From positions 2,666,001 through 2,730,000 of the forward strand of contig NZ_CP035494.1 of the NCBI RefSeq assembly GCF_004135285.1: 64,000 nt of DNA, given 5' to 3'. Below, one piece after another: positions 1 to 64,000 of the stretch. Below the pieces are notes generated by a model. It was given only the letters and a program-made list of their open reading frames with translations, did not search any database and was not told the origin of the DNA. The position numbers were made by a program, and so were the translations under genes. Numbering within the stretch: position 1 is the first letter of the stretch; every line of letters starts with the position of its first letter. This stretch comes from Microbacterium protaetiae. Lineage in GTDB: Bacteria > Actinomycetota > Actinomycetes > Actinomycetales > Microbacteriaceae.

Positions 1-266
1 TGGTCATCGAACGGCGGCGCTGGTGGGGCCCGGCCGCCCTGGTGCTCGTCATCGCGGCGCTCACGCAGATCGTCTACCCGATGACCTACGACGGCCTTCT
101 GCAGGCGCATGCGTTCCCCGCGGCGGTGCTGACCGCGCGCAACGCTCTCACGGTCGTGCTCTTCGTGTGGGGTGTTGTGCGGGTCGCGCGGATTCCACGA
201 AGGATGCCGCGCCCCGCGCACGCCCGGATCATGTCAGGTCGCACGCAATCAGGTGCACTCGGCTGA
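1..266 (+). CDS. C-terminal end of an integral membrane protein (5' truncated by window)
   Basis: The frame is open from the left edge and ends at the TGA at 264-266, so only about 87 C-terminal residues are present. A basic RRRWWG stretch is followed by two hydrophobic segments, one around ALVLVIAALTQIVYP and one around ALTVVLFVWGVVRV, and then by a basic tail. This is the topology of the last two helices of a multi-pass membrane protein. It is reminiscent of the C-termini of GT87/DUF2029-type actinobacterial mannosyltransferases, but too little is visible to name it. Confidence 0.6.
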   Translation, partial: VIERRRWWGPAALVLVIAALTQIVYPMTYDGLLQAHAFPAAVLTARNALTVVLFVWGVVRVARIPRRMPRPAHARIMSGRTQSGALG

Positions 267-330
267 GGCACGGTCAGGGGGGAACCCCGACATGCCCGAG
301 AATAGAACGGTCGACTGACGAGGAGACCAC

Positions 331-1407
331 GTGACCGCCACTGCCCCCGCGCGCCCTCGAGCCCGTTCGTCCGCCCTGGCGATCGCCGCCGTGGTGTTCC
401 TCGCGCTGATAGCGGGGCTCATCGGCGGGGTGCTGATAGCTCTGTCGCAGGTGGACTACACCGGGTACACCGAGCGCACGACGGCGACGGTGACCGACAT
501 CGTGACGAAAACAGGCGGCGGCACGGGGCACCACGGGGTCACGACTCACACCTATTACCTCGACTTCGAGGCCGACGGGCAGACGTTCACCCATGAACGG
601 CTGCAGGGCGTCACCACCGGGACGGTGCAGATCGGTGACACGATCGAGCTCGCTTATCCGCCGGGGCAGCCGCACAAGGCCGTGACCGTAGACACGACGC
701 ACGCCTCCACCAGTCTGTTCGAGCTGCTGTTCGGAATCGGGCTTCTGGTACTCGGGGCGGGTGGGCTGCTCGCAGCGCTGCTGTGGGCCGTGCGCTCACA
801 CCGCAAGAAGAGACTCTCGGCCGAGGTGACTTCCGATGCCGCCCTGGTCGCTCCGCCGACTCCCATCGATCCCCGCCTGCTCCCGGTGCCGTGGCCCTGG
901 GAACAGGTCGTTGCGCACCTCGCTCACGCGGCCGAGGACCAGCCGTTCTCGGTGGCGCCGCGCGCTGACGGTTCCGTCGAGGTGACCCACGCGGTCGCCG
1001 ATGCACGCTGGTTCACCCTTCTGCGTGCACACGATCTGACCTCGACGTTCGTGTGCCGGCTGCATCCGCGCAGTCCGGGCAGATACGCGCGTACCGACAC
1101 GCTGTACGACGTCGAGTGGGCTGCGGGCGTCGGTGGACTGCGCGCGACAGGACGGGTGCAAGCCGGCCGTGTGTGGTCGTTCCAGCGACGGGTCGACTAT
1201 GGGTTCGGCGCCGACGGAGCGTTCGGCCGGCAGGTCGACGTGACGTTCTCGTCGTCGGATGTGCCGCGGTGGATCGACGCGGCTCTTTCGTCGTCAGGGT
1301 GGAAATCGGCGCTGGACGCTCAATCGCGCTGGGGCCTGGTCGGCGTCGGGATCGGCGGTGTCGCGGTGGTGGTGGCCGTCATCCTGGCCATCCTCACCGC
1401 GATTTGA
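331..1407 (+). CDS. DUF3592-like membrane protein
   Basis: A 358-residue protein with a transmembrane helix at about 13-39, an extracytoplasmic domain to about residue 125, a second helix at about 128-152, a soluble C-terminal half and a last helix at about 336-356. The first extracytoplasmic segment shows the DUF3592 style: TATVTDI, a Tyr-rich strand (TYYLDFEADGQTF), then GDTIELAYPPGQP. The Tyr-Pro near the end of that domain is typical. The GTG start at 331 is supported by GAGGAG eight to thirteen bases upstream. Function unknown; DUF3592 proteins are membrane-anchored beta domains without an assigned reaction. Alone between a membrane gene and the next transcription unit. Confidence 0.65.
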   Translation: MTATAPARPRARSSALAIAAVVFLALIAGLIGGVLIALSQVDYTGYTERTTATVTDIVTKTGGGTGHHGVTTHTYYLDFEADGQTFTHERLQGVTTGTVQIGDTIELAYPPGQPHKAVTVDTTHASTSLFELLFGIGLLVLGAGGLLAALLWAVRSHRKKRLSAEVTSDAALVAPPTPIDPRLLPVPWPWEQVVAHLAHAAEDQPFSVAPRADGSVEVTHAVADARWFTLLRAHDLTSTFVCRLHPRSPGRYARTDTLYDVEWAAGVGGLRATGRVQAGRVWSFQRRVDYGFGADGAFGRQVDVTFSSSDVPRWIDAALSSSGWKSALDAQSRWGLVGVGIGGVAVVVAVILAILTAI

Positions 1408-1436
1408 CGCGCGGACGCATCTCGCCCCAAACGCGG

Positions 1437-1442
1437 TAGCGT
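1437..1442 (+). promoter_or_regulatory. -10 hexamer TAGCGT, leaderless promoter
   Basis: TAGCGT ends six bases before the ATG at 1449, so transcription would begin at or beside the start codon. No Shine-Dalgarno sequence is visible. Confidence 0.55.
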
Positions 1443-1448
1443 CGAAGA

Positions 1449-1760
1449 ATGCTCATTGCGTTCTCCGTCGCTCCCAGCGGCACCGGCCGATCGGACGGAT
1501 CCGTCCATGACGCCGTCGCCGCGGCCATCCGTGTCGTTCGCGAGTCGGGCCTGCCGCACCGCACCACCTCGATGTTCACCGAGATCGAGGGGCCCGACTG
1601 GGACACCGTGATGGATGTCGTCAAGCGCGCCACCGAGGCAGTTCTGCCTTTCGGTTCGCGAGTGTCGCTCGTGCTGAAAGCAGACATCCGCCCCGGTTAC
1701 ACCGGCGAGATCGACGCGAAACTCGAGCGGCTCGACAAGGCACTCGACGAGACCGAATGA
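1449..1760 (+). CDS. MTH1187/YqgV family thiamine-binding-type protein
   Basis: A 103-residue protein of the small ferredoxin-fold MTH1187 (DUF77) family: it opens with MLIAFSVAPSG, has the conserved SVHDAVAAAIRVVRESGLPH helix and TTSMFTEIEGPDWDTVMDVV, and ends in a second strand-helix unit. Family members bind thiamine or a related pyrimidine; whether this one serves the thi operon at 55.6-58.5 kb is inference. Its stop overlaps the start of the NUDIX gene by four bases (ATGA), so the two are translationally coupled. The start is fixed by the leaderless -10 hexamer six bases upstream. Confidence 0.85.
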   Translation: MLIAFSVAPSGTGRSDGSVHDAVAAAIRVVRESGLPHRTTSMFTEIEGPDWDTVMDVVKRATEAVLPFGSRVSLVLKADIRPGYTGEIDAKLERLDKALDETE

Positions 1761-2419
1761 GCGACGGCGCGCTGCCCCTGGCGGGCACCGCTGTGCTGCT
1801 GCGCGACGGTGTCGACGGGCTCGAGGTGCTCATGATCGAGCGCCCCGATCGCGGCTCGTTCGCCGGCGCGTGGGTGTTCCCCGGCGGCGGTGTGGAACCC
1901 GCCGACATCGTCGGCGACGAGGTCGAGGACGCCCGGCGCGCGGCCGCCCGCGAGACGGCCGAAGAAGTCGGCCTGCACATCGATCCCGCCGACCTCGTGG
2001 CACACAGCCGCTGGACGCCGCCGGTGACACCGCCGGCCGGGGCTCCGAAACGCGTGCGCACCTGGTTCTATCTCGGCTCGGGCGATAGCACCGAGCTTGT
2101 GTTGTCCGAAGCAGAAGTGGTCACCGCGTCGTGGGTGCGCCCGGGAGCCATGCTGACGCGCCACGGCCGAGGAGAGATCCGCCTGTACCCGCCGACCTGG
2201 GTGAGTCTGCACGGGCTCACGGCACACCACGATGTCGCTGCGGCCCTGGTTGCCGCCCGCAGGCACCCTCCCGCTGAGTTCGCCTCGGTGCGACGCGGAC
2301 GCATCTTTCTGTGGGAGCCGGATGCTGCACACGACGAATCCGTGGAACTCGGGGCATCCGGCCCCCGCCATCGCCTGCACACCGACGCCCTGCCGTGGCG
2401 GTATGAGGTCTCTGCGTGA
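1757..2419 (+). CDS. NUDIX hydrolase
   Basis: A 220-residue NUDIX protein. The signature helix ends in RETAEEVGL (about residues 67-75) and is preceded by GGGVEPAD, with a longer than usual loop between the glycines and the REx2EE core. This resembles the NUDT19-like/CoA-diphosphatase-type group rather than MutT. Such enzymes cleave nucleoside diphosphate-X substrates; the natural substrate cannot be read from sequence. It follows the MTH1187-family gene with an ATGA overlap. Its TGA stop shares a base with the ATG of the following gene remnant, so a three-gene operon once existed. Confidence 0.85.
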   Translation: MSDGALPLAGTAVLLRDGVDGLEVLMIERPDRGSFAGAWVFPGGGVEPADIVGDEVEDARRAAARETAEEVGLHIDPADLVAHSRWTPPVTPPAGAPKRVRTWFYLGSGDSTELVLSEAEVVTASWVRPGAMLTRHGRGEIRLYPPTWVSLHGLTAHHDVAAALVAARRHPPAEFASVRRGRIFLWEPDAAHDESVELGASGPRHRLHTDALPWRYEVSA

Positions 2420-2595
2420 TGCGCCCCTTCGGCGACCTCGTCGCCGAAGCGGCTGCGGCATCCGTCGACGGGTGGGACTTTGCGCGGGCACGCCGTTCAC
2501 GGCGCACTCGAGCGGGCATCTGTTCGAGATGCGCCGCCCCGTTCAGGACTCGAGCAGTCGCCGCAGGTGATGGCCGACCAGGTCGGTCTCGATGA
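2419..2595 (+). pseudogene. 5' remnant of a class I SAM-methyltransferase gene (probable)
   Basis: An ATG at 2419 shares its A with the NUDIX stop (TGATG), a normal coupling arrangement. The first ~21 residues, MRPFGDLVAEAAAASVDGWD followed by F, match the N-termini I know from actinobacterial class I methyltransferases, which continue GWDFSWLDGRATEERP. Here the frame becomes an Arg-rich, non-protein-like sequence after GWDF and stops at 2593-2595, running into the 3' end of metX. The body of the gene is missing. I read it as a deletion remnant; a short real peptide is possible but unlikely. Confidence 0.4.
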
Positions 2596-3751
2596 GGAAT
2601 CCGTCGTGGCCGAAGTCGCTGGTCAGCACGACGGCTTCGTTGCCGTCGAGGGTGTTCGGGATGCCTCGGGCGATGCGATGCTGCCCGTCGATGGGGAAGA
2701 GCCGGTCGGTGTCGATGCCCAGCACCAGGGTCGTGGCCGTCACGCGCGCGAGGGCGTCTTCGATGCCGCCGCGGCCACGGCCCACGTCGTGCGAGTCCAT
2801 GGCCTCGACCAGCCGGATGTAGCTGTTCGCGTCGAACCGGCGGGTGAACTTGTTTCCGTGGAAATCGAGGTACGACTCCACCGCGAACCGCCCGTCGTCA
2901 CCGAGTGGTGAGACTCCCGACTGCCAGGAGCGGCTGAAGCGCATGTTCAGCTCTGCCGGGCTGCGGTAGTTCAACAGGGCCATGCGTCGGGCCAGGGCCA
3001 GGCCTCGGTGCGGCCCGTTGCCGTCGCCGGAGTCGTAGTAGTCGCCGCCGGCGAAGTGCGGGTCGATCTGGATGGCCTCCAGCTGCACCGAGTTCAGGGC
3101 TATCTGATCGGCGGTGTTGAACGGGGGAGAAGAGAGCACGCCCAACCGTGCGACGCGATCGGGGGACGAGATCGCCCACTCCAGCGCGTGCATGCCGCCC
3201 ATCGAGCCGCCGACGATGCCCGCCCAGCGTTCGATGCCGAGCTCGTCGGTGAGTCGCTGCTGGGCGGCGACCTGATCGCGGATCGTCAGGTACGGAAAGC
3301 GCGCACCCCACTCTCGGCCGGTGGGGCCGATGCTGGCGGGGCCGGTCGAACCCTGGCATCCCCCCAACATGTTCGGCGCTAACACGAACCAGCGATCGGT
3401 GTCGATGGGGCATCCGGGCCCGACGATGTCTTCCCACCATCCGGCGGTGGGATGCCCCGGACCGGCCGGTCCGCGCACGTGGCTGTCGCCGGTGAGCGCA
3501 TGCAGTACGAGCACGGCGTTGTCGCGGGCGTCGTTGAGTTCGCCCCAGGACTCGTACGCGAGGCGCACGAATGGCAGCTCGGCGCCGTTCTCGGTGCGGA
3601 AAGCGCCGATGCCGACGAATTCGCGGGCGCCGGGACGATCACCATCGCGCCAGGCGCCCGTGGCCGGAGGGCGCCCGAGCAGGGACCGGGCATCGGCCTC
3701 GGTCACCGGTGCACTGGGCACGGTGTCTTCCGAGGTCTGCTGCCAATCCAT
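2543..3751 (-). CDS. metX: Homoserine O-acetyltransferase MetX
   Basis: A 402-residue alpha/beta-hydrolase-fold acyltransferase that transfers the acetyl group of acetyl-CoA to L-homoserine, the first step of methionine synthesis in this organism. Visible landmarks: LVLHALTGDSHV near residue 81, NMLGGCQGSTGP, nucleophile elbow GGSMGGM with Ser183, Asp349 in TDRLFP and His382 in FGHDGF, which form the Ser-Asp-His triad. Length is that of the family. The chosen ATG follows GGAGGA a few bases upstream; the open frame extends further 5' but into non-conserved sequence. It faces the same way as metY but is separated from it by a 0.94-kb gene on the other strand, so the two are not one simple operon. 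Confidence 0.95.
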   Translation of the reverse strand: MDWQQTSEDTVPSAPVTEADARSLLGRPPATGAWRDGDRPGAREFVGIGAFRTENGAELPFVRLAYESWGELNDARDNAVLVLHALTGDSHVRGPAGPGHPTAGWWEDIVGPGCPIDTDRWFVLAPNMLGGCQGSTGPASIGPTGREWGARFPYLTIRDQVAAQQRLTDELGIERWAGIVGGSMGGMHALEWAISSPDRVARLGVLSSPPFNTADQIALNSVQLEAIQIDPHFAGGDYYDSGDGNGPHRGLALARRMALLNYRSPAELNMRFSRSWQSGVSPLGDDGRFAVESYLDFHGNKFTRRFDANSYIRLVEAMDSHDVGRGRGGIEDALARVTATTLVLGIDTDRLFPIDGQHRIARGIPNTLDGNEAVVLTSDFGHDGFLIETDLVGHHLRRLLES

Positions 3752-3857
3752 TCCTCCATTCTCCCGTGTCGGCCGGGGCCGGATCGGCCTGTTACGGTGA
3801 CGGGTCGCGCGCTCGCCCACCTCACGGCGGTGGAACGGGCATGTCGGAGGCACCCCG

Positions 3858-3863
3858 TACGCT
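3858..3863 (+). promoter_or_regulatory. -10 hexamer TACGCT, leaderless promoter
   Basis: TACGCT followed by six bases (TCCCGC) and the ATG at 3870; fixes the start of the cyclase-like gene. Confidence 0.55.
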
Positions 3864-3869
3864 TCCCGC

Positions 3870-4811
3870 ATGGACGCCACGATGGAGTATCTGATGGCCG
3901 GCGACCCCGCGATCCGCTGGCAGACCATGCGAGATCTGCTCGACGCGCCGGCAGACGAGGTCGCCGCCGAGCGCGCGCGGGTCGCGCGCGAAGGGTGGGG
4001 CGCACGGCTCCTCGATGAGCAGGCCGCCGACGGACTGTGGGACGGCGGCGTGTACCGCCCCGGCTGGGCCGACGAGACGCGACCGATGTACGACGCCTGG
4101 ACGGCGACGCACTTCAGCATGCAACAGCTTGTGGACTTCGGAGTCGACCCTGACGACCCGCGGGTGCGCGAGGCGGTGGCCCGGGTGCGTGACCGGGTGC
4201 GGTGGGACACCATCGACCGACCGTACTTCGCGGGCGAGACCGAGCCGTGCATCAACGGCGTGGTGCTCACCGTCGGCGCCTACTTCGGTGAGTCCGACGA
4301 TCGCGCGGTCGAGCCGTTGCTTGCCGGCCAGCTGGCCGATGGAGGCTGGAACTGCTGGGCAGAGTACGGCGCGAAGGTCGCTTCACTGCATTCGACGATC
4401 TGCGTGCTGGAAGGCCTATGGGACTGGGAGCAGGCGACGGGCGGGACGGATGCCGCGCGCCGGGCCCGCCGCGCGGGGGAAGAGTATCTGCTGGAGCGCC
4501 GGTTGTTCCGTCGGCGCAGCACGGGCGAGATCATCGATCCGCGGTTCACGATGGCTTCGTACCCGGTGCGGTGGTACTACGACGTGCTGCGCGCGCTCGA
4601 TTACCTGCGCCGCGCGCGCGGCGACCGCGACGAACGCTGTGCGGAGGCGGTCGAGCTGATCCGCAAAAAGCGGCACGACGACGGACTGTGGCTGCTGGAG
4701 AACACCCATGAGGGTCCGATCCTCTTCGAGCTGGAACAGCCCAGAGAGGGCGCGCCCAGTCGATGGGTCACGCTTCGCGCACTGCGAGTGCTGCGATGGT
4801 GGAACGCGTGA
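3870..4811 (+). CDS. Prenyltransferase/squalene-cyclase-like alpha-alpha barrel protein
   Basis: A 313-residue, all-helical protein with QW-like repeats: EQAADGLWDGG (about 50-60), LADGGWNCWAEYG (about 156-168) and KKRHDDGLWLLEN (about 269-281). These resemble the repeats of squalene-hopene cyclase and related alpha/alpha barrels. No DxDD or DCTAE-type catalytic motif is evident, so it is likely a non-cyclase member, a group common in actinobacteria and often annotated simply as squalene cyclase-like. It lies between metY and metX on the opposite strand. ATG 3870 fits the leaderless promoter; an internal ATG at 3882 is the alternative. Confidence 0.65.
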   Translation: MDATMEYLMAGDPAIRWQTMRDLLDAPADEVAAERARVAREGWGARLLDEQAADGLWDGGVYRPGWADETRPMYDAWTATHFSMQQLVDFGVDPDDPRVREAVARVRDRVRWDTIDRPYFAGETEPCINGVVLTVGAYFGESDDRAVEPLLAGQLADGGWNCWAEYGAKVASLHSTICVLEGLWDWEQATGGTDAARRARRAGEEYLLERRLFRRRSTGEIIDPRFTMASYPVRWYYDVLRALDYLRRARGDRDERCAEAVELIRKKRHDDGLWLLENTHEGPILFELEQPREGAPSRWVTLRALRVLRWWNA

Positions 4812-4947
4812 GCCCGCTCAGGCACCGCGGTGCTCTCGCGCGGTCGTGGGGTGAGCCCACGCAGCGGGCGAGTCGAATCGAGCATGGATGTCGCTCCCGC
4901 TACCTGCGGCACCCCGGTGCCCGCGGCATCCCGCGCCGGAAACGGCC

Positions 4948-4991
4948 GATGCCCTGGTCCGATCCGCGTGAGCAGGTCGGGCCAGGGCATC
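4948..4991 (-). terminator. Hairpin downstream of metY
   Basis: GATGCCCTGG at 4948-4957 is exactly complementary to CCAGGGCATC at 4982-4991 (10-bp stem, 24-base loop), 18 bases past the metY stop. No U-tract, as is usual for actinobacterial hairpin terminators. The loop is long, so it is only a candidate. Confidence 0.4.
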
Positions 4992-5009
4992 CGGTCCCTG
5001 AGGAGGTCT

Positions 5010-6332
5010 TCAGACGCGTGCGGCCTCGCGCACCTCGTGGGCCGCCGCCAGCGCCTGGGAGAGGTCCTCCTTGAGGTCCTCCACATTCTCCAGGCCCACT
5101 GACAAGCGCACCAGTCCGGGGGTGACGCCGCTGGACAGCTGCTCCTCGGGAGACAGCTGCGAGTGCGTGGTGGATGCCGGGTGGATGACCAGCGAGCGCA
5201 CGTCGCCGATGTTGGCCAGGTGGCTGAACAGCTTGAGGTTGTCGACGAACGCGCGGCCGGCGTCCACGCCGCCCTTCAGCTCGAACGAGAGCACCGCGCC
5301 GGCGCCCTTGGGCACGTACTTGTTGGCGTTGGCGTACCACGGCGAGCTGGGCAGGCCGGCGTAGCTGACCGAGGCGACGTCATCGCGCGCCTCAAGCCAT
5401 TCGGCGATCTCCTGCGTGTTCTGCACGTGGCGTTCGATGCGCAGCGACAGGGTCTCGATGCCCTGGATCAGCTGCCAAGCGCTGTTCGGCGAGATCGCCG
5501 GGCCGATGTCGCGCAGCAGCTGCACGCGGGCCTTGATGATGTAGGCGATGCCGTCGCCGAGCACACCCGAGTAGCTGACCCCGTGGTACGAGGGGTCGGG
5601 CTCGGTGAGGCCCGGGAACTTGTCGGCGTTCTGCGACCAGGCGAACTTTCCGCCGTCGACGATGGCGCCGGCGATGACGGTGCCATGACCGCCGAGGAAC
5701 TTCGTGGCCGCGTGAATCACGATGTCGGCGCCGAACTCGAACGGACGCAGCAGATACGGGGTCGCGATCGTGTTGTCGACGATCAGCGGAACGCCGTTGG
5801 CATGGGCGATGTCGGCGACGGCCTCGATGTCGAGCACGTTGATCTTCGGGTTGCCGATGGTCTCGGCGAAGAACAGCTTCGTGTTGGGCTGCACGGCCGA
5901 GCGCCAGGCGTCGGCGTCGTCCTGGTCTTCGACGAACGTGGTGTGGATGCCGAGCTTGTCCAGCGTGTAGCGCAGCAGGTTGTACGTGCCGCCGTAGATG
6001 GCCGACGAGGCGACGATGTGGTCGCCGGCACTGGCGATGTTGAGGATCGCCAGGGTCGCCGCCGACATCCCCGACGCGGTCAGGAGGGCGCCGGTGCCCC
6101 CTTCGAGCGCGGCGAGCCGCTGCTCGACGACATCCTGCGTGGGGTTCTGGATGCGGGTGTAGATATTGCCGGTCTCGGCGAGCGAGAACAGGTTGCCCGC
6201 GTGCTCGGTGTCGCGGAACACATACGAGGTGGTCTGGTAGATCGGAGTGGCGCGGGCGCCGGTGACCGGGTCGGGCTGCGCGCCGGCGTGGATCTGCGCC
6301 GTTTCGAAGCGCCAGTTCTCGGGTGCGGACAT
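5010..6332 (-). CDS. metY: O-acetylhomoserine sulfhydrylase MetY
   Basis: A 440-residue PLP enzyme of the Cys/Met-metabolism family that makes homocysteine from O-acetylhomoserine and sulfide, the step after MetX. It opens with WRFETAQIHAGAQPD, has NIYTRIQNPTQDVVEQRLAALEGG near residue 60-80, and the PLP-lysine segment HAATKFLGGHGT. The overall length and the NPT-EQR pattern separate it from the shorter cystathionine synthases. The ATG start is preceded by GAGGAG with normal spacing; upstream ATG codons in frame lie in an unconserved extension. A TTGACA sequence at 6402-6407 on this strand may be part of its promoter. Confidence 0.95.
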   Translation of the reverse strand: MSAPENWRFETAQIHAGAQPDPVTGARATPIYQTTSYVFRDTEHAGNLFSLAETGNIYTRIQNPTQDVVEQRLAALEGGTGALLTASGMSAATLAILNIASAGDHIVASSAIYGGTYNLLRYTLDKLGIHTTFVEDQDDADAWRSAVQPNTKLFFAETIGNPKINVLDIEAVADIAHANGVPLIVDNTIATPYLLRPFEFGADIVIHAATKFLGGHGTVIAGAIVDGGKFAWSQNADKFPGLTEPDPSYHGVSYSGVLGDGIAYIIKARVQLLRDIGPAISPNSAWQLIQGIETLSLRIERHVQNTQEIAEWLEARDDVASVSYAGLPSSPWYANANKYVPKGAGAVLSFELKGGVDAGRAFVDNLKLFSHLANIGDVRSLVIHPASTTHSQLSPEEQLSSGVTPGLVRLSVGLENVEDLKEDLSQALAAAHEVREAARV

Positions 6333-6401
6333 GGAATCTCCTCGGGTTGGATGCCACCGCGACCCCCGCGCGGCTTCTTCGAGGGTACGGATGCCGCATC
6401 T

Positions 6402-6407
6402 TGTCAA
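6402..6407 (-). promoter_or_regulatory. Possible -35 element (TTGACA) of metY
   Basis: A perfect TTGACA reads toward metY about 70 bases before its start. A clear -10 at 17-bp spacing is not visible (CCTCGA lies there), so this is tentative. Confidence 0.25.
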
Positions 6408-6452
6408 CAACGCCGGGGAAATGTGACGTAACCTCCTGTGGCGGGCGGACGG

Positions 6453-6458
6453 TACCGT
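6453..6458 (+). promoter_or_regulatory. -10 hexamer TACCGT, leaderless promoter
   Basis: TACCGT, six bases (GGATCC), then the ATG at 6465. It decides the SDR start over the GTG at 6438. Confidence 0.55.
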
Positions 6459-6464
6459 GGATCC

Positions 6465-7238
6465 ATGACCAGACGCGCAGTTGTCACGGGAGCCAGCTCA
6501 GGAATCGGACGTGCCACCGTGGACGCCCTGCGGGCGTCGGGGTGGGATGTCGTCGCGGTCGCACGTCGCGCGGAACGGCTCGCGCAGGTGGAGGAAGAGA
6601 CCGGTGCGGCGGCGTTCGCGGCCGATCTGACTCGTCAGCAGGATGTCGACGCACTCGCCGGATGGCTCGGTGAGACCGGGACCGTGGACGCCCTCATCCA
6701 CGTGGCCGGCGGCGCGCGCGGTACCGATCGCGTCGAAGACGGCAAGCCCGAGGACTGGCAGTGGATGTTCGACGCGAACGTCATGTCGGCGCAACGGGTC
6801 GTGGCCGCCCTGCTTCCGCAGCTGCGGCGGGCCGCGGCATCCACCGGCCATGCCGACACGGTGTTCGTGACCTCGACGGCCGCGCAAGGCGCCTATCCGG
6901 GAGGGGCCGGCTACAACGCTGCGAAGGCGGGCGAGTCGATGCTGGCGCACGCCCTGCGTCTGGAGCTGAACGGTGAGCCGATCCGGGTCGTCGAGATCGC
7001 CCCCGGAATGGTGCGCACCGACGAGTTCACCCTCAACCGTCTCGGAGGCGACCAGGCCGCCGCCGAGAGGGTGTACCAGGGGGTCGAAGCGCCCCTGACC
7101 GCGGCCGATGTCGCCGATGTCATTGCGTACGCAGTCAACACACCCGGCCACGTGAACCTCGACCTGATCACCATGCGCCCGGTCGCGCAGTCGGCGCAGC
7201 ATCTGCTCGCGCGGGGGCCGCTCGAAGTCCGCGACTGA
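6465..7238 (+). CDS. Short-chain dehydrogenase/reductase
   Basis: A 257-residue classical SDR. The Rossmann glycine motif TGASSGIG starts at residue 8, NVMS follows in the middle, and the catalytic set is Ser (TSTAAQG) with YNAAKAG supplying Tyr and Lys. The cofactor-selectivity Arg pair (VAVARRAERL) after the second strand suggests NADP(H). Members of this branch resemble the YdfG/serine-type 3-hydroxy-acid dehydrogenases, but the substrate is not certain. It starts divergently from metY; no operon partner. Confidence 0.85.
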   Translation: MTRRAVVTGASSGIGRATVDALRASGWDVVAVARRAERLAQVEEETGAAAFAADLTRQQDVDALAGWLGETGTVDALIHVAGGARGTDRVEDGKPEDWQWMFDANVMSAQRVVAALLPQLRRAAASTGHADTVFVTSTAAQGAYPGGAGYNAAKAGESMLAHALRLELNGEPIRVVEIAPGMVRTDEFTLNRLGGDQAAAERVYQGVEAPLTAADVADVIAYAVNTPGHVNLDLITMRPVAQSAQHLLARGPLEVRD

Positions 7239-7385
7239 GGCGACGGGGGCTCGACCCGCGCAGCACGGCGATCGGCTCTGCGCAACCCGGTTGCGTGACG
7301 CCGCCGGCGGCGTAGCGTGGCGCGTACGAACCGGCTTGGTGTCGGCGCACCCACCCGGCACCGGCCTCGAGCAGGGAGGTGTGCG

Positions 7386-7715
7386 ATGCCTCGTCAGAGG
7401 CGAGATCCGACGAAAGTGACATCTCAGCCCGCTCTCACCAGCTCGAACGGACGCCGCTGGCTCGTCTGGGGCGGCATCCTCGGGATCGTCGTGCTGGTGG
7501 TACTGGGCTTTCTTGTGCCGGTGGAGCCGGTCATCGCACTGGTCGGCTGCGCGCTGGTCGTGCTGCTCTACATCGCCATGGTCGCGGTGCGCATCACCGT
7601 GCGCCCCGTGCGGGCGCGCCTTCTCACCCTCGCCTGGCTGCTGGGCACGATGGCCGTTGTCGCGCTCGTGTGCATCCTGCTGGTCGGCGCCACTGCGCGG
7701 CTGCACGCCGGATGA
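7386..7715 (+). CDS. Small three-helix membrane protein
   Basis: A 109-residue protein with a basic N-terminus ([10 protein letters not shown]) and three hydrophobic helices at about 30-50, 54-75 and 83-105. I do not recognise a family with confidence; similar small membrane proteins sit beside ung in related actinobacteria as far as I recall. The ATG at 7386 is preceded by GGGAGG at eight bases, which rules out the longer in-frame opening at 7317. It ends 19 bases before ung. Confidence 0.65.
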
Positions 7716-7722
7716 CGGCGGA

Positions 7723-7728
7723 TACGCT
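7723..7728 (+). promoter_or_regulatory. -10 hexamer TACGCT, leaderless promoter
   Basis: TACGCT, then GGAGGC, then the GTG at 7735. The GGAGG is one base from the start codon, too close to act as a ribosome binding site, which favours a leaderless reading. Confidence 0.5.
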
Positions 7729-7734
7729 GGAGGC

Positions 7735-8427
7735 GTGGCGCTGACACTCCCCGAACTGGCCGAAGCCGGGTTGATCGATGATGGCTGGGCACGCGAACTG
7801 CTCCCCGTCGCCGGCGACATCGCGGCGATGGGTGACCGCCTGCGCGCAGAGGTGGCGGCAGGCCGACATTATCTGCCCGCCGGTGACCGGGTGCTGCGGG
7901 CGTTCTCGCGTCCGCTGTCCGAGGTCAAGGTGCTCATCGTCGGTCAGGATCCCTACCCGACGCCGGGGCATCCGATCGGTCTCTCGTTCGCGGTCGACCG
8001 GCATGTGCGCCCCCTGCCGCGCAGTCTGGCGAACATCTACCAAGAGCTCGAGGCCGATCTCGGCATTGCACGCGCCGCGCACGGCGACCTGTCGGCGTGG
8101 AGCGATCAGGGCGTCATGCTGCTGAACAGGGTGCTCACCGTGGCCCCCGGATCCCCGGCATCCCACCGCGGCTGGGGCTGGGAGAAAGTCACCGAGCATG
8201 CGATCCGGACGCTGGTGGCCCGAGGCGGCCCGCTCGTGGCGATTCTGTGGGGGAGGGATGCCGCGAACCTGCGGCCGTTGCTGGGTGACATTCCGATCAT
8301 CGCGTCGGCGCATCCGTCGCCGCTGTCTGCGAGCCGCGGGTTCTTCGGCTCGCGCCCGTTCTCGCGCACGAACGAGCTGCTTGCGGCGCAGGGTGCCGAG
8401 CCCGTTGATTGGCGGCTGCCTGACTGA
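7735..8427 (+). CDS. ung: Uracil-DNA glycosylase (family 1)
   Basis: A 230-residue UDG that removes uracil from DNA to begin base-excision repair. Catalytic motif [16 protein letters not shown] carries the water-activating Asp at residue 72, and the minor-groove motif [11 protein letters not shown] with the catalytic His is near residue 195. Length and motif spacing are normal. The frame is open far upstream, but similarity begins at the TLPELAEAG segment, so the GTG at 7735 (leaderless promoter) is preferred. Downstream lies the non-coding repeat block. Confidence 0.93.
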
Positions 8428-8525
8428 CGGCGCCGCCGCCCTGGCGCGGCGCGACGCTCCGCACGGTGGCGCGCCCGCGCGGTGACGGCACCCGCGCCGC
8501 GGCGCGGCACCCCGCGCACGGTGGC

Positions 8526-9147
8526 GTGTCACAGTTGTGGTGGGCTCTGGTGTGGGAGGTCGCCCTTTGTGTGACGCGGTGGTGTGGTGTGTCACAGAAG
8601 GTGCGGGTTGTGCGCGGGGAAGTCGCCTGTTCTGTGACGCGCGTCGCGGGCTGGGGTTGCATGGGGCAGCAGCCGCGGCACCGGGCCGGCGACGGCACCG
8701 GCACCGGGCCGGCGACGGCACCAGCACTGCGGCGGCGGTGTCTGCACGGTGGCGCGGCACCCCGCGGCGCGGCGTCCCGTGCGAGGTGGCGTGTCACAGT
8801 TGTGGTGGGCTCTGGTGTGGGAGGTCGCCCTTTGTGTGACGCGGTGGTGTGGTGTGTCACGGGAGGTGCGGGTTGTGCGCGGGGAAGTCGCCTGTTCTGT
8901 GACACGCGTCGCGGGCTGGGGTTGCATGGGGCAGCAACCGCGGCACCGGGCCGGCGACGGCACCAGCACTGCGGCGACGGTGTCTGCACGGTGGCGCGGC
9001 ACCCCGCGGCGCGGCGTCCCGCGCGAGGTGGCGTGTCACAGTTGTGGTGGGCTCTGGTGTGGGAGGTCGCCCTTTGTGTGACGCGGTGGTGTGGCGTGTC
9101 ACAGAAGGTGCGGGTTGTGCGCGGGGAAGTCGCCTGTTCTGTGACAC
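8526..9147. repeat. Six 52-bp inverted-repeat modules in three tandem units
   Basis: Three tandem units start at 8521, 8786 and 9028 (periods 265 and 242). Each carries two homologous 52-bp modules that begin GTGTCACAG and end TGTGACGC or TGTGACAC: 8526-8577, 8589-8640, 8791-8842, 8854-8905, 9033-9084 and 9096-9147, with 63 bp between the two starts in every unit. Inside, all share a G-rich left part and GTCGCC near base 35. Linker sequence of about 145 bp (GGGGTTGCATGGGGCAGC and a GCACCGGGCC-rich part) is also repeated; the first unit has an extra 23-bp duplication in it, which explains its longer period. Both strands are open in several frames only because of the base bias and repetition; I see no gene. 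Confidence 0.85.
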
Positions 9148-9190
9148 GCGTCGCCCGCGCTGGTTAAAGTCGCACGCTGGCCATTGCCGG

Positions 9191-9260
9191 GCCGCCGCCC
9201 CTCGGCACACGCCGCCGCCCCGCGGCACACGCCGCCGCCCCGCGGCACACGCCGCCGCCC
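9191..9260. repeat. 20-bp tandem repeat, 3.5 copies
   Basis: The unit GCCGCCGCCC + CGCGGCACAC is repeated at 9191, 9211 and 9231 with a half copy to 9260; the first copy differs by one base. It lies just past the stop of the emfourin gene (9273 on the minus strand), between that stop and the 52-bp module array. Confidence 0.85.
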
Positions 9261-9272
9261 CGGCTTCCCCGC

Positions 9273-9602
9273 TCAGCCCCCGGGCGTGTCCTGCCCCGTG
9301 CGCTCCTGCTCGAACGACTGCACCTCGGCGACAAGGTCGCGCCAGGGGCCGTGCAGGCTCGTCTCGGGCAGTTCGACACGGTGGTCGTCGTCGCCCAGCT
9401 GCGCATCGATGTGCCAGGTGAAACGGTCGGCACCGGCCGGGTCTGCGGCATCCGCGTCGTCCCACGGGCACTGGCGGATCAGCATGACCCAGCGCGGGCG
9501 CTCGGGCTCGGGCGGCTGCGCACTCCACTGCCGACGAATCCCGGCGAACCCGCCGGTGCGCACCACGGTGACCGAAACGATCGGCTGTTCAGTCTGCTCC
9601 AT
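9273..9602 (-). CDS. Emfourin-type inhibitor of M4 protease
   Basis: A 109-residue acidic protein: VSVTVVRTGGFAGIRR at the start, then PPEPERPRWVMLIRQCPW and a closing helix around WRDLVAEVQSFE. This is the pattern of emfourin, the protein inhibitor of protealysin-like metallopeptidases. Its ATG lies 14 bases inside the end of the upstream M4 protease gene, an arrangement that ties its translation to the protease. The family role is to hold a cytoplasmic, signal-less M4 protease inactive. Assignment rests on sequence feel plus this gene context; the context is strong. Confidence 0.8.
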   Translation of the reverse strand: MEQTEQPIVSVTVVRTGGFAGIRRQWSAQPPEPERPRWVMLIRQCPWDDADAADPAGADRFTWHIDAQLGDDDHRVELPETSLHGPWRDLVAEVQSFEQERTGQDTPGG

Positions 9603-10647
9603 CCGAAAGCACGCCGACCTGCGTCCATGCGGCGCGGATGGCGGCGACCTCCTTCGCATCCTCACCGTACTCCGCTTCGGCGGTGGCGAGGGTGGCCTTC
9701 GCGAACGTCGCGAAGTCGGCACTGGTGGGCAGCGTTCCCGCGGTCACGGTCTTGTACCAGACCAGGCCCGCGCCCTCCCACGCCTTGCCGCCGATAGCGG
9801 TCGCCGCCAGGTAGAACGCGTGGTTCGGGATGCCGGAGTTGATGTGCACGCCGCCGTTGTCTTCGCTCGTCTGCACATAACCGGCCATCGTCGCCGGTTG
9901 CGGATCTTTGCCGAGCACATCGTCGTCGTACGCAGTGCCGGGAGCCTTCAGCGAGCGCAGCGCTGTGCCCTGCACCTGATCGGAGAAGATCCCCTCGCCG
10001 ACCAGCCACGATGCCTCATCGGCGGTCTGTCCGAGGTGGTACTGCTCGGTGAGCACGCCGAAGACATCGGAGATCGACTCGTTGAGCGCGCCGGACTGTC
10101 CCTGATAGTCCAGGCCTCCACTGGCCTCGGTGACGCCGTGGGTGAGCTCGTGGGCGATGACGGTGATCGACCCGGTGAATCCGGTGAACACGTCGCCGTC
10201 GCCATCGCCGAACACCATGCGCTCGCCGTTCCAGAAGGCGTTGTCGTAGTCCTGCCCATAGTGCACCGTGGCATCCAACGGCAGTCCGTGCCCGTCGATC
10301 GAGTCGCGGTGATAGGCGTCCCAGTAGAAGTCGAACGTGACTCCCAGGCCGTCGAAAGCCTGGTTGACGGTCGCGTCGTCGACGGGCGGCTGTTCTTCGG
10401 TGCGCACGATGTCGCCCGGCAGCGTCTCGGTGTTGTGCGTGTCGGCGATCGTGCGGTCGGGGGAGGGCGAGGTCTCGGCCACCAGGGCATCGCCCTCGAC
10501 GCTCAGCTGCAGGCGCACCCGCTGCGGTCGATACGTGCGCGGCGCGAGAAGAGTGCGATGCGCGGCCTGGGCGGCGTGGGCCAGGTGCGGCTTGTCGGTG
10601 GCGGCGACGCGGTCGAGCAGGAAAGGAGGGACGATCCCGAGGTTCAT
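9589..10647 (-). CDS. Protealysin-like M4 metallopeptidase
   Basis: A 352-residue zinc endopeptidase of the thermolysin family. HELTH at 166-170 gives two zinc ligands and the general base, Glu190 in ALNESISD is the third ligand, and His268 in GGVHINSGI is the transition-state His. There is no signal peptide. Instead the protein opens with a ~50-residue propeptide containing PPFLL at 7-11, the hallmark of the protealysin branch, whose members are made in the cytoplasm. It follows dppF by 15 bases and has its own leaderless -10 in that gap; the emfourin gene overlaps its 3' end. Confidence 0.93.
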   Translation of the reverse strand: MNLGIVPPFLLDRVAATDKPHLAHAAQAAHRTLLAPRTYRPQRVRLQLSVEGDALVAETSPSPDRTIADTHNTETLPGDIVRTEEQPPVDDATVNQAFDGLGVTFDFYWDAYHRDSIDGHGLPLDATVHYGQDYDNAFWNGERMVFGDGDGDVFTGFTGSITVIAHELTHGVTEASGGLDYQGQSGALNESISDVFGVLTEQYHLGQTADEASWLVGEGIFSDQVQGTALRSLKAPGTAYDDDVLGKDPQPATMAGYVQTSEDNGGVHINSGIPNHAFYLAATAIGGKAWEGAGLVWYKTVTAGTLPTSADFATFAKATLATAEAEYGEDAKEVAAIRAAWTQVGVLSDGAD

Positions 10648-10653
10648 GACCCG

Positions 10654-10659
10654 AGCGTA
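10654..10659 (-). promoter_or_regulatory. -10 hexamer TACGCT of the M4 protease, leaderless
   Basis: Read on the minus strand: TACGCT, six bases (CGGGTC), ATG at 10647. It fits exactly between the dppF stop and the protease start, so the protease and inhibitor can be expressed apart from the transporter. Confidence 0.5.
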
Positions 10660-10662
10660 GCC

Positions 10663-11484
10663 TCAGCCGGCGACATCCGGCCGGATCGCCGGAATGGATG
10701 CCAGCAGGCGTCGGGTATAGGCCACCTGGGGTTCGAGCAACACCTTCTCGGTGGGCCCCTCTTCGACGATGCGGCCGTCTTTCATGACGATGACCTCATC
10801 GCACTGGTTCTGCACCACGCCGATGTCGTGCGAGACCATCACCAGGGTCAGTCCATCGCGCTCGCGCAGCCGGGTGAGCACGTCGAGGATCTGCGCGCGC
10901 ACCGTGACATCCAGGGCCGACAGCGGCTCGTCGCCGACCAGCAGCCGCGGGCGGTGCACGATCGCGCGGGCCAGGGCTATGCGCTGCCGCTGCCCGCCGG
11001 AGAACTCGTGCGGAAAGCGCGCGGCCATCTCCGGCTCCAGGCCCACATCGGCGAGGACCTCGCGCACCCGCTCACGGCGGCCGGCCGAACCGGTCGCGCC
11101 GTCGCCGGCGACGTTCATCGCCCAGAGCGGTTCGCCGACGATGCGGCCGACGCTCATTCGGGGGTCCAGCGACGCGTACGGGTCTTGGAAGACGATGCCG
11201 GTCTGCCGGCGCAGCCAGTGCAGAGAACGGGCGGGGGATGCCGCATCCACCGGTTTTCCGTCGAAAGTGACCGAGCCCGCCGTGGGGACGTCGAGCCCGA
11301 GCAGCAGCCGCACGAGCGTCGATTTGCCCGAACCCGATTCGCCGATGACCCCGACGGCCGATCCCTCTCGCACGTCGACGTCGGCGTCTTCGAGAGCAGA
11401 GGTGAAAGCGCGGCGCTGCCACGGGTGCGTCCGCACCGCAGGGTGGTGGCGGGTGAGCCCGCGGGCACTGAGCAGCGCGGTCAT
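10663..11484 (-). CDS. Peptide-type ABC transporter ATP-binding protein (DppF/OppF-like)
   Basis: A 273-residue ABC ATPase. Walker A GESGSGKST begins near residue 49, Q-loop in VFQDPYASLDP, signature FSGGQRQRIALARAI, Walker B LLVGDEPLSALD and the switch His in VMVSHD. The YASLDPRMSVG segment after the Q-loop is characteristic of the second ATPase (F subunit) of oligopeptide/dipeptide importers. The ATG at 11484 overlaps the stop of the D subunit by four bases; the longer frame 5' of it is not conserved. Last transporter gene of the five-gene operon. Confidence 0.92.
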   Translation of the reverse strand: MTALLSARGLTRHHPAVRTHPWQRRAFTSALEDADVDVREGSAVGVIGESGSGKSTLVRLLLGLDVPTAGSVTFDGKPVDAASPARSLHWLRRQTGIVFQDPYASLDPRMSVGRIVGEPLWAMNVAGDGATGSAGRRERVREVLADVGLEPEMAARFPHEFSGGQRQRIALARAIVHRPRLLVGDEPLSALDVTVRAQILDVLTRLRERDGLTLVMVSHDIGVVQNQCDEVIVMKDGRIVEEGPTEKVLLEPQVAYTRRLLASIPAIRPDVAG

Positions 11485-12269
11485 GCCCGGCCCTCCGGTT
11501 TCCACAGCGTGGCGGTCGCGTCACGCAGAAGTCCCTGCGTGATCGGCGACCGCGGGTCGGTCAGCAGATCGTGCACCGAAGCATGCTCGACCACGTGGCC
11601 GTGTTCGAGCACCACTCCTTCGGTCGCGATCTGCGAGAGCACCGCGAGGTCGTGTGTGATGAACACCAGCGACATGCCGTCGTCGTGCACCAGCGACTGC
11701 AGCAGTTCGAGGATCTCGGCCTGGATCGTGACATCCAGCGCCGTCGTCGGCTCGTCGGCGATCAGCAGCCGCGGACGGCACGCGAGCGCCATGGCGATGG
11801 CGACGCGCTGGCGCTGCCCGCCGGAGAGCTGGTGCGGGTACCGGTCGATGATGTTCGCGGGGTCGGGCAGATGCACACGCTCGGCCTCGGCGATCGCCCG
11901 TCGGCGGGCCTCGGCCCGGGAGATGCGCTCGTGGATGCGCACCGCCTCGGCGATCTGGCGGCCGACGGTGCGGATGGGGTTCAGTGCCGTGCGCGGTTCT
12001 TGGAACACGATACCGATCTCATCGCCACGGATGTCGGCCAGCTGCCGATCGGGCATGCCGATGAGTTCGTGATCGTTCCAGCGGATGCTGCCGGTGGCCC
12101 GCGCGCCGTCGGGAAGCAGCCCCAGCACGGCCAGGGCGGTGAGGGACTTTCCCGATCCGGATTCGCCGATCAGGCCGACGCGCTGCGAGTCGTCGACATC
12201 GAAAGAGACGCCGTCCACGACGCGACGTCCGCCGATGTCGACGGCGAGATCGCGCACGGCCAGACTCAT
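11481..12269 (-). CDS. Peptide-type ABC transporter ATP-binding protein (DppD/OppD-like)
   Basis: A 262-residue ABC ATPase with Walker A GESGSGKSLTALA, Q-loop VFQEPRTALNPIRTVG, signature LSGGQRQRVAIAMAL, Walker B LLIADEPTTALD and FITHDLAVL. The EPRTALNP segment marks the D-type subunit. It lacks the long C-terminal oligopeptide/dipeptide extension with the Cys-rich iron-sulfur motif found in many OppD proteins, so it is a short version. Four-base overlaps on both sides with the permease and the F subunit. Confidence 0.92.
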   Translation of the reverse strand: MSLAVRDLAVDIGGRRVVDGVSFDVDDSQRVGLIGESGSGKSLTALAVLGLLPDGARATGSIRWNDHELIGMPDRQLADIRGDEIGIVFQEPRTALNPIRTVGRQIAEAVRIHERISRAEARRRAIAEAERVHLPDPANIIDRYPHQLSGGQRQRVAIAMALACRPRLLIADEPTTALDVTIQAEILELLQSLVHDDGMSLVFITHDLAVLSQIATEGVVLEHGHVVEHASVHDLLTDPRSPITQGLLRDATATLWKPEGRA

Positions 12270-13138
12270 GCGACCACCTCGGGCTGCGGCATCCGCTCAT
12301 CGGTGCGCGACAGGGTGGGATCGGTCGCCTCGCGCAGGGCGTCACCGAGCAGGTTCAGCCCCAGCACGGTGAAAGTGATCGCCAGACCGGGCCACAGCAC
12401 AGACAGCGGATGCACGGTGAGAAACTGCTGCAGCTCGGCAAGCAGCAGCCCCCAACTGGGCTGGGTGACCGAGGCCCCCACACCCAGATACGAGAGTCCC
12501 GCCTCGGCGAGCACAGCCACGGCCATGCCCCACGACAGCTGCACGATGAACACCGGCGCGACATTGGGAAGCAGGTGCCGGTACAGGTTCTGCGCGGGGG
12601 TCAGACCCGACGCGCGGGCCGCGAGCACGAAATCGCTGTGCAGCACCCGCCGCAGTTCGGGGCGGGTCACGCGGGCGATGTTCACACTGAAGCCGATGCC
12701 GACCGCCCAGATCACGACCCAGAGTGAGCGGCCGAAGATCGCCGAGATCATCAGTGCTATCAGCAGCACCGGGAATGCGATGAGGATATCGACCAGCACG
12801 GCGATCGACTCGCGCATCCAGCGGGCGGTCAGAGCGCCCAGCGAGGCCAGCACGATGCCGAACACGGCGGCGATCACGGCCGATCCGACGGCGACGAACA
12901 CGGTCGTGCGCGCACCGCTCATGACGAGACTGAGGATGTCGCGCCCCGAGCCGTCGGTGCCCAGCAGATGCGGCCACGACGGGCCCTGCCAACGCACGGC
13001 GATGTCGACGTGCTGCGGATCGAACGGCGTCCACATCAGCGAGACGGCGGCCACAACGACGATGACCGCCACGACCACGAGGCCGAATCGCCCCGTCGAC
13101 AGGCGCCACAGGCGCCCCAGCCACGATCTCCGTGTCAT
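12266..13138 (-). CDS. Peptide-type ABC transporter permease (DppC-like)
   Basis: A 290-residue inner-membrane permease: a first helix at about 18-37, an extracytoplasmic loop with HLLGTDGSGRDILS (the DppC family hallmark), then five further helices. The EAA motif that contacts the ATPase is AARASGLTPAQNLYRHLLPN. Overlaps its neighbours by four bases. Partner of the DppB-like permease. Confidence 0.92.
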   Translation of the reverse strand: MTRRSWLGRLWRLSTGRFGLVVVAVIVVVAAVSLMWTPFDPQHVDIAVRWQGPSWPHLLGTDGSGRDILSLVMSGARTTVFVAVGSAVIAAVFGIVLASLGALTARWMRESIAVLVDILIAFPVLLIALMISAIFGRSLWVVIWAVGIGFSVNIARVTRPELRRVLHSDFVLAARASGLTPAQNLYRHLLPNVAPVFIVQLSWGMAVAVLAEAGLSYLGVGASVTQPSWGLLLAELQQFLTVHPLSVLWPGLAITFTVLGLNLLGDALREATDPTLSRTDERMPQPEVVA

Positions 13139-14085
13139 GCGACCTCCCGTTGCCGGGGGTCGATGGCCCGATGCAGCAGGTCGACGAGAAAACCGATGAC
13201 GAGAACGAAACCGGTGAGCACGAGAAGCTCACCCTGCACCTTGACGAGGTCGCGGTTGCCGACGTCCATCACCAGCATCCGGCCGATTCCGGGCAGCGAG
13301 AACAGCTGCTCGATGACGACGGCGCCCACGATGATGCCGGCCACCTGAAGCCCCAGCACCGTCACCACCGACAGGGCCATGTTCGGCAGGCCGTGGCGGA
13401 TGAGCGCCTGTGTGCGGGTCAGACCCTTTGCGGCGGCCGTGCGCACGAAGTCCTGGCCGATGGCCTGCAGCGTCGCGCTGCGCACGAAGCGCAGCAGCAT
13501 GGCGCCCTCGACCACGCCGATCGTTATCGCCGGCAGCAGCAGCGCGCGCACGGCCAGCGCCGGCTGCGTCCAGCCCGCGCGCGGAAACCCCTGTGCGGGC
13601 AGCCAGCCCAGCCACACCGCGAAGACGACCACCAGCATCATCCCCGCCCACACCACCGGCACCGCAGCCAGCGCCTGCGAGCCCACGTTTATGGCAGTGC
13701 CCCCCACCCGGCCGCGCAGCATGGCCGAGAACACGCCCAGCGGCACGGCGATGACCAGGGCGACGACCATCGCCATGACGCCCAGGGGAATCGTCACCTG
13801 GGCCTTCTGCACGAGCTCGGTCATGACCGAGCTGCCGGTGATCAGCGACGTGCCCAGGTCGCCACGGAAGATGCCGCCGATCCACGTCGCGTACTGCACG
13901 GGCAGCGGATCGTCAAGTCGCAGCTGCCCGCGGATGGCCGCGACCTGCTCGGGGGTGCTGTTCGTACCGGCGATGAGCTGCGCGACATCGCCGGGCAGTA
14001 CCCGCAGGGTGAGGAAGATCAACACGCTGGCGACGAACAGGCCCACCACCAGGAGGGCCAGCCGCGTCAGCGCGTAGCGCGTCAC
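13135..14085 (-). CDS. Peptide-type ABC transporter permease (DppB-like)
   Basis: A 316-residue inner-membrane permease. The N-terminal helix, RVLPGDVAQLIAGTNSTPEQ and LGTSLITGSSV are typical of DppB; the EAA loop is TAAAKGLTRTQALIRHGLPN; the last helices contain EQLFSLPGIGRML. Starts at GTG in a GTGA overlap with the substrate-binding protein gene, so membrane and binding subunits are translated together. Confidence 0.92.
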   Translation of the reverse strand: MTRYALTRLALLVVGLFVASVLIFLTLRVLPGDVAQLIAGTNSTPEQVAAIRGQLRLDDPLPVQYATWIGGIFRGDLGTSLITGSSVMTELVQKAQVTIPLGVMAMVVALVIAVPLGVFSAMLRGRVGGTAINVGSQALAAVPVVWAGMMLVVVFAVWLGWLPAQGFPRAGWTQPALAVRALLLPAITIGVVEGAMLLRFVRSATLQAIGQDFVRTAAAKGLTRTQALIRHGLPNMALSVVTVLGLQVAGIIVGAVVIEQLFSLPGIGRMLVMDVGNRDLVKVQGELLVLTGFVLVIGFLVDLLHRAIDPRQREVA

Positions 14086-15587
14086 TGCGAGCTCTTGGCG
14101 ATCTCGGCCAGGTTGAGGCGCTCGTTGACGTTCACCGACGGCATACCCGTGATGTTAGTGCCCACTGCCACCACGGATGCGCCGTTGTACACCCAGTCGG
14201 CCGCCATGTCTTCGGACACTATGCGTGCGGCCTGCTGCAGGTAGCCCGCCGCCTCGTCATCGCTGCTGGCGCTGAGCGAGTCCTGATAGAGCTCCTGCAC
14301 CTTCGGGTTGTCGTAGGTGAAGTAGTAATCGGGGTTGGCCCAGTTCTCGAAGTCGCGCGCCTCGGTGTGCAGCACGAAGCTGAGTTGGTAGTCGTGGTTG
14401 ACGTAGACGTCGTTGAGCCAGGTGGGGAACTCGACGGCGTTGACCTTCAGTGTGATGCCGACGGCGTTCAGGTCTGAGACCAGGATCTGCGGGATGGTCG
14501 TGCCGTAGCCGTTGTAGATCGTCAGCGTCAGCGTGATGTCTGAGGCACCGGCCTCTTTCAGCAGCGCCTTGGCCGCGTCGGGGTCGTACGGGGCGACCGA
14601 GGAGAGATCTTCATAGCCAGGGTCGAGCTCGGGAATCGGGCCGTACATGGTCTGACCCGACCCGAGCGCCTTGATCACCGCGTCGTGGTCGATGGCCTGG
14701 CGGATCGCCTGGCGCACGCGCTTGTCCTTCAGCCACTTGTCGGTGCTGTTCATGGCCAGCGTGCCCTTGTCGGTGGACTTGCCGAGCACGAGCTTGTAGT
14801 CGCCGTTCGCCTCGATCTGGTCCTTCAGATTCGCGTCGAACCCGGTGACGACGTCGACCTCGCCGGCCTGTGCCGCGTTGAGGGCTGCCTGATTGTCGGG
14901 AATGTAGTCGAAGACGACCTCCTTGACCTTCGCCGCGTCGCCCCAGTAGTCGTCGTTGCGCTCGAATGTGATCGAATCGCCCTGCTTCCAGCTGCCCAGC
15001 GTGAACGGACCGGTGCCGTTGGCCTGGGTCTTGTAGTCGATGGTGTCGTCCTTCTTCAAGATGACGCCGGCCCGCCCCGACAGGTTCCACAGCAGCTGCG
15101 AGTCGGGCTCTTTCAGTGTGACGGTGATGGTCTGGTCTTTGGCAGTGACCGACTTCACCCGCGCCAGGCGGCCCGCGTCGGCCCAGCCCTTCTGCGTGCG
15201 GTGCTGCTCCAGCGACCACACCACATCGTCGGCGGTGAGCTTCTGGCCGTCATCGAAGGTGACGCCCTCGCGCAGCGTGAAGGTGTAGGTGAGCCGGTCG
15301 TCAGAGACCTGGTACTCACTGGCCAGCGACGGCACGATCTTCTGGTCTGGCGTGCGCGAGACAAGGCCTTGGTACACGTTGTCCATGAGGATCTGATCCA
15401 GCGCCGCACCGGAGGTCTGCCGGATGTCGAGGTTGCTGGGCTCGAGAACGAGCCGAATGGCCACCGAGGCGTTCGGATCGGGCGTTCCGGTGCTGGTGGG
15501 CGCCTGGCCGCCGCCGGTGCAACCGGTCAGCGCGAGAGCGGCAGCGGTCACGAGGGCCGCCGCGACGGCGAGGGTACGTCGATGCAT
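14082..15587 (-). CDS. ABC transporter substrate-binding lipoprotein (SBP_bac_5 family)
   Basis: A 501-residue extracytoplasmic lipoprotein. A signal peptide ends in the lipobox LALTGC with Cys23 as the lipid-modified residue. Family landmarks: LVSRTPDQKIVPSLASEY, FTLREGVTFDDGQKLTADDV, GTGPFTLGSWKQGDSI and RQAIRQAIDHDAVIKA. SBP_bac_5 proteins feed Dpp/Opp/nickel-type importers; peptides are the likeliest ligand, and the linked intracellular protease agrees with that, but it is inference. ATG 15587 has AAAGGA upstream at good spacing. First gene of the operon; a TAGGCT hexamer at 15616-15621 is the probable -10. Confidence 0.92.
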   Translation of the reverse strand: MHRRTLAVAAALVTAAALALTGCTGGGQAPTSTGTPDPNASVAIRLVLEPSNLDIRQTSGAALDQILMDNVYQGLVSRTPDQKIVPSLASEYQVSDDRLTYTFTLREGVTFDDGQKLTADDVVWSLEQHRTQKGWADAGRLARVKSVTAKDQTITVTLKEPDSQLLWNLSGRAGVILKKDDTIDYKTQANGTGPFTLGSWKQGDSITFERNDDYWGDAAKVKEVVFDYIPDNQAALNAAQAGEVDVVTGFDANLKDQIEANGDYKLVLGKSTDKGTLAMNSTDKWLKDKRVRQAIRQAIDHDAVIKALGSGQTMYGPIPELDPGYEDLSSVAPYDPDAAKALLKEAGASDITLTLTIYNGYGTTIPQILVSDLNAVGITLKVNAVEFPTWLNDVYVNHDYQLSFVLHTEARDFENWANPDYYFTYDNPKVQELYQDSLSASSDDEAAGYLQQAARIVSEDMAADWVYNGASVVAVGTNITGMPSVNVNERLNLAEIAKSSQ

Positions 15588-15615
15588 GGGGGAGTCCTTT
15601 CGCGGGCTGCGCACC

Positions 15616-15621
15616 AGCCTA
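15616..15621 (-). promoter_or_regulatory. -10 hexamer TAGGCT of the peptide transporter operon
   Basis: Lies 28 bases before the ATG, giving a leader of about 20 bases that carries the AAAGGA ribosome binding site. No good -35 is seen at 17 bp. Confidence 0.4.
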
Positions 15622-15683
15622 GAGGTCTGGCAGGGCGGCCCTTGTCACACTGACGTGGAATGCAACACAGCCGTGACGCGTCC

Positions 15684-16598
15684 TCATTCCTGGTGCCCCG
15701 CGAGCAGCCGCCCGAGTTCCACCGGTCGCTCCTCTTGCACGTTGTGGCCCGTGGGCACCACCACCACCTCGGCGTCGGGGACGCGGCGCACGAAGTCGGC
15801 GGCTTCGTCGTCGGTCACATAGCCGTGATCGCCGCGGATGAGCGTGACCGGTGCGGTGACCGCGTCCAGATCGTCCCACCCGCTGTCGGCGAGCACGGCC
15901 GCCACCGGCGCGTGCGGGCTGGGTGCCGAAGCAAGATGAGCGAAGTGATGCTTCCACTCCACGCGCCCATCGGCACGCACGCGCGAGTTGAGAAAAACGC
16001 CCCGCTCGGCGGCGGCACAACTCCCGCCCAGTCCGAAGCTCAGCGCCCGCTCGACGAGCTCGTCGCGGCTGGCCCAGTCGGTGGGACCCGCGAAGAACTG
16101 GGCGATCTGCGCGGCGTTGCCGGTGAGGTCGATGCCCGGCGTGATGTCGATGACCACGAGGCTGTGCACCAGATCGGGGAACGATGCCGCGAGAGCGGCG
16201 GCAGTCAGCCCGCCCAGCGACTGCCCCACCAGAAGCTGCGGCCGATCGGTCCATGCGCGCATGCCGGCCGCGGCATCCGGTGCCAGCACCGACGCCACGT
16301 AGGCGAGGTCGTCGCGCCACGAGGAATCGCCGTGCCCGGGCAGATCGATGGCCAGGGCGGGCCGCCCCAGCGCGAGCACGGTGGTGTCCCAGGTGTGCGC
16401 GTTCAAGCCCGCTCCGTGCAGGAACGTCACCTCGGGCAGGGCGTGCGGGGTGGATGCCGGGGCCCAGCGCAGCGCAGAGAGGGTGCGGCCGTCGGGCAGC
16501 GCGAGGTTCACCCGCTCGCCGACCGCAAGCGGGCCGTCGATGCCGTTCTCGGCTGCCTGTGCGGGCAGAAACGAGAACTCGTCGAAATCGTCGATCAC
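15684..16598 (-). CDS. Alpha/beta-fold hydrolase
   Basis: About 304 residues. HGAGLNAHTWD forms the oxyanion region, the nucleophile elbow is VGQSLGGL (Ser), the acid is Asp in LIRGDHGYVTDDEA, and the His is in PTGHNVQEE. LPGHGDSSW is the usual strand-4 loop. Substrate unknown; overall it resembles esterases or epoxide-hydrolase-like enzymes. The start is uncertain: GTG at 16598 begins the VIDDFDEFSFLPA segment, while an ATG at 16631 would overlap the start codon of the divergent AhpD-like gene. Confidence 0.8.
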   Translation of the reverse strand: MIDDFDEFSFLPAQAAENGIDGPLAVGERVNLALPDGRTLSALRWAPASTPHALPEVTFLHGAGLNAHTWDTTVLALGRPALAIDLPGHGDSSWRDDLAYVASVLAPDAAAGMRAWTDRPQLLVGQSLGGLTAAALAASFPDLVHSLVVIDITPGIDLTGNAAQIAQFFAGPTDWASRDELVERALSFGLGGSCAAAERGVFLNSRVRADGRVEWKHHFAHLASAPSPHAPVAAVLADSGWDDLDAVTAPVTLIRGDHGYVTDDEAADFVRRVPDAEVVVVPTGHNVQEERPVELGRLLAGHQE

Positions 16599-16617
16599 GG
16601 TGCCATTGTGGCGCAGA

Positions 16618-16623
16618 TAGGCT
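16618..16623 (+). promoter_or_regulatory. -10 hexamer TAGGCT, leaderless promoter
   Basis: TAGGCT, six bases (GGCCGC), ATG at 16630. Confidence 0.55.
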
Positions 16624-16629
16624 GGCCGC

Positions 16630-17100
16630 ATGTCCGACGAGCCCCGCGTGCACCTGTCGCGTGCCGCCATGCCCGCCTACAAGGCGCTCGAGTCGTTCTC
16701 CAAGACGGTCAAGTCGGTTGCTGCCGACGCCGGTGTCGATGAGCGGCTGATCGAGATCGTGCAGCTGCACACATCACAGCTGAACGGCTGCGCCTTCTGT
16801 GTGCGCGTGCATCTGGACCGAGCGCTGAGCGCCGGCCTTGACGCCGACATCGTGACGCAGATTCCGGTGTGGCGTGAATCCGGGGTGTTCAGCGAGCGCG
16901 AGCGTGCCGGGCTCGAGCTGGCCGAGTCATTCGTGTACATCCACGACGGCGGCGTTCCCGACGACGTCTACGACCGCGTCGGCGGCGTGCTCTCTGAGCA
17001 GGAGTATGTGGCGCTGTGCTGGATTCTCGTGGCGATCAACTCGTTCAACCGCATCGCGATCGCCGGACGCTACCCGGTTGAGCCGCGGTCGGCCGAGTGA
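16630..17100 (+). CDS. Carboxymuconolactone decarboxylase/AhpD-like protein
   Basis: A 156-residue AhpD-fold protein. The redox motif is LHTSQLNGCAFCVRVHLD with Cys54, Cys57 and His61, the CxxCxxxH arrangement of AhpD-like alkylhydroperoxidases, preceded by the conserved Glu of the proton relay (IEIVQ). Such proteins reduce peroxides through the Cys pair; the electron donor is not visible here. The next gene starts in a GTGA overlap. Confidence 0.88.
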   Translation: MSDEPRVHLSRAAMPAYKALESFSKTVKSVAADAGVDERLIEIVQLHTSQLNGCAFCVRVHLDRALSAGLDADIVTQIPVWRESGVFSERERAGLELAESFVYIHDGGVPDDVYDRVGGVLSEQEYVALCWILVAINSFNRIAIAGRYPVEPRSAE

Positions 17101-17816
17101 GCGAGATCGCCGTACCCGGCGCCATCAACTTCCGCGACACGGGTGGTCTGCCGGCCGGCCCGGGGCGCACCCGCGCCGGAGTGCTGTTCCGTTCGGGGGA
17201 GTTGTCACGGGTCGCCGCGGAAGGACGGCGGGCGTTGGCCGCGCTGCATCTTCGCCGAGTCATCGACCTGCGTGCCGACGACGAGGTCGGTCAGGCGCCC
17301 AGTGCCCTCGACGGACTCGGGGTGACCACACAACGGGTGCCGCTGTTCCTCGGCTCGGTGGCATCCTTCTTCGCCGACGACCTGTCGCTCGAGCAGATGT
17401 ACCGGCACATCGTCGATGATGCCGCCGACCGTGTCGTCGACGTGGTGCGGGGTGTGCTGGCCGATCAGCCGGTGCTCGTGCACTGCACGGTGGGCAAGGA
17501 CCGCACCGGCGTCACTGTGGGGCTCACGCTGGCCGCGGCGGGAGTGGACGAGGCGGCCGTCGTCGACGACTATGCACGAACCGAGGGGATGCTGCCGGCC
17601 CGGCGCAGTCACGCGGTCGTGTCGTTTCTGCGCACCCAGCATCCCGAGGCTCGACACCTCGAAGAGCTCGCGATGCGCTCGCCGGCCCCGGTGATGCGCG
17701 GGCTGCTCGACGACCTGAGCCGGCGCTTCGGGTCGCCCGCCGACTATCTGCGTGCGGGCGGTCTGACCGACGACGAACTGAGCGAGTTGCGGAGGATTCT
17801 CGTCGAAGAAGGTTAG
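17097..17816 (+). CDS. Tyrosine-protein phosphatase (PTP/LipA-like)
   Basis: A 239-residue phosphatase. It opens with the family-typical NFRDTGGLP (residues 11-19) and FRSGELSRV, and its P-loop is HCTVGKDRTG with nucleophile Cys130 and Arg136. This group (Y_phosphatase3, Mycobacterium PtpB/Listeria LipA-like) dephosphorylates phosphotyrosine and in some cases phosphoinositides. Coupled to the AhpD-like gene by a GTGA overlap. Its stop codon lies inside the iron-box-like palindrome of the next gene. Confidence 0.9.
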   Translation: MSEIAVPGAINFRDTGGLPAGPGRTRAGVLFRSGELSRVAAEGRRALAALHLRRVIDLRADDEVGQAPSALDGLGVTTQRVPLFLGSVASFFADDLSLEQMYRHIVDDAADRVVDVVRGVLADQPVLVHCTVGKDRTGVTVGLTLAAAGVDEAAVVDDYARTEGMLPARRSHAVVSFLRTQHPEARHLEELAMRSPAPVMRGLLDDLSRRFGSPADYLRAGGLTDDELSELRRILVEEG

Positions 17817-17830
17817 GCATGCCTACCCTT
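17809..17830. promoter_or_regulatory. DtxR/IdeR-type iron box (probable)
   Basis: AAGGTTAGGCA and TGCCTACCCTT are reverse complements with one mismatch, giving a 22-bp palindrome centred at 17819/17820. The GGTTAGGC half matches the DtxR/IdeR consensus half-site style (TTAGGTTAGG). It covers the expected -35 region of the TACACT hexamer at 17835-17840 that serves the SIP-type gene, the position expected for iron-dependent repression. Confidence 0.65.
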
Positions 17831-17834
17831 GGGT

Positions 17835-17840
17835 TACACT
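17835..17840 (+). promoter_or_regulatory. -10 hexamer TACACT of the SIP-type gene
   Basis: Ends nine bases before the ATG at 17850; a GAAGGAG ribosome binding site overlaps the gap. The iron-box palindrome lies directly upstream. Confidence 0.5.
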
Positions 17841-17849
17841 GAAGGAGTC

Positions 17850-18317
17850 ATGAACACCTCCACTGTCGCCCCGATGAGTGCCGTCGCCCGCCGCGTGGCA
17901 CGCCGCGGCATCGTGCAGCATCTGATCGCAGCCGACGAATCGTCGCTGGCCGAGCTGCAGGCGCTGTTGGCCACGCTGCCGATCTGTGCGACCGGTCGGG
18001 TGTTCATCGAGGTGCCGGATGCGTCGTGGATCGGGCCGATCGACGTGCCGGGGCGAATGACCGTGACCTGGCTGGACCGCTCGCGTCACACAGGCCGCGT
18101 CGGAACCGGACAGTGCTGCGGGCGCGGCGATGCCCTCTCACGGGCGGTGATCGCGTGGGCCGATGAGATGCTGTGCGCCGAGACCGACCGCACCCGCATC
18201 CATCTGATGGGCGGCTACCTCGGCACCGCCGAGATCGTCGATCACCTCGTCGAGCACCACGGGCGCGCGCCGCAGACCATCCACACCCCCGAGCGCTTCG
18301 GACTCGGCACGCGCTGA
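17850..18317 (+). CDS. Siderophore-interacting-protein C-terminal domain protein
   Basis: A 155-residue protein resembling the NAD(P)H-binding C-terminal half of siderophore-interacting proteins (SIP/ViuB): HLIAADESSLAELQALLATL, then RVFIEVPD, and a late AWADEM segment. The FAD-binding N-terminal half of a full SIP (about 260-280 residues) is missing, so it cannot be a complete ferric-siderophore reductase; it may act with another protein or have another role. ATG chosen because GAAGGAG is directly upstream. Preceded by an iron-box-like palindrome, which supports a role in iron metabolism. Confidence 0.75.
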   Translation: MNTSTVAPMSAVARRVARRGIVQHLIAADESSLAELQALLATLPICATGRVFIEVPDASWIGPIDVPGRMTVTWLDRSRHTGRVGTGQCCGRGDALSRAVIAWADEMLCAETDRTRIHLMGGYLGTAEIVDHLVEHHGRAPQTIHTPERFGLGTR

Positions 18318-18321
18318 GAGC

Positions 18322-18771
18322 TCAGGAACTTGCGCGCGGCACGTAGTTGCCGTCTTCCAGTCCGGCCTCGATCTCGAATCGGTTGCGCAGCGGATCGGTG
18401 CCGGCCAGCAGATACAGCAGTGGCATCAGAATGCCGTAGCGCTGCCATTGGCGGGCGTGCACGGCCTCGTGGCGAAGCACCGTGGCGCTGGGCACGTCTG
18501 AGGTGAGAAAGCAGCGTCCCACGCACACGCCGCCCCGGCGGAACGTGCGCGGCGGCATGCCGTGGAACACCCACAGTTCACCGTGACGCTCGATGCGTCC
18601 GGTGCTCCAGATCGATCCCCAGATCCAGCCGACGATAGTGCCGTACCAAGCCCCGGCGTGGCTGATCGGTGAATCGAGCAGGAATCGGGGGATCAGGCGG
18701 TCCCAACGCTTGCCCCGCGCCAGCGCTCGGTCGGCGCGCTCGCGCCAGCCCGCGGGCGGCTGCCGGCTCAT
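18322..18771 (-). CDS. HExxH-motif protein of unknown function
   Basis: A 149-residue protein with a central hydrophobic stretch (about 42-56), a beta-rich middle (HGELWVFHGMPPRTF) and HEAVHARQWQRYG at 101-113, which has the HExxH zinc-binding pattern; acidic residues (FEIEAG) about 28 residues later could supply a third ligand. That suggests a small membrane-associated zinc peptidase-like fold, but no family was recognised and activity is not established. Starts in an ATGA overlap with the arginase-family gene, so it is its operon partner. Convergent with the SIP-type gene, ends four bases apart. Confidence 0.6.
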   Translation of the reverse strand: MSRQPPAGWRERADRALARGKRWDRLIPRFLLDSPISHAGAWYGTIVGWIWGSIWSTGRIERHGELWVFHGMPPRTFRRGGVCVGRCFLTSDVPSATVLRHEAVHARQWQRYGILMPLLYLLAGTDPLRNRFEIEAGLEDGNYVPRASS

Positions 18772-19577
18772 GCCAGCGCTCCGACGATGCGCAGGATGGC
18801 GCCCAGATCGTCGACGGCGACAGCCGGGGACGCCGGGGCGAAGCCGGCCAGCGAGGCTCCGACCAGCGGCACCTGAGAGCGCAATCGGGCCAGGGCCGCG
18901 GTCAACTCGGCCACGTGCACCCCGAACGGCACCGGCATGCTCACTCCGGTCATCTCCGGAGGGTCGAGAACATCGAGATCGACGTGCACGTACACGGCGT
19001 CGGCGCCCGCGACCGCGCGGATGAGTGCCTCGTCGTCGGCGAGGTCTTCGGCGAAAAGCTGTGCCATCTGCGAGGTGCCGATGTAGTCGTCTTCGGCGGG
19101 TTCGAGATCGCGGGCGCCCACCAGCACGACCTGCGTGGGCTTGACTCCCGCGCCGACCAGAGTGGGCTCGCCTTCGCCGAGCACCGCCCGCAGCGCCATG
19201 CCGGCGAACGCGCCCGAGGGAGACGAATCGGGGGTGTGCAGATCGCCGTGCGCGTCGCACCACACGACGGCGAGACCGGGATGGCGGGCCGCGGCGTGCG
19301 CTATCGCCGGCACCGCGACCCCGCAGTCGCCGCCCACGACCAGGGCAGGCTCGTCGGAGTGGGCCAGCTCTGCCTGCAGCAGGCGCTTGGTGTGCTCGAG
19401 TGCGCTCAGCCGGTGCACGCGCGTGCCCAGGCCCTCACCCGCTTCGAGGGGAACGTCGATGTGCGTGCACGCTGCACTGGGCAGGTCGCCTTCGATGGCC
19501 TGGGCGCCGTCGACCAGGAGCATCGCTCGTGCAGCGCCCGATCCCTGCCATTGAGGCGCGACGATGAAGCGCGTCAT
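18768..19577 (-). CDS. Arginase/ureohydrolase family protein
   Basis: A 269-residue ureohydrolase. Manganese-site motifs: GGDCG at 82-86, DAHGD at 108-112 and DLDVLDP near 200-206. In arginases the first motif is GGDHS and its His binds metal; here position 85 is Cys. The Asp ligands are all present. Such family members cleave guanidino or formimino groups; with the substitution the substrate and even activity are open. GGGAG lies upstream of the ATG. Followed by the HExxH gene in one unit. Confidence 0.82.
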   Translation of the reverse strand: MTRFIVAPQWQGSGAARAMLLVDGAQAIEGDLPSAACTHIDVPLEAGEGLGTRVHRLSALEHTKRLLQAELAHSDEPALVVGGDCGVAVPAIAHAAARHPGLAVVWCDAHGDLHTPDSSPSGAFAGMALRAVLGEGEPTLVGAGVKPTQVVLVGARDLEPAEDDYIGTSQMAQLFAEDLADDEALIRAVAGADAVYVHVDLDVLDPPEMTGVSMPVPFGVHVAELTAALARLRSQVPLVGASLAGFAPASPAVAVDDLGAILRIVGALA

Positions 19578-19666
19578 CGGTCATGCTCCCTTCTCGCCGA
19601 ACATGGATGCCGCAGCCCAGGATGGGCCGCGGCATCCATCGTCATGCGTCGTACGCGATCACACGG

Positions 19667-20452
19667 TCACTGGCCGGGCGTGTAGGGCGCCGACGGCGCG
19701 TCGATCGCCGACGGGGCGCTCGCTCCGCTCACGGCGGGCTTGTTGCCCACCTTCAGCGCGGCCAGCCGCGCCTCGACCTCGGTCAGCTCGCCGATGTCCT
19801 CGAGCTGGTTGAACTGCGCGTCCAGACTCGAGGCGGCCAGCTCCTGCTTGCCGGCGGCCAGGGCTTCTTCGCGACGGATCTTGTCTTCGAACCGGCCGAG
19901 TTCACTGGTCGGGTCCATGACATCGATCGACTTGACCGCGTCGGCCACCTTGTTCTGCGCCTCGGCCGTCTTCTGCCGCGCGATCAACTCCGACGACTTC
20001 GCCTTCAGCTGCTCGAGCTTCTGCTTCATGCCGTTCAGGCCGTCTTTGAGCTTGGCGACGGCATCGTTCTGCGCGGCCAGCTGCGGCTCGACTGCCTTGG
20101 CCTCGTTCTCGGACTGGATCTGGCGCTGCAGGGCGACCTTGGCGAGGTTGTCGAACTTGTCGGCTTCGTCGGTGTGCCCGCCGGCCCGTAGCTCGTCGGC
20201 CTTCTTGCTGGCTGCGACCGCCTTGTTGCCCCACTCGGTGGCGGACTGCAGATCTTCTTCGTGGTCGCGCTCGAGCAAGCGCAGATTGCCGATCGTCTCG
20301 GCGATCGCCGACTCGGCGTCGGCGATGTTGTTGGTGAAGTCGCGCACGAGCTGGTCGAGCATCTTCTTGGGGTCTTCGGCGGAGTCCAGCATTGCGTTGA
20401 CGTTCGCGCGCAAGAGCGTGGAGATCCGGCCGAAAATGGACTGCTTGGCCAT
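19667..20452 (-). CDS. pspA: PspA/IM30 family membrane-stress protein
   Basis: A 261-residue, almost wholly coiled-coil protein. The N-terminal amphipathic helix and LLRANVNAMLDSAEDPKKML, followed by QLVRDFTN, are the PspA/Vipp1 signature; a long helical hairpin runs to about residue 225 and a Pro/Ala tail follows. PspA proteins coat and stabilise the inner membrane under stress. AAGGAAC precedes the ATG; the open frame 5' of it is a shadow of the Gly-rich end of the upstream gene. It lies 52 bases after the TPM-domain gene, likely one operon. Confidence 0.92.
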   Translation of the reverse strand: MAKQSIFGRISTLLRANVNAMLDSAEDPKKMLDQLVRDFTNNIADAESAIAETIGNLRLLERDHEEDLQSATEWGNKAVAASKKADELRAGGHTDEADKFDNLAKVALQRQIQSENEAKAVEPQLAAQNDAVAKLKDGLNGMKQKLEQLKAKSSELIARQKTAEAQNKVADAVKSIDVMDPTSELGRFEDKIRREEALAAGKQELAASSLDAQFNQLEDIGELTEVEARLAALKVGNKPAVSGASAPSAIDAPSAPYTPGQ

Positions 20453-20504
20453 CAGGGTTCCTTCCTGTCGGGGTTCTGTGTCATATCGAGACTGTGGGTG
20501 CGGA

Positions 20505-22517
20505 TCAGAAGCGACCACCTCCCCGGCGGCTGCGGGTGCCGCCGCCACCGAAGCTTCCGGCGCTGAATCCACCACCGCCGCTGCGACTGCGGCTGCCGCC
20601 GCCGAAACCGCCGCCACGGCGGCCACCACCGCCGCCACCGAGCAGCGAATTGATCACGATGCCGCCCAAGACGGCGCCGAGCACGTTGTTGCCGCCGCCT
20701 GAGCCGGCCGGCGCGCCGCCGAACAGTCCGCCGGCGGTGCCGCCGAAGCCGCCCACGTCGGTCTGCGCCAACTGCAGGGCCTGGCCGGCCAGTTGATCGG
20801 CGCGCTGTGCGTGTTGAAGGGCCTGATCGGGGGCCGTGGACTGCAGCTGCTGCGCCTGGGCCAGTTCGGCGCCGGCCTGCGCGAGACGGGTGCGGGCGTC
20901 GGTGCCCACCCCGCCGCGCCGCGCGGTGACGTAGTCCTCGGCGGCCGAGACCTGAGCCTGTGCCTGCATCATCGTCTGGCCGAGCAGCTGCTGCGCCCGC
21001 TGCGCGAGGGTGGCGGCATCCCTGGCTCCCTGCAGCACCTGGTCGATCTGCGTGTTGACGGCCTCGAGTGCCTTGAGGGCGGCCAGCGGATGCTGCTGCG
21101 CGGCCGTCATGTCGGCCTTGGCCGCGTCGACCTGAGTGCGGGTGGCGGCGACGGCGGCTGCCACCTGCCCGTTCGGGTCGGGGATCGCCGATGCCGAGGC
21201 GATATCGCCTTCGAGATCGACGATCATCGCCGCGACGCTCTTCTGGCCGGTGGCAAGATCGGCGCCCAGCTTTCCGATGGCATTTTCGAGCAGTTGCGCC
21301 TGGTCGACAGCCTGCTCGGCGGCGCGGATCGCCACCGCCGCCTGCCCGCCGTTGCCCGCGTCGAGCTGCTGCTGGGCAGTGGTGAGCTGCTCGTCGGCGA
21401 AAGCGAGTCGCTGTTGCGCCTGCGCCGGGTTGTCGGCGACCGGTGCCAGCGCCTCGGGAGCATACGACGTCGACAGCTGCGCGAGTGTGGCCGATGCGGC
21501 ATCCAACGCCGCTCCCACCTTCGTGCGCTCGGCTTTCGTCTTCTGCAGCGCCTCGGGGGCGTTCTGTTCGAGCTTGCGCAACTCGTCGAACGCGGCGGCC
21601 TTCTCGTCGAGCACCTGATTCGCGTGCTCGCAGAGCTGCACGATCTGGGTGTTCCAGGCGCGCTTCTCTTGCTCGGTGTCTTCCTGCGCGTCGTCGAGCT
21701 TCTGCTTGAGCGCGAAGGCCTGGTCGAGGTCTGTCTTGGCCTGCTGCAGCGCCGCATGGAACTCGGTGGTGGCGTCGTCGCCGAACTGGGCGGCGGCAAA
21801 TCCCAGCTCCTGCTCGCTGGTGCGCACCGCATCGTCGGTCTGCACGAGAGCCGAACCCGCGCGCCGGGCGAGCTCTTCGACGCTGAGCTTCTGCAGGGCC
21901 GGTCCGGTGGCGGTCTTCGCCTTCTTGCGCCGCGAGCGCACGATCAGCCAGATCACGAGCACGATGACGGCGATGATCACCACGGCGATGATGATGCCGA
22001 TGATCGCCCCGCCGCCGCTGGAGGGTGCCCCGCCGGAGCCACCACCGGCGGCGTCTTTCAAACCGTCGACGGCCGCGCCAACGGCGCCCGCCCAGTCGCC
22101 GGAGGCCAGGGTGGGCTGGATGCGCTCCTGCTCGATGCGCGTCAACGCGTCGCTGGAGACAGGACCGGCGGAGTCGCCGGAGAGATAGAACTGCCGCGAG
22201 TCCACAGCCACGGCGAGCAGGTACTGGTTCGGGCCGAGTCCGTTGCGCTCTGCCGTCGTGTTCGCCCAGTCTTCGGCTGCAGAGGGGCCGGTGAATGTGG
22301 AGACGTAGACCGTCCACAGGTTCATGTCGGTGTCGTCGGCGAAACGTTGTGCCGCCTGCTCGGCATCGGCCAACTCCGACGAACTGAGTATGCCGACGTC
22401 GTCGAGAACGTAGTCCTGACCGAGCGTGACCGGGTCGGTGGCCGAGGCGGCCGCCGCCGGCGCGAGAACCAGAGCGGCGCACGCCGCGACGACGGCGATG
22501 AGGCGACGAAGGTGCAT
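20505..22517 (-). CDS. TPM-domain membrane protein with coiled coil and Gly-rich tail
   Basis: A 670-residue protein: signal peptide 1-26, extracytoplasmic TPM (TLP18.3/Psb32/MOLO-1) domain about 33-155, Gly/Ser linker, one transmembrane helix about 172-195 followed by a basic RSRRKK stop-transfer, a cytoplasmic Ala/Gln-rich coiled coil about 205-590, and a tail rich in GGGG, GFGGGS and SRSGGGG. The layout resembles actinobacterial YgcG-like proteins. Its place before pspA suggests envelope-stress sensing or membrane maintenance, which is inference. GGGAAGGGACC precedes the ATG. Confidence 0.88.
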   Translation of the reverse strand: MHLRRLIAVVAACAALVLAPAAAASATDPVTLGQDYVLDDVGILSSSELADAEQAAQRFADDTDMNLWTVYVSTFTGPSAAEDWANTTAERNGLGPNQYLLAVAVDSRQFYLSGDSAGPVSSDALTRIEQERIQPTLASGDWAGAVGAAVDGLKDAAGGGSGGAPSSGGGAIIGIIIAVVIIAVIVLVIWLIVRSRRKKAKTATGPALQKLSVEELARRAGSALVQTDDAVRTSEQELGFAAAQFGDDATTEFHAALQQAKTDLDQAFALKQKLDDAQEDTEQEKRAWNTQIVQLCEHANQVLDEKAAAFDELRKLEQNAPEALQKTKAERTKVGAALDAASATLAQLSTSYAPEALAPVADNPAQAQQRLAFADEQLTTAQQQLDAGNGGQAAVAIRAAEQAVDQAQLLENAIGKLGADLATGQKSVAAMIVDLEGDIASASAIPDPNGQVAAAVAATRTQVDAAKADMTAAQQHPLAALKALEAVNTQIDQVLQGARDAATLAQRAQQLLGQTMMQAQAQVSAAEDYVTARRGGVGTDARTRLAQAGAELAQAQQLQSTAPDQALQHAQRADQLAGQALQLAQTDVGGFGGTAGGLFGGAPAGSGGGNNVLGAVLGGIVINSLLGGGGGGRRGGGFGGGSRSRSGGGGFSAGSFGGGGTRSRRGGGRF

Positions 22518-22649
22518 CCGTGGTCCCTTCCCCTGAGACGCTCTACTGATGGTGAGTCTATTCAGACAGAGGCATACGACGGTAGGGGGCGGGTCGTTGC
22601 CGGCGATACGGAGTCGCAGCGTTTAGGCTTTCGGGTTCGGGAGGGCGAC

Positions 22650-23489
22650 ATGGACGACCGTTACGGAGCCGACGTGCTCGCGTCGGGATGGCGCACGCAG
22701 TTCCACCGCGAACTGGAGCGGGTGCCCGCCGATCGCGACGTGGTCGTCGAAGTCGCCGACGACGGGTACTGCGGAGCGGTGGTCTCGGTCTCGGGTGGGC
22801 TCGTGGAGCTCGAGGACCGGCGCGGCAAGCGCCGGATGTTCCCGCTTGGCCCGGGGTATCTCGTCGACGGCGAAGCGGTGATCCTCGTCGCACCGACGCC
22901 GAAAGCACCCGGCGGGCTGAAGCGCACGGCATCGGGCTCATTCGCCGCTTCCGACCAGCGCGCCCGCATCGCGCGCGCGTCGCGGATCTTCGTGGAGGGA
23001 CGGCACGACGCCGAGCTCGTCGAGAAGGTCTGGGGCGCCGACCTGCGCGCCGAAGGCGTGGTGGTCGAGTACCTGCAGGGCGTGGACCTGTTGGATGCCG
23101 CGCTGCGCGACGATCCGCCCTCGGCGTCGCGGCGCTACGGCGTGCTGGTGGACCACCTGGTACCCGGATCGAAAGAAGCGCGCATCGCCGAGGCCGTCGA
23201 GCGCGGCCCGCACGGCGCGCATGTGCGCATCGTCGGGCATCCGTTCATCGATGTGTGGCAGTGCGTGCGGCCTGCGGCGCTGGGGATCACGGCGTGGCCG
23301 GTGATCGGGCGCGAAGTGGAGTGGAAGGTCGGGATCTGCCGGGCTTTCGGCTGGCCCGCCGACGAGCAGGCCGACATCGCACGTGCGTGGCAGCACATCC
23401 TCTCGCGCGTGCACAGCTACCGCGACCTCGAACCGGCGCTGCTGGGACGCGTCGAAGAGCTCATCGACTTCGTCACCGTCGATGATTGA
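22650..23489 (+). CDS. DUF3097 family protein
   Basis: A 279-residue protein found widely in actinobacteria. An N-terminal small beta domain (VVVEVADDGYCGAVVSVSGG) is followed by RIFVEGRHDAELVEKVWG, which has the Glu-Gly-x-x-Asp pattern of Toprim domains, and by VVEYLQGVD and GVLVDHLVPGSKE (a DxxxxxS-like second acidic patch). A nucleic-acid-related role is plausible but unproven. ATG chosen with GGGAGGG upstream; TAGGCT at 22624-22629 is a likely -10. trmB follows at 19 bases. Confidence 0.85.
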   Translation: MDDRYGADVLASGWRTQFHRELERVPADRDVVVEVADDGYCGAVVSVSGGLVELEDRRGKRRMFPLGPGYLVDGEAVILVAPTPKAPGGLKRTASGSFAASDQRARIARASRIFVEGRHDAELVEKVWGADLRAEGVVVEYLQGVDLLDAALRDDPPSASRRYGVLVDHLVPGSKEARIAEAVERGPHGAHVRIVGHPFIDVWQCVRPAALGITAWPVIGREVEWKVGICRAFGWPADEQADIARAWQHILSRVHSYRDLEPALLGRVEELIDFVTVDD

Positions 23490-23496
23490 CCCCGCC

Positions 23497-23502
23497 TACG
23501 CT
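23497..23502 (+). promoter_or_regulatory. -10 hexamer TACGCT, leaderless promoter
   Basis: TACGCT, GGAGGG, then GTG at 23509; same arrangement as at ung. Confidence 0.5.
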
Positions 23503-23508
23503 GGAGGG

Positions 23509-24228
23509 GTGCACGATCCCGATCCCGCTCACCGCAAGCAGACCGTCTCGTTCGTGCGCCGCAGCGGACGCATGAGCGAGGGCCAGGAACGCGCCTGGGC
23601 CGAACTCTCGCCCCATTACCTGCTCGATGTGCCGCGAGAGATCTCCACCACGAGCGTGGCCCGCGACGCGCTCATCGATCCTGTGGCGGTGTGGGGCCGG
23701 TCGGCGCCGCTGATCGTGGAGATCGGATCGGGCCAGGGGCACGCGGTCGTGCACGCGGCATCCACGCGTCCCGAAATCGACTTCTTGGCGGTGGAGGTCT
23801 TCAAGGCGGGCCTGGCCCGCACGATGAAAGACGCCGACGCCGCCGGGGCGCGCAATCTGCGCCTCGTCGAGGCGAACGCCCCCGAGGTACTGGCGCATCT
23901 GCTGCCTGCGGCATCCGTCGATGAGATCTGGGTGTTCTTTCCCGACCCGTGGCACAAGAAGCGTCATACCAAGCGGCGACTGATAGCTCCGGAGTTCGCG
24001 GCGCTCGCCGCCCGGGCACTCACCCCCGGCGGGCTGCTGCGCCTGGCCACCGACTGGGAGGATTACGCCCTACAGATGGTCGAGGTGATGGATGCCGCTC
24101 CCGGCTTCCGCCGGGCGTTCGAGGGGGAGTGGGCGCCTCGGTACGAGGGTCGCGTGATGACCGCGTTCGAGCGCAAAGGACTGGCGGTCGGCCGCGATAT
24201 CCGCGACCTGGTGTACGAGCGGGTGTGA
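23509..24228 (+). CDS. trmB: tRNA (guanine-N7)-methyltransferase TrmB
   Basis: A 239-residue SAM enzyme that methylates G46 in the variable loop of tRNA. Starts near FVRRSGRMSEGQERAW, the family N-terminus; SAM-binding motif I is VEIGSGQGHAV, and the hallmark FFPDPWHKKRHTKRR follows in the centre. The longer open frame upstream overlaps DUF3097 and is not conserved. The GTG at 23509 fits the leaderless signal. The tRNA-Arg gene lies 43 bases downstream. Confidence 0.94.
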   Translation: MHDPDPAHRKQTVSFVRRSGRMSEGQERAWAELSPHYLLDVPREISTTSVARDALIDPVAVWGRSAPLIVEIGSGQGHAVVHAASTRPEIDFLAVEVFKAGLARTMKDADAAGARNLRLVEANAPEVLAHLLPAASVDEIWVFFPDPWHKKRHTKRRLIAPEFAALAARALTPGGLLRLATDWEDYALQMVEVMDAAPGFRRAFEGEWAPRYEGRVMTAFERKGLAVGRDIRDLVYERV

Positions 24229-24271
24229 GCGTCGGGCACGGGTGCAGCGCCCTGATAGTCTTGATCGGCAC

Positions 24272-24347
24272 GCCTCCGTAGCTCAGGGGATAGAGCGTTG
24301 GTTTCCGGTACCAAAGGTCGCAGGTTCGATTCCTGTCGGGGGCACCA
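24272..24347 (+). tRNA. tRNA-Arg (anticodon CCG)
   Basis: A complete cloverleaf of 73 bases plus encoded CCA. Acceptor GCCTCCG pairs with CGGGGGC (one G-U), D arm GCTC/GAGC, anticodon arm TTGGT-TTCCGGT-ACCAA with CCG at the anticodon, and T arm GCAGG-TTCGATT-CCTGT. It reads CGG, a common Arg codon in this genome. Confidence 0.95.
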
Positions 24348-24350
24348 TCC

Positions 24351-24384
24351 GTGAAAGGCCAGTCCGCAAGGGCCGGCCTTTCAC
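24351..24384 (+). terminator. Hairpin terminator of tRNA-Arg
   Basis: GTGAAAGGCC at 24351-24360 pairs perfectly with GGCCTTTCAC at 24375-24384. It begins three bases after the tRNA CCA. No long T-run follows. Confidence 0.7.
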
Positions 24385-24573
24385 ATCTCCCGGATCTGTC
24401 TGGCCGAGTCCTGGTGGACGGACTTCCCGTCACCTCTCCTCGCGTGACATGCGGATGGTCGCCCACTTTCGCGCCCACTCGGCGAACCACTGATCGACGA
24501 CTGTCGCGCCAGAACGCTCACTGAACGAGCCAAGCCGCTCTGTGGCATCCCGAAACTGCGCCAGGATGGGGCG

Positions 24574-25824
24574 GTGACCGTTCCCGTTCCTGCACCCAAG
24601 TTCGGGGTGCTGCGCAGCTGGAAGACCGCGCCGTACCTGGTCGGGGCGGGCCTGGCGATGATGGGCGACAACATCGAGCACGTCATCACCTACCTGGTGC
24701 TGTGGAACACCTTCCATTCACCGGTGCTGGTGGGTTTTCAGCTGGTCAGCCACTGGCTGCCGTTTCTGCTGCTGTCGGTGTATGCCGGGGCGCTGGCCGA
24801 GCGGTTCGACTGTCGCCGGATCATCCAGATCGCGCAGGGTCTGTTCATGTTCGTGTCACTGTGCTGGGGCGTCCTCTTCCTGACCGGCACCCTGCAGCTG
24901 TGGCAAGCGTGCGTGCTGCTGGTGCTGCACGGGCTGGCGGGATGCCTGTGGGGACCGGCCGAGCAGATGATGCTCTACGATTTCGCGGGGCGCGAGCAGC
25001 TGCCCAGCGCGGTGCGAATGAATGCGACCTTTCGCAGCCTCGGTGTGCTGTTCGGGCCGGTCGTCGGCTCGGCGCTGCTCTTGCTGTTCGGCGCGACCGG
25101 CGGCATCTTCGCGAACATCGTGTTCTATCTGCCCCTGACGCTGTTCTTGACCCGCACGAGCTTCACCGGGCACAGCCGCGAGGGCCGGATGATGGCAAAG
25201 CGGGTGTCGCTGTGGCAGTCGTTCCGTGTGCTGGGCACCGTGCGCCGTGACCGGGTGATCATGGGGATGCTGGTGCTCGCCGCCCTCGCATCGGTATCGA
25301 TCGGCGCCGTGCTGCAAACGGCGATGCCGGCGTTCGGAACGGCGCTGACGCCGCCGGGTGTCGACGGTGAGCTCGTGTACGGCGCGCTGCTTTTCGCGCT
25401 CGGCATCGGAGGTGTGGCCGGCGGGTTCTTTCTCGAAGCGAGCGGATGGTTCAAGCCGACCGTGCGCACGGCGGTGATCAGCTCGATCACGTTCGGTGCG
25501 TTCGCGATGATCTTCGCCTTCACCGGCTTGCTGTGGGTGGCGGTGGTCGCGCTCGTGCTGACCGGCTTCTCGCAGATCACGGCGACCTCGACCGGCCAGG
25601 CGATCGTGCAGCTCGAGGCACCGCCGGGCCAGCGCGGCCGGGTGCTGGGGGCCTACAGCATGTTCGGCCCTGGCATGCAGACCTTCAGCGGCGTGACGGT
25701 GGGGGTGCTGGGAAGCCTCCTGGGCATTCCCATCACGGTGATCATCGGGGGAGCCGTGCTGATGGCCGGTGCGGTGCTCACCGGCCTGTACATGCGACGG
25801 GCGCCCCGTCGCGCCGCCCTGTGA
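24574..25824 (+). CDS. MFS transporter
   Basis: A 416-residue, about 11-12-helix major facilitator. It begins with SWKTAPYLVGAGLAMMGDNIEH, has the motif-A-type loop ALAERFDCRRII after helix 2, and a central basic loop (GHSREGRMMAKR). This resembles the enterobactin-exporter/EntS-like drug-exporter branch (MFS_3), but the substrate is unknown. GTG start with the hexamer CAGGAT six bases upstream, a near match to the leaderless pattern. The stop codon lies in a 26-bp-period direct duplication. Confidence 0.82.
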   Translation: MTVPVPAPKFGVLRSWKTAPYLVGAGLAMMGDNIEHVITYLVLWNTFHSPVLVGFQLVSHWLPFLLLSVYAGALAERFDCRRIIQIAQGLFMFVSLCWGVLFLTGTLQLWQACVLLVLHGLAGCLWGPAEQMMLYDFAGREQLPSAVRMNATFRSLGVLFGPVVGSALLLLFGATGGIFANIVFYLPLTLFLTRTSFTGHSREGRMMAKRVSLWQSFRVLGTVRRDRVIMGMLVLAALASVSIGAVLQTAMPAFGTALTPPGVDGELVYGALLFALGIGGVAGGFFLEASGWFKPTVRTAVISSITFGAFAMIFAFTGLLWVAVVALVLTGFSQITATSTGQAIVQLEAPPGQRGRVLGAYSMFGPGMQTFSGVTVGVLGSLLGIPITVIIGGAVLMAGAVLTGLYMRRAPRRAAL

Positions 25825-25859
25825 CGGCGCGACGGAATGCCGCCCTGTGACGGCGCGAC
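25814..25859. repeat. 20-bp direct repeat spanning the MFS stop codon
   Basis: CCGCCCTGTGACGGCGCGAC occurs at 25814-25833 and 25840-25859. The first copy contains the TGA stop of the MFS gene; the second lies in the gap before the convergent FMN reductase gene. Confidence 0.9.
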
Positions 25860-25865
25860 TGATTC

Positions 25866-26429
25866 TCAGCCGCGCAGCGGCCGCAGTGCGGCATCCAGCG
25901 CGACGATCTCGTCGAACTGCGTGCGCAGCACGCGCTCATTGCTCTCGCGCGGCTGGAACTCGCCGTCGTCGTCGAGCTGCTGCGCCGCCCAAGCGAGCTC
26001 GACGTTGGCACCCGTGGGCACCAACCCCAAGGCCTGCTGCACCGGGCGCAGCGCAACGACGCCGCGGGTGCCGCCCGAGATGCCGCCGTAGCTGACGGTG
26101 CCCACCGGCTTGCGCCGCCACTCCTGGTGCAGATAGTCGAGAGCGTTCTTCAGGCCCGGCGCATAGCTGTAGTTGTATTCGGGCTGTACGAACACGAAAG
26201 CATCGGCGGCGTCCACGCGCTCGCTCCATGCTTTCGTGTGGTCTTTCGTGTACTGACGCAGCCGGGGATGGTTCGGCTCGTCCATCAGCGGCAGGTCTAT
26301 CTCTTTGAGGTCGGCGAAGTCGATGTCGAAGCGGCCGTCGGATTCGGCTACGCCGCGCACCCACTGGGCGATCGGCAGGCCGATGCGGCCCTCGCGGATG
26401 CTGGCGACGATGATCATGAGGCGTGTCAT
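25866..26429 (-). CDS. NAD(P)H-dependent FMN reductase
   Basis: A 187-residue flavodoxin-like reductase. IIVASIREGRIGLPIAQWV forms the phosphate-binding loop of FMN, FVFVQPEYNYSYAPGLKNALDYL is the strongly conserved flavin-contacting segment, and VSYGGISGGTRGV the second. Such enzymes reduce quinones, azo compounds or supply FMNH2; which one is not visible. AAAGGG precedes the ATG. Convergent with the MFS gene. Confidence 0.88.
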   Translation of the reverse strand: MTRLMIIVASIREGRIGLPIAQWVRGVAESDGRFDIDFADLKEIDLPLMDEPNHPRLRQYTKDHTKAWSERVDAADAFVFVQPEYNYSYAPGLKNALDYLHQEWRRKPVGTVSYGGISGGTRGVVALRPVQQALGLVPTGANVELAWAAQQLDDDGEFQPRESNERVLRTQFDEIVALDAALRPLRG

Positions 26430-26761
26430 TCAGATTCCCTTTCCGGCATCCATTCAACGCCGCAGCGCCACAGGCGAATTCCCGGTGCGCGTGAGAAGTC
26501 GTCGTATGACGCTGTGGGGCGTTCAGCGGTGCCGCAGGCGCGGACGTTCGGACCGGTCGCCGTTCTGGGCACCTGTTCCGGGCCGGGGAGGATGTCGCGG
26601 ACCGCTGGCATTCTGAGGACGGTGGCCGCTCGGGCGGGCGTCTGCCGGGTGGATGGCCGATGAGATCATCGAGACTGACGCCAGAATACCATCGGCATGG
26701 TGGCCGGGTTACTACGTGCCGGATATCGCTTCGCACCAGTTAAAAAAGCGGATGGCAAGAC
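26430..26761. other. Intergenic gap with no gene seen
   Basis: The gap between the divergent FMN reductase and the DUF222/HNH gene is 395 bases. The first ~330 show no credible coding frame, tRNA or hairpin; the last ~60 bases are unusually AT-rich and contain the promoter of the HNH gene. Confidence 0.6.
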
Positions 26762-26762
26762 C

Positions 26763-26791
26763 TTGCATAGCGTAGAGATATTCGATAGTAT
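26763..26791 (+). promoter_or_regulatory. Sigma-70-type promoter of the DUF222/HNH gene
   Basis: TTGCAT at 26763-26768, a 17-base spacer, TAGTAT at 26786-26791. The best -35/-10 pair seen in the window, in a locally AT-rich patch. The leader would be about 27 bases with GAAGGGGG as ribosome binding site. Confidence 0.65.
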
Positions 26792-26824
26792 GTGGGTATT
26801 GGTTCATTCGGAAGGGGGCCCACG

Positions 26825-28363
26825 GTGTCAGTGTTGATGGATGTGTCTCCGGTGCTCTCAGAGGTGGATGAGCTGGTCGACGAGCTGGTGGCGTCGCGGT
26901 CGCTGGCAGCGCGCGCGTTCGCGGCCGAGATGTTCTTCTTCTCCCGGGTCGCAGATCTGATCCAGCGGCGTGAGGCCGAGCGCGCGGCCCGATTGGGCAA
27001 CGGATCGGTGATGTCTGCCTCGCAGTTGGCGATGCGGGAGTTGTTCGCCGAGATCGCGGCGGGGCTGCACCTGAGCGAGTGGCAGGTGGCGCGGAAGGTG
27101 TCGCAGGCTGCGATGCTGACCGGGGTGTTCTATGAGACGTTGTGCGATGCGAGCTGCGGCGAGTTCTCGGGGGAGCACGCGGTGCTGATCGCCGAGGCCG
27201 GCATGGAGATCTCCGATGACGGAGTACGGGCGCGGTTTGAAGCCGTCGCGCGGGATATGGCCCGGGAGATGACTCCGGCCCAGCTGAAGGCGGCGCTGTC
27301 GGGTCTGGTCGTGCGCTTGGATCCGGAAGGCACCGCCACCCGTGTGCGAGAGGCCGTGGCCCGGCGCAAGGTTTCGGTGCGCGAGCTGGAACCGGGCCTT
27401 ACCCGGGTGACCGCAGATGTCCCCACCGTGCAGGGCATGGGCGCGGTGGCGAGGCTGCGGAAGGCCGCGACCGCGCTGTTCGAGATGAACGCGACCGAGA
27501 AGAAGGAGTCCGAGGCTGCGGCGGCACATGCCGATGCCGATGCCGATGCCGATGCCGATGCCGATGCCGATGCCGATGCCGCTGCCGGCACCGGCCCCGA
27601 CGCTGGCATCGACGCCGCTGGTGCCCCCGACGCCGGCACCGACGACGCTGGCATCGACGCCGCTGCCGGCACCGATGGGGCGGCCGAGCCGGTGTTCGAT
27701 GAGCGGACGGTGACCCAGATCATGGCGGACATGTTCTGCGACCTGCTGCTTGCCGCGCCGTTCACCGGGCATGGGGCCACTGACGAGGCCCGTGACGGCC
27801 TCTCCGCGATCCATGCCGACGTGCAGGTCACGGTCCCGGCACCCGTGATCACCGGAACCCAGGTCGGGGGAGCGGTCGTCGACGGTGTCGGCCCGATCGA
27901 CGATGACACCGCACGGCGGCTGGCCGGCGGTGCGGTGATGTGGACGCGGGTGTTCACCGACCCGGCCACCGGGATTCCCGTCTGTGTGGACCGATACCGA
28001 CCCTCGAAGAAGCAGAAGCGGTTCCTGCAGGTCAGAGACCAGCAGTGCCGGTTCCCCGGGTGCCGCAGGCCCGCGCGCAGATGCGACATCGACCATACGA
28101 TCCCGCACGCGGCGGGCGGTCCGACGTGCCTGTGCAATCTTGAGCACTTCTGCCAACGCCATCACACGGTCAAACACGAGACCGCGTGGGAGGTCGAGCA
28201 ACTCGCCGGCGGCGTTCTGATCTTCACCGCCCCCACCGGACGCACTCACGTGTCCCGGCCACCGGGCACCGTCAGATTCGATCCCGTCGCGCTGATCGAT
28301 CCCGACCCCCACACCCGACACGCGATCGCCGCGCAGTACGCACGCGACCCCGCACCCTTCTGA
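26825..28363 (+). CDS. DUF222 domain HNH endonuclease-like protein (13E12 repeat family)
   Basis: About 512 residues. An N-terminal DUF222 helical domain (LSEWQVARKVSQA, RARFEAVARDMAREMTPAQL) is followed by an Ala/Asp linker and a C-terminal HNH nuclease motif: CRFPGCRRPARRCDIDHTI with His424, GGPTCLCNLEHFC, CQRHHTVKH. The linker contains (Ala-Asp)8 coded by a perfect GCCGAT repeat, then further DAG repeats. This family is multi-copy in actinobacteria; the target is unknown. The GTG at 26825 follows GAAGGGGG; ATG 26837 is the alternative. Three upstream residues of DNA features (AT-rich promoter) suggest it is expressed. Confidence 0.85.
   Translation: MSVLMDVSPVLSEVDELVDELVASRSLAARAFAAEMFFFSRVADLIQRREAERAARLGNGSVMSASQLAMRELFAEIAAGLHLSEWQVARKVSQAAMLTGVFYETLCDASCGEFSGEHAVLIAEAGMEISDDGVRARFEAVARDMAREMTPAQLKAALSGLVVRLDPEGTATRVREAVARRKVSVRELEPGLTRVTADVPTVQGMGAVARLRKAATALFEMNATEKKESEAAAAHADADADADADADADADAAAGTGPDAGIDAAGAPDAGTDDAGIDAAAGTDGAAEPVFDERTVTQIMADMFCDLLLAAPFTGHGATDEARDGLSAIHADVQVTVPAPVITGTQVGGAVVDGVGPIDDDTARRLAGGAVMWTRVFTDPATGIPVCVDRYRPSKKQKRFLQVRDQQCRFPGCRRPARRCDIDHTIPHAAGGPTCLCNLEHFCQRHHTVKHETAWEVEQLAGGVLIFTAPTGRTHVSRPPGTVRFDPVALIDPDPHTRHAIAAQYARDPAPF
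27530..27577 (+). repeat. (GCCGAT)8 in-frame microsatellite
   Basis: Eight perfect tandem copies of GCCGAT, coding Ala-Asp repeats at residues 236-251 of the HNH protein. Unit length is a multiple of three, so copy changes alter linker length without a frameshift. Confidence 0.95.
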
Positions 28364-28470
28364 ACCGTTCCGGACCCGCTGAAGCCTGCTGAGCCCTGCT
28401 GATCCGACGGGCAGCGGTGGAGCTTCCGCGCCCCGCCGCCATTCTCAGCGGGCGCGCGGCGGCCCACCCG

Positions 28471-28476
28471 TAGAAT
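28471..28476 (+). promoter_or_regulatory. -10 hexamer TAGAAT of argS
   Basis: Ends nine bases before the argS ATG, so the leader is at most two or three bases. No ribosome binding site is visible. Confidence 0.5.
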
Positions 28477-28485
28477 TGTCGGTCT

Positions 28486-30150
28486 ATGGATCCTGAAGCC
28501 CTCTCCGCAGCCCTGCTCAACGTCGTCCGCCCGCTCGCGGAGGCGCGACGAGCCGGATCCACCGAGGGACTCGTCCCCAGCGACCTGCCTCTGGAGCGCC
28601 CGAAGAACCGCGATCACGGCGATTGGGCATCCAACGCCGCTCTCAAACTGGCGAAGAAGGTCGGTGCGAACCCGCGCGAGTTCGCCGCTGAGATCGCCGA
28701 CAAGCTCGGAGAGGTCGCCGGTATCGCCTCTGTGGAGGTGGCCGGCCCCGGCTTCATCAATGTGCGGTTGGATGCCGCAGCCGCCGGATCTCTCGCCAAG
28801 ACCATCGTCGAGGCCGGTGCAGCCTTCGGCACCAACGAATCGCAGCGCGGAAACACCATCAACCTGGAGTTCGTCAGCGCGAACCCGACCGGCCCGCTGC
28901 ACATCGGGCATACCCGCTGGGCGGCGCTGGGCGACTCGATCGCCCGCTTGCTGCTGGCCAGCGGGGCGACGCTGGTGCGTGAGTTCTACATCAACGACGC
29001 GGGTGCGCAGATGGATCGCTTCGCCCGTTCGGTGCTGGCGGCAGCACAGGGCGAGCCGACGCCCGAAGACGGCTATGCCGGTGCCTACATCGGCGACCTC
29101 GCCCGCCGCGTGCTCGAGGTGCGGCCCGACCTTCTCGAGCTTCCGGCCGAACAGCAGCTGACGATAGCGCGCGACCGTGCGTATGCGTTCCAGCTCGGTG
29201 AGTTGCAGGCGTCGTTGGAGGCCTTCAACGTGCACTTCGACGTGTGGTTCAGCGAACGGATGCTCAAGGAGCACGTCGACGGCAGGCCGAGCCTCGTCGA
29301 TGAGGCAGTGGACCGCCTGCGTCAGCAGGGGCACGTGTTCGAGGCCGATGACGCCGTGTGGGTGCGCACGACCGACTTCGGCGACGACAAAGACCGCGTC
29401 ATCCGCCGCTCCAACGGCGAGTACACGTACTTCGCATCAGACGCCGCGTACTACCTGAACAAGGGCGACCGCGGCTTCGCCCACAAGATCTACCTGCTCG
29501 GCGCTGACCACCACGGGTACGTGCACCGACTGAAAGCCATCGCGGGTGCTGCGGGGGAAGACCCGGAGAAAGACATCGAGGTGCTCATCGGGCAGCTCGT
29601 GTCGGTCAACGGCGCCAGGCTCTCCAAGCGCGCCGGCAACATCATCGAGATGGATGACCTGCGCGAGTGGCTGGGCACCGATGCGCTGCGGTACTCACTG
29701 GGTCGCTATCCGGCCGACTCGCCGCTGACCCTCGACCCCGAACTGCTGCGCAAGCGCACGAACGACAACCCCGTCTTCTACGTGCAGTACGCGCATGCCC
29801 GCACGCACAACGTGAGTCGCAACGCCGACGATGCCGGAGTGGACCGCAGCGCGTTCGCCCCCGAGACGCTGACACACCCCACCGAGGCAGCCCTGCTGGG
29901 GGTGCTGCAGGAGTTCCCGCGGATCGTGGCGTTCGCCGCCGAGGTGCGCGAGCCGCACCGGGTGGCACGGTATCTCGAAGAGCTCGCCGGTCTGTTTCAC
30001 CGCTGGTACGACAACTGCCGGGTCATCCCGCTGGGAGATGCACCGATCGAAGACGTGCACCACACCCGTCGGTGGCTCAACGACGCCACCGGCCAGGTTC
30101 TGCGCAACGGCCTGGACCTGCTGGGAGTGAGTGCGCCCGAGCGTATGTGA
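28486..30150 (+). CDS. argS: Arginyl-tRNA synthetase
   Basis: A 554-residue class I aminoacyl-tRNA synthetase that charges tRNA-Arg. The N-terminal Add-1 domain (ALLNVVRPLAEARR...) precedes SANPTGPLHIGHTRWAALGD with HIGH at 139-142; FYINDAGAQMDRF and GARLSKRAGN (the degenerate KMSK loop of ArgRS) follow, and the DALRb anticodon-binding helices close the protein. Normal length. The DUF2993 gene starts six bases after its stop, and the run to prfA is on one strand. Confidence 0.97.
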   Translation: MDPEALSAALLNVVRPLAEARRAGSTEGLVPSDLPLERPKNRDHGDWASNAALKLAKKVGANPREFAAEIADKLGEVAGIASVEVAGPGFINVRLDAAAAGSLAKTIVEAGAAFGTNESQRGNTINLEFVSANPTGPLHIGHTRWAALGDSIARLLLASGATLVREFYINDAGAQMDRFARSVLAAAQGEPTPEDGYAGAYIGDLARRVLEVRPDLLELPAEQQLTIARDRAYAFQLGELQASLEAFNVHFDVWFSERMLKEHVDGRPSLVDEAVDRLRQQGHVFEADDAVWVRTTDFGDDKDRVIRRSNGEYTYFASDAAYYLNKGDRGFAHKIYLLGADHHGYVHRLKAIAGAAGEDPEKDIEVLIGQLVSVNGARLSKRAGNIIEMDDLREWLGTDALRYSLGRYPADSPLTLDPELLRKRTNDNPVFYVQYAHARTHNVSRNADDAGVDRSAFAPETLTHPTEAALLGVLQEFPRIVAFAAEVREPHRVARYLEELAGLFHRWYDNCRVIPLGDAPIEDVHHTRRWLNDATGQVLRNGLDLLGVSAPERM

Positions 30151-30156
30151 GGATCC

Positions 30157-31200
30157 ATGGCCGACCGCCCCGCACTGCCACCGGACGAGCCGACGGAGCC
30201 CATCGAGGTTCCGCCGAAGCCGCCGCTGCCGAGCGCGGGGCGGGCGGCCCCGGCTGTTGAGCCGGAGGCGACCACGTTGCCGTTGCCGGTGGTGGATGCC
30301 GCGGCCCAGGCCTATCCGCAGGCCGCGTATCCGCAGCAGTATCCGCAGCCGGCGTACCCGCAGACCGCGGTCGCACCGCAGGCGTATCCGCAGACCGCGG
30401 TCGCACCGCAGGCTGCGGCATCCCTCCCCGCGCCCAAGAAGAAGCGTCGCGGGGTGGTCGCCCTGGTCACGACGGTGATCATCGTCGTGGTGCTGGCCGG
30501 GGCCGGTGTGGTCAGTTGGTTCGCCGGCAACGCGTGGGCCAAAGACAAGGTGATCGCCGAGGTGACACAGCAGACCCGCACCGCCCTCGACCTCGATGCC
30601 GACCAGAAAGTCGACGTGCAGGTGGCCGAGCCGATGCTGCCGCAGCTGCTGGCGGGCACCCTCTCGACGCTGAGCATCACGGTCCCCGATGCGCCGCTGG
30701 CAGGCACCACGGGCTCTCTCACCGTGCACGCGACTGACGTCTCGACCGACGGCGGCGCACTCGGCAGCGCCGAGGCCACCGTCACCCTCACACCCGATGC
30801 GATCACGAAGCTCATCGGCACCTTCGACGACACCGTCGCGGGATCGTTGAAGGTCGACGGATCCAACGTCACCGTCGACCTCAACCCTTCGCAGTTCCTG
30901 TCGGGCATCTCGTTCGCCCTCACGCTCACACCCAGCGCCCATGACGGCGCGCTCGTGCTCACCCCGGTGAAGTTCACGGTGGGCGGGGCGAGCATGGACG
31001 CCGACACCATCCGCGCCCGGTTCGGCACGCTCGCCGAGGGCATTCTCGCCGACCGCACCGTGTGCGTGGCCGACCAGTTCCCGAAAGGTCTGACGCTGTC
31101 GAAGATCACGGTGGGCTCCGACGCCGTCGACGCGTCGTTCACCGTCGACCCACGCACACTCTCGGACCCCTCGTTACAGAAGCCGGGGACGTGTGGCTGA
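30157..31200 (+). CDS. LmeA-like DUF2993 membrane-anchored lipid-binding protein
   Basis: A 347-residue protein. The cytoplasmic N-terminus (about 1-95) is Pro-rich and carries repeats such as YPQTAVAPQA twice in tandem; a basic KKKRRG precedes one helix (about 98-122); the extracytoplasmic remainder starts with DKVIAEVTQQ and has the DUF2993 pattern (VQVAEPMLPQLLAGTLSTLSI, LDLNPSQF-like, QFPKGLTL). LmeA of mycobacteria is a phospholipid-binding periplasmic protein needed for lipomannan elongation. The Pro-rich N-tail is an addition seen in actinobacterial homologues. Six bases after argS. Confidence 0.82.
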   Translation: MADRPALPPDEPTEPIEVPPKPPLPSAGRAAPAVEPEATTLPLPVVDAAAQAYPQAAYPQQYPQPAYPQTAVAPQAYPQTAVAPQAAASLPAPKKKRRGVVALVTTVIIVVVLAGAGVVSWFAGNAWAKDKVIAEVTQQTRTALDLDADQKVDVQVAEPMLPQLLAGTLSTLSITVPDAPLAGTTGSLTVHATDVSTDGGALGSAEATVTLTPDAITKLIGTFDDTVAGSLKVDGSNVTVDLNPSQFLSGISFALTLTPSAHDGALVLTPVKFTVGGASMDADTIRARFGTLAEGILADRTVCVADQFPKGLTLSKITVGSDAVDASFTVDPRTLSDPSLQKPGTCG

Positions 31201-31226
31201 CCCCGCTAGACTTGCGGGAACCCCCG

Positions 31227-32690
31227 GTGCCCGCGTCGACGCGCTGCGTACGACAACCGCATGCACCCGCCGTGCCCTCCACCGATTGGTCCTCATTCTT
31301 GTCCGCGTCTGATCCCCGCGCCCCGCTGAGCGTCCCCGACGACGCCAATGCGCTGCAGCAGGGCGTCTGGCCGGGCTCGGCCCGACGCGACGACGCGGGC
31401 GCTCTGATGCTCGGCGGCGTCGCGGTCAGCGAGCTGCAGGAGCGCTTCGGCACTCCGCTGTATGTCGTCGACGAAGCCGAAGTACGCGCGCACGCGCATC
31501 GCACCGTCGCCGCCTTCAACGCGGCAGCGGCCGCACACGGCGTCGCCACGCGTGTCTACTACGCCGGCAAGGCGTTCCTGTGCACCGAGGTGGTGCGCTG
31601 GGTGACCGAGGCGGGCATGAACGTCGATGTCTGCAGTGGGGGAGAGCTCGAGGTCGCTCTGGCCGCCGGCGCCGACCCGGCGCACCTCGGCTTCCATGGC
31701 AACAACAAGAGCGTCGCCGAACTCGAGCGTGCTGTCGAGGTGGGGGTGGGCACCGTCATCGTCGACAGCCCGATCGAGATCGAGCGGCTCGCCGCCATCG
31801 CCGACCGGGCCGGCACGGTGCAGAAGGTCCTGGTGCGGGTCAACAGTGGCGTGCACGCCGAGACCCATGAGTTTCTCGCCACCGCGCACGAAGACCAGAA
31901 GTTCGGGTTCGCGATGGATGCCGCGGCCGCGGCGGTCGCGCGCATCCGCGAGCTGCCCGCGCTGCGATTCGAGGGCCTGCACTGTCACATCGGCTCGCAG
32001 ATCTTCGGGGTCGCCGGTTTCGCCGAATCGGCCTCGCGACTTGTCGACCTGCATGCGCAGCTGCTGGAGGGCGGCCCGATCCCGCTCTTGAACCTCGGCG
32101 GGGGATTCGGCATCGCCTACACCCCGGCCGACGATCCGACACCGGTGGAGCAGCTCGCCCAGGGAATCGTCGACGCCGTCGCCCGCGAGTGCGAGGTGCG
32201 CGGCATCCCGATCCCCGATCTGGCGTTCGAACCGGGTCGCATCATCGTCGGCCAGGCGGGAGTGACCCTCTACGAAGCAGGCACCGTCAAGACGGTCGCG
32301 CTGGGCGAGGGCCGGGAGCGTGTGTACGTGAGCGTCGACGGCGGCATGAGTGACAACGCGCGTCCGGCGCTGTACGGCGCCGATTTCTGTGCACGCATCG
32401 CGTCGCGCGTCTCCGACGCCGAACCCGCCCTCGTGCGCGTGGTCGGCAAGCACTGCGAGTCGGGCGACATCGTCGTCGACCGTGAGTACCTACCCGGCGA
32501 CATCGCCCCCGGCGACGTGGTCGCCGTGCCCGCGACCGGGGCGTACTGTTTCTCGCTGGCCAGCACCTACAACTACCTGCCACGTCCGGCCGTCGTCGCC
32601 GTGCGTGACGGAGCCGCCCGCGTCATCGTGCGCGGTCAGACCATCGCCGACCTGCTGAGTGCAGACGTCGGCGCAGAAGGGAAGGCATGA
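31227..32690 (+). CDS. lysA: Diaminopimelate decarboxylase
   Basis: About 487 residues; decarboxylates meso-diaminopimelate to L-lysine with PLP. The PLP Lys is K115 (YYAGKAF) by this numbering; HGNNKS, the phosphate loop GGGFGIAY, EPGRIIVGQAG and CESGD with ASTYNYLPRP follow as expected. The start is not certain: GTG 31227 lies 14 bases after a TAGACT hexamer at 31207-31212; GTG 31272 and TTG 31299 are alternatives, and conserved sequence begins near VPDDANALQQG. hom starts in an ATGA overlap. Confidence 0.94.
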   Translation: MPASTRCVRQPHAPAVPSTDWSSFLSASDPRAPLSVPDDANALQQGVWPGSARRDDAGALMLGGVAVSELQERFGTPLYVVDEAEVRAHAHRTVAAFNAAAAAHGVATRVYYAGKAFLCTEVVRWVTEAGMNVDVCSGGELEVALAAGADPAHLGFHGNNKSVAELERAVEVGVGTVIVDSPIEIERLAAIADRAGTVQKVLVRVNSGVHAETHEFLATAHEDQKFGFAMDAAAAAVARIRELPALRFEGLHCHIGSQIFGVAGFAESASRLVDLHAQLLEGGPIPLLNLGGGFGIAYTPADDPTPVEQLAQGIVDAVARECEVRGIPIPDLAFEPGRIIVGQAGVTLYEAGTVKTVALGEGRERVYVSVDGGMSDNARPALYGADFCARIASRVSDAEPALVRVVGKHCESGDIVVDREYLPGDIAPGDVVAVPATGAYCFSLASTYNYLPRPAVVAVRDGAARVIVRGQTIADLLSADVGAEGKA

Positions 32691-34027
32691 TCGACTACCG
32701 TCGCCTGCGCATCGCACTGCTTGGAGCAGGATCCGTCGGCTCGCAGGTCGCGCGTCTGCTGCTCGAGCACGCCGACGAACTGGCCGACCGCTCGGGTGCC
32801 GCGCTGGAGCTCGCCGGCATCGCCGTGCGCGACCTGGACGCCCCACGTGATGTCGAGCTGCCGCGGGAGCTTTTGACCACCGACGCCGAGACTCTCATCG
32901 TCGGAAGTGACATCGTCATCGAGCTGATGGGCGGCATCGAGCCCGCCCGGGAGTACCTCTTGCAGGCGCTCAACTCGGGTGCCGACGTGGTCACGGGCAA
33001 CAAGGCACTGCTGGCCACCCACGGAGCCGAGATCTTCGACGCGGCCGACCAGGTGGGCGCCTCGGTGTCGTATGAGGCGGCCGTGGCCGGGGCCATTCCG
33101 ATCATCCGGCCGCTGCGTGACTCGCTGGCCGGCGACCGGGTCGACCGGATCGTGGGCATCGTCAACGGCACCACGAACTACATCCTCGACCGGATGGACG
33201 TCGAAGGCGCCGAGATGGCAGACATCCTCGCCGACGCCCAGCGTCTGGGCTACGCCGAAGCCGACCCGACCGGCGATGTGGAAGGACACGACGCGGCGCA
33301 GAAGGCGGCGATCCTGGCCAGCCTCGCCTTCCACACCACCGTGCCGCTGGAGGCCGTGCACCGCGAGGGCATCACCGGGGTGACCAAGCAGATGATGGAT
33401 GCCGCGCGGCACGCGGGCTACGTCATCAAGATGGTCGCCGTCTGCGAGCGGCTGACCGGCCGTGGCGAGGCATCCGACGAGGCCATCTCGGTGCGGGTGT
33501 ACCCGGCACTCATCCGGCGCGAGCATCCGCTGGCCAGCGTCCACGGCGTGAACAACGCCGTGTTCGTGCAGGCCGAGGCCGCCGGAAACCTCATGTTCTA
33601 CGGCGCCGGCGCCGGTGGAGTGCAGACCGCATCCGCCGTGCTCGGCGACGTCGTCTCGGCCGCGCGGCGTCACATCGCCGGCGGTGCGGGCGTGGGCGAA
33701 TCGACCCGGGCCAACCTGCCCACGGTCGATATCGGCCAGGTCGTCACCCGCTACCAGATCACCCTCGAGGTCGACGACCGGCCCGGCGTGCTCGCCCGGG
33801 TGGCCGGCATCCTCTCCGACGGCCGCGTCTCGATCGCGACCGTCGAACAGACTCTGGAACAGACTCCGGGACAGCCCGGCGACGATGCTGCCGAGGCAGG
33901 TTCGGCGCGTCTGGTGATCGGAACGCACAAGGCTTTGGAGCAGGACCTCAGCGAGACCGTTGCACGGCTCGCAGACGACGACGTGGTCGAGCGCGTCGTG
34001 TCGGTGCTGCGCGTGGAAGGAGATTGA
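32687..34027 (+). CDS. hom: Homoserine dehydrogenase
   Basis: A 446-residue NAD(P)H enzyme that reduces aspartate semialdehyde to homoserine, the branch point to threonine and methionine. GAGSVGS (about 13-19) is the dinucleotide motif; VTGNKALLA, the catalytic region [10 protein letters not shown] and [18 protein letters not shown] are all present. A C-terminal ACT domain (about 355-446, [14 protein letters not shown]) is the usual site of threonine feedback control. Coupled to lysA by ATGA and followed after one base by the thrC start. Confidence 0.97.
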
Positions 34028-34028
34028 A

Positions 34029-35117
34029 ATGGCACATGTCTGGCGCGGGGTTCTGCGCGAATACGCCGATCGACTGGGCGTCACCGAGACCTCGACCGTG
34101 GTCACCCTCGGCGAGGGCGGCACCCCGCTGATTCCCGCGCCCGCGCTGTCCCGGCGCACCGGCGCTGAGGTGTGGGTGAAGTTCGAGGGGATGAACCCGA
34201 CCGGCTCGTTCAAGGACCGCGGCATGACCGTGGCCCTCTCCCGGGCCGTCGAGCACGGCGCCAAGGCCGTGATCTGCGCGTCGACCGGCAACACCTCGGC
34301 CTCGGCCGCCGCCTACGCGGCGCACGCCGGGATCACCGCGGCGGTGCTGGTGCCCGAAGGTAAGATCGCCATGGGCAAGCTCAGCCAGGCCGTCGCGCAC
34401 GGTGGCACGCTCATCCAGATTCGCGGCAACTTCGACGACTGCCTCGAGATCGCCCGCGAACTGGCCGACAACTACCCGGTGCACCTGGTCAACTCGGTGA
34501 ACCCCGACCGCATCGAGGGGCAGAAGACCGCCGCCTACGAGATCGTCGAGCAGCTGGGCGACGCCCCCGACTTCCACTTCATCCCGGTCGGCAACGCGGG
34601 CAACTACACGGCCTACTCGCGCGGTTACCGTGAAGAGGCCGCCCGTGGGGCCAGCACCCGAGTGCCGCGCATGTTCGGCTTCCAGGCCGCCGGCTCGGCG
34701 CCGATCGTGCGCGGTGAGATCGTGACCGCTCCCGAGACGGTGGCCACCGCCATTCGCATCGGAAACCCCGCCTCATGGCACCTGGCGCTGGAGGCGCGTG
34801 ACGAGACCAACGGCTGGTTCGGCGCTATCGAAGACCCCGCGATCCTGGCCGCGCAGAAGATCCTGGCCGCAGAGGTGGGCGTTTTCGTCGAGCCGGCGTC
34901 GGCCATCAGTGTCGCGGGACTTCTCGATCGGGCCGAGGCCGGGGCTATCCCTGCCGGAGCGCGGGTGGTGCTCACCGTCACGGGGCATGGACTGAAAGAC
35001 CCGCAGTGGGCGCTGCGGCGCTCCGACGGCACCGAGGTCGTGCCGACGGTGGTGGATGCCGATACCCGCGACGTCGCCGAGGTGCTGTCATTGTCGGCCG
35101 CGGAGGCGACCGCGTGA
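34029..35117 (+). CDS. thrC: Threonine synthase
   Basis: A 362-residue PLP enzyme converting O-phosphohomoserine to threonine. PLP Lys62 lies in [27 protein letters not shown] and the phosphate loop [15 protein letters not shown] are present, and [11 protein letters not shown] near the end. This is the short bacterial (type II-like) form. ATG 34029 is preceded by GGAAGGAG. thrB starts in a GTGA overlap. Confidence 0.97.
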
Positions 35118-36091
35118 GAAGTGCCCCGCCGTCTCCGGCGGCGGTGCCCGGTCGCGCCGTCGCGGTGCGGGTTCCTGCCACGAGCGCGAACCTCGGACCG
35201 GGGTTCGACACCCTGGGGCTCGCGCTGAGCCTGTACGACGAGCTGGTGGTCGAGGCGCTGGGTGAGGGTGAGCTGCGTGTCGAAGTGACCGGGCCCGGTG
35301 CCGACCAGGTGCCGCGCGACGCATCGAATCTCGTGGTGCGCGCCATCGCCTACGCGTTCGAAGCCGTCGGACGGCGAATGCCGGGTATTGCGCTGTCGAC
35401 GCGCATCGTCATTCCGCACGGCCGGGGACTCGGCTCGTCCGGCGCCGCCGTCGTCGCGGGGCTGCTGGCGGCTCGGGGACTCTTGGCCGGTGACGTGGAA
35501 TTCGGCCCCTCGCTACTGCTGCGCCTGGCGACCGAGTTGGAAGGCCACCCCGACAACGTGGCGCCGGCGCTGTTCGGCGGCCTCACCATCGCCTGGATGG
35601 ATGAGAACGGGCCGCAGTACAAGAAGCTGCTCGTACACCGTGGCGTCTCGCCTGTGGTGTTCGTTCCCGAGTCGACGATGCCCACCCGCATCTCGCGTGA
35701 GCTGACGCCGCTGCAGGTCACCCGCGAAGACGCCGTGTTCAACGTCTCGCGCTCGGCCCTGTTGATCGCCGCGCTCACGCAGAGCCCCGAACTGCTGCTG
35801 GCGGCCACCGACGACAAGCTCCATCAGAATTACCGCGCCCAGGCCATGCCCGACACCGACGCGCTGGTGCGCCGGCTGCGTCAGGAAGGGTTCGCGGCCG
35901 TGCTCTCGGGGGCGGGGCCCAGCGTCCTCGTGCTGGCCGACGGACCCGGCCGACGCCTCGAGGCGGCCCGGCTTGCGGCATCCGTCACGAACACGCCCTG
36001 GGAGGCCCAGATGCTCGCCGTCGACTTCAAGGGTGGTACAGTGAGGGAGTATACGGAGGCCGCTCGGCAGCCCGCGTCGCATGCGACATAA
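35114..36091 (+). CDS. thrB: Homoserine kinase
   Basis: A 325-residue GHMP kinase that phosphorylates homoserine for threonine synthase. [20 protein letters not shown] is the N-terminal substrate motif, [17 protein letters not shown] (about residue 100-116) the ATP-binding motif, and GAGPSVLVL the C-terminal motif III. GTG start in the GTGA overlap with thrC; the frame continues 5' but only as thrC shadow. Last gene of the aspartate-family run before rho. Confidence 0.96.
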
Positions 36092-36282
36092 GGCCGCGAG
36101 AATCGAATCCTCCATCGCAATTCTGCGAACACCCGCACTGCCCCCGACAGCCGGCGTCATCTTTCCGGTCAGGTCCTGGAGGCCTGTCACCGGTCGGTGA
36201 CCCAGCCCACGGGCGCATCGGTGTGCGTCGACGACGGCACCGCGCGGGTCTGCTTATCCATTCGTTTCACAAGGGAGAACTC
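36092..36282 (+). other. rho leader/intergenic region
   Basis: A 191-base gap between thrB and rho. It holds a near-palindrome GTCACCG-GT-CGGTGAC at 36186-36201 and an AGGGAG ribosome binding site before the GTG. No gene or terminator was recognised. Confidence 0.4.
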
Positions 36283-38340
<2,058 letters not shown>

Positions 38341-38346
38341 GCCGTC

Positions 38347-39438
<1,092 letters not shown>

Positions 39439-39459
39439 CCGCCCCGCCCCGCCCCGCCA

Positions 39460-39543
39460 GGGAAATTCCATATGGAATTTCCCCCTCCACATCAAACTTC
39501 CGGAAAATTGATGTGGTCTGGGAAATTCCATATGGAATTTCCC
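39460..39543. repeat. Triple AT-rich palindrome with 30-bp centre spacing
   Basis: Two identical perfect 24-bp palindromes (arm GGGAAATTCCAT) lie at 39460-39483 and 39520-39543. Between them is a 30-bp palindrome at 39487-39516 with outer arms CCACATCAA/TTGATGTGG, core TTCCGGAA and two mismatches. Centres fall at 39471.5, 39501.5 and 39531.5, exactly 30 bp apart. The block starts 22 bases after the prfA stop. It is strikingly AT-rich against its surroundings. Confidence 0.95.
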
Positions 39544-39553
39544 GAGGCACGGA

Positions 39554-39559
39554 TAGGGT
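39554..39559 (+). promoter_or_regulatory. -10 hexamer TAGGGT, leaderless promoter
   Basis: TAGGGT, six bases (CGGGGC), ATG at 39566. Its -35 region would fall inside the right-hand palindrome (39520-39543). Confidence 0.55.
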
Positions 39560-39565
39560 CGGGGC

Positions 39566-39970
39566 ATGATCATGTTCGGGCTGCGTGCGCTCATCTTCGT
39601 GCTGTCGGCCGCGCTCGGCCTCATCGTGGCCGACCTCGTGCTCGGGGGGTTCGTGATCGAGTGGTCGAACTGGTGGGGTTTCGTGCTGTGCGTGGTGATC
39701 TTCGCGATCCTGCAGAGCGTTCTCGCCCCCTGGATCGCTCGCATGGCGAAGCGATACGCCCCGGCGCTGCTGGGCGGCATCGGCATCGTCTCGACGCTTG
39801 TCGCGCTGCTGATCGTCGTGCTGCTGCCGATCGGCAGCCTGCGCATCACCGACGCGATCGCCTGGGTCCTGGCACCGGTGATCGTCTGGGTGGTCACCGC
39901 ACTGGCCACGCTTCTGCTGCCGATGATCTTCATCAAGAAGCAGGTGCGCGCCACCGGCTCTCAGATGTAG
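39566..39970 (+). CDS. Four-helix membrane protein (phage holin/superfamily IV-like)
   Basis: A 134-residue protein with four hydrophobic helices (about 5-27, 34-56, 67-89, 98-122) and a short basic end. It resembles PF04020-type small membrane proteins labelled phage holin family in actinobacteria; nothing else phage-like is nearby, and the role is unknown. Leaderless ATG start. Its last ten bases overlap the convergent cysE gene. Confidence 0.7.
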
Positions 39971-40530
39971 TACTCGGGCGCCGCCAGCAGCGCACGGGTG
40001 TCTTCGCCCGGCTTGCGTGGGCGCGGCTTGGCGGGCACACCGACCAGGATGCTGTCGGCCGGTGCGTCTTTGGTGACCACGGCGTTGGCGCCGATCACGC
40101 TACCGGCGCCGATGGTGATCGGACCGAGCACCTTCGCGCCCGCGCCCACGGCCACGCCGTCGCCGATGGTGGGATGCCGCTTGCCGCCTTCGCGCTGACG
40201 TCCGCCGAGCGTCACCCCGTGATAGAGCATGACGTCATCGCCCACTTCGGCCGTCTCGCCGATGACCACGCCCATGCCGTGGTCGATGAAGAAGCGGCGC
40301 CCGATCGTCGCGCCGGGGTGGATCTCGATGCCGGTGAGCCAGCGCGTGAGCTGCGATCCGGCGCGCGCGAGGAACCGCGCCCGCCGAATCCACAGCAGGT
40401 GCCAGACACGATGCGCCCAGATGGCGTGCAGCCCGGGGTAGAGCAGCGCGATCTCCAGCCCGCTGCGGGCTGCCGGGTCGCGCAGCCGGGCGGCCGCGAC
40501 ATCCTCTCGGATCCGTCCCCAGACGCTCAT
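39961..40530 (-). CDS. cysE: Serine O-acetyltransferase
   Basis: A 189-residue left-handed beta-helix acetyltransferase, first step of cysteine synthesis. The helical N-domain ([17 protein letters not shown]) precedes the hexapeptide repeats: [59 protein letters not shown]. It ends in EYYI; a C-terminal Ile is the residue that inserts into the CysK active site to form the cysteine synthase complex. Starts one base after the cysK stop, so co-transcribed. Confidence 0.95.
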
Positions 40531-40531
40531 C

Positions 40532-41470
40532 TCAGCCCTCGCGGACGTCCTCGAACAGGGCGGTGGTCAGATACCGCTCGCCGGTGTCGGGGATGATGAC
40601 GACGATCTTCTTGCCCGCCGACTCGGGGCGAGCTGCCACCTGCAGAGCCGCCCAGACCGCGGCGCCGGCCGACATACCGCAGAGGATCCCCTCTTTGGCC
40701 GCGAGAGCACGAGAGGTCGCAATGGCGTCATCGAACGCGACGCCGATCACCTCGTCGTAGATCGAGGTGTCCAGCACCGGCGGCACGAAGTTCGGGCCGA
40801 TGCCCTGGATCTTGGCCGGACCGGCGTGTCCCTCGGCCAGCAGCGGTGAGTCGGAGGGCTCGACGGCGATCACCTTGACATCGGGCTTGCGCTGTTTGAG
40901 CACCTGGCCGACACCGGTGATGGTGCCGCCCGTGCCGACGCCGGCCACGAAGATGTCGACGTCGCCCTCGGTGTCGCGCCAGATCTCCTCGGCCGTGGTC
41001 TTGCGGTGGATCTCGGCGTTCGCGGGGTTTTCGAACTGCTTGGCCAGGATCGCCCCCGGCGTCTTGGCGACGATCTCTTCGGCGACCTCGATGGCACCGG
41101 TCATGCCCTTGTACGGGTCGGTGAGCACGAGCTCGGCGCCCAGCGCCCGCAGCAGATAACGGCGCTCCTTCGACAGCGATGCGGGCATCGTGATGATGAC
41201 CTTGTAGCCGCGGGCCGCGCCCGCCAGCGCCAGCGCGATGCCGGTGTTGCCGCTCGTGGACTCGACGATCGTGCCCCCGGGCTTGAGCTCACCCGAGGCT
41301 TCGGCCGCGTTGACCAGGGCGATGCCGAGGCGGTCTTTCACGCTCGAGCCGGGATTGAAGAACTCGAGCTTGGCCAGCACCTCGGCTCCGACCCCTTCGG
41401 TGACACGGTTCAGCCGCACCAGCGGCGTCTCACCGAATGTCGTGGTGATGTCAGCGTGGATTCCGGGCAT
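40532..41470 (-). CDS. cysK: Cysteine synthase A
   Basis: A 312-residue PLP enzyme making cysteine from O-acetylserine and sulfide. [11 protein letters not shown], the PLP Lys in [10 protein letters not shown], the substrate loop [12 protein letters not shown], the phosphate loop [10 protein letters not shown] and the late [13 protein letters not shown] are all typical. AAAGGCC precedes the ATG. Transcribed with cysE; sulfide supply also feeds metY. Divergent from the LLM oxidoreductase gene, with a tandem repeat in the shared region. Confidence 0.96.
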
Positions 41471-41543
41471 CTGTGGCCTTTCGGGTATAGGGCGGGATCG
41501 CAGAACGAGGTCGCTTTCAGCCTAGAGCCCCACTCGGGTGAGG

Positions 41544-41583
41544 TGTCACAAACCGTCACCGGATGTCACACGTGGTCACCGGA
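41544..41583. repeat. Tandem pair of 20-bp GTCAC-containing repeats
   Basis: TGTCACAAACCGTCACCGGA at 41544-41563 is followed at once by TGTCACACGTGGTCACCGGA at 41564-41583. They are identical at both ends and differ only in the middle. Each has two GTCAC boxes in direct order. The position, in the 169-base divergent gap and upstream of a TAACGT hexamer at 41608-41613, suggests an operator. Confidence 0.6.
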
Positions 41584-41639
41584 CACACCCCGCGTCGGCT
41601 CTCGTCCTAACGTCGGGGACACGTCGATCAGGAGCCCCC

Positions 41640-42677
41640 ATGCAACGAACGCCACGCCCGCGACTCGGATTCTTCACGCGCGTGCTCGAAGAGGCCACGG
41701 CCGCCGATCGCTTTCGCTTCGCGGTCGAGCAGATAGTGGCCGCCGAGCGCGCCGGATTCGACACCGCGTGGGTGGCCCAGCACCACTTCGACCGCGACGA
41801 GGGAGGATTGCCCTCGCCCTTCGTGCTGCTCGCATACGCCGCCGCCTACACACAGCAGATCACGCTGGGCACCGGCATCGTGGCGCTGCCGCTGGAAGAC
41901 CCGGTGCGGGTGGCAGAGGATGCCGCGGTGCTCACACGGCTGTCGGGCGGCCGGTTCGAACTCGGCGTGGGCAGCGGGCAGCCCGACGCGTCGTTCGCGG
42001 TGTTCGGAACGGATGTCGCGTTGCGACACGAGGTCTACCAGCAGCACCTGGCCCGCCTCGCCCACGCGCTGGCCGGTCAGCCGCTGACAAGCGACGGGGC
42101 GGTGCTGTATCCGGCGGCGCCCGAGCTGCGCGCGACGCTGTGGGAGGCGACGTTCTCGGCGAGCGGAGCCACCCGCATCGGTGCGGCCGGCAACGGCCTG
42201 ATGCTCTCGCGCACCCAGCCGCGTGCGCAGGGTGAGCAGAGCCTGGCGCAGGTGCAGCGCCCGATCGTGCGCGCGTACCTCGATGCGCTGCCGCCGCAGG
42301 TGGGCGCGCGGGTACTGGCATCGCGCACCGTGTTCGCCACCGACGACCGGATCACCGCCCGGGCGCTCGCCGAACGCGCAGCCGAGCGTGCGCTGCCATT
42401 GGCCGAGCGGGCGGGAGTGGTTCTGCCGCCGGGGCTGTCCACGGCCGAGACCCTCGCGCAGCTGGACGTGCACGTGGGCACACCCGCCGAACTCGTCGAG
42501 GCGCTGCGTGCCGACGAGATTTTGCGAGACGCGAGCGACATCGTGTTCCAGGTGCACCCGGTCGACCCGCCGCATGAGCTGGTGCTGCGGTCGATCCAGC
42601 TCATCGCCGGCGAGGTGGCACCCGCACTGGGGTGGCGGCCGAGCCGCTTCGCGGCGCCGGCGCTGAGCACGCGGTGA
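41640..42677 (+). CDS. LLM class flavin-dependent oxidoreductase
   Basis: A 345-residue luciferase-like TIM-barrel protein. RLGFFTRVLEEATAADRF opens the barrel; AERAGFDTAWVAQHHF, ITLGTGIVALPLEDPVRVAEDAAVL and LSGGRFELGVGSGQPDASFAVFG are diagnostic. Members use FMNH2 or F420 to oxidise varied substrates including sulfonates; the neighbouring cysteine genes make a sulfur role imaginable but the sequence does not show it. ATG 41640 has CAGGAGC upstream; the longer frame is unconserved. Confidence 0.85.
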   Translation: MQRTPRPRLGFFTRVLEEATAADRFRFAVEQIVAAERAGFDTAWVAQHHFDRDEGGLPSPFVLLAYAAAYTQQITLGTGIVALPLEDPVRVAEDAAVLTRLSGGRFELGVGSGQPDASFAVFGTDVALRHEVYQQHLARLAHALAGQPLTSDGAVLYPAAPELRATLWEATFSASGATRIGAAGNGLMLSRTQPRAQGEQSLAQVQRPIVRAYLDALPPQVGARVLASRTVFATDDRITARALAERAAERALPLAERAGVVLPPGLSTAETLAQLDVHVGTPAELVEALRADEILRDASDIVFQVHPVDPPHELVLRSIQLIAGEVAPALGWRPSRFAAPALSTR

Positions 42678-42680
42678 GCA

Positions 42681-42726
42681 CGCACTGAGCCCGCCCGCGG
42701 CGATGCGCGCGAGCGGGCTCAGTGCG
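42681..42726. terminator. Bidirectional hairpin terminator
   Basis: CGCACTGAGCCCGC at 42681-42694 pairs perfectly with GCGGGCTCAGTGCG at 42713-42726. It fills the gap between the convergent LLM oxidoreductase and lsr2 genes, so it can serve both. Confidence 0.75.
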
Positions 42727-42731
42727 TTGCG

Positions 42732-43073
42732 TCAGTGTGCGGCGTCGTAGGCGTCGAGGACGACCTGGGGCACGCGGCCGCGGTCCGAGACCTTGTGGCC
42801 GTTCTGCTTGGCCCAGGCGCGCACGGCAGCCAGGTCGCGACGACCCGAACCGCCGCGGCCGGCCGACGAACGACGCGTGCGGCTTCCTGATACCGCGCGC
42901 GCCGCCGACACATACGACGAGAGCGCGTCACGCAGTGTCGCCGCGTTCTGGTCGGTCAGATCGATTTCATAAGCGACTCCATCGAGTGAGAAAAGCACGG
43001 TCTGCCCTTGTCCGGGTTCCAGAACCGTGCCGTCGATGTCGTCAACCAGCTGATGCACTATTTTGCGAGCCAT
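42732..43073 (-). CDS. lsr2: Lsr2 nucleoid-associated protein
   Basis: A 113-residue xenogeneic silencer-type DNA-binding protein. The N-terminal dimerisation domain runs MARKIVHQLVDDIDGT to about residue 60 with TVLFSLDGVAYEIDLT; a basic linker follows; the C-terminal domain (RDLAAVRAWAKQNGHKVSDRGRVPQ) carries the minor-groove-binding RGR at 98-100. Lsr2 binds AT-rich DNA. Leaderless: TATGCT ends seven bases before the ATG. Confidence 0.96.
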   Translation of the reverse strand: MARKIVHQLVDDIDGTVLEPGQGQTVLFSLDGVAYEIDLTDQNAATLRDALSSYVSAARAVSGSRTRRSSAGRGGSGRRDLAAVRAWAKQNGHKVSDRGRVPQVVLDAYDAAH

Positions 43074-43080
43074 GGAAAGG

Positions 43081-43086
43081 AGCATA
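43081..43086 (-). promoter_or_regulatory. -10 hexamer TATGCT of lsr2, leaderless
   Basis: Minus strand: TATGCT, seven bases (CCTTTCC), ATG at 43073. The sequence before the ATG is pyrimidine-rich, so no ribosome binding site is possible. Confidence 0.6.
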
Positions 43087-43117
43087 TCGGCTGATATCGC
43101 GTTCTCCTACTGAATCT

Positions 43118-43966
43118 TCACGGGAGGATTCCCGCGCGCCTTGCTTTTGCCACCGCGGAATGCCGCGTCGTGGCATCCAATTTCGCCATCGCCGACGAGA
43201 GATACGACTTCACGGTGGTCTCTTTCAGCCCTAATGCGACGGCGATCTCGGCATTCGTGGAGCCGAGTGCGGCGCAGGCGAGCACATCGGTCTCGCGCGG
43301 CGAGAGCGCGGCCTCGACATCGATCTCGGAAGCCGAAGCGGCCATGGTTGCCAGTCGCTTTTCGAGTTCGTTCAGTCGTTGACGCAGCGTCGCATCCTGC
43401 ACCCCGGCGGTGATGCGCCGCAAATGCGCATAAGCCTCGCGCAATTGCTCTTGAGCGGCAGCGGGCAGAGCCGTGGCCCTCGGGGCGGCATGCACCCGTG
43501 CCAAGCGTCGCTCGACCTCGTCGCGCACGCGCAGTTCGGCGGCCACGTCGTCGGCGATGGCGAAGGCCGGTCGTGCGGCGGGTTCGGCCAGCGGCGCCTG
43601 CCCCCACGACCCGCAGTAGAGCACGGCCCGCGGTGTGCCCGAGACGATGACGGGCACGGCGAAGAGGGTCGCGATGCCCTCGCCGAGCACCATGCGGTCG
43701 TAGTCGTGCGTGATGCCCTTCGCGGTGCGATAGTCCAGCGCGAGCCGCGGTCGCGTCTCGAGCACGGCGCGCCCGCCCAGCCCGCGCCCCGACTCGACCA
43801 CGAGAGCGTCGAGATGCCGGGTGCGGGCACCGGCGACCGCGCTCACGTGCACGGCACCGTCACGCAGCATCCCGCCGAAGGCGACGGGAAACCGGGTGCG
43901 GCGGGTGAGGTCGCCGACGGCGCGCTCGATGAGATGCACATCGGATTCGTCGGGTGGCGTTCTCAC
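43118..43966 (-). CDS. GAF-domain LuxR-type transcriptional regulator
   Basis: A 282-residue regulator: an N-terminal GAF-like sensory domain (about 1-155, FGGMLRDGAVHVSAVAGAR, ATLFAVPVIVSGTPRAVLYCG), a coiled linker, and a C-terminal LuxR helix-turn-helix (about 222-282, LSPRETDVLACAALGSTNAEIAVAL followed by KSYLSSAMAKL). It is divergent from the DUF485-actP acetate transporter pair with a 140-base gap. In actinobacteria GAF-LuxR proteins of this type (RamB is unrelated) often sit next to acetate permease genes, so local control is a fair inference. GTG start, not certain. Confidence 0.85.
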   Translation of the reverse strand: MRTPPDESDVHLIERAVGDLTRRTRFPVAFGGMLRDGAVHVSAVAGARTRHLDALVVESGRGLGGRAVLETRPRLALDYRTAKGITHDYDRMVLGEGIATLFAVPVIVSGTPRAVLYCGSWGQAPLAEPAARPAFAIADDVAAELRVRDEVERRLARVHAAPRATALPAAAQEQLREAYAHLRRITAGVQDATLRQRLNELEKRLATMAASASEIDVEAALSPRETDVLACAALGSTNAEIAVALGLKETTVKSYLSSAMAKLDATTRHSAVAKARRAGILP

Positions 43967-44106
43967 GCGCTACCTACTTCCGGGGGTGACGACGACATCG
44001 GCGTTTTTCGTAGCGTCAACCCTACTACCCGCTTCTCGTCCCCCCGAGAAACGGGCATCCCCGCGACGCACCGCCGCGTCGCATCGTCATGAGGCAAGGA
44101 GGCCCC

Positions 44107-44460
44107 GTGTCCGAATCCACTGCTGATATCGCCGATACCGGCGATATCGACTACGTCGCCGTACAAGAGTCGGCGCCGTTTCGCACTCTGCGCACCACAC
44201 AGCGACGTTTCGTCTTCCCGTTGTCGATCGCATTCCTGATCTGGTACTTCATCTATGTGCTGTTGTCGTCGTTTGCGACCGACTTCATGTCACAGCGGGT
44301 GTGGGGCGATATCACGGTAGGCCTGTTGTTCGGGCTCGGCCAATTCGTCACCACCTTTGCGATCACGATGTGGTACGTGTCGTATGCGAACCGGCGGCTG
44401 GATCCGAAAGCCGAGCAGATCCGCACCGAACTCGAGGCGCGGCAGGAGGCGGCGTCATGA
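44107..44460 (+). CDS. DUF485 membrane protein (YjcH-like partner of ActP)
   Basis: A 117-residue protein with two transmembrane helices (about 41-62 and 74-98) and charged ends. FRTLRTTQRRFVFPLSIAFLIWYFIYVLLSS and the VWG-ITVGLLFGLGQF segment are typical of DUF485, the small protein encoded before acetate symporters. The GTG at 44107 follows AAGGAGG with good spacing. Stop overlaps the actP start by four bases. Confidence 0.92.
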   Translation: MSESTADIADTGDIDYVAVQESAPFRTLRTTQRRFVFPLSIAFLIWYFIYVLLSSFATDFMSQRVWGDITVGLLFGLGQFVTTFAITMWYVSYANRRLDPKAEQIRTELEARQEAAS

Positions 44461-46070
44461 ACGGCATTGTTCGCACGGCCGAGCAGGCCACCGAAGTGGA
44501 CAACAACCCGATCTTGAACATGACGATCTTCGCCTTGTTCGTGGCTGTCACGCTGTTCATCGTGATCCGGGCCAGCCGCAACAACAAGACGGCGGCCGAT
44601 TATTACGCGGCAGGCCGTTCTTTCACCGGACCGCAGAACGGCTTCGCCATCTCGGGCGACTATCTGTCGGCGGCGTCTTTCCTGGGCATCTGCGGCGCCA
44701 TCGCGGTGAACGGGTATGACGGGTTCCTCTACTCGATCGGCTTTCTCGTGGCATGGCTGGTCGCCTTGCTGCTGGTGGCCGAACTCATGCGCAACACCGG
44801 CAAGTTCACGATGGCCGATGTGCTCTCGTTCCGGCTGAAGCAGCGCCCGGTGCGCATGGCGGCCGCCATCACGACGCTGGTCGTGTGCCTGTTCTACCTG
44901 CTCGCACAGATGGCCGGAGCCGGGGCACTCGTCTCGCTGCTGCTGGGCATCGACGGCCAGCTCGGGCAGTCGCTGGTGATAGCTGTGGTGGGCGTGCTGA
45001 TGATCATCTACGTGCTGGTCGGTGGCATGAAGGGCACCACCTGGGTGCAGATCGTCAAGGCGTTCCTGCTCATCGTGGGTGCGGTCGTCATGACGGTGTG
45101 GGTGCTCGCGCTGCACGGGTTCAGCATCAACACGCTGCTGGAAGAAGCGGTGGCGGCCTCGCCGGCCGGAGAGGGCGTGCTCGGTCCTGGGCTGCAATAC
45201 GGCAGCAATCCCTGGGACTTCATCTCGCTGGCACTCGCGCTGGTGCTGGGCACCGCGGGACTGCCGCACGTGCTGATGCGCTTCTACACGGTTCCGACCG
45301 CCAAAGAGGCGCGGCGCTCGGTGGTGTGGGCCATCTGGCTGATCGGCATCTTCTACCTGCTGACCCTCGTGCTCGGCTACGGCGCAGGGGCCCTGGTCGG
45401 CCCCGAGGCCATCAAGAACGCCCCCGGAGGGGTCAACTCGGCCGCGCCGCTGCTGGCCGCGCATCTGGGCGGCCCGGTGCTGCTGGGCATCATTTCGGCG
45501 GTCGCCTTCGCGACGATCCTCGCCGTGGTGGCCGGGCTGACGATCACCGCGGCGGCGTCGTTCTCGCACGACATCTACACGAACGTCGTGAAGAAGGGCA
45601 CGGTGGCTCCCGGGGCCGAGGTGAAGGTCGCGCGCCGGACCGTGGTGGTCATCGGCATTCTGGCCATCATCGGCGGGATCGGCGTGCAGCATCAGAACGT
45701 GGCCTTCCTGGTCGCCCTGGCGTTCGCGGTGGCGGCCTCGGCGAACCTGCCGACGATCCTCTATTCGCTGTTCTGGAAGAACTTCACCACGCGCGGCGCG
45801 GTGTGGAGCATGTACGGCGGCCTCGCGTCGGCAATCGTGCTGATCTTTCTCTCCCCGGTGTTCTGGGGTGGTGAGGCGAGCGTCTTCGCCAACACCGGCA
45901 CGGCGTTGTGGCCGCTGAACAACCCCGGCATCGTCTCGATCCCGATCGGATTCGTGTTGGGCGCTCTGGGCTCGGTGCTCTCCAAGAAGAAGGAGGATGC
46001 CGGGCGGGCCGCCGAGATGGAGGTGCGGTCGCTGACCGGGTTCGGTGCCGAGAAACCCACCGTGCACTGA
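44457..46070 (+). CDS. actP: Cation/acetate symporter ActP
   Basis: A 537-residue, about 13-helix sodium:solute symporter family member that takes up acetate and related short monocarboxylates. RASRNNKTAADYYAAGRSFTG, GFAISGDYLSAASFLGICG and DVLSFRLKQRPVR are the family hallmarks; LPHVLMRFYTVPTAKEARRS lies in the middle. Coupled to the DUF485 gene. Its 3' end contains a 17-bp tandem duplication that includes the stop codon, then a strong hairpin. Confidence 0.94.
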   Translation: MNGIVRTAEQATEVDNNPILNMTIFALFVAVTLFIVIRASRNNKTAADYYAAGRSFTGPQNGFAISGDYLSAASFLGICGAIAVNGYDGFLYSIGFLVAWLVALLLVAELMRNTGKFTMADVLSFRLKQRPVRMAAAITTLVVCLFYLLAQMAGAGALVSLLLGIDGQLGQSLVIAVVGVLMIIYVLVGGMKGTTWVQIVKAFLLIVGAVVMTVWVLALHGFSINTLLEEAVAASPAGEGVLGPGLQYGSNPWDFISLALALVLGTAGLPHVLMRFYTVPTAKEARRSVVWAIWLIGIFYLLTLVLGYGAGALVGPEAIKNAPGGVNSAAPLLAAHLGGPVLLGIISAVAFATILAVVAGLTITAAASFSHDIYTNVVKKGTVAPGAEVKVARRTVVVIGILAIIGGIGVQHQNVAFLVALAFAVAASANLPTILYSLFWKNFTTRGAVWSMYGGLASAIVLIFLSPVFWGGEASVFANTGTALWPLNNPGIVSIPIGFVLGALGSVLSKKKEDAGRAAEMEVRSLTGFGAEKPTVH

Positions 46071-46089
46071 TACCCACCGTGCACTGATA
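46056..46089. repeat. 17-bp tandem duplication at the actP stop codon
   Basis: CCCACCGTGCACTGATA occurs at 46056-46072 and again at 46073-46089. The actP TGA is inside the first copy; the second repeats PTVH-stop out of use. Confidence 0.95.
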
Positions 46090-46095
46090 TGCACC

Positions 46096-46123
46096 GCGGC
46101 CCCGGACATCGTTCCGGGGCCGC
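46096..46123. terminator. Hairpin terminator after actP
   Basis: GCGGCCCCGGA pairs perfectly with TCCGGGGCCGC across a six-base loop. It lies between convergent actP and the alkyltransferase-like gene and may serve both; no T-run. Confidence 0.75.
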
Positions 46124-46139
46124 GCTGCGTGCGGGCGGC

Positions 46140-46658
46140 CTACACGCCCACGCCGCGCTCATGGTCGAGCAGAAATCGCTTGACCTCGGCCCGGCCTCCG
46201 TATCCGCCGACCGAACCGTCGGCACGCACCACCCGATGCACGGGCACGATCACCGAGAACGGTGTGCGTGCGCACGCGTTGCCCACGGCCCGGGCCGCCC
46301 GCGGAATGCCGGCCATGGCCGCCACCTCGCCGTAGCCGGCGGTCTGCCCGTACGGGATGTGCTGCACGGTCTGCAGTGCGGTGCGGGAGAATCCGTGCAC
46401 GAGCCGCCAGTCCAAGGTGAGGTCGAAGTCGGTGCGGCGCCGATCGAAGTAGTCGTCGAGCTGACGACGCGCTTCGTCGACGGCGGAGTCATCGCGCCCG
46501 GGCAGCACGCGCAGTGCCAGCGTCAGCCGGGCCAGCTGCTCATCGAGGTCGCGCTCGTCGCCGTGCAGCACGTGCGCGGTGACGAGCCCGACCTCGGTGG
46601 AGACCAGCAGCACATCGCCGACAGGGGAGGGATGGACGGTGAAAGTGGCTTCGGTCAT
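46140..46658 (-). CDS. O6-alkylguanine-DNA alkyltransferase-like protein lacking the active-site Cys
   Basis: A 172-residue protein with the full MGMT/Ogt fold: RNase-H-like N-terminal half, then QTVQHIPYGQTAGYGEVAAMAGIPRAARAVGNA (helix-turn-helix with the Arg finger) and the active-site loop. In Ogt and Ada this loop reads PCHRV; here it is PVHRV, with Val140 (GTG codon) where the methyl-accepting Cys should be. It cannot act as a suicide alkyltransferase. Alkyltransferase-like (ATL) proteins, which bind O6-alkylguanine and hand it to nucleotide excision repair, also lack this Cys (usually Trp). ATG 46658 follows GGAGG. Confidence 0.88.
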   Translation of the reverse strand: MTEATFTVHPSPVGDVLLVSTEVGLVTAHVLHGDERDLDEQLARLTLALRVLPGRDDSAVDEARRQLDDYFDRRRTDFDLTLDWRLVHGFSRTALQTVQHIPYGQTAGYGEVAAMAGIPRAARAVGNACARTPFSVIVPVHRVVRADGSVGGYGGRAEVKRFLLDHERGVGV

Positions 46659-46824
46659 GCCTCCATCCTGGCAATCCGGTGGCGGCCCGGTGGGCGTGTG
46701 CACCGGATCGGTGGACAACTCGACCGGCGCCCCCGCCTGGGGAGGAATCGCCGATCACCCCGGCGTGTCCGCCCAATCGGGCGAAACTCGCGGTCAGATG
46801 CCGCCCGGGTGCACCCGCGCCGCT

Positions 46825-46830
46825 TAGTGT
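46825..46830 (+). promoter_or_regulatory. -10 hexamer TAGTGT, leaderless promoter
   Basis: TAGTGT, six bases, GTG at 46837. It selects that GTG over the in-frame GTG at 46831 that abuts the hexamer. Confidence 0.5.
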
Positions 46831-46836
46831 GTGTCT

Positions 46837-49800
46837 GTGTGGCGAGGCGAGGGTAATGCAGTGGCCGGGGTGGCAGAGGCCGCGGCACCGGCCGAAGTGA
46901 CTCCGGGTGCCCTCGTGCTCGCAGAGCCGGGGGTGACGGTCATGCATGTGGCAGAGCCGGAACGCGAGCGCATCCGTACTCAGGCCGCGCGGTTGGGCGG
47001 ACGCTCGACCCTGCTGCGCTTCGCCGACGGCCAAGACCCGCTGATCGAGATCACCAAGGCCCACCCCGGAAGTCTTCCGCAGTTCATCACCGGACGCTCC
47101 ACGCTGCTCTCGAATCTGTTCCGCGATGAGGTCGCGCTGCGCACCGCACGCTTGGCGGCGGCCCAGCTCGCGGCCAAGAGCGTCGAACTGCGCACCGCCC
47201 GAGGGCTGGATGCCGTGCGCCTGGCTGTCGGGCTGGTGACATGGACGATCGGCGACGACTCGTATTGCGCCCCCGTGCTGTTGCGCCCCACCGCGATCCG
47301 CCGCCACCACAGTGACTTCGAGGTGAAGCTGCACGGCGCCTTCGCCATCAACCCCGAACTCGTGCGCAGCCTGCGCCGGCACTTCGGTGTTCAGATCGAC
47401 GGCGCGCAGCTGGCCGCCCTGGCCACGCAGGCGGGCGTGTTCAATCCGCAGCCGGTGATCGACCAGCTGCGACAGGTCACCGCGCACATCCCGTCGTTCA
47501 GCGTGCGACCCCGGCTCATCGTCTCGACCTTCGCCGACGTGGGCGCGCGCCAGGCACGCGACCTCGCCGCCCTCGACCATCCGGTGCTCAACGCGCTGGC
47601 CGGACACACCGACGACCGTGCGCTGCTGTCGTTGCACCGGGATGCGCCCGCCGTGACCGACACCGACGACCGGCCCCCGGCATCCGACGCCTTCCTGCTG
47701 GATGCCGATGCCGAGCAGGAGCACGTGCTCGCCCGGATCGTCGACGGTCAATCGCTGGTCGTGCACACCCTGCCCGGCACCGGCGGAACGCAGACGGTCA
47801 TCAACGCCCTCGGCGCCCTCATCGACGACGGCAAGCGCGTGCTGGTGGTCAGCGCCCGGCGTTCGACGCTCGAAGGCGTGCGGCATCGGCTGGCGGGTAT
47901 CGGGCTCGACGGGCTGGCCGTCTCGCCGACGCGTCTGCGGCGCGACCTCATCCGTGCGATCGGCCGTCACGAGAAGGCCACCGCGCCCAAGGTCGCCGAG
48001 ATCGACGACGCACTGGTGCGCCTGCGCACGGTGCTGCGCGACTATCGCGGTGCACTGACGGCAGTGCGGCCCGAGCTGGGCGTGTCGGCGCTCGAGGTCG
48101 TGCGCGAACTCACGTCACTGGCCGCCGTGCACGAGCCTCCTGAGACGACGGCGCGCTTCGACTCGGCGACGCTGCAGCGGCTGCGCACCTCGCGCGGTGA
48201 AGCCGCCGACAAACTGGTCGCCGCCGCGCACCTGGGCGAGTTCCGGTTCGGTCCCGACGACTCGCCCTGGTACGGCGTGACGTTCTCGACGACGGATGCC
48301 GCACGCGACGCGCACGCGCTGGCGCGCCGATTGCATCGCGACGACGTGCCGGCCCTGCTCGAGCGCGGCTACGAGCTGATAGCGCAGACGCATATGCGTC
48401 CGTTCCGCACCGTGACCGAACTGGGCACGTACCTGCAGCTGCTGCAGGGGATCCGCGACTCGCTCGACCGATTCAGCGCCACCGTCTTCGAGCGCCCGTT
48501 GACCGAGCTCATCCAGGCACACGGACCCCGCCGCGATGCGCCGCAGCTCTCCGGTGCCGACCGGCGCCGCCTGCGCCGGCTGGCGCGCGAATACGTGCGA
48601 CCGGGCGTGCACGTTGCCGACATGTACGAAGCGCTCGTGCGCATCCAGCGCCAGCGCAGTGACTGGGAAGGGCTGGCCGACCGCTCGGGCGCCGGCCCCG
48701 AGGTGCCGATCGGCATCGGCGAGGTCGCCGCGCTCTGGCAGCGCACGCACGACGGGCTCACGCAGCTCGATGCCGTGCTCTCCCGCTCCGAGGCGCTCGG
48801 CGCCGAGCCGGTGCAGTCGCTGATCCGGCGGCTGGGCGGGCTCGCCGCTGATTCGGCGTACTTCGACAATCTCGTCGAACGCGCCACCCTGCGCAGCGAG
48901 CTGGCCGACATGGGGCTGGAACCGCTGCTTCTCGAGTTGAGCGTGCGCCACGTGTCGGAGGAACGGGTGCGCGCCGAGCTCGAGTTCGCGTGGTGGCAGT
49001 CGGCCCTGGAGTACCTGCTGCGCTCGGACCGTGCGCTTCTCGGTGCCAACACGGCCGTCGTCGACCGGCTGGAGCGCGACTTCAGGCTCGTCGACGAGGC
49101 ACATGTCGCGGCATCCGGTCCCCTGCTCGCCGCGCGCCTGGCCACGCAGTGGCGGATCGGCATCGTCGATCACGCCGACGAGGCCGGCCGGCTCAAGCAG
49201 GCGTTGAAGGCCGGCGAGATCACTGCGGCGGGTCTTCTCACCATCGCTCCCTCGCTGGCCAAGACGCTGGCGCCGGCATGGATCTGCTCGCCGTACGAGG
49301 CGACCCTGATTCCCGACGACGTCGTGTTCGACACCGTGCTGCTTGCCGATGCCGGAGCGCTCAACCTCGCCGAGGCGGCGCCGGCACTGCGTCGGGCGCG
49401 CCACGTGGTCGCCTTCGGAGATCCGGTCACCCAGCAGCCCACCCCGTTCCGCGTGGCCGCCGGACGCACCCTCGTCGATCAGGGTGGCGACGACGAGGAT
49501 CCGTTCGACACCGCGAGTGTGTTCGAGCGTCTTGCCGAGCTTGTTCCCGTCGAGACGCTGACCCGCAGCTATCGGGCCGGTGGTGAAGACCTGGCCGAAC
49601 TCGTCAATGACGCCTTCTACGGCGGTGAGCTCGCCTCGTTGCCGTGGGCCGGCTCGTACCTCGGGCGCGGAAGCCTCGCCGTCGACTACGTCGAAGGGGG
49701 GATGGGCGTTCCCGACCCCGACACCGGGGCCGTGGAGAGCCCCGACGCCGAGGTGGCGCGGGTGGTCACCCTGGTCGTGGAGCACGCGGTGAACCGGGGG

Positions 49801-50562
49801 AGCGAGTCCCTCATGGTCGTCACCGCGAGCGCCAAGCACGCTGAGCGCGTGCGCGCCGCCGTCGACGCCGCCTTCGCCGGTCGATCTGACGTCGCCGATT
49901 TCGTCTCGCGCGACACCGCCGAACCGTTCGCCGTGCTCACGCTCGAGGAATCGGTGGCCGAGAGCCGCGATCGCGTGATCTTCTCGCTCGGTTTCGGTCT
50001 GACGCGCCACGGCCGCGTGCTCACCGACTTCGGCGATCTGTCCACCCCCGACGGCGAGCGGCTGCTGACGGTCGGCATGACGCGGGCACGCCGGTCAATG
50101 GTGCTCGTCTCGTGCATCCGCCCGTCGTCGTTCGACGAGGGACGGCTCGAGTACGGGGCCTCCACCCTCATGACCGTTCTCTCCGGCATCGCCGCGCGTG
50201 CCCGCGAGGCGCGCCTGGAAGACCTCGCCGACCCGCTCACACTCGCGTTGGCGCGAGAACTGCGTCGCCTGGGCGTTTCGGTCGACGTGCACTACCGTGG
50301 TCTGCTGCCGCTGGTGGCGCAGTACGGCGGAAAGGCCGTGGTCGCCGAATCCGACCCCGAGACCGCCGCCGGCTCGCTGCGCGAGGCGCTGCGGTTGCGC
50401 CCCCAGGTGCTGCGGCGCCTGGGATGGCATTATGTGCGGGTGCACTCGTTCGACCTGTACAGCGATCCCGCCGCCGTCGCGGCGCGCATTGCGGGGATCC
50501 TCGGCGTCGACCCCGCCACGCCGCGGGCCGATGCCGACACTCAGCCGATCGATGTCGACTGA
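46837..50562 (+). CDS. Large SF1-helicase-like/nuclease-like protein with degenerate ATPase motifs
   Basis: A 1241-residue protein built like an AAA_11/AAA_12 superfamily-1 helicase. Motif I reads PGTGGTQT (313-320): the canonical PGTGKTQT with Lys317 replaced by Gly. Motif II reads ADAG (837-840) where DEAS-type Walker B is expected. Motif III (GDPVTQQPTPF) and motif VI (VGMTRARRSMVLVS) are well kept. The last ~85 residues (LGVSVDVHYRGLLPLVAQYGG to SFDLYSDPAAVAARI) resemble REase_MTES_1575, a restriction-endonuclease-like domain first defined in Microbacterium. ATP hydrolysis looks unlikely; the domain plan suggests nucleic-acid binding or defence/repair, which is inference. Confidence 0.78.
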   Translation: MWRGEGNAVAGVAEAAAPAEVTPGALVLAEPGVTVMHVAEPERERIRTQAARLGGRSTLLRFADGQDPLIEITKAHPGSLPQFITGRSTLLSNLFRDEVALRTARLAAAQLAAKSVELRTARGLDAVRLAVGLVTWTIGDDSYCAPVLLRPTAIRRHHSDFEVKLHGAFAINPELVRSLRRHFGVQIDGAQLAALATQAGVFNPQPVIDQLRQVTAHIPSFSVRPRLIVSTFADVGARQARDLAALDHPVLNALAGHTDDRALLSLHRDAPAVTDTDDRPPASDAFLLDADAEQEHVLARIVDGQSLVVHTLPGTGGTQTVINALGALIDDGKRVLVVSARRSTLEGVRHRLAGIGLDGLAVSPTRLRRDLIRAIGRHEKATAPKVAEIDDALVRLRTVLRDYRGALTAVRPELGVSALEVVRELTSLAAVHEPPETTARFDSATLQRLRTSRGEAADKLVAAAHLGEFRFGPDDSPWYGVTFSTTDAARDAHALARRLHRDDVPALLERGYELIAQTHMRPFRTVTELGTYLQLLQGIRDSLDRFSATVFERPLTELIQAHGPRRDAPQLSGADRRRLRRLAREYVRPGVHVADMYEALVRIQRQRSDWEGLADRSGAGPEVPIGIGEVAALWQRTHDGLTQLDAVLSRSEALGAEPVQSLIRRLGGLAADSAYFDNLVERATLRSELADMGLEPLLLELSVRHVSEERVRAELEFAWWQSALEYLLRSDRALLGANTAVVDRLERDFRLVDEAHVAASGPLLAARLATQWRIGIVDHADEAGRLKQALKAGEITAAGLLTIAPSLAKTLAPAWICSPYEATLIPDDVVFDTVLLADAGALNLAEAAPALRRARHVVAFGDPVTQQPTPFRVAAGRTLVDQGGDDEDPFDTASVFERLAELVPVETLTRSYRAGGEDLAELVNDAFYGGELASLPWAGSYLGRGSLAVDYVEGGMGVPDPDTGAVESPDAEVARVVTLVVEHAVNRGSESLMVVTASAKHAERVRAAVDAAFAGRSDVADFVSRDTAEPFAVLTLEESVAESRDRVIFSLGFGLTRHGRVLTDFGDLSTPDGERLLTVGMTRARRSMVLVSCIRPSSFDEGRLEYGASTLMTVLSGIAARAREARLEDLADPLTLALARELRRLGVSVDVHYRGLLPLVAQYGGKAVVAESDPETAAGSLREALRLRPQVLRRLGWHYVRVHSFDLYSDPAAVAARIAGILGVDPATPRADADTQPIDVD

Positions 50563-50734
50563 CGACTCCGGCCCGCGTCAGCGCGTCGTGCGCGTGCCGG
50601 GTGCGCGCCGCGCACGGCTGACGCCGGCTCCCGGCACCAGCACAGAACCGGCCGGCACCGACGAGGATGACTCGCCGGCAGCGGCCGGTCCCAATGATGA
50701 GCGGATGCGGCGCGAGAAGCCGCCGCACTACTGA
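50552..50734 (+). CDS. Small charged protein of unknown function
   Basis: A 60-residue protein, MSTDDSGPRQRVVRVPGARR at the start and RREKPPHY at the end, with a Pro/Ala/Asp-rich middle and no helix-forming core. It starts ten bases inside the end of the helicase-like gene, a coupling arrangement. The closing ERMRREKPPHY segment is one I associate with small conserved Microbacteriaceae proteins, but no function is known. It is convergent with mscL, one base apart. Confidence 0.6.
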   Translation: MSTDDSGPRQRVVRVPGARRARLTPAPGTSTEPAGTDEDDSPAAAGPNDERMRREKPPHY

Positions 50735-50735
50735 C

Positions 50736-51146
50736 TCAGTCCTTCTGCTTCTCAAGCAGATCGCGGATCTGCACCAGCAGCTCCTGCTCGGTGGGCAGCG
50801 CCTCGGGCTCGTCGGTGATGCCGGCGGCCAGCTTGGCGGCACGGCGCTCCTTGAAGGTGTTCATCGGGTAGACGAACACGAAGTACACGACGACCGCGAT
50901 GGCCAGGAAGCTGATCAACGCGGTGATGAGGGTGCCGATCGGAAAGACGACATCGCCGTACAGCCCGTGGATCGTGAAGCCGATCTTGCCGCTGGCATCC
51001 GCCTTCCAAAACAGTGAGATCAGCGGATTGATGATGCTTTCGACGATGGCCGTGACCACCGCGCTGAACGCCGTGCCGATGACCACCGCAACGGCCAGAT
51101 CGATCACATTGCCCTGGGCGATGAATTCCTTGAAGCCTTTGATCAC
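50736..51146 (-). CDS. mscL: Large-conductance mechanosensitive channel MscL
   Basis: A 136-residue channel that opens under membrane tension in hypo-osmotic shock. VIKGFKEFIAQGNVIDLAVAVVIGTAF is the amphipathic N-helix plus pore helix TM1; the GLYGDVVFPIG loop region and TM2 (ISFLAIAVVVYFVFVYP) follow, then a cytoplasmic helix. GTG 51146 is preceded by GGGGGGACC; the family starts at this residue, so the longer frame (to 51185) is not used. Confidence 0.95.
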   Translation of the reverse strand: MIKGFKEFIAQGNVIDLAVAVVIGTAFSAVVTAIVESIINPLISLFWKADASGKIGFTIHGLYGDVVFPIGTLITALISFLAIAVVVYFVFVYPMNTFKERRAAKLAAGITDEPEALPTEQELLVQIRDLLEKQKD

Positions 51147-51181
51147 TTCGGTCCCCCCGAATGTCTCCCGGCGTGTGCCGG

Positions 51182-51454
51182 TCACGAACCCGCAGGTGCG
51201 GGGGAGGCTTTCGTCTCCGGCTTCGATGATGTCGAAGATGCCGCCGCACCGCTACCCGAATCGCCGGAGGGCGGCGTCTTTCGCGAGTCGGTGCGGTAGA
51301 AGCCCGAGCCGTTGAAGGTCACTCCGATCGATCCGTACTGCTTGCGCAGTTCGCCGCCGCACTCGGGGCAGACGGTCAGAGAGGGGTCGGCGAAGGACTG
51401 CACGGCGTCGAAGCGGTGGCCGCAGGTCTTGCAGGCATAGGCGTAGGTGGGCAT
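51182..51454 (-). CDS. FmdB-type zinc ribbon protein
   Basis: A 90-residue protein. The first ~45 residues are the FmdB/CxxC_CxxC_SSSS zinc ribbon: MPTYAYACKTCGHRF and VCPECGG, with Cys8, Cys11, Cys29 and Cys32 as zinc ligands, followed by GSGFYRTDSR. The remainder is Ser/Ala/Pro-rich and probably disordered. Role unknown; regulatory functions have been proposed. It lies between mscL and the cyclo-ligase gene on the same strand. Confidence 0.9.
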   Translation of the reverse strand: MPTYAYACKTCGHRFDAVQSFADPSLTVCPECGGELRKQYGSIGVTFNGSGFYRTDSRKTPPSGDSGSGAAASSTSSKPETKASPAPAGS

Positions 51455-51466
51455 CGTTCTCCGGTT

Positions 51467-52063
51467 TCAGCGCCCCTCGGGCGCGAGCGTGATGGTGCGG
51501 GTCGGGGTGACCACGCCGGTGACCGGCTGGTCGTGCACGTCGCTGGGCACCTCATCGAGCAGTTCGCTGTCGAAGATGACCGCGTACACGGGCGGGCAGC
51601 CTTGGATCGACCCGATCGTCTTGTCGAAGTATCCGCGGCCCCAGCCCAAGCGCATGCCGGAGCGGTCGACGGCCGCCGCCGGAATGATCATGAGGTCGAC
51701 GTCGTTGACGGCGATGGGTCCCAGCAGCTCGCCGACCGGCTCGGGAATGCCCAGAACACCCTCGGTGACGTCGGCGTCGGGGTCGGCCACGACCCAGTCC
51801 AGCAGCCCGTCGACGCGGGTGATGGGCAACAGCACGCGGATGCCGCGGGCCACGGCCGCGTTCAGGAACGGGCGCGTCTCCGGCTCGGCGCGGGTGGACA
51901 GATAGCACGAGACCGCGTGCGCGCCGACCTGGTCGACCAGCGCCTCCAACTGGGCGGCGATGCCGGCTGCGGCATCCTTGCGGGCCGCGTCGGTGAGCAG
52001 CTGACGCCGCTCGCGCAGCTCCGCGCGCAGGGCGCGTTTCGCGTCGTCGATCGGGTCGGGCAT
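51467..52063 (-). CDS. 5-formyltetrahydrofolate cyclo-ligase
   Basis: A 198-residue ATP-dependent enzyme that returns 5-formyl-THF to the folate pool as 5,10-methenyl-THF. KRALRAELRERRQLL is the basic N-terminal motif, and the ATP/folate site GMRLGWGRGYFDKTI lies in the C-terminal third, followed by VYAVIFDSEL and DQPVTGVVT. Length normal. ATG 52063 fits a leaderless promoter (TAGAAT, seven bases). Divergent from galU with the two -10 hexamers seven bases apart. Confidence 0.92.
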   Translation of the reverse strand: MPDPIDDAKRALRAELRERRQLLTDAARKDAAAGIAAQLEALVDQVGAHAVSCYLSTRAEPETRPFLNAAVARGIRVLLPITRVDGLLDWVVADPDADVTEGVLGIPEPVGELLGPIAVNDVDLMIIPAAAVDRSGMRLGWGRGYFDKTIGSIQGCPPVYAVIFDSELLDEVPSDVHDQPVTGVVTPTRTITLAPEGR

Positions 52064-52070
52064 GAACTCG

Positions 52071-52076
52071 ATTCTA
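52071..52076 (-). promoter_or_regulatory. -10 hexamer TAGAAT of the cyclo-ligase gene, leaderless
   Basis: Minus strand: TAGAAT, seven bases (CGAGTTC), ATG at 52063. Confidence 0.6.
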
Positions 52077-52083
52077 CGGTCGC

Positions 52084-52089
52084 TAGCAT
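52084..52089 (+). promoter_or_regulatory. -10 hexamer TAGCAT of galU, leaderless
   Basis: TAGCAT, six bases (GAGGGC), ATG at 52096. The opposing -10 of the cyclo-ligase gene ends seven bases to the left. Confidence 0.6.
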
Positions 52090-52095
52090 GAGGGC

Positions 52096-52980
52096 ATGCC
52101 ACACAAGCCGTTCAAGGCCGTCATCCCCGCCGCCGGGCTGGGAACGCGGTTCCTTCCCGCGACCAAGGCCATGCCCAAAGAGATGCTGCCGGTCGTCGAC
52201 AAGCCGGCCATCCAGTATGTCGTCGAAGAGGCCGTGGCCAGCGGCATCCAAGACATCCTGATCATCGTCGGGCGCAACAAGAACAACATCGCCAACCACT
52301 TCGACTCGGTGCCCGAGCTGGAGCAGACGCTCGTGCGCAAGGGCGACAACGAGCGGCTGGCCAAGGTGCAGCAGTCCAACGAGATGGCCGACATCCACAT
52401 CGTGCGACAGGGCGAGCCGCGGGGCCTCGGCCACGCGGTGTGGCGGGCCAAGGCGCATGTCGGCGATCACCCTTTCGCGGTGCTGCTGGGCGACGACCTC
52501 ATCGATGAGCGCGACCCGCTGCTGCCGACGATGCTCGACGAGTACGACAAGCGCGGCGCCACCGTCATCGCGTTGATGGAGGTGGACCCGTCGCAGATCC
52601 ACATGTACGGCGCCGCCGCGGTCGAGGCCACCGACGACCCCGACGTCGTGCGGGTGACCGGTCTGGTGGAAAAGCCGGCGACCGAGGATGCCCCGTCGAA
52701 TCTCGCGGTGATCGGCCGGTATGTGCTCTCTCCCGAGGTGTTCGAGATCCTCGAGCGCACCGAGCCGGGCAAGGGCGGCGAGATCCAGCTCACCGACGCG
52801 CTGGAGGAGCTCGCCGCCGACCCCGAGGCGGGTGTGTACGGAGTGGTGTTCCGCGGGCGTCGCTACGACACCGGCGATAGGCTTGATTACATCAAGGCCA
52901 TCGTTCAGCTGGCCGTCGATCGAGAGGACCTCGGGCCCGAGTTGCGTCCCTGGGTCAAGGAGTTCGCCGAGACGCTGTAG
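52096..52980 (+). CDS. galU: UTP-glucose-1-phosphate uridylyltransferase GalU
   Basis: A 294-residue nucleotidyltransferase making UDP-glucose for cell-wall and exopolysaccharide synthesis. The nucleotide motif AAGLGTRFLPATKAMPKEML and VDKPAIQYVVEEAV open the protein; GRNKNNIANHFD, LGDDLIDE (metal Asp) and GRYVLSPEVFEIL follow. Full length. Followed after 20 bases by the acetyltransferase gene. Confidence 0.95.
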   Translation: MPHKPFKAVIPAAGLGTRFLPATKAMPKEMLPVVDKPAIQYVVEEAVASGIQDILIIVGRNKNNIANHFDSVPELEQTLVRKGDNERLAKVQQSNEMADIHIVRQGEPRGLGHAVWRAKAHVGDHPFAVLLGDDLIDERDPLLPTMLDEYDKRGATVIALMEVDPSQIHMYGAAAVEATDDPDVVRVTGLVEKPATEDAPSNLAVIGRYVLSPEVFEILERTEPGKGGEIQLTDALEELAADPEAGVYGVVFRGRRYDTGDRLDYIKAIVQLAVDREDLGPELRPWVKEFAETL

Positions 52981-53000
52981 TCGGTCGGGGGAGGAGCGAG

Positions 53001-53630
53001 ATGGACCTCACTGATCCGCAGCGCCACGGGGCTGTCTCGATCCGGTTGATCCGGCAGAAAGACGCCCGCGTGCTGCAGCACGAGCTGCTCTCCAACCGCT
53101 CCTGGCTGCGGCCGTGGGAGGCCACCAGCCCCGACGGGCCGGTGTCGATGGACATGCGGCTGGGCGTGCGCCGTCTGCTGCAGCAGTATCGCGACGGCGC
53201 CGGGGTCCCCTTCGTCACGGAGTGGGACGGCCAGATCGCCGGGCAGCTGAACGTCTGGGGAATCTCGCGGGGCTCGCTGGCCTCGGCGACGATCGGGTAC
53301 TGGGTCAGCGAGCGCTTCGCCGGCCGCGACATCACGCCGACGGCGGTGGCCCTGGCCACAGACATCTGCTTTCGCGAGCTGCGCCTGCACCGCATGGAGA
53401 TCTGCATCCGCCCCGAGAACAAGGCGAGCCTGCGGGTCGTCGAGAAGCTCGGCTTCCGCTACGAAGGTCTGCGCCGCCGGTTCATCCACATCGATGGCGA
53501 TTGGCGAGATCACTATGCGTTCGCGCTGACGCGTGAAGATGTGCCCGAGGGCGTGCTCGCGCGCTGGACGTCGGGGCGCGCGCCGCAGGATGCCGCAGCC
53601 ATACCGCCGTCCGACCGGTTGCCGGCTTAG
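53001..53630 (+). CDS. GNAT acetyltransferase (RimJ/RimL-like)
   Basis: A 209-residue GNAT protein. IRLIRQKDARVLQHELLSNRSWLRPWEATSP is the RimJ-type N-terminus, ATIGYWVSERFAGRDITPTAVALATDICF holds the acetyl-CoA pyrophosphate loop, and IRPENKASLRVVEKLGFRYEG is the classic RimJ/RimL/SpeG helix. Likely N-acetylates a ribosomal-protein N-terminus or another amine. GGGGGAGGAGCGAG precedes the ATG. Probably co-transcribed with galU. Confidence 0.9.
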   Translation: MDLTDPQRHGAVSIRLIRQKDARVLQHELLSNRSWLRPWEATSPDGPVSMDMRLGVRRLLQQYRDGAGVPFVTEWDGQIAGQLNVWGISRGSLASATIGYWVSERFAGRDITPTAVALATDICFRELRLHRMEICIRPENKASLRVVEKLGFRYEGLRRRFIHIDGDWRDHYAFALTREDVPEGVLARWTSGRAPQDAAAIPPSDRLPA

Positions 53631-53676
53631 CGCGCGACACGCGCCCGCAGAGCACGGCACCGGCCGCGACGTCGCT

Positions 53677-53682
53677 TACCGT
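53677..53682 (+). promoter_or_regulatory. -10 hexamer TACCGT, leaderless promoter
   Basis: TACCGT, seven bases (GGTCAGC), ATG at 53690. It selects this ATG over the in-frame start at 53681. Confidence 0.55.
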
Positions 53683-53689
53683 GGTCAGC

Positions 53690-54703
53690 ATGGGTGGGCA
53701 GGTGTTGGGCGGGGGGATCATCGTCTTGGTGGCGGTGGTGCTGTGGCTGGTCTACCTGCTGCCCAGCTGGTACAGCCGGCATCAGTACGATGCCGCGCAG
53801 CGCAACGCCGTGCGCCTCAATCAGGCGCTGCGCGTGCTCGCCGAGACCAGCGAGACGCCCGAAGAGGTGCGTGTGGAGTTGAACGCGCGCACCGCGCTGG
53901 CCCAGCAGAAGCTGGCGCGTCGCGCGCAGGCCGAGCGCGAGCAGCTCGCGCGCAAAGCACAGGCCGAGCGCGACGGACTCGAACGTCAGATGCTCGCCGA
54001 ACGCGAGCAGGCCGAACTCTCGCGGCAGCAGGTGCAGCTCGAGCAGGCGCGGCTCGACCGCGAGCGCGCCGACGCCGAGCGCCTCGCCGCCCGCGAACGT
54101 GCCGACGCCGAGCGGGCCGCGGCACAGGCGCGCGCTCGGGCCGAGATCACCGAAGCCCGCCGCCGCCCTGAGGCACGTCGAGCGCGTGCCCGGCGCCGCG
54201 CGCGCCAGACCGTGACGGTGTTCGGATGCCTCGCCCTGGCCGTTGCGGGATGGGGCGGGTTCTTCTGGGCGACCGGCGGCGCGACCACGCCGGTGTGGAT
54301 CGGCGGTGCGGTGGCGCTGGTGTGTGCGCTGCTGCTGGTGCGCATGGCGCGGGTGGGCGCCCGCGCCGCAGCCGTGCCGGTCTCGGTGGCGGAGGTGGCA
54401 CGAGAACGGACCGCCCGCGCACCGCAAGACATCGACCTCGCCGACGAGCGCGCCTGGCAGCCGCGTGAGCTGCCCCGGCCGCTCACGGCCTCGGCCGGCT
54501 CTCGTGCGGCCGCTGTGGTCGCCGCCGCGGCCGAGCGTGAGCAGGTGCGCCAGGCGGCGCTCGACCAGCCGCTGCGCGAGCGCGCACAGCAGTCGCGGCC
54601 CCCGCAGCTGGACACGGCGCGGCTGGCACGGACGGGCCGCGTCGACGATGCCGAGATCGAGGCGCACGTGCGCGAGCTGCTCGCCCGGCGCGCGGCCGGC
54701 TGA
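53690..54703 (+). CDS. Membrane-anchored coiled-coil protein ('large exoprotein'-like)
   Basis: A 337-residue protein: an N-terminal membrane helix (about 7-27, GGGIIVLVAVVLWLVYLLP), a long Ala/Arg/Glu/Gln coiled coil (about 60-165), two further hydrophobic segments (about 170-190 and 198-214), and an Ala/Arg-rich end. Proteins of this shape are annotated large exoprotein in Microbacteriaceae; no activity is known. Convergent with the phosphotransferase gene, three bases apart. Confidence 0.7.
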   Translation: MGGQVLGGGIIVLVAVVLWLVYLLPSWYSRHQYDAAQRNAVRLNQALRVLAETSETPEEVRVELNARTALAQQKLARRAQAEREQLARKAQAERDGLERQMLAEREQAELSRQQVQLEQARLDRERADAERLAARERADAERAAAQARARAEITEARRRPEARRARARRRARQTVTVFGCLALAVAGWGGFFWATGGATTPVWIGGAVALVCALLLVRMARVGARAAAVPVSVAEVARERTARAPQDIDLADERAWQPRELPRPLTASAGSRAAAVVAAAAEREQVRQAALDQPLRERAQQSRPPQLDTARLARTGRVDDAEIEAHVRELLARRAAG

Positions 54704-54706
54704 GCC

Positions 54707-55588
54707 TCACCGCCGGCCGAGCACCTGCCCGAGAGCGAAGTCGCCGAGGGCGGCCAGTTCGGCGTGGTCGTCGCTGGCAGTCAGCAGCGACGAGGTCATG
54801 CGCGCGGCCCACGCGCGCGCACGCGCCCACAGCGCGGCATCCGCCCCCGTGCGTTCGGTGTAGCGGGCGACGAACGCGCGACGGCCGTGCGGGGTGAAGG
54901 TCAGCCACGCGGTGGCCAGGTCGGTTGCCGGGTCCCCCGCGGTGACATCGCCGAAGTCGATGAGAGCGCGCAGGCCGCTCGCATCGGCGAGCATGTTGAA
55001 CGGATGCGGATCGCCGTGGATCCACAGCGGTGGTCCGGGATGCCGCGGTGCGGCCGCGTCGGCGTCATACCGGGCGCGCAGCCGCCCGGTGGGGTCGGCC
55101 CGGTCTATCCGCGCGCGCACGATGTCGGCGCGCTCGGCCAGTGGCTCGCCGCGCACGGGGTTGTGCGGGGCATCGGCATCGGCGGGCATGTGCAGGGCGA
55201 CCAGCGCATCGGCCAAGTCGCCCGCCCATCCGTCGCGCGCGCTCGCCGGCTGCCGGAACGCGGGTTCCCCCGCCAGCCAGGGCACGACCGACCATGACCA
55301 CGGGAAGAAGTCTGTCGGGCGCCCGACGCGCACGGGCACGGGCACGGCGACCGGCAGCCGGCGTGCGAGCCGCGGCAGCACGAGCTGCTCGTGCTCGACG
55401 AGAGCGGCCGCCGCGGCGCGTCGGGGCACCCGCACCGCCAGATCGTCACCCAGGCGCACCATGACGTTGTCCCACCCGTTCGCGCCGATCACCATCGGCC
55501 GGTCGGCGAGGTCAGGATGCTGCGCGGCCAGCAGCCGTGCGACGAGGTCGCCGGTCACATCGATCTCGGCGGCGGGCATGCGGGCCAT
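54707..55588 (-). CDS. Aminoglycoside phosphotransferase-family kinase-like protein
   Basis: A 293-residue APH-fold protein. The catalytic loop is IHGDPHPFNML with HGDPH at 191-195, and the metal Asp is in IDFGDVTAGDP (211-219); NLAVRVPRR-type residues near 50 form the ATP-binding Lys/Arg strand. Members phosphorylate aminoglycosides, macrolides, homoserine or other small molecules; nothing shows drug resistance here. ATG 55588 fits a leaderless promoter located inside the end of the thiD/tenA gene. Confidence 0.85.
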   Translation of the reverse strand: MARMPAAEIDVTGDLVARLLAAQHPDLADRPMVIGANGWDNVMVRLGDDLAVRVPRRAAAAALVEHEQLVLPRLARRLPVAVPVPVRVGRPTDFFPWSWSVVPWLAGEPAFRQPASARDGWAGDLADALVALHMPADADAPHNPVRGEPLAERADIVRARIDRADPTGRLRARYDADAAAPRHPGPPLWIHGDPHPFNMLADASGLRALIDFGDVTAGDPATDLATAWLTFTPHGRRAFVARYTERTGADAALWARARAWAARMTSSLLTASDDHAELAALGDFALGQVLGRR

Positions 55589-55590
55589 CG

Positions 55591-57066
55591 TCACAGGGTA
55601 TCGGCACTCTCTTGCGCAAGCGGTGCCGCGAAGAACGCCCACTCGTGCCGGGCCGACGCGGTGAACGCGTCGCGCATCCGCGCGCGCAGCGCGTCGCCGG
55701 CGTCGGCGGCAGCGCGGGTGGCGATGTCGATGGCGCGCGTGGTCGCGGCGGCGAACTCCGGGTCGGCGTACGTGTCCAGCCACGCGCGGTAGGGATGCCG
55801 GGGGTGGGATGCCGCGTGCAGGCGCTCGCCGACGTCGCGGTAGATCCAGTAGCAGGGCAGCACCGCGGCCACGAGCACCGCATAGTCGCCGCGCGCTGCG
55901 GATGCGGCCAGGTGGTCCAGATACGCGGTCGTGGCGGCGCCGGGCGGCGTACTGTGGATCTCGTCGGCGCCCACCCACGATTCGTGCAGCTGCGCTTCGG
56001 CGGCCAGGCAGCGATATGCGCCGGCCGCCCAGAACTCTTGGGCGGCCGCATCCGGCGCGAGCGCACTGGCCTGGGCCAGCACCCGCGAGTAGGCGCGCAG
56101 ATACAGCGCGTCTTGGGCCAGGTACCACGTGAAGGCGTCGTGTCGAAGCGAGCCGTCGCCCAGTGCGCGCACGAACGGCAGCTCATCGATGGCGGCGCGG
56201 ATGTCGCCGATGTGCGTCCACCACTGCGCGGCCACCTGCGCCGGCGTCGGGCGCGTGAGAAGGCCGCCGCGGTGCCAGAGGCCCGCGAAGTGGTGCACGG
56301 GCCCGTGTCCGGTGCCGACCGCGAGCTCATCGGCGTGACGCAGACTCTCGGTGAGCCAGCGCTTGGTCTCATCCAGGGCACGCTCCCACGGTGCGCCCGC
56401 GGCACGCCGCACGGCGATGCCCGACGAGAGCGAGCACCCGGTGCCGTGGGTATGGGATGTCGCCACGCGTTCGCCGGCGAACTGGGTGAGCTGCTCGCCG
56501 GTGACGAGGGCGTCGGGCGCGTCGGCGCCGCCCAGGTGCCCGCCCTTGGCCAGCACGGCGACGCCGTGGCGGGTCGAGAGCCGCCGTGCCTGTGCGAGCA
56601 CATCGGGCCAGGTCACCGCCGTCGGTTCACCGACGAGGATCGCCAGTTCGGGGATGTTCGGGGTGACCAGGTCGGCACGCGCGCACAGCGTGCGCAGCGC
56701 GTCTTCGGCGTCGGCATCCAGCAGCCGGTCACCGCTCGTGGCCACCATGACGGGATCGAGCACCACCACCGGCGGCCGCACCCGGTCGAGCCAGGCGGCC
56801 ACCGTCGCTATCACCTGTGTGGTGCCGAGCATGCCGATCTTCACAGCGTCGATGGCGACGTCGTCTGAGACGGCGTCGAGCTGTGCCGCGAGAAAAGACA
56901 CCGGCGGCGTGTGCACCTCGCGCACACCACGCGTGTTCTGGGCCACCAGCGCGGTGACCACCGCCATGCCGTAGCCGCCGCCGGCGGCGATGCTCTTCAG
57001 ATCGGCCTGGATGCCGGCACCCCCGGTGGGATCGGTGCCGGCGATGCTGAGAACCCGGGGGATCAT
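55591..57066 (-). CDS. thiD: ThiD-TenA fusion: HMP(-P) kinase and thiaminase II
   Basis: A 491-residue two-domain protein. Residues 1-265 are ThiD (IAGTDPTGGAGIQADLKSI, KIGMLGT, LDPVMVATSGDRLL, SHTHGTGCSLSSGIA), phosphorylating hydroxymethylpyrimidine and its phosphate. Residues about 275-491 are TenA (FTWYLAQDALYLRAYSRVL, AVLPCYWIYRDVG with the active-site Cys, and HEWAFF with the catalytic Glu), a thiaminase II/aminopyrimidine salvage hydrolase. The fusion links salvage of thiamine breakdown products to their phosphorylation. Third gene of the thi operon; ATGA overlap with thiE. Confidence 0.94.
   Translation of the reverse strand: MIPRVLSIAGTDPTGGAGIQADLKSIAAGGGYGMAVVTALVAQNTRGVREVHTPPVSFLAAQLDAVSDDVAIDAVKIGMLGTTQVIATVAAWLDRVRPPVVVLDPVMVATSGDRLLDADAEDALRTLCARADLVTPNIPELAILVGEPTAVTWPDVLAQARRLSTRHGVAVLAKGGHLGGADAPDALVTGEQLTQFAGERVATSHTHGTGCSLSSGIAVRRAAGAPWERALDETKRWLTESLRHADELAVGTGHGPVHHFAGLWHRGGLLTRPTPAQVAAQWWTHIGDIRAAIDELPFVRALGDGSLRHDAFTWYLAQDALYLRAYSRVLAQASALAPDAAAQEFWAAGAYRCLAAEAQLHESWVGADEIHSTPPGAATTAYLDHLAASAARGDYAVLVAAVLPCYWIYRDVGERLHAASHPRHPYRAWLDTYADPEFAAATTRAIDIATRAAADAGDALRARMRDAFTASARHEWAFFAAPLAQESADTL
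55595..55600 (-). promoter_or_regulatory. -10 hexamer TACCCT, leaderless promoter of the phosphotransferase gene
   Basis: Minus strand: TACCCT, six bases (GTGACG), ATG at 55588. It lies within the last codons of the thiD/tenA gene. Confidence 0.45.
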
Positions 57067-57710
57067 CGTGCCTGCTCCCACGCGGTGCGCAGCGCGCGCG
57101 TCGCCTGCTCGGGGTCGCCGGCGCCGCAGACGGCCGAGACGACGGCGGCACCCGCGGCCCCCGCCGCCCGCAACAGCGGCACATCGGCCACGGTGACGCC
57201 GCCGATCGCCACGGCGGGCAGCGTGCTGGTGCGAACGAGCGCGGCGAACGCATCGTGGCCGAGTGGGGCGGGCGCGTCGGGCTTGGTCGTGGTAGCGTGC
57301 AGCGCTCCGACACCGACGTAGCTGGCCCCGTCCGCGGCGGCGCGCGCGAGCTGTTCGGGCGTCGACGCGCTGACCCCCAAGACGGCTCCGGTGCCGATGA
57401 GCTGCCGCACCGTGCGCGCCGGCAGGTCGGACTGGCCCACATGCACACCGGCCACCCGGGCTCCGGCCGCGCGTGCGGCCAGATACACGTCGATGCGGTC
57501 ATTCACGAGCACGGTCATCCCGGGTGGCACGACCTCGCAGATGCGCAGCACCGTGGCGAGAAAGTCGCGCGCTGGGGCGTGCTTCTCGCGCACCTGCACG
57601 CAGCCGGCGCCACCGCGCGCGGCTGCGGCAACCACCTCGGCCACATCGTGCCCGGCCGCAGCCGCCACCGCGGCATCGGTCACCAGATACACCGACAGGT
57701 CGCCGTTCAT
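57063..57710 (-). CDS. thiE: Thiamine phosphate synthase
   Basis: A 215-residue TIM barrel that joins HMP-PP and thiazole phosphate. [63 protein letters not shown], and [19 protein letters not shown] are all diagnostic, with [11 protein letters not shown] at the phosphate site. Four-base overlaps with both neighbours (thiM before, thiD/tenA after). Confidence 0.95.
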
Positions 57711-58507
57711 GCGATCACCGCGCGCTCGTCGAGCTGCTCGGGCGTGAGGGCGGCCAGCGCGTCGAGGAACGCCACCGCGAACGAGCCCGGACCGGCGCTG
57801 CGCGCAGCGGCGAGTTCGGCCGCCACCGTGTAGACGAGAACCGCGGATGCCGCGGCCTGCAGCCGATCGGAGTCGACCGCCGCGAACGCCGCCATGACAG
57901 CACCCAGGGCGCAGCCGCCGCCGGTCACCCGGGTCAACAGCGGTGTGCCGTTGCCGATGCGGATGACGCGCTCGCCGTCGGTGATCGCGTCCACCGGCCC
58001 CGATACTGCAACCACGGCACCGGTGCGCGCAGCCAGCGTCCGTGCGGACGGCAGCGCGGCCTCGACGTCGTCGGTGGCATCGACACCGCGTCCGCCGGCG
58101 CCGTCGCCGGCCAGCGCCAGCAGCTCGGAGGCATTGCCGCGGATGATGGTGGGCCGCCGTTCGCGCAGCGCGTGAGCGAGCTCGGTGCGGATCGGCAACG
58201 CGCCGATGGCCACCGGATCGAGCACCCAGGGCACCCGCGCCTCGTCGGCGGCCGCGACAGCCTCGAGCATCGCGGTGCGCTGCTCGGCGTGCGGGGTGCC
58301 CAGGTTCACCAGCACGCCGCCGGCGATCCGCGCGAACGGCCCGGCTTCGCCGGGCAGATCGGTCATGGCGGGGGCGGCGCCCAGGGCCAGCAGCACGTTG
58401 GCCGTGAAATTCGTCACGACAGCATTTGTCAGGCACTGCACGAGCGGCGCGTGGGCGCGCACCTCGAGCAGGGCGGAACGGGCAGAAGACTGCAGAGTGC
58501 GCGTCAT
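57707..58507 (-). CDS. thiM: Hydroxyethylthiazole kinase
   Basis: A 266-residue ribokinase-fold enzyme that phosphorylates hydroxyethylthiazole in thiamine salvage. [30 protein letters not shown] is the family N-terminus; [39 protein letters not shown] carries the anion hole and catalytic-Cys position. ATG 58507 is chosen because GAAGGG lies nine bases upstream; the ATG at 58516 touches that GAAGGG. The ribosome binding site is part of the TPP aptamer, so it is the directly controlled gene. The operon encodes salvage steps only: no thiC or thiG is in view. Confidence 0.94.
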
Positions 58508-58509
58508 GC

Positions 58510-58589
58510 GCGACATCCCTTCGCTAGTACGAACTAGAGCAGGTTCGACGGGTGTGATCTCAGCCCCAGTGCGGGGCACCCCGTGTCAC
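58510..58589 (-). ncRNA. TPP riboswitch (THI element)
   Basis: Read on the minus strand: GTGACA, GGGGTGCC, GGGGCTGAGA, ACCC, GAACCTG, CTAGTT-CGT-ACTAG, GAAGGG, TGTCGC. CTGAGA (58558-58563) and GAACCTG (58540-58546) are the two invariant TPP-contacting segments. The closing stem P1 pairs GTGACA (58584-58589) with TGTCGC (58510-58515) and so encloses the GAAGGG ribosome binding site (58517-58522), two bases from the thiM ATG. Thiamine pyrophosphate would stabilise P1 and block translation. Confidence 0.95.
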
Positions 58590-58601
58590 GGTGTGCGTGT
58601 C

Positions 58602-58607
58602 AGCTTA
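58602..58607 (-). promoter_or_regulatory. -10 hexamer TAAGCT of the thi operon
   Basis: Its expected start point (about 58595) falls just before the first base of the TPP aptamer at 58589, so the transcript begins almost directly with the riboswitch. Confidence 0.55.
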
Positions 58608-58627
58608 GCGCTGTCGCCGGCGCCCGT

Positions 58628-60064
58628 TCATGCCGGCACCATGTCGATCTCGCCGGTTGCCACGTCAGCGCGCTGCAGGCGCAGCTGCACAGTGGTACCG
58701 GCTGCGGCATCCAGATCGGGAACCTTCACCGACACCAGCGGACCGGTCAGCTGCACGCGCGCCCCATCGCCGCGGTGGCCGAGCACGACGCCCGTGAACA
58801 CGCGGTTCTCGTGCCCGGTGAGCACGGCTGCCTCCACGCGGTCGACGGTCGCGTTCTCCAGGCGCGCGGCGCGCTGATCAGCACGACCCATGAGCTTGGG
58901 AAGCTCGGGCAGGCTCTCGCGCGCCCAGGCAGGCACATCGTGCCCGTTGGCCAGAGCTTCGCACACGACCAGCGACCAGCGGTCGACAAGGCGGCGCAGC
59001 GGAGCGGTGGTGTGCGCGTAGGGCGCCGCGATCGCCGATTGCACGGTGTCTTTCGGAGGCTCGCCGTCGAAAGCGGTGTATCCGGCTCCGCGAAACAGGC
59101 TCGCTGCGGCATCCTGCACCGCCAAGGTCGCCGGGTCATCCCCGTGCAGGGTGCGCAGGTATTCGCCATAGCCGATGTCTTCGGGCCAGTCCAGGCCCAG
59201 CGCCACGGTCTGCGCACGGAAGGCGGCCACGTCGTCGGGGTCGGCCTCGGGCATGGTGCGCAGGATGCCGATGCCGCCGTCGAGCATGATGCGAGCCGCC
59301 GCCATGCCGGTCAGCAGCGACACGTGCGCGTTCCAGTCCTCGACCGGCAGCGTGCGCCGCCGCTCGAGCCGATAGGTTCCATCGGCCGGCGAAACGTCGA
59401 TCTCGGGCGAATTCAGGCTCGCCCCGCCCCGTTCCCGCTCGCGTTCGGTGCGCTGCTGTCCAAACCACGGCAGGGCCAGCAGCGAGGCGGGCCCAGAACC
59501 GTCGTCGATGGCCCGCTGCGCGTCTTCGTAGGTCCACTGTGCGCGTGAGCGCACGACGGCCCGTACCAGCGTCGTGCGCCGGGGCACCGCGCGTTCGTCG
59601 AGCTCGAACCGCCACACGAACGCGCGGCGGTCCTGCCCGGGAAGCAGCGATGCGGCGCCCTCGCTGAGCACGGCCGGGTGCAGCCGGATGTGCCCGTCGA
59701 CGGCGTACAGCGTGACGCCGCGGGCGCGTGCTTCTGCGTCGAGCGCACCGGTGGGCTGCACGAAGGCGGGAACGTCGGCGATGGCATAGTGCAGCACGGC
59801 GCCGTCGGCGGTGCGCTGAAGGTGCAGCGCCTGGTCGAGGTCGCGCGAGCCTTCGGGGTCGATGGTGAGCAGCTCGACATCGCGCAGGTCGTGCACCTCG
59901 CCGCTCGGCTCGGCCCGCACGTGGTGGGCCGCGGCCTGCGCTTCGGCGAGGACGTCGGCGGGAAAACCATCGGGCAGATCCAGCTGCGTGCGCAACGCGG
60001 CCAGCGACGCCGCCAGGGCGTCGCCGGTGGCGGGGGAGACGAGATGAGGGCGACGAGCGGACAC
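58628..60064 (-). CDS. RNB-domain exoribonuclease (RNase II/R family)
   Basis: A 478-residue protein that is little more than the RNB catalytic domain plus a small C-terminal beta domain. [19 protein letters not shown] holds the metal-binding Asp cluster; [42 protein letters not shown] and [18 protein letters not shown] follow. The N-terminal cold-shock domains and S1 domain of full RNase R (about 750-800 residues) are absent, a form common in actinobacteria. GTG 60064 fits a leaderless promoter; divergent from proS. Confidence 0.92.
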
Positions 60065-60070
60065 GTGGTC

Positions 60071-60076
60071 AGTGTA
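60071..60076 (-). promoter_or_regulatory. -10 hexamer TACACT of the RNB gene, leaderless
   Basis: Minus strand: TACACT, six bases (GACCAC), GTG at 60064. Confidence 0.6.
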
Positions 60077-60104
60077 CGCAGACGGGCCGCGGCATCCACC
60101 CCCG

Positions 60105-60110
60105 TACACT
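60105..60110 (+). promoter_or_regulatory. -10 hexamer TACACT of proS, leaderless
   Basis: TACACT, eight bases (GGGGGATC), GTG at 60119. The divergent RNB promoter has the same hexamer. Confidence 0.55.
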
Positions 60111-60118
60111 GGGGGATC

Positions 60119-61879
60119 GTGGTCACACGTCTGTCGAAGTTCTTCGTTCGCACCCTTCGGGAAGACCCCGCCGAGGCGGAGGTCCAGTCTCACAAGCTGC
60201 TCGTGCGCGCCGGGTACATCCGCCGCCAGGCCGCCGGCGTGTTCGCCTGGCTGCCGCTCGGTCTGCGGGTGAAGGCGAAGATCGAGCGGATCATCCGCGA
60301 CGAGATGGCGGCCGCCGGCGCGCAGGAAGTGCACTTCCCCGCGCTCATGCCGCGTGACCCGTACCAGGCGACCGGCCGGTGGGACGAGTACGGCGATCTG
60401 CTGTTCCGCCTGCACGACCGCAAGGGCGCCGACTACCTGCTGGCACCCACGCACGAAGAGGCCTTCACGCTGCTGGTGAAAGACCTGTACTCGTCGTACA
60501 AGGACCTGCCGCTGACGATCTACCAGATCCAGGACAAGTACCGCGACGAGGCGCGTCCCCGTGCCGGCCTGCTGCGCGGGCGCGAGTTCACGATGAAGGA
60601 CGCCTATTCGTTCGACTACACCGACGAGGGGCTGGACGCCTCGTACTTCGCCCAGCGCGACGCCTACGAGCGCATCTTCGCGCGCCTGGGTCTGGAGTAC
60701 GTGATAGTGAAAGCGGATGCCGGAGCGATGGGCGGCTCGCGCAGCGAGGAGTTCCTGCACCCGACCGCGGTCGGCGAAGACACCTTCGTGCGCTCGGCGG
60801 GCGGCTACGCCGCCAACGTCGAGGCGTTCACGACGGTGGTGCCCAGCCCTCTGCCGTTCGATGAGGCGCCGGCGCCGGTCGTCTTCGACTCGCCGAACAC
60901 CCCGACCATCGAGACTCTCGTCGCGCACTGCAACGCGGTGCTCGACGGCGAATACACCGCCGCCGACACGCTGAAGAACGTCGTGCTGGCCCTCACGCAC
61001 CTGGACGGCACCCGCGAGCTCGTCGTCGTCGGCATCCCGGGCGACCGCGACGTCGACGACAAGCGCGCCGAGGTCGCCTTCGCCCCCGCCGAGGTCGAGG
61101 CGGCCACCCCCGAGGACTTCGCGAAGCACCCGTTGCTGACAAAGGGCTACATCGGGCCATGGTCGGCGACGGGCCCGGTGCTGGGTGAAGAGTCGGCCAC
61201 CGGCATCCGGTACTTCCTCGATCCCCGCGTCGTGGACGGTACCCGCTGGATCACCGGTGCGAACATCGACCAGAAGCACGTGCACTCTCTGGTGGCCGGC
61301 CGCGACTTCGTCGGCGACGGTTTCGTCGAGGTCGCCACCGTGCGCGACGGCGACCCAGCCCCCGACGGCTCCGGTCCCGTGCATCTGGCGCGCGGCATGG
61401 AGATCGGGCACGTCTTCCAGCTCGGTCGCAAGTACGCCGAGGCTCTGGGACTGAAGGTGCTCGATGAGAACGGCAAGCTGGTGACCGTGACGATGGGCTC
61501 GTACGGCATCGGCGTCACCCGTATTCTCGCGATCATCGCCGAACTGAACAACGACGAGCGGGGCCTGGTCTGGCCCGCATCGGTGGCGCCGTTCGACGTG
61601 CACGTGGTGGCCACGGGTAAGGATGCCGCGGCGTTCGAGCTGGCCGAGCAGCTGTCGGCTCAGCTGGAGGCGGCCGGGTTCGACGTGCTCTACGACGACC
61701 GCCCCAAGGTGTCGCCGGGAGTCAAGTTCGGCGACGCCGAGCTCATCGGCGTGCCGCGCGTGCTCGTGGCCGGCCGGGGTGCGGCATCCGGCGAAGTGGA
61801 GCTGTGGAACCGGCGCACCGGCGAGCGCGAGACGCTGCGGGCCGCCGAGGCGGTGGCGCGGCTGATCGCCGAACGCTGA
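60119..61879 (+). CDS. proS: Prolyl-tRNA synthetase (bacterial type)
   Basis: A 586-residue class II synthetase. [28 protein letters not shown] starts the protein; motif 2 contains [26 protein letters not shown]; a middle insertion (about 225-400) matches the bacterial INS editing domain that clears mischarged Ala; motif 3 is [13 protein letters not shown], then the anticodon-binding domain ([41 protein letters not shown]). GTG 60119 fits a leaderless start. Convergent with the symporter gene, four bases apart. Confidence 0.97.
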
Positions 61880-61883
61880 CCGT

Positions 61884-63401
61884 TCAGCCCTGCACCCCGG
61901 TGTGGTGCAGGTGGTCGCGGTGCTTTTCGCCCCGTGCCCGCTGGGAGATCACCCCGAGCGGGCCGGTGACCGACAGCTCGTCTTCCCAGCATTCGATGCC
62001 CCCGATGTCGGGCAGAAGGTCGCGGGTGAAGACCGGATCGCGGCCTGCGCGCCGCTGCCTGGTGTAATCCTTTATCAGCCGCACGGCGATGGGTGAGAGC
62101 AGCGTCACCGCGATCAGGTTGATGAAGGCCATGAGTCCCATCACGATGTCGGCGAGGTTCCAGATGAGATCGGCGCTGGCGATCGAGCCGAGGAACACGG
62201 CGACGATGACCAGGACGCGGAACACCGGCAGTGCGCGCGGGTGCGACGTGATGAACTGCAGATTCGATTCACCGTAGTAGTAGTTGCCCAGCACCGAGGT
62301 GAACGCCAGCAGAAAGATGATGACCGCCAGCAGAATGCCGGTCCAATCGCCCAGGGCCGAAGCCAGGGCGTTCTGGGTGAGAAAGACACCCTGCTGTGCC
62401 GTGCTCAGATCGGGCGCCGAGACCAGGATGATGAAAGCGGTGATCGAGCACACCAGCCAGGTGTCGAAGTAGACGCCGAGCGTTTGCACGAGGCCCTGCT
62501 TGACCGGGTGCGTGACAGCTGCCGTGGCCGCCGCGTTGGGCACCGAGCCCATGCCCGCCTCGTTCGAGAACATGCCCCGCCGCACGCCGTTCATGATGAT
62601 GACGCCCAGCGTGGCCCCGGCCACCTGCTGTGTGCCCCAAGCCTCGGTGAAGATCGAGGCGACCGCCGACGGCAGGTTCTGCGCGTTGATTCCCACGATG
62701 ATGATGCCGACCATGAGGTACGCGAACGCGACGATCGGGATGGCCGACTGTGAGACGGTGGCGATGCGGTGCACGCCGCCGAAGATCACCAGGGCGGTCA
62801 GGATCGCGACCACGGCGCCCACGACGAACGGGATCCACCAGGGGGCGTCCTCGGCTCCGCTGACCCCGACGATCGTCGCAGCCAGGGTGTTGGCCTGCAG
62901 TGAATTGAACGCGAACGGGAAGCAGAGGATGAGGAAGACCGCGAACAGGATCGCTGCCCACCGCTGTCCCAGTCCCTTCTGGATGTAGTACGCCGGACCG
63001 CCGCGGAAGGCACGACCGGGGTCGCGCACCTTGAACAATTGCGCGAGCGACGATTCGACGAGGCTGGTGGCGCCGACCACGAGCGCCATCAGCCACATCC
63101 AGAACACGGCTCCGGGTCCGCCCAAGAAGATCGCGGTGCCGACGCCGGCGATATTGCCCACCCCGACACGCGAGGCGGCCGACAGAGTGAACGCCTGGAA
63201 TGCCGAGATCGACTGCGGCCTGCCGTCGTCGCCCAGCGGCGAGCGGTCGGTGACAGCACGGAACATCTCCGGGATCCAGCGGAACTGCACGATGCCCGAA
63301 CGCACCGTGAGATAGAGGGCGACGAGAGCCACGAGGGGCGCGAGAACCCACGACCACATCTGATTGCTGATGTTGCCGACGGCATCGGCGATGATGTCCA
63401 T
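61884..63401 (-). CDS. Alanine/glycine:cation symporter (AGCS family)
   Basis: A 505-residue, about 11-helix sodium- or proton-coupled amino-acid carrier. FQAFTLSAASRVGVGNIAGVGTAIFLGGPGAVFWMW is the AGCS signature region; ESSLAQLFKVRD, GGPAYYIQKGLG, RGMFSNEAGMGSVPNAAATA and YYYGESNLQF follow. The last ~50 residues are cytoplasmic and charged. ATG at 63401 lacks a strong ribosome binding site. Divergent from the LOG-family gene. Confidence 0.92.
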   Translation of the reverse strand: MDIIADAVGNISNQMWSWVLAPLVALVALYLTVRSGIVQFRWIPEMFRAVTDRSPLGDDGRPQSISAFQAFTLSAASRVGVGNIAGVGTAIFLGGPGAVFWMWLMALVVGATSLVESSLAQLFKVRDPGRAFRGGPAYYIQKGLGQRWAAILFAVFLILCFPFAFNSLQANTLAATIVGVSGAEDAPWWIPFVVGAVVAILTALVIFGGVHRIATVSQSAIPIVAFAYLMVGIIIVGINAQNLPSAVASIFTEAWGTQQVAGATLGVIIMNGVRRGMFSNEAGMGSVPNAAATAAVTHPVKQGLVQTLGVYFDTWLVCSITAFIILVSAPDLSTAQQGVFLTQNALASALGDWTGILLAVIIFLLAFTSVLGNYYYGESNLQFITSHPRALPVFRVLVIVAVFLGSIASADLIWNLADIVMGLMAFINLIAVTLLSPIAVRLIKDYTRQRRAGRDPVFTRDLLPDIGGIECWEDELSVTGPLGVISQRARGEKHRDHLHHTGVQG

Positions 63402-63466
63402 GCGGTGAGTTTCCCACGCTGCGGGTCGAATCTGGTGGCATGCGCGCGACGTGCGAAGGTGGAGTC

Positions 63467-64000
63467 ATGGCAGATTCCTCGACGAACACCGTTCCGCATG
63501 AGGTCACCGAGGCCCTGCGGCAGGCGCTGGATGCCGCCGGCATCGCCGAGCACGACGATTTGGTGGCCCGCATCCTGGCGACGGGCATCGGGCTCGGAAT
63601 GGACGACACCGACCGCCTCGATCTGAAGATCACGGCCGCAGCGCTGACCGAGATGCGTTCGGCGTTCTCACTGTTCGCGCCGTACCGCGATGTGCCGAAG
63701 GTCACGGTGTTCGGATCGGCTCGCACCAAGCCCGACGACCCGCTGTACCGGCAGGCGCGCCGCGCCGCGCACACGCTCTCCGAGCACGGCTGGATGATCG
63801 TCACCGGTGCCGGGCCCGGCATCATGCAGGCCGGAGCAGAGGGCGCCGGCCCCGACCGCTCGATCGGCGTGTCGATCCGGCTGCCGTTCGAAGAGAAGCC
63901 GAACGCCCTGCTGGCCGACAGCGGCAACGTCGTGTCGATGAAGTACTTCTTCACCCGCAAGCTCATGCTCATGAAGGAATCGCACGGGTTCATCTGTCTG
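63467..64000 (+). CDS. LOG-family (TIGR00730-like) Rossmann protein, 3' truncated by window
   Basis: The frame runs open from ATG 63467 to the window edge (178 residues, no stop). It has a ~55-residue helical lead (EVTEALRQALDAAGIAEHDD), then VTVFGSARTKPDDPLYRQARRAA and GAGPGIMQAGAEGAG, the first half of the LOG/lysine-decarboxylase-like Rossmann fold. The PGGxGT phosphate-binding loop would lie past the edge. Related proteins are cytokinin-riboside monophosphate phosphoribohydrolases or nucleotide-binding proteins of unknown role. AAGGTGGAG precedes the ATG. Confidence 0.85.
   Translation, partial: MADSSTNTVPHEVTEALRQALDAAGIAEHDDLVARILATGIGLGMDDTDRLDLKITAAALTEMRSAFSLFAPYRDVPKVTVFGSARTKPDDPLYRQARRAAHTLSEHGWMIVTGAGPGIMQAGAEGAGPDRSIGVSIRLPFEEKPNALLADSGNVVSMKYFFTRKLMLMKESHGFICL

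Follow-up and report, generated by a model that had tools for sequence, protein, structure and literature searches.

In REP-RAYT systems, RAYT genes are always flanked by two inverted REPs, according to the excerpt of PMC2817692 on which we draw. RAYTs are relatives of the IS200/IS605 tyrosine transposases; each REP is a short hairpin that has a GTAG-type foot and is cut in single-stranded form (PMC2817692 and PMC8266576, both as excerpted). In type IV toxin-antitoxin systems, the antitoxin AbiEi binds to inverted repeats whose half-sites are 23 bp long (PMC3985639, excerpt). We describe here a palindromic block that recalls the first of these systems in its layout and the second in one half of the protein that appears to belong to it.

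The window analyzed is a 64,000-nt stretch of the Microbacterium protaetiae chromosome (genome G000). The block lies in it between prfA and a gene for a 134-aa protein, ending 22 bp before the latter (Table 1). A first-pass annotation had described three palindromes with centers exactly 30 bp apart, the outer two identical, and this description was confirmed. By reading, the central palindrome is imperfect (13 of 15 pairs match), and the entire 84 bp also forms one inverted repeat with 42-nt arms that match at 88%. The block is as AT rich for its GC-rich surroundings as had been noted, with a G+C content of 0.49 to 0.56 in 80-bp windows, against 0.60 to 0.76 around it. Its folded strand has a z score of −9.9 relative to shuffles, and its 22-bp core, allowing up to three mismatches, matches its own genome 43 times, against 0 times for the reversed sequence used as a control. 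By both measures, the architecture is far beyond chance.

Table 1. Positions of the block, its parts, and its neighbors in the window
Feature	Position	Strand	Remark
prfA (PCRF and RF-1 domains), upstream gene	38347..39438	+	21 bp separate its stop codon from the element
Whole 84-bp dyad element	39460..39543	.	One of 27 copies in its own genome (G000)
Left 24-bp palindrome P, GGGAAATTCCATATGGAATTTCCC	39460..39483	.	Center 39471/39472; perfect
Outer half-site, left arm, CCATATGGAATTT	39468..39480	+	19-bp direct spacing; placed by reading
Central palindrome M, 30 bp, CCACATCAAACTTCCGGAAAATTGATGTGG	39487..39516	.	Center 39501/39502
Inner half-site, left arm, CCACATCAAACTT	39487..39499	+	19 bp from outer; placed by reading
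Inner half-site, right arm	39504..39516	-	Mirror image; placed by reading
Right 24-bp palindrome P, GGGAAATTCCATATGGAATTTCCC	39520..39543	.	Center 39531/39532; perfect; 100% identical to left P
Outer half-site, right arm	39523..39535	-	Mirror image; placed by reading
TAGGGT, possible −10 box of downstream gene	39554..39559	+	7 nt before ATG 39566
Downstream gene, 134 aa	39566..39970	+	No Pfam family at E ≤ 0.001

The right arm had also been proposed to cover the −35 region of a leaderless promoter of the downstream gene. By reading this is plausible, with the TAGGGT that we take to be a possible −10 box, and TAGGCT occupies the corresponding position at the prfA loci of the genomes G098 and G010. 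Since G010 retains TAGGCT although no triple palindrome was detected at its prfA locus, the promoter can probably do without the block.

A genome-wide search for the palindrome, as the first-pass annotation had advised, returned further copies: the 3.79-Mb chromosome carries 27 dispersed elements, on which BLAST and the central motif agree and each of which has the central palindrome. The 43 core matches comprise 11 that stand singly and 16 pairs at exactly 60 bp, the distance between the two outer palindromes in 16 of the 27 copies. By reading, several copies have one outer palindrome replaced by an apparent further half of the central motif. Twenty copies lie within 60 bp of the stop codon of a long high-GC3 open reading frame (or overlap it by at most 25 bp), compared with 6.6% of random blocks in the window; five lie between two such stops, and about four, by reading, between divergent starts. 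This placement is like that of BIMEs, which are intergenic and often stand behind genes. The copies at C1 positions 614557 (L043) and 1492450 (L051) are inside long high-GC3 reading frames, the former having an orthologous element in the congener G091 (L120). The copy at 3431504 (L058) seems to lie just behind what we take to be the 3′ end of the RNase P RNA gene, and BLAST found a weak fragment of the element at 2029363.

The block had been read as either an operator array or a short mobile palindromic element. With 27 dispersed copies, the mobile element is the nearer guess, and the block is not a one-off operator. Many copies with flanking duplications were to have marked a MITE; the copies are many, but no target-site duplications were seen by eye in those inspected, for which there was no empty site for comparison. 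Nor was a parent transposon with such ends found in the genome, all 43 core matches lying within the 27 copies. Rfam returned microRNA models only, far below the gathering score, as expected of any long hairpin. The exact core pattern was absent from viral contigs, and in plasmid and phage records nothing matched the window's element at E ≤ 0.001. Among GTDB contigs there was one exact core match, in a Desulfobulbaceae metagenome-assembled genome (L064), which is probably due to chance.

Across the genus, the 22-bp core, allowing up to two mismatches, was found in 0 of 148 other congeners. BLAST with the whole element gave nothing in 22 congeners, and of 15 genomes from other families, 2 had short, weak matches. 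Absence from all relatives was to have counted against a conserved site, yet at the orthologous prfA site, G098 has a triple palindrome that differs in sequence but keeps the 30/30 spacing and is likewise dispersed within its genome. The skeleton common to the two genomes, CATATG-N13-CACATC-N16-GATGTG-N13-CATATG, matches 6 of 366 genomes, including M. protaetiae itself (25 matches), G094 (18), G098 (19), and G068, G091, and G097 (one each). A relaxed form has 19 matches in G094, 28 in G098, and 15 each in G068, G097, and G091, with 1, 0, 0, 0, and 0 for the reversed controls. In M. protaetiae, a more divergent skeleton copy (C1:494292-494357, L141; two mismatches) has a half-site of the GAGAGCACATC type found in other species and is possibly older or foreign.

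At 8 of 36 foreign element loci (19 in G098, 8 in G094, and 3 each in G068, G091, and G097), both flanks match the two sides of one M. protaetiae copy. We compared identities over the 27 M. protaetiae elements, 11 of 28 in G098, and 8 of 19 in G094. In seven orthologous pairs, identity to the M. protaetiae copy was 0.49 to 0.54 (G098) and 0.61 to 0.68 (G094), against medians of 0.49 to 0.54 (G098) and 0.60 to 0.62 (G094) for nonorthologous cross-species pairs, and a median of 0.73 to 0.84 for copies within a species. Because copies at orthologous sites resemble the paralogues of their own genome more than each other, the copies show concerted evolution, with position kept and sequence rewritten genome by genome. 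Two of the three G094 orthologues (0.68 and 0.64) equal the highest nonorthologous cross-species values, which hints at residual common descent.

Two of the copies flank a gene (C1:3769127-3770149), located from the element positions, that encodes a 341-aa protein. It lies outside the window, about 1.06 Mb from the block beside prfA, between what read as acyl-CoA synthetase-like and peptide deformylase-like open reading frames, and the locus is syntenic in three species. The protein has an AbiEi-like DNA-binding half (PADLOC AbiEi matches at 8e-11; 6y8q) and a nuclease-like half, and its fold is best explained as an AbiEi-like winged-helix domain joined to a PD-(D/E)XK/EDxHD-type (DUF559-like) domain with putative cleavage activity. 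It had no Pfam match at E ≤ 1, and 7 of 31 homologues match AbiEi_4. Residues E221, D253, E262, D264, and K268 are invariant in all 31, none of which matches a Y1 (IS200/IS605-type) transposase at E ≤ 0.1. By reading or annotation, neither an AbiEii nucleotidyltransferase nor another AbiE-type toxin partner was seen at the loci inspected, including seven from a plasmid collection. The two closest homologues in the genus (69% and 56%) are in G094 and G098, the congeners rich in strict-skeleton matches (18 and 19), and both have elements at the homologue gene; the next homologue scores 256 bits. The G091 homologue reads as overlapping frames in an assembly that is 68% complete. Four other homologues in the M. 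protaetiae genome have repeats around each, to which low complexity may contribute, and these were not counted.

Homologues are present in 318 of 366 genomes, and we examined 33 loci (L159 to L188, plus L154, L156, and L157), with the near-duplicates L185/L188 and L169/L174 counted separately. At 30 of the 33, comparing the 420 bp upstream of the gene with the 420 bp downstream gave a match at E < 1e-6; among the controls, 1 of the 131 random spans did so, as did 1 of the 105 gene-aligned other genes. Each locus has its own bracket sequence. The self-inverted score alone is not diagnostic, with 19 of 131 random spans passing at 1e-6, and the automatic choice of center took low-complexity DNA in certain flanks, such as those downstream of L159 and L160, so those pairs come from direct comparison of the flanks. 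Triple palindromes at 30 bp are by themselves conspicuous in only about 5 of 30 homologue loci, and the upstream-downstream flank comparison finds nearly all. What the bracket elements have in common is a dyad of 84 to 90 bp in which each arm has two direct half-sites at a spacing of 19 bp. Identity at a lag of 19 is 0.67 in 39 elements from 25 loci, 0.41 in 17 M. protaetiae copies, and 0.27 in random DNA. It is this dyad, rather than the three palindromes, that the relatives share, and the triple palindrome is the form that the four-half-site dyad takes in the M. protaetiae lineage. Similarity between proteins and similarity between their elements are correlated (Mantel Spearman r = 0.71, p ≤ 2e-4, 23 loci), shared descent contributing to the correlation.

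The center of the upstream copy lies 140 to 143 bp before the chosen start codon at 11 of 26 loci. Helical phasing of this copy to the start codon was considered and rejected, the periodicity being unspecific (similar R for periods of 9 to 11.5; p = 0.07 for unique distances). At two loci, contig ends deserve mention. The upstream flank of L163 (G033:C45) ends in what we take to be Illumina/Nextera adapter sequence, so this contig end of a public assembly is probably contaminated; the flank of L162 (G127:C13) is filled at the contig start by a 194-bp, 90% inverted repeat, which may be a genuine element or a contig-end artifact.

The bracket predicts that the element beside a homologue should recur elsewhere in that genome. 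In G291, it recurs near full length at five further places in addition to the downstream partner; in G050 and G324, only short pieces were found (best E values of 0.14 and 0.014). In the reverse direction, one of the dyads found blind in 400 kb of G332 has a partner about 1 kb from it, and the two enclose a gene for a 274-aa protein in which DUF559 and AbiEi_4 domains score above the cutoff. Two results from G332 did not fit. The first, a failed check of generality, concerns G332's own bracket pair, for which the 20 stretches of 20 kb gave no additional copy (best pieces, E of 0.02). Five of the 22 dyads in the sample that reach 26/42 or better have the 19-bp signature. Because a profile of the 31 homologues matched nothing in the G332 sample, we regard the 274-aa protein as a distant sister. 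The second result that did not fit is another G332 pair, which brackets a different gene, a hydrolase-like open reading frame. Two strong G332 dyads (L237:6344 and L238:3545) have a common CATACGCAGAAGG-like motif without the 19-bp signature and belong perhaps to another repeat or terminator family.

Beyond the genus, we took seven homologous genes from plasmid-collection records (six Tsukamurella and one Collinsella; best place per record), some of which look like chromosome pieces in that they carry core genes. Strong bracket pairs surround four of the seven (E of 2e-18 to 1e-35), and the other three have no strong pair (0.01, 1e-4, and 0.03). None of seven control genes from these loci (seven of eight had long enough flanks) gave a pair at 1e-6. 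Bracket copies included, three Tsukamurella elements recur at 3, 10, and 16 places and the Collinsella element at 15. Their anatomy is unlike the 19-bp type. At one Tsukamurella locus (L241), the bracket consists, by reading, of arrayed GGTGGGGGA-like units instead of palindromes, another design with the same protein type.

We propose, with a probability of about two in three, that the block beside prfA is a solo copy of a DNA element whose cognate is the two-domain protein with AbiEi-like and nuclease-like halves, in a partnership like that of REPs and RAYTs but with an unrelated protein and a different element. The proposal draws on sequence comparisons that show a repeat family, its bracket and the recurrence of that bracket over homologues, a four-half-site dyad, concerted evolution, and correlated protein and element similarity. 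The AbiEi-like half would very likely bind the half-sites as a dimer or tetramer, and the upstream copy would probably let the protein control its own gene. More tentatively, the nuclease half might nick or cut the element or the hairpin it forms; repair that draws on other copies might then spread new ones to permissive places behind genes and overwrite old ones, leading to species-wide homogeneity at conserved positions.

The same sites might instead form an operator regulon, in which an AbiEi-like protein regulates or insulates neighboring genes from fixed positions and the copies change together through selection after a shift in specificity, with no copying. AbiEi is itself an autorepressor on inverted repeats (PMC3985639, excerpt), eight foreign loci share both flanks with one M. 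protaetiae copy, and the distance of 140 to 143 bp to the start codon is frequent. We nonetheless consider this regulon unlikely as a full account: copies adjoin stop codons far more often (20 of 27, five of them between two stops) than they lie between divergent starts (about 4), an operator has no need of the downstream bracket copy, and in every species, selection would need to rebuild about 84 bp in parallel at some 27 sites. An operator role could coexist with the solo-copy proposal. The likeness to AbiEi in PADLOC and the nuclease-like half would also suit self-recognition in defense, with chromosomal elements restraining or titrating a nuclease that cuts DNA without elements or is freed on infection. 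This is improbable, given the absence of a visible toxin partner beside the gene at the loci inspected, the lack of matches in phages, and the synteny of the locus in three species, which most defense genes do not have.

The position behind genes and the very stable predicted hairpin (z of −9.9) could point to an RNA-level device, such as a bidirectional terminator or a stabilizer of mRNA 3′ ends. By reading, however, the centers are perfect and without loops and there is no T tract; Rfam yields only microRNA models below their cutoffs; and the 19-bp direct spacing of half-sites, the bracket, and the species-wide homogeneity would be left unexplained, so that we give such a device very little weight. 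Lower still we place a MITE of a conventional insertion sequence since lost from the genome. Its copies would indeed be dispersed, inverted, and mostly intergenic, but no parent with such ends was found outside the 27 copies, orthologous copies differ in sequence, and brackets recur around the homologues of one protein.

If the solo-copy proposal is extended, these elements may belong to a repeat class found throughout the Actinomycetota, although we put this somewhat below an even chance. Each AbiEi-DUF559-type protein would own a private dyad, bracket its own gene with it, seed it behind other genes, and rewrite every copy by cutting and repair as its specificity drifts, a gene-conversion drive independent of REP-RAYT. 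Annotation probably lists many AbiEi/DUF559 genes as orphan antitoxins or hypothetical genes, as it does the seven plasmid-collection loci, and if each keeps its own repeat family, such genes would acquire a function. The class would also explain recurrent intergenic palindromes in high-GC Gram-positive bacteria and place next to REP-RAYT a second, independent example of repeat populations maintained by a protein. The matched pairs of protein and site from 23 loci would also be a resource on how winged-helix DNA specificity changes.

Searches of open-access PMC papers turned up no report linking AbiEi/DUF559 proteins with dispersed or bracketing palindromes. Because of this and because no family that we tested fits, we regard the system as new in kind; the analogy of layout with REP-RAYT is the main argument for a lower novelty. 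BIMEs and other intergenic repeat families are unrelated in sequence, architecture, and partner gene, as far as the excerpts of PMC2817692 and PMC3733652 go. A MITE shares terminal repeats with an autonomous transposon, whereas here the core, even with three mismatches, is confined to the 27 copies. Compared with DUF559, Vsr-like, and EDxHD nucleases (I-Bth0305I) and with TnsA, no intron, intein, or transposon context was seen, and the sites are multicopy intergenic dyads. The protein is AbiEi-like (PADLOC, 6y8q), as in type IV toxin-antitoxin systems, but with no AbiEii nucleotidyltransferase seen next to it, a fused nuclease-like half, and dispersed sites. The likeness to REP/RAYT (TnpA-REP) systems and REPINs lies in many-copy palindromic intergenic repeats and a gene bracketed by two of them (PMC2817692, excerpt): 30 of 33 homologues are so bracketed, and dispersed intergenic solo copies occur in M. 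protaetiae (27) and G291, with none in the 400-kb G332 sample. Instead of a Y1 tyrosine transposase and a short hairpin with a GTAG or GTGG foot, of which reading of the 27 copies and the bracket pairs gave no sign, the partners here are an AbiEi-like protein with a PD-(D/E)XK/EDxHD-like half and a dyad of 84 to 90 bp with four half-sites.
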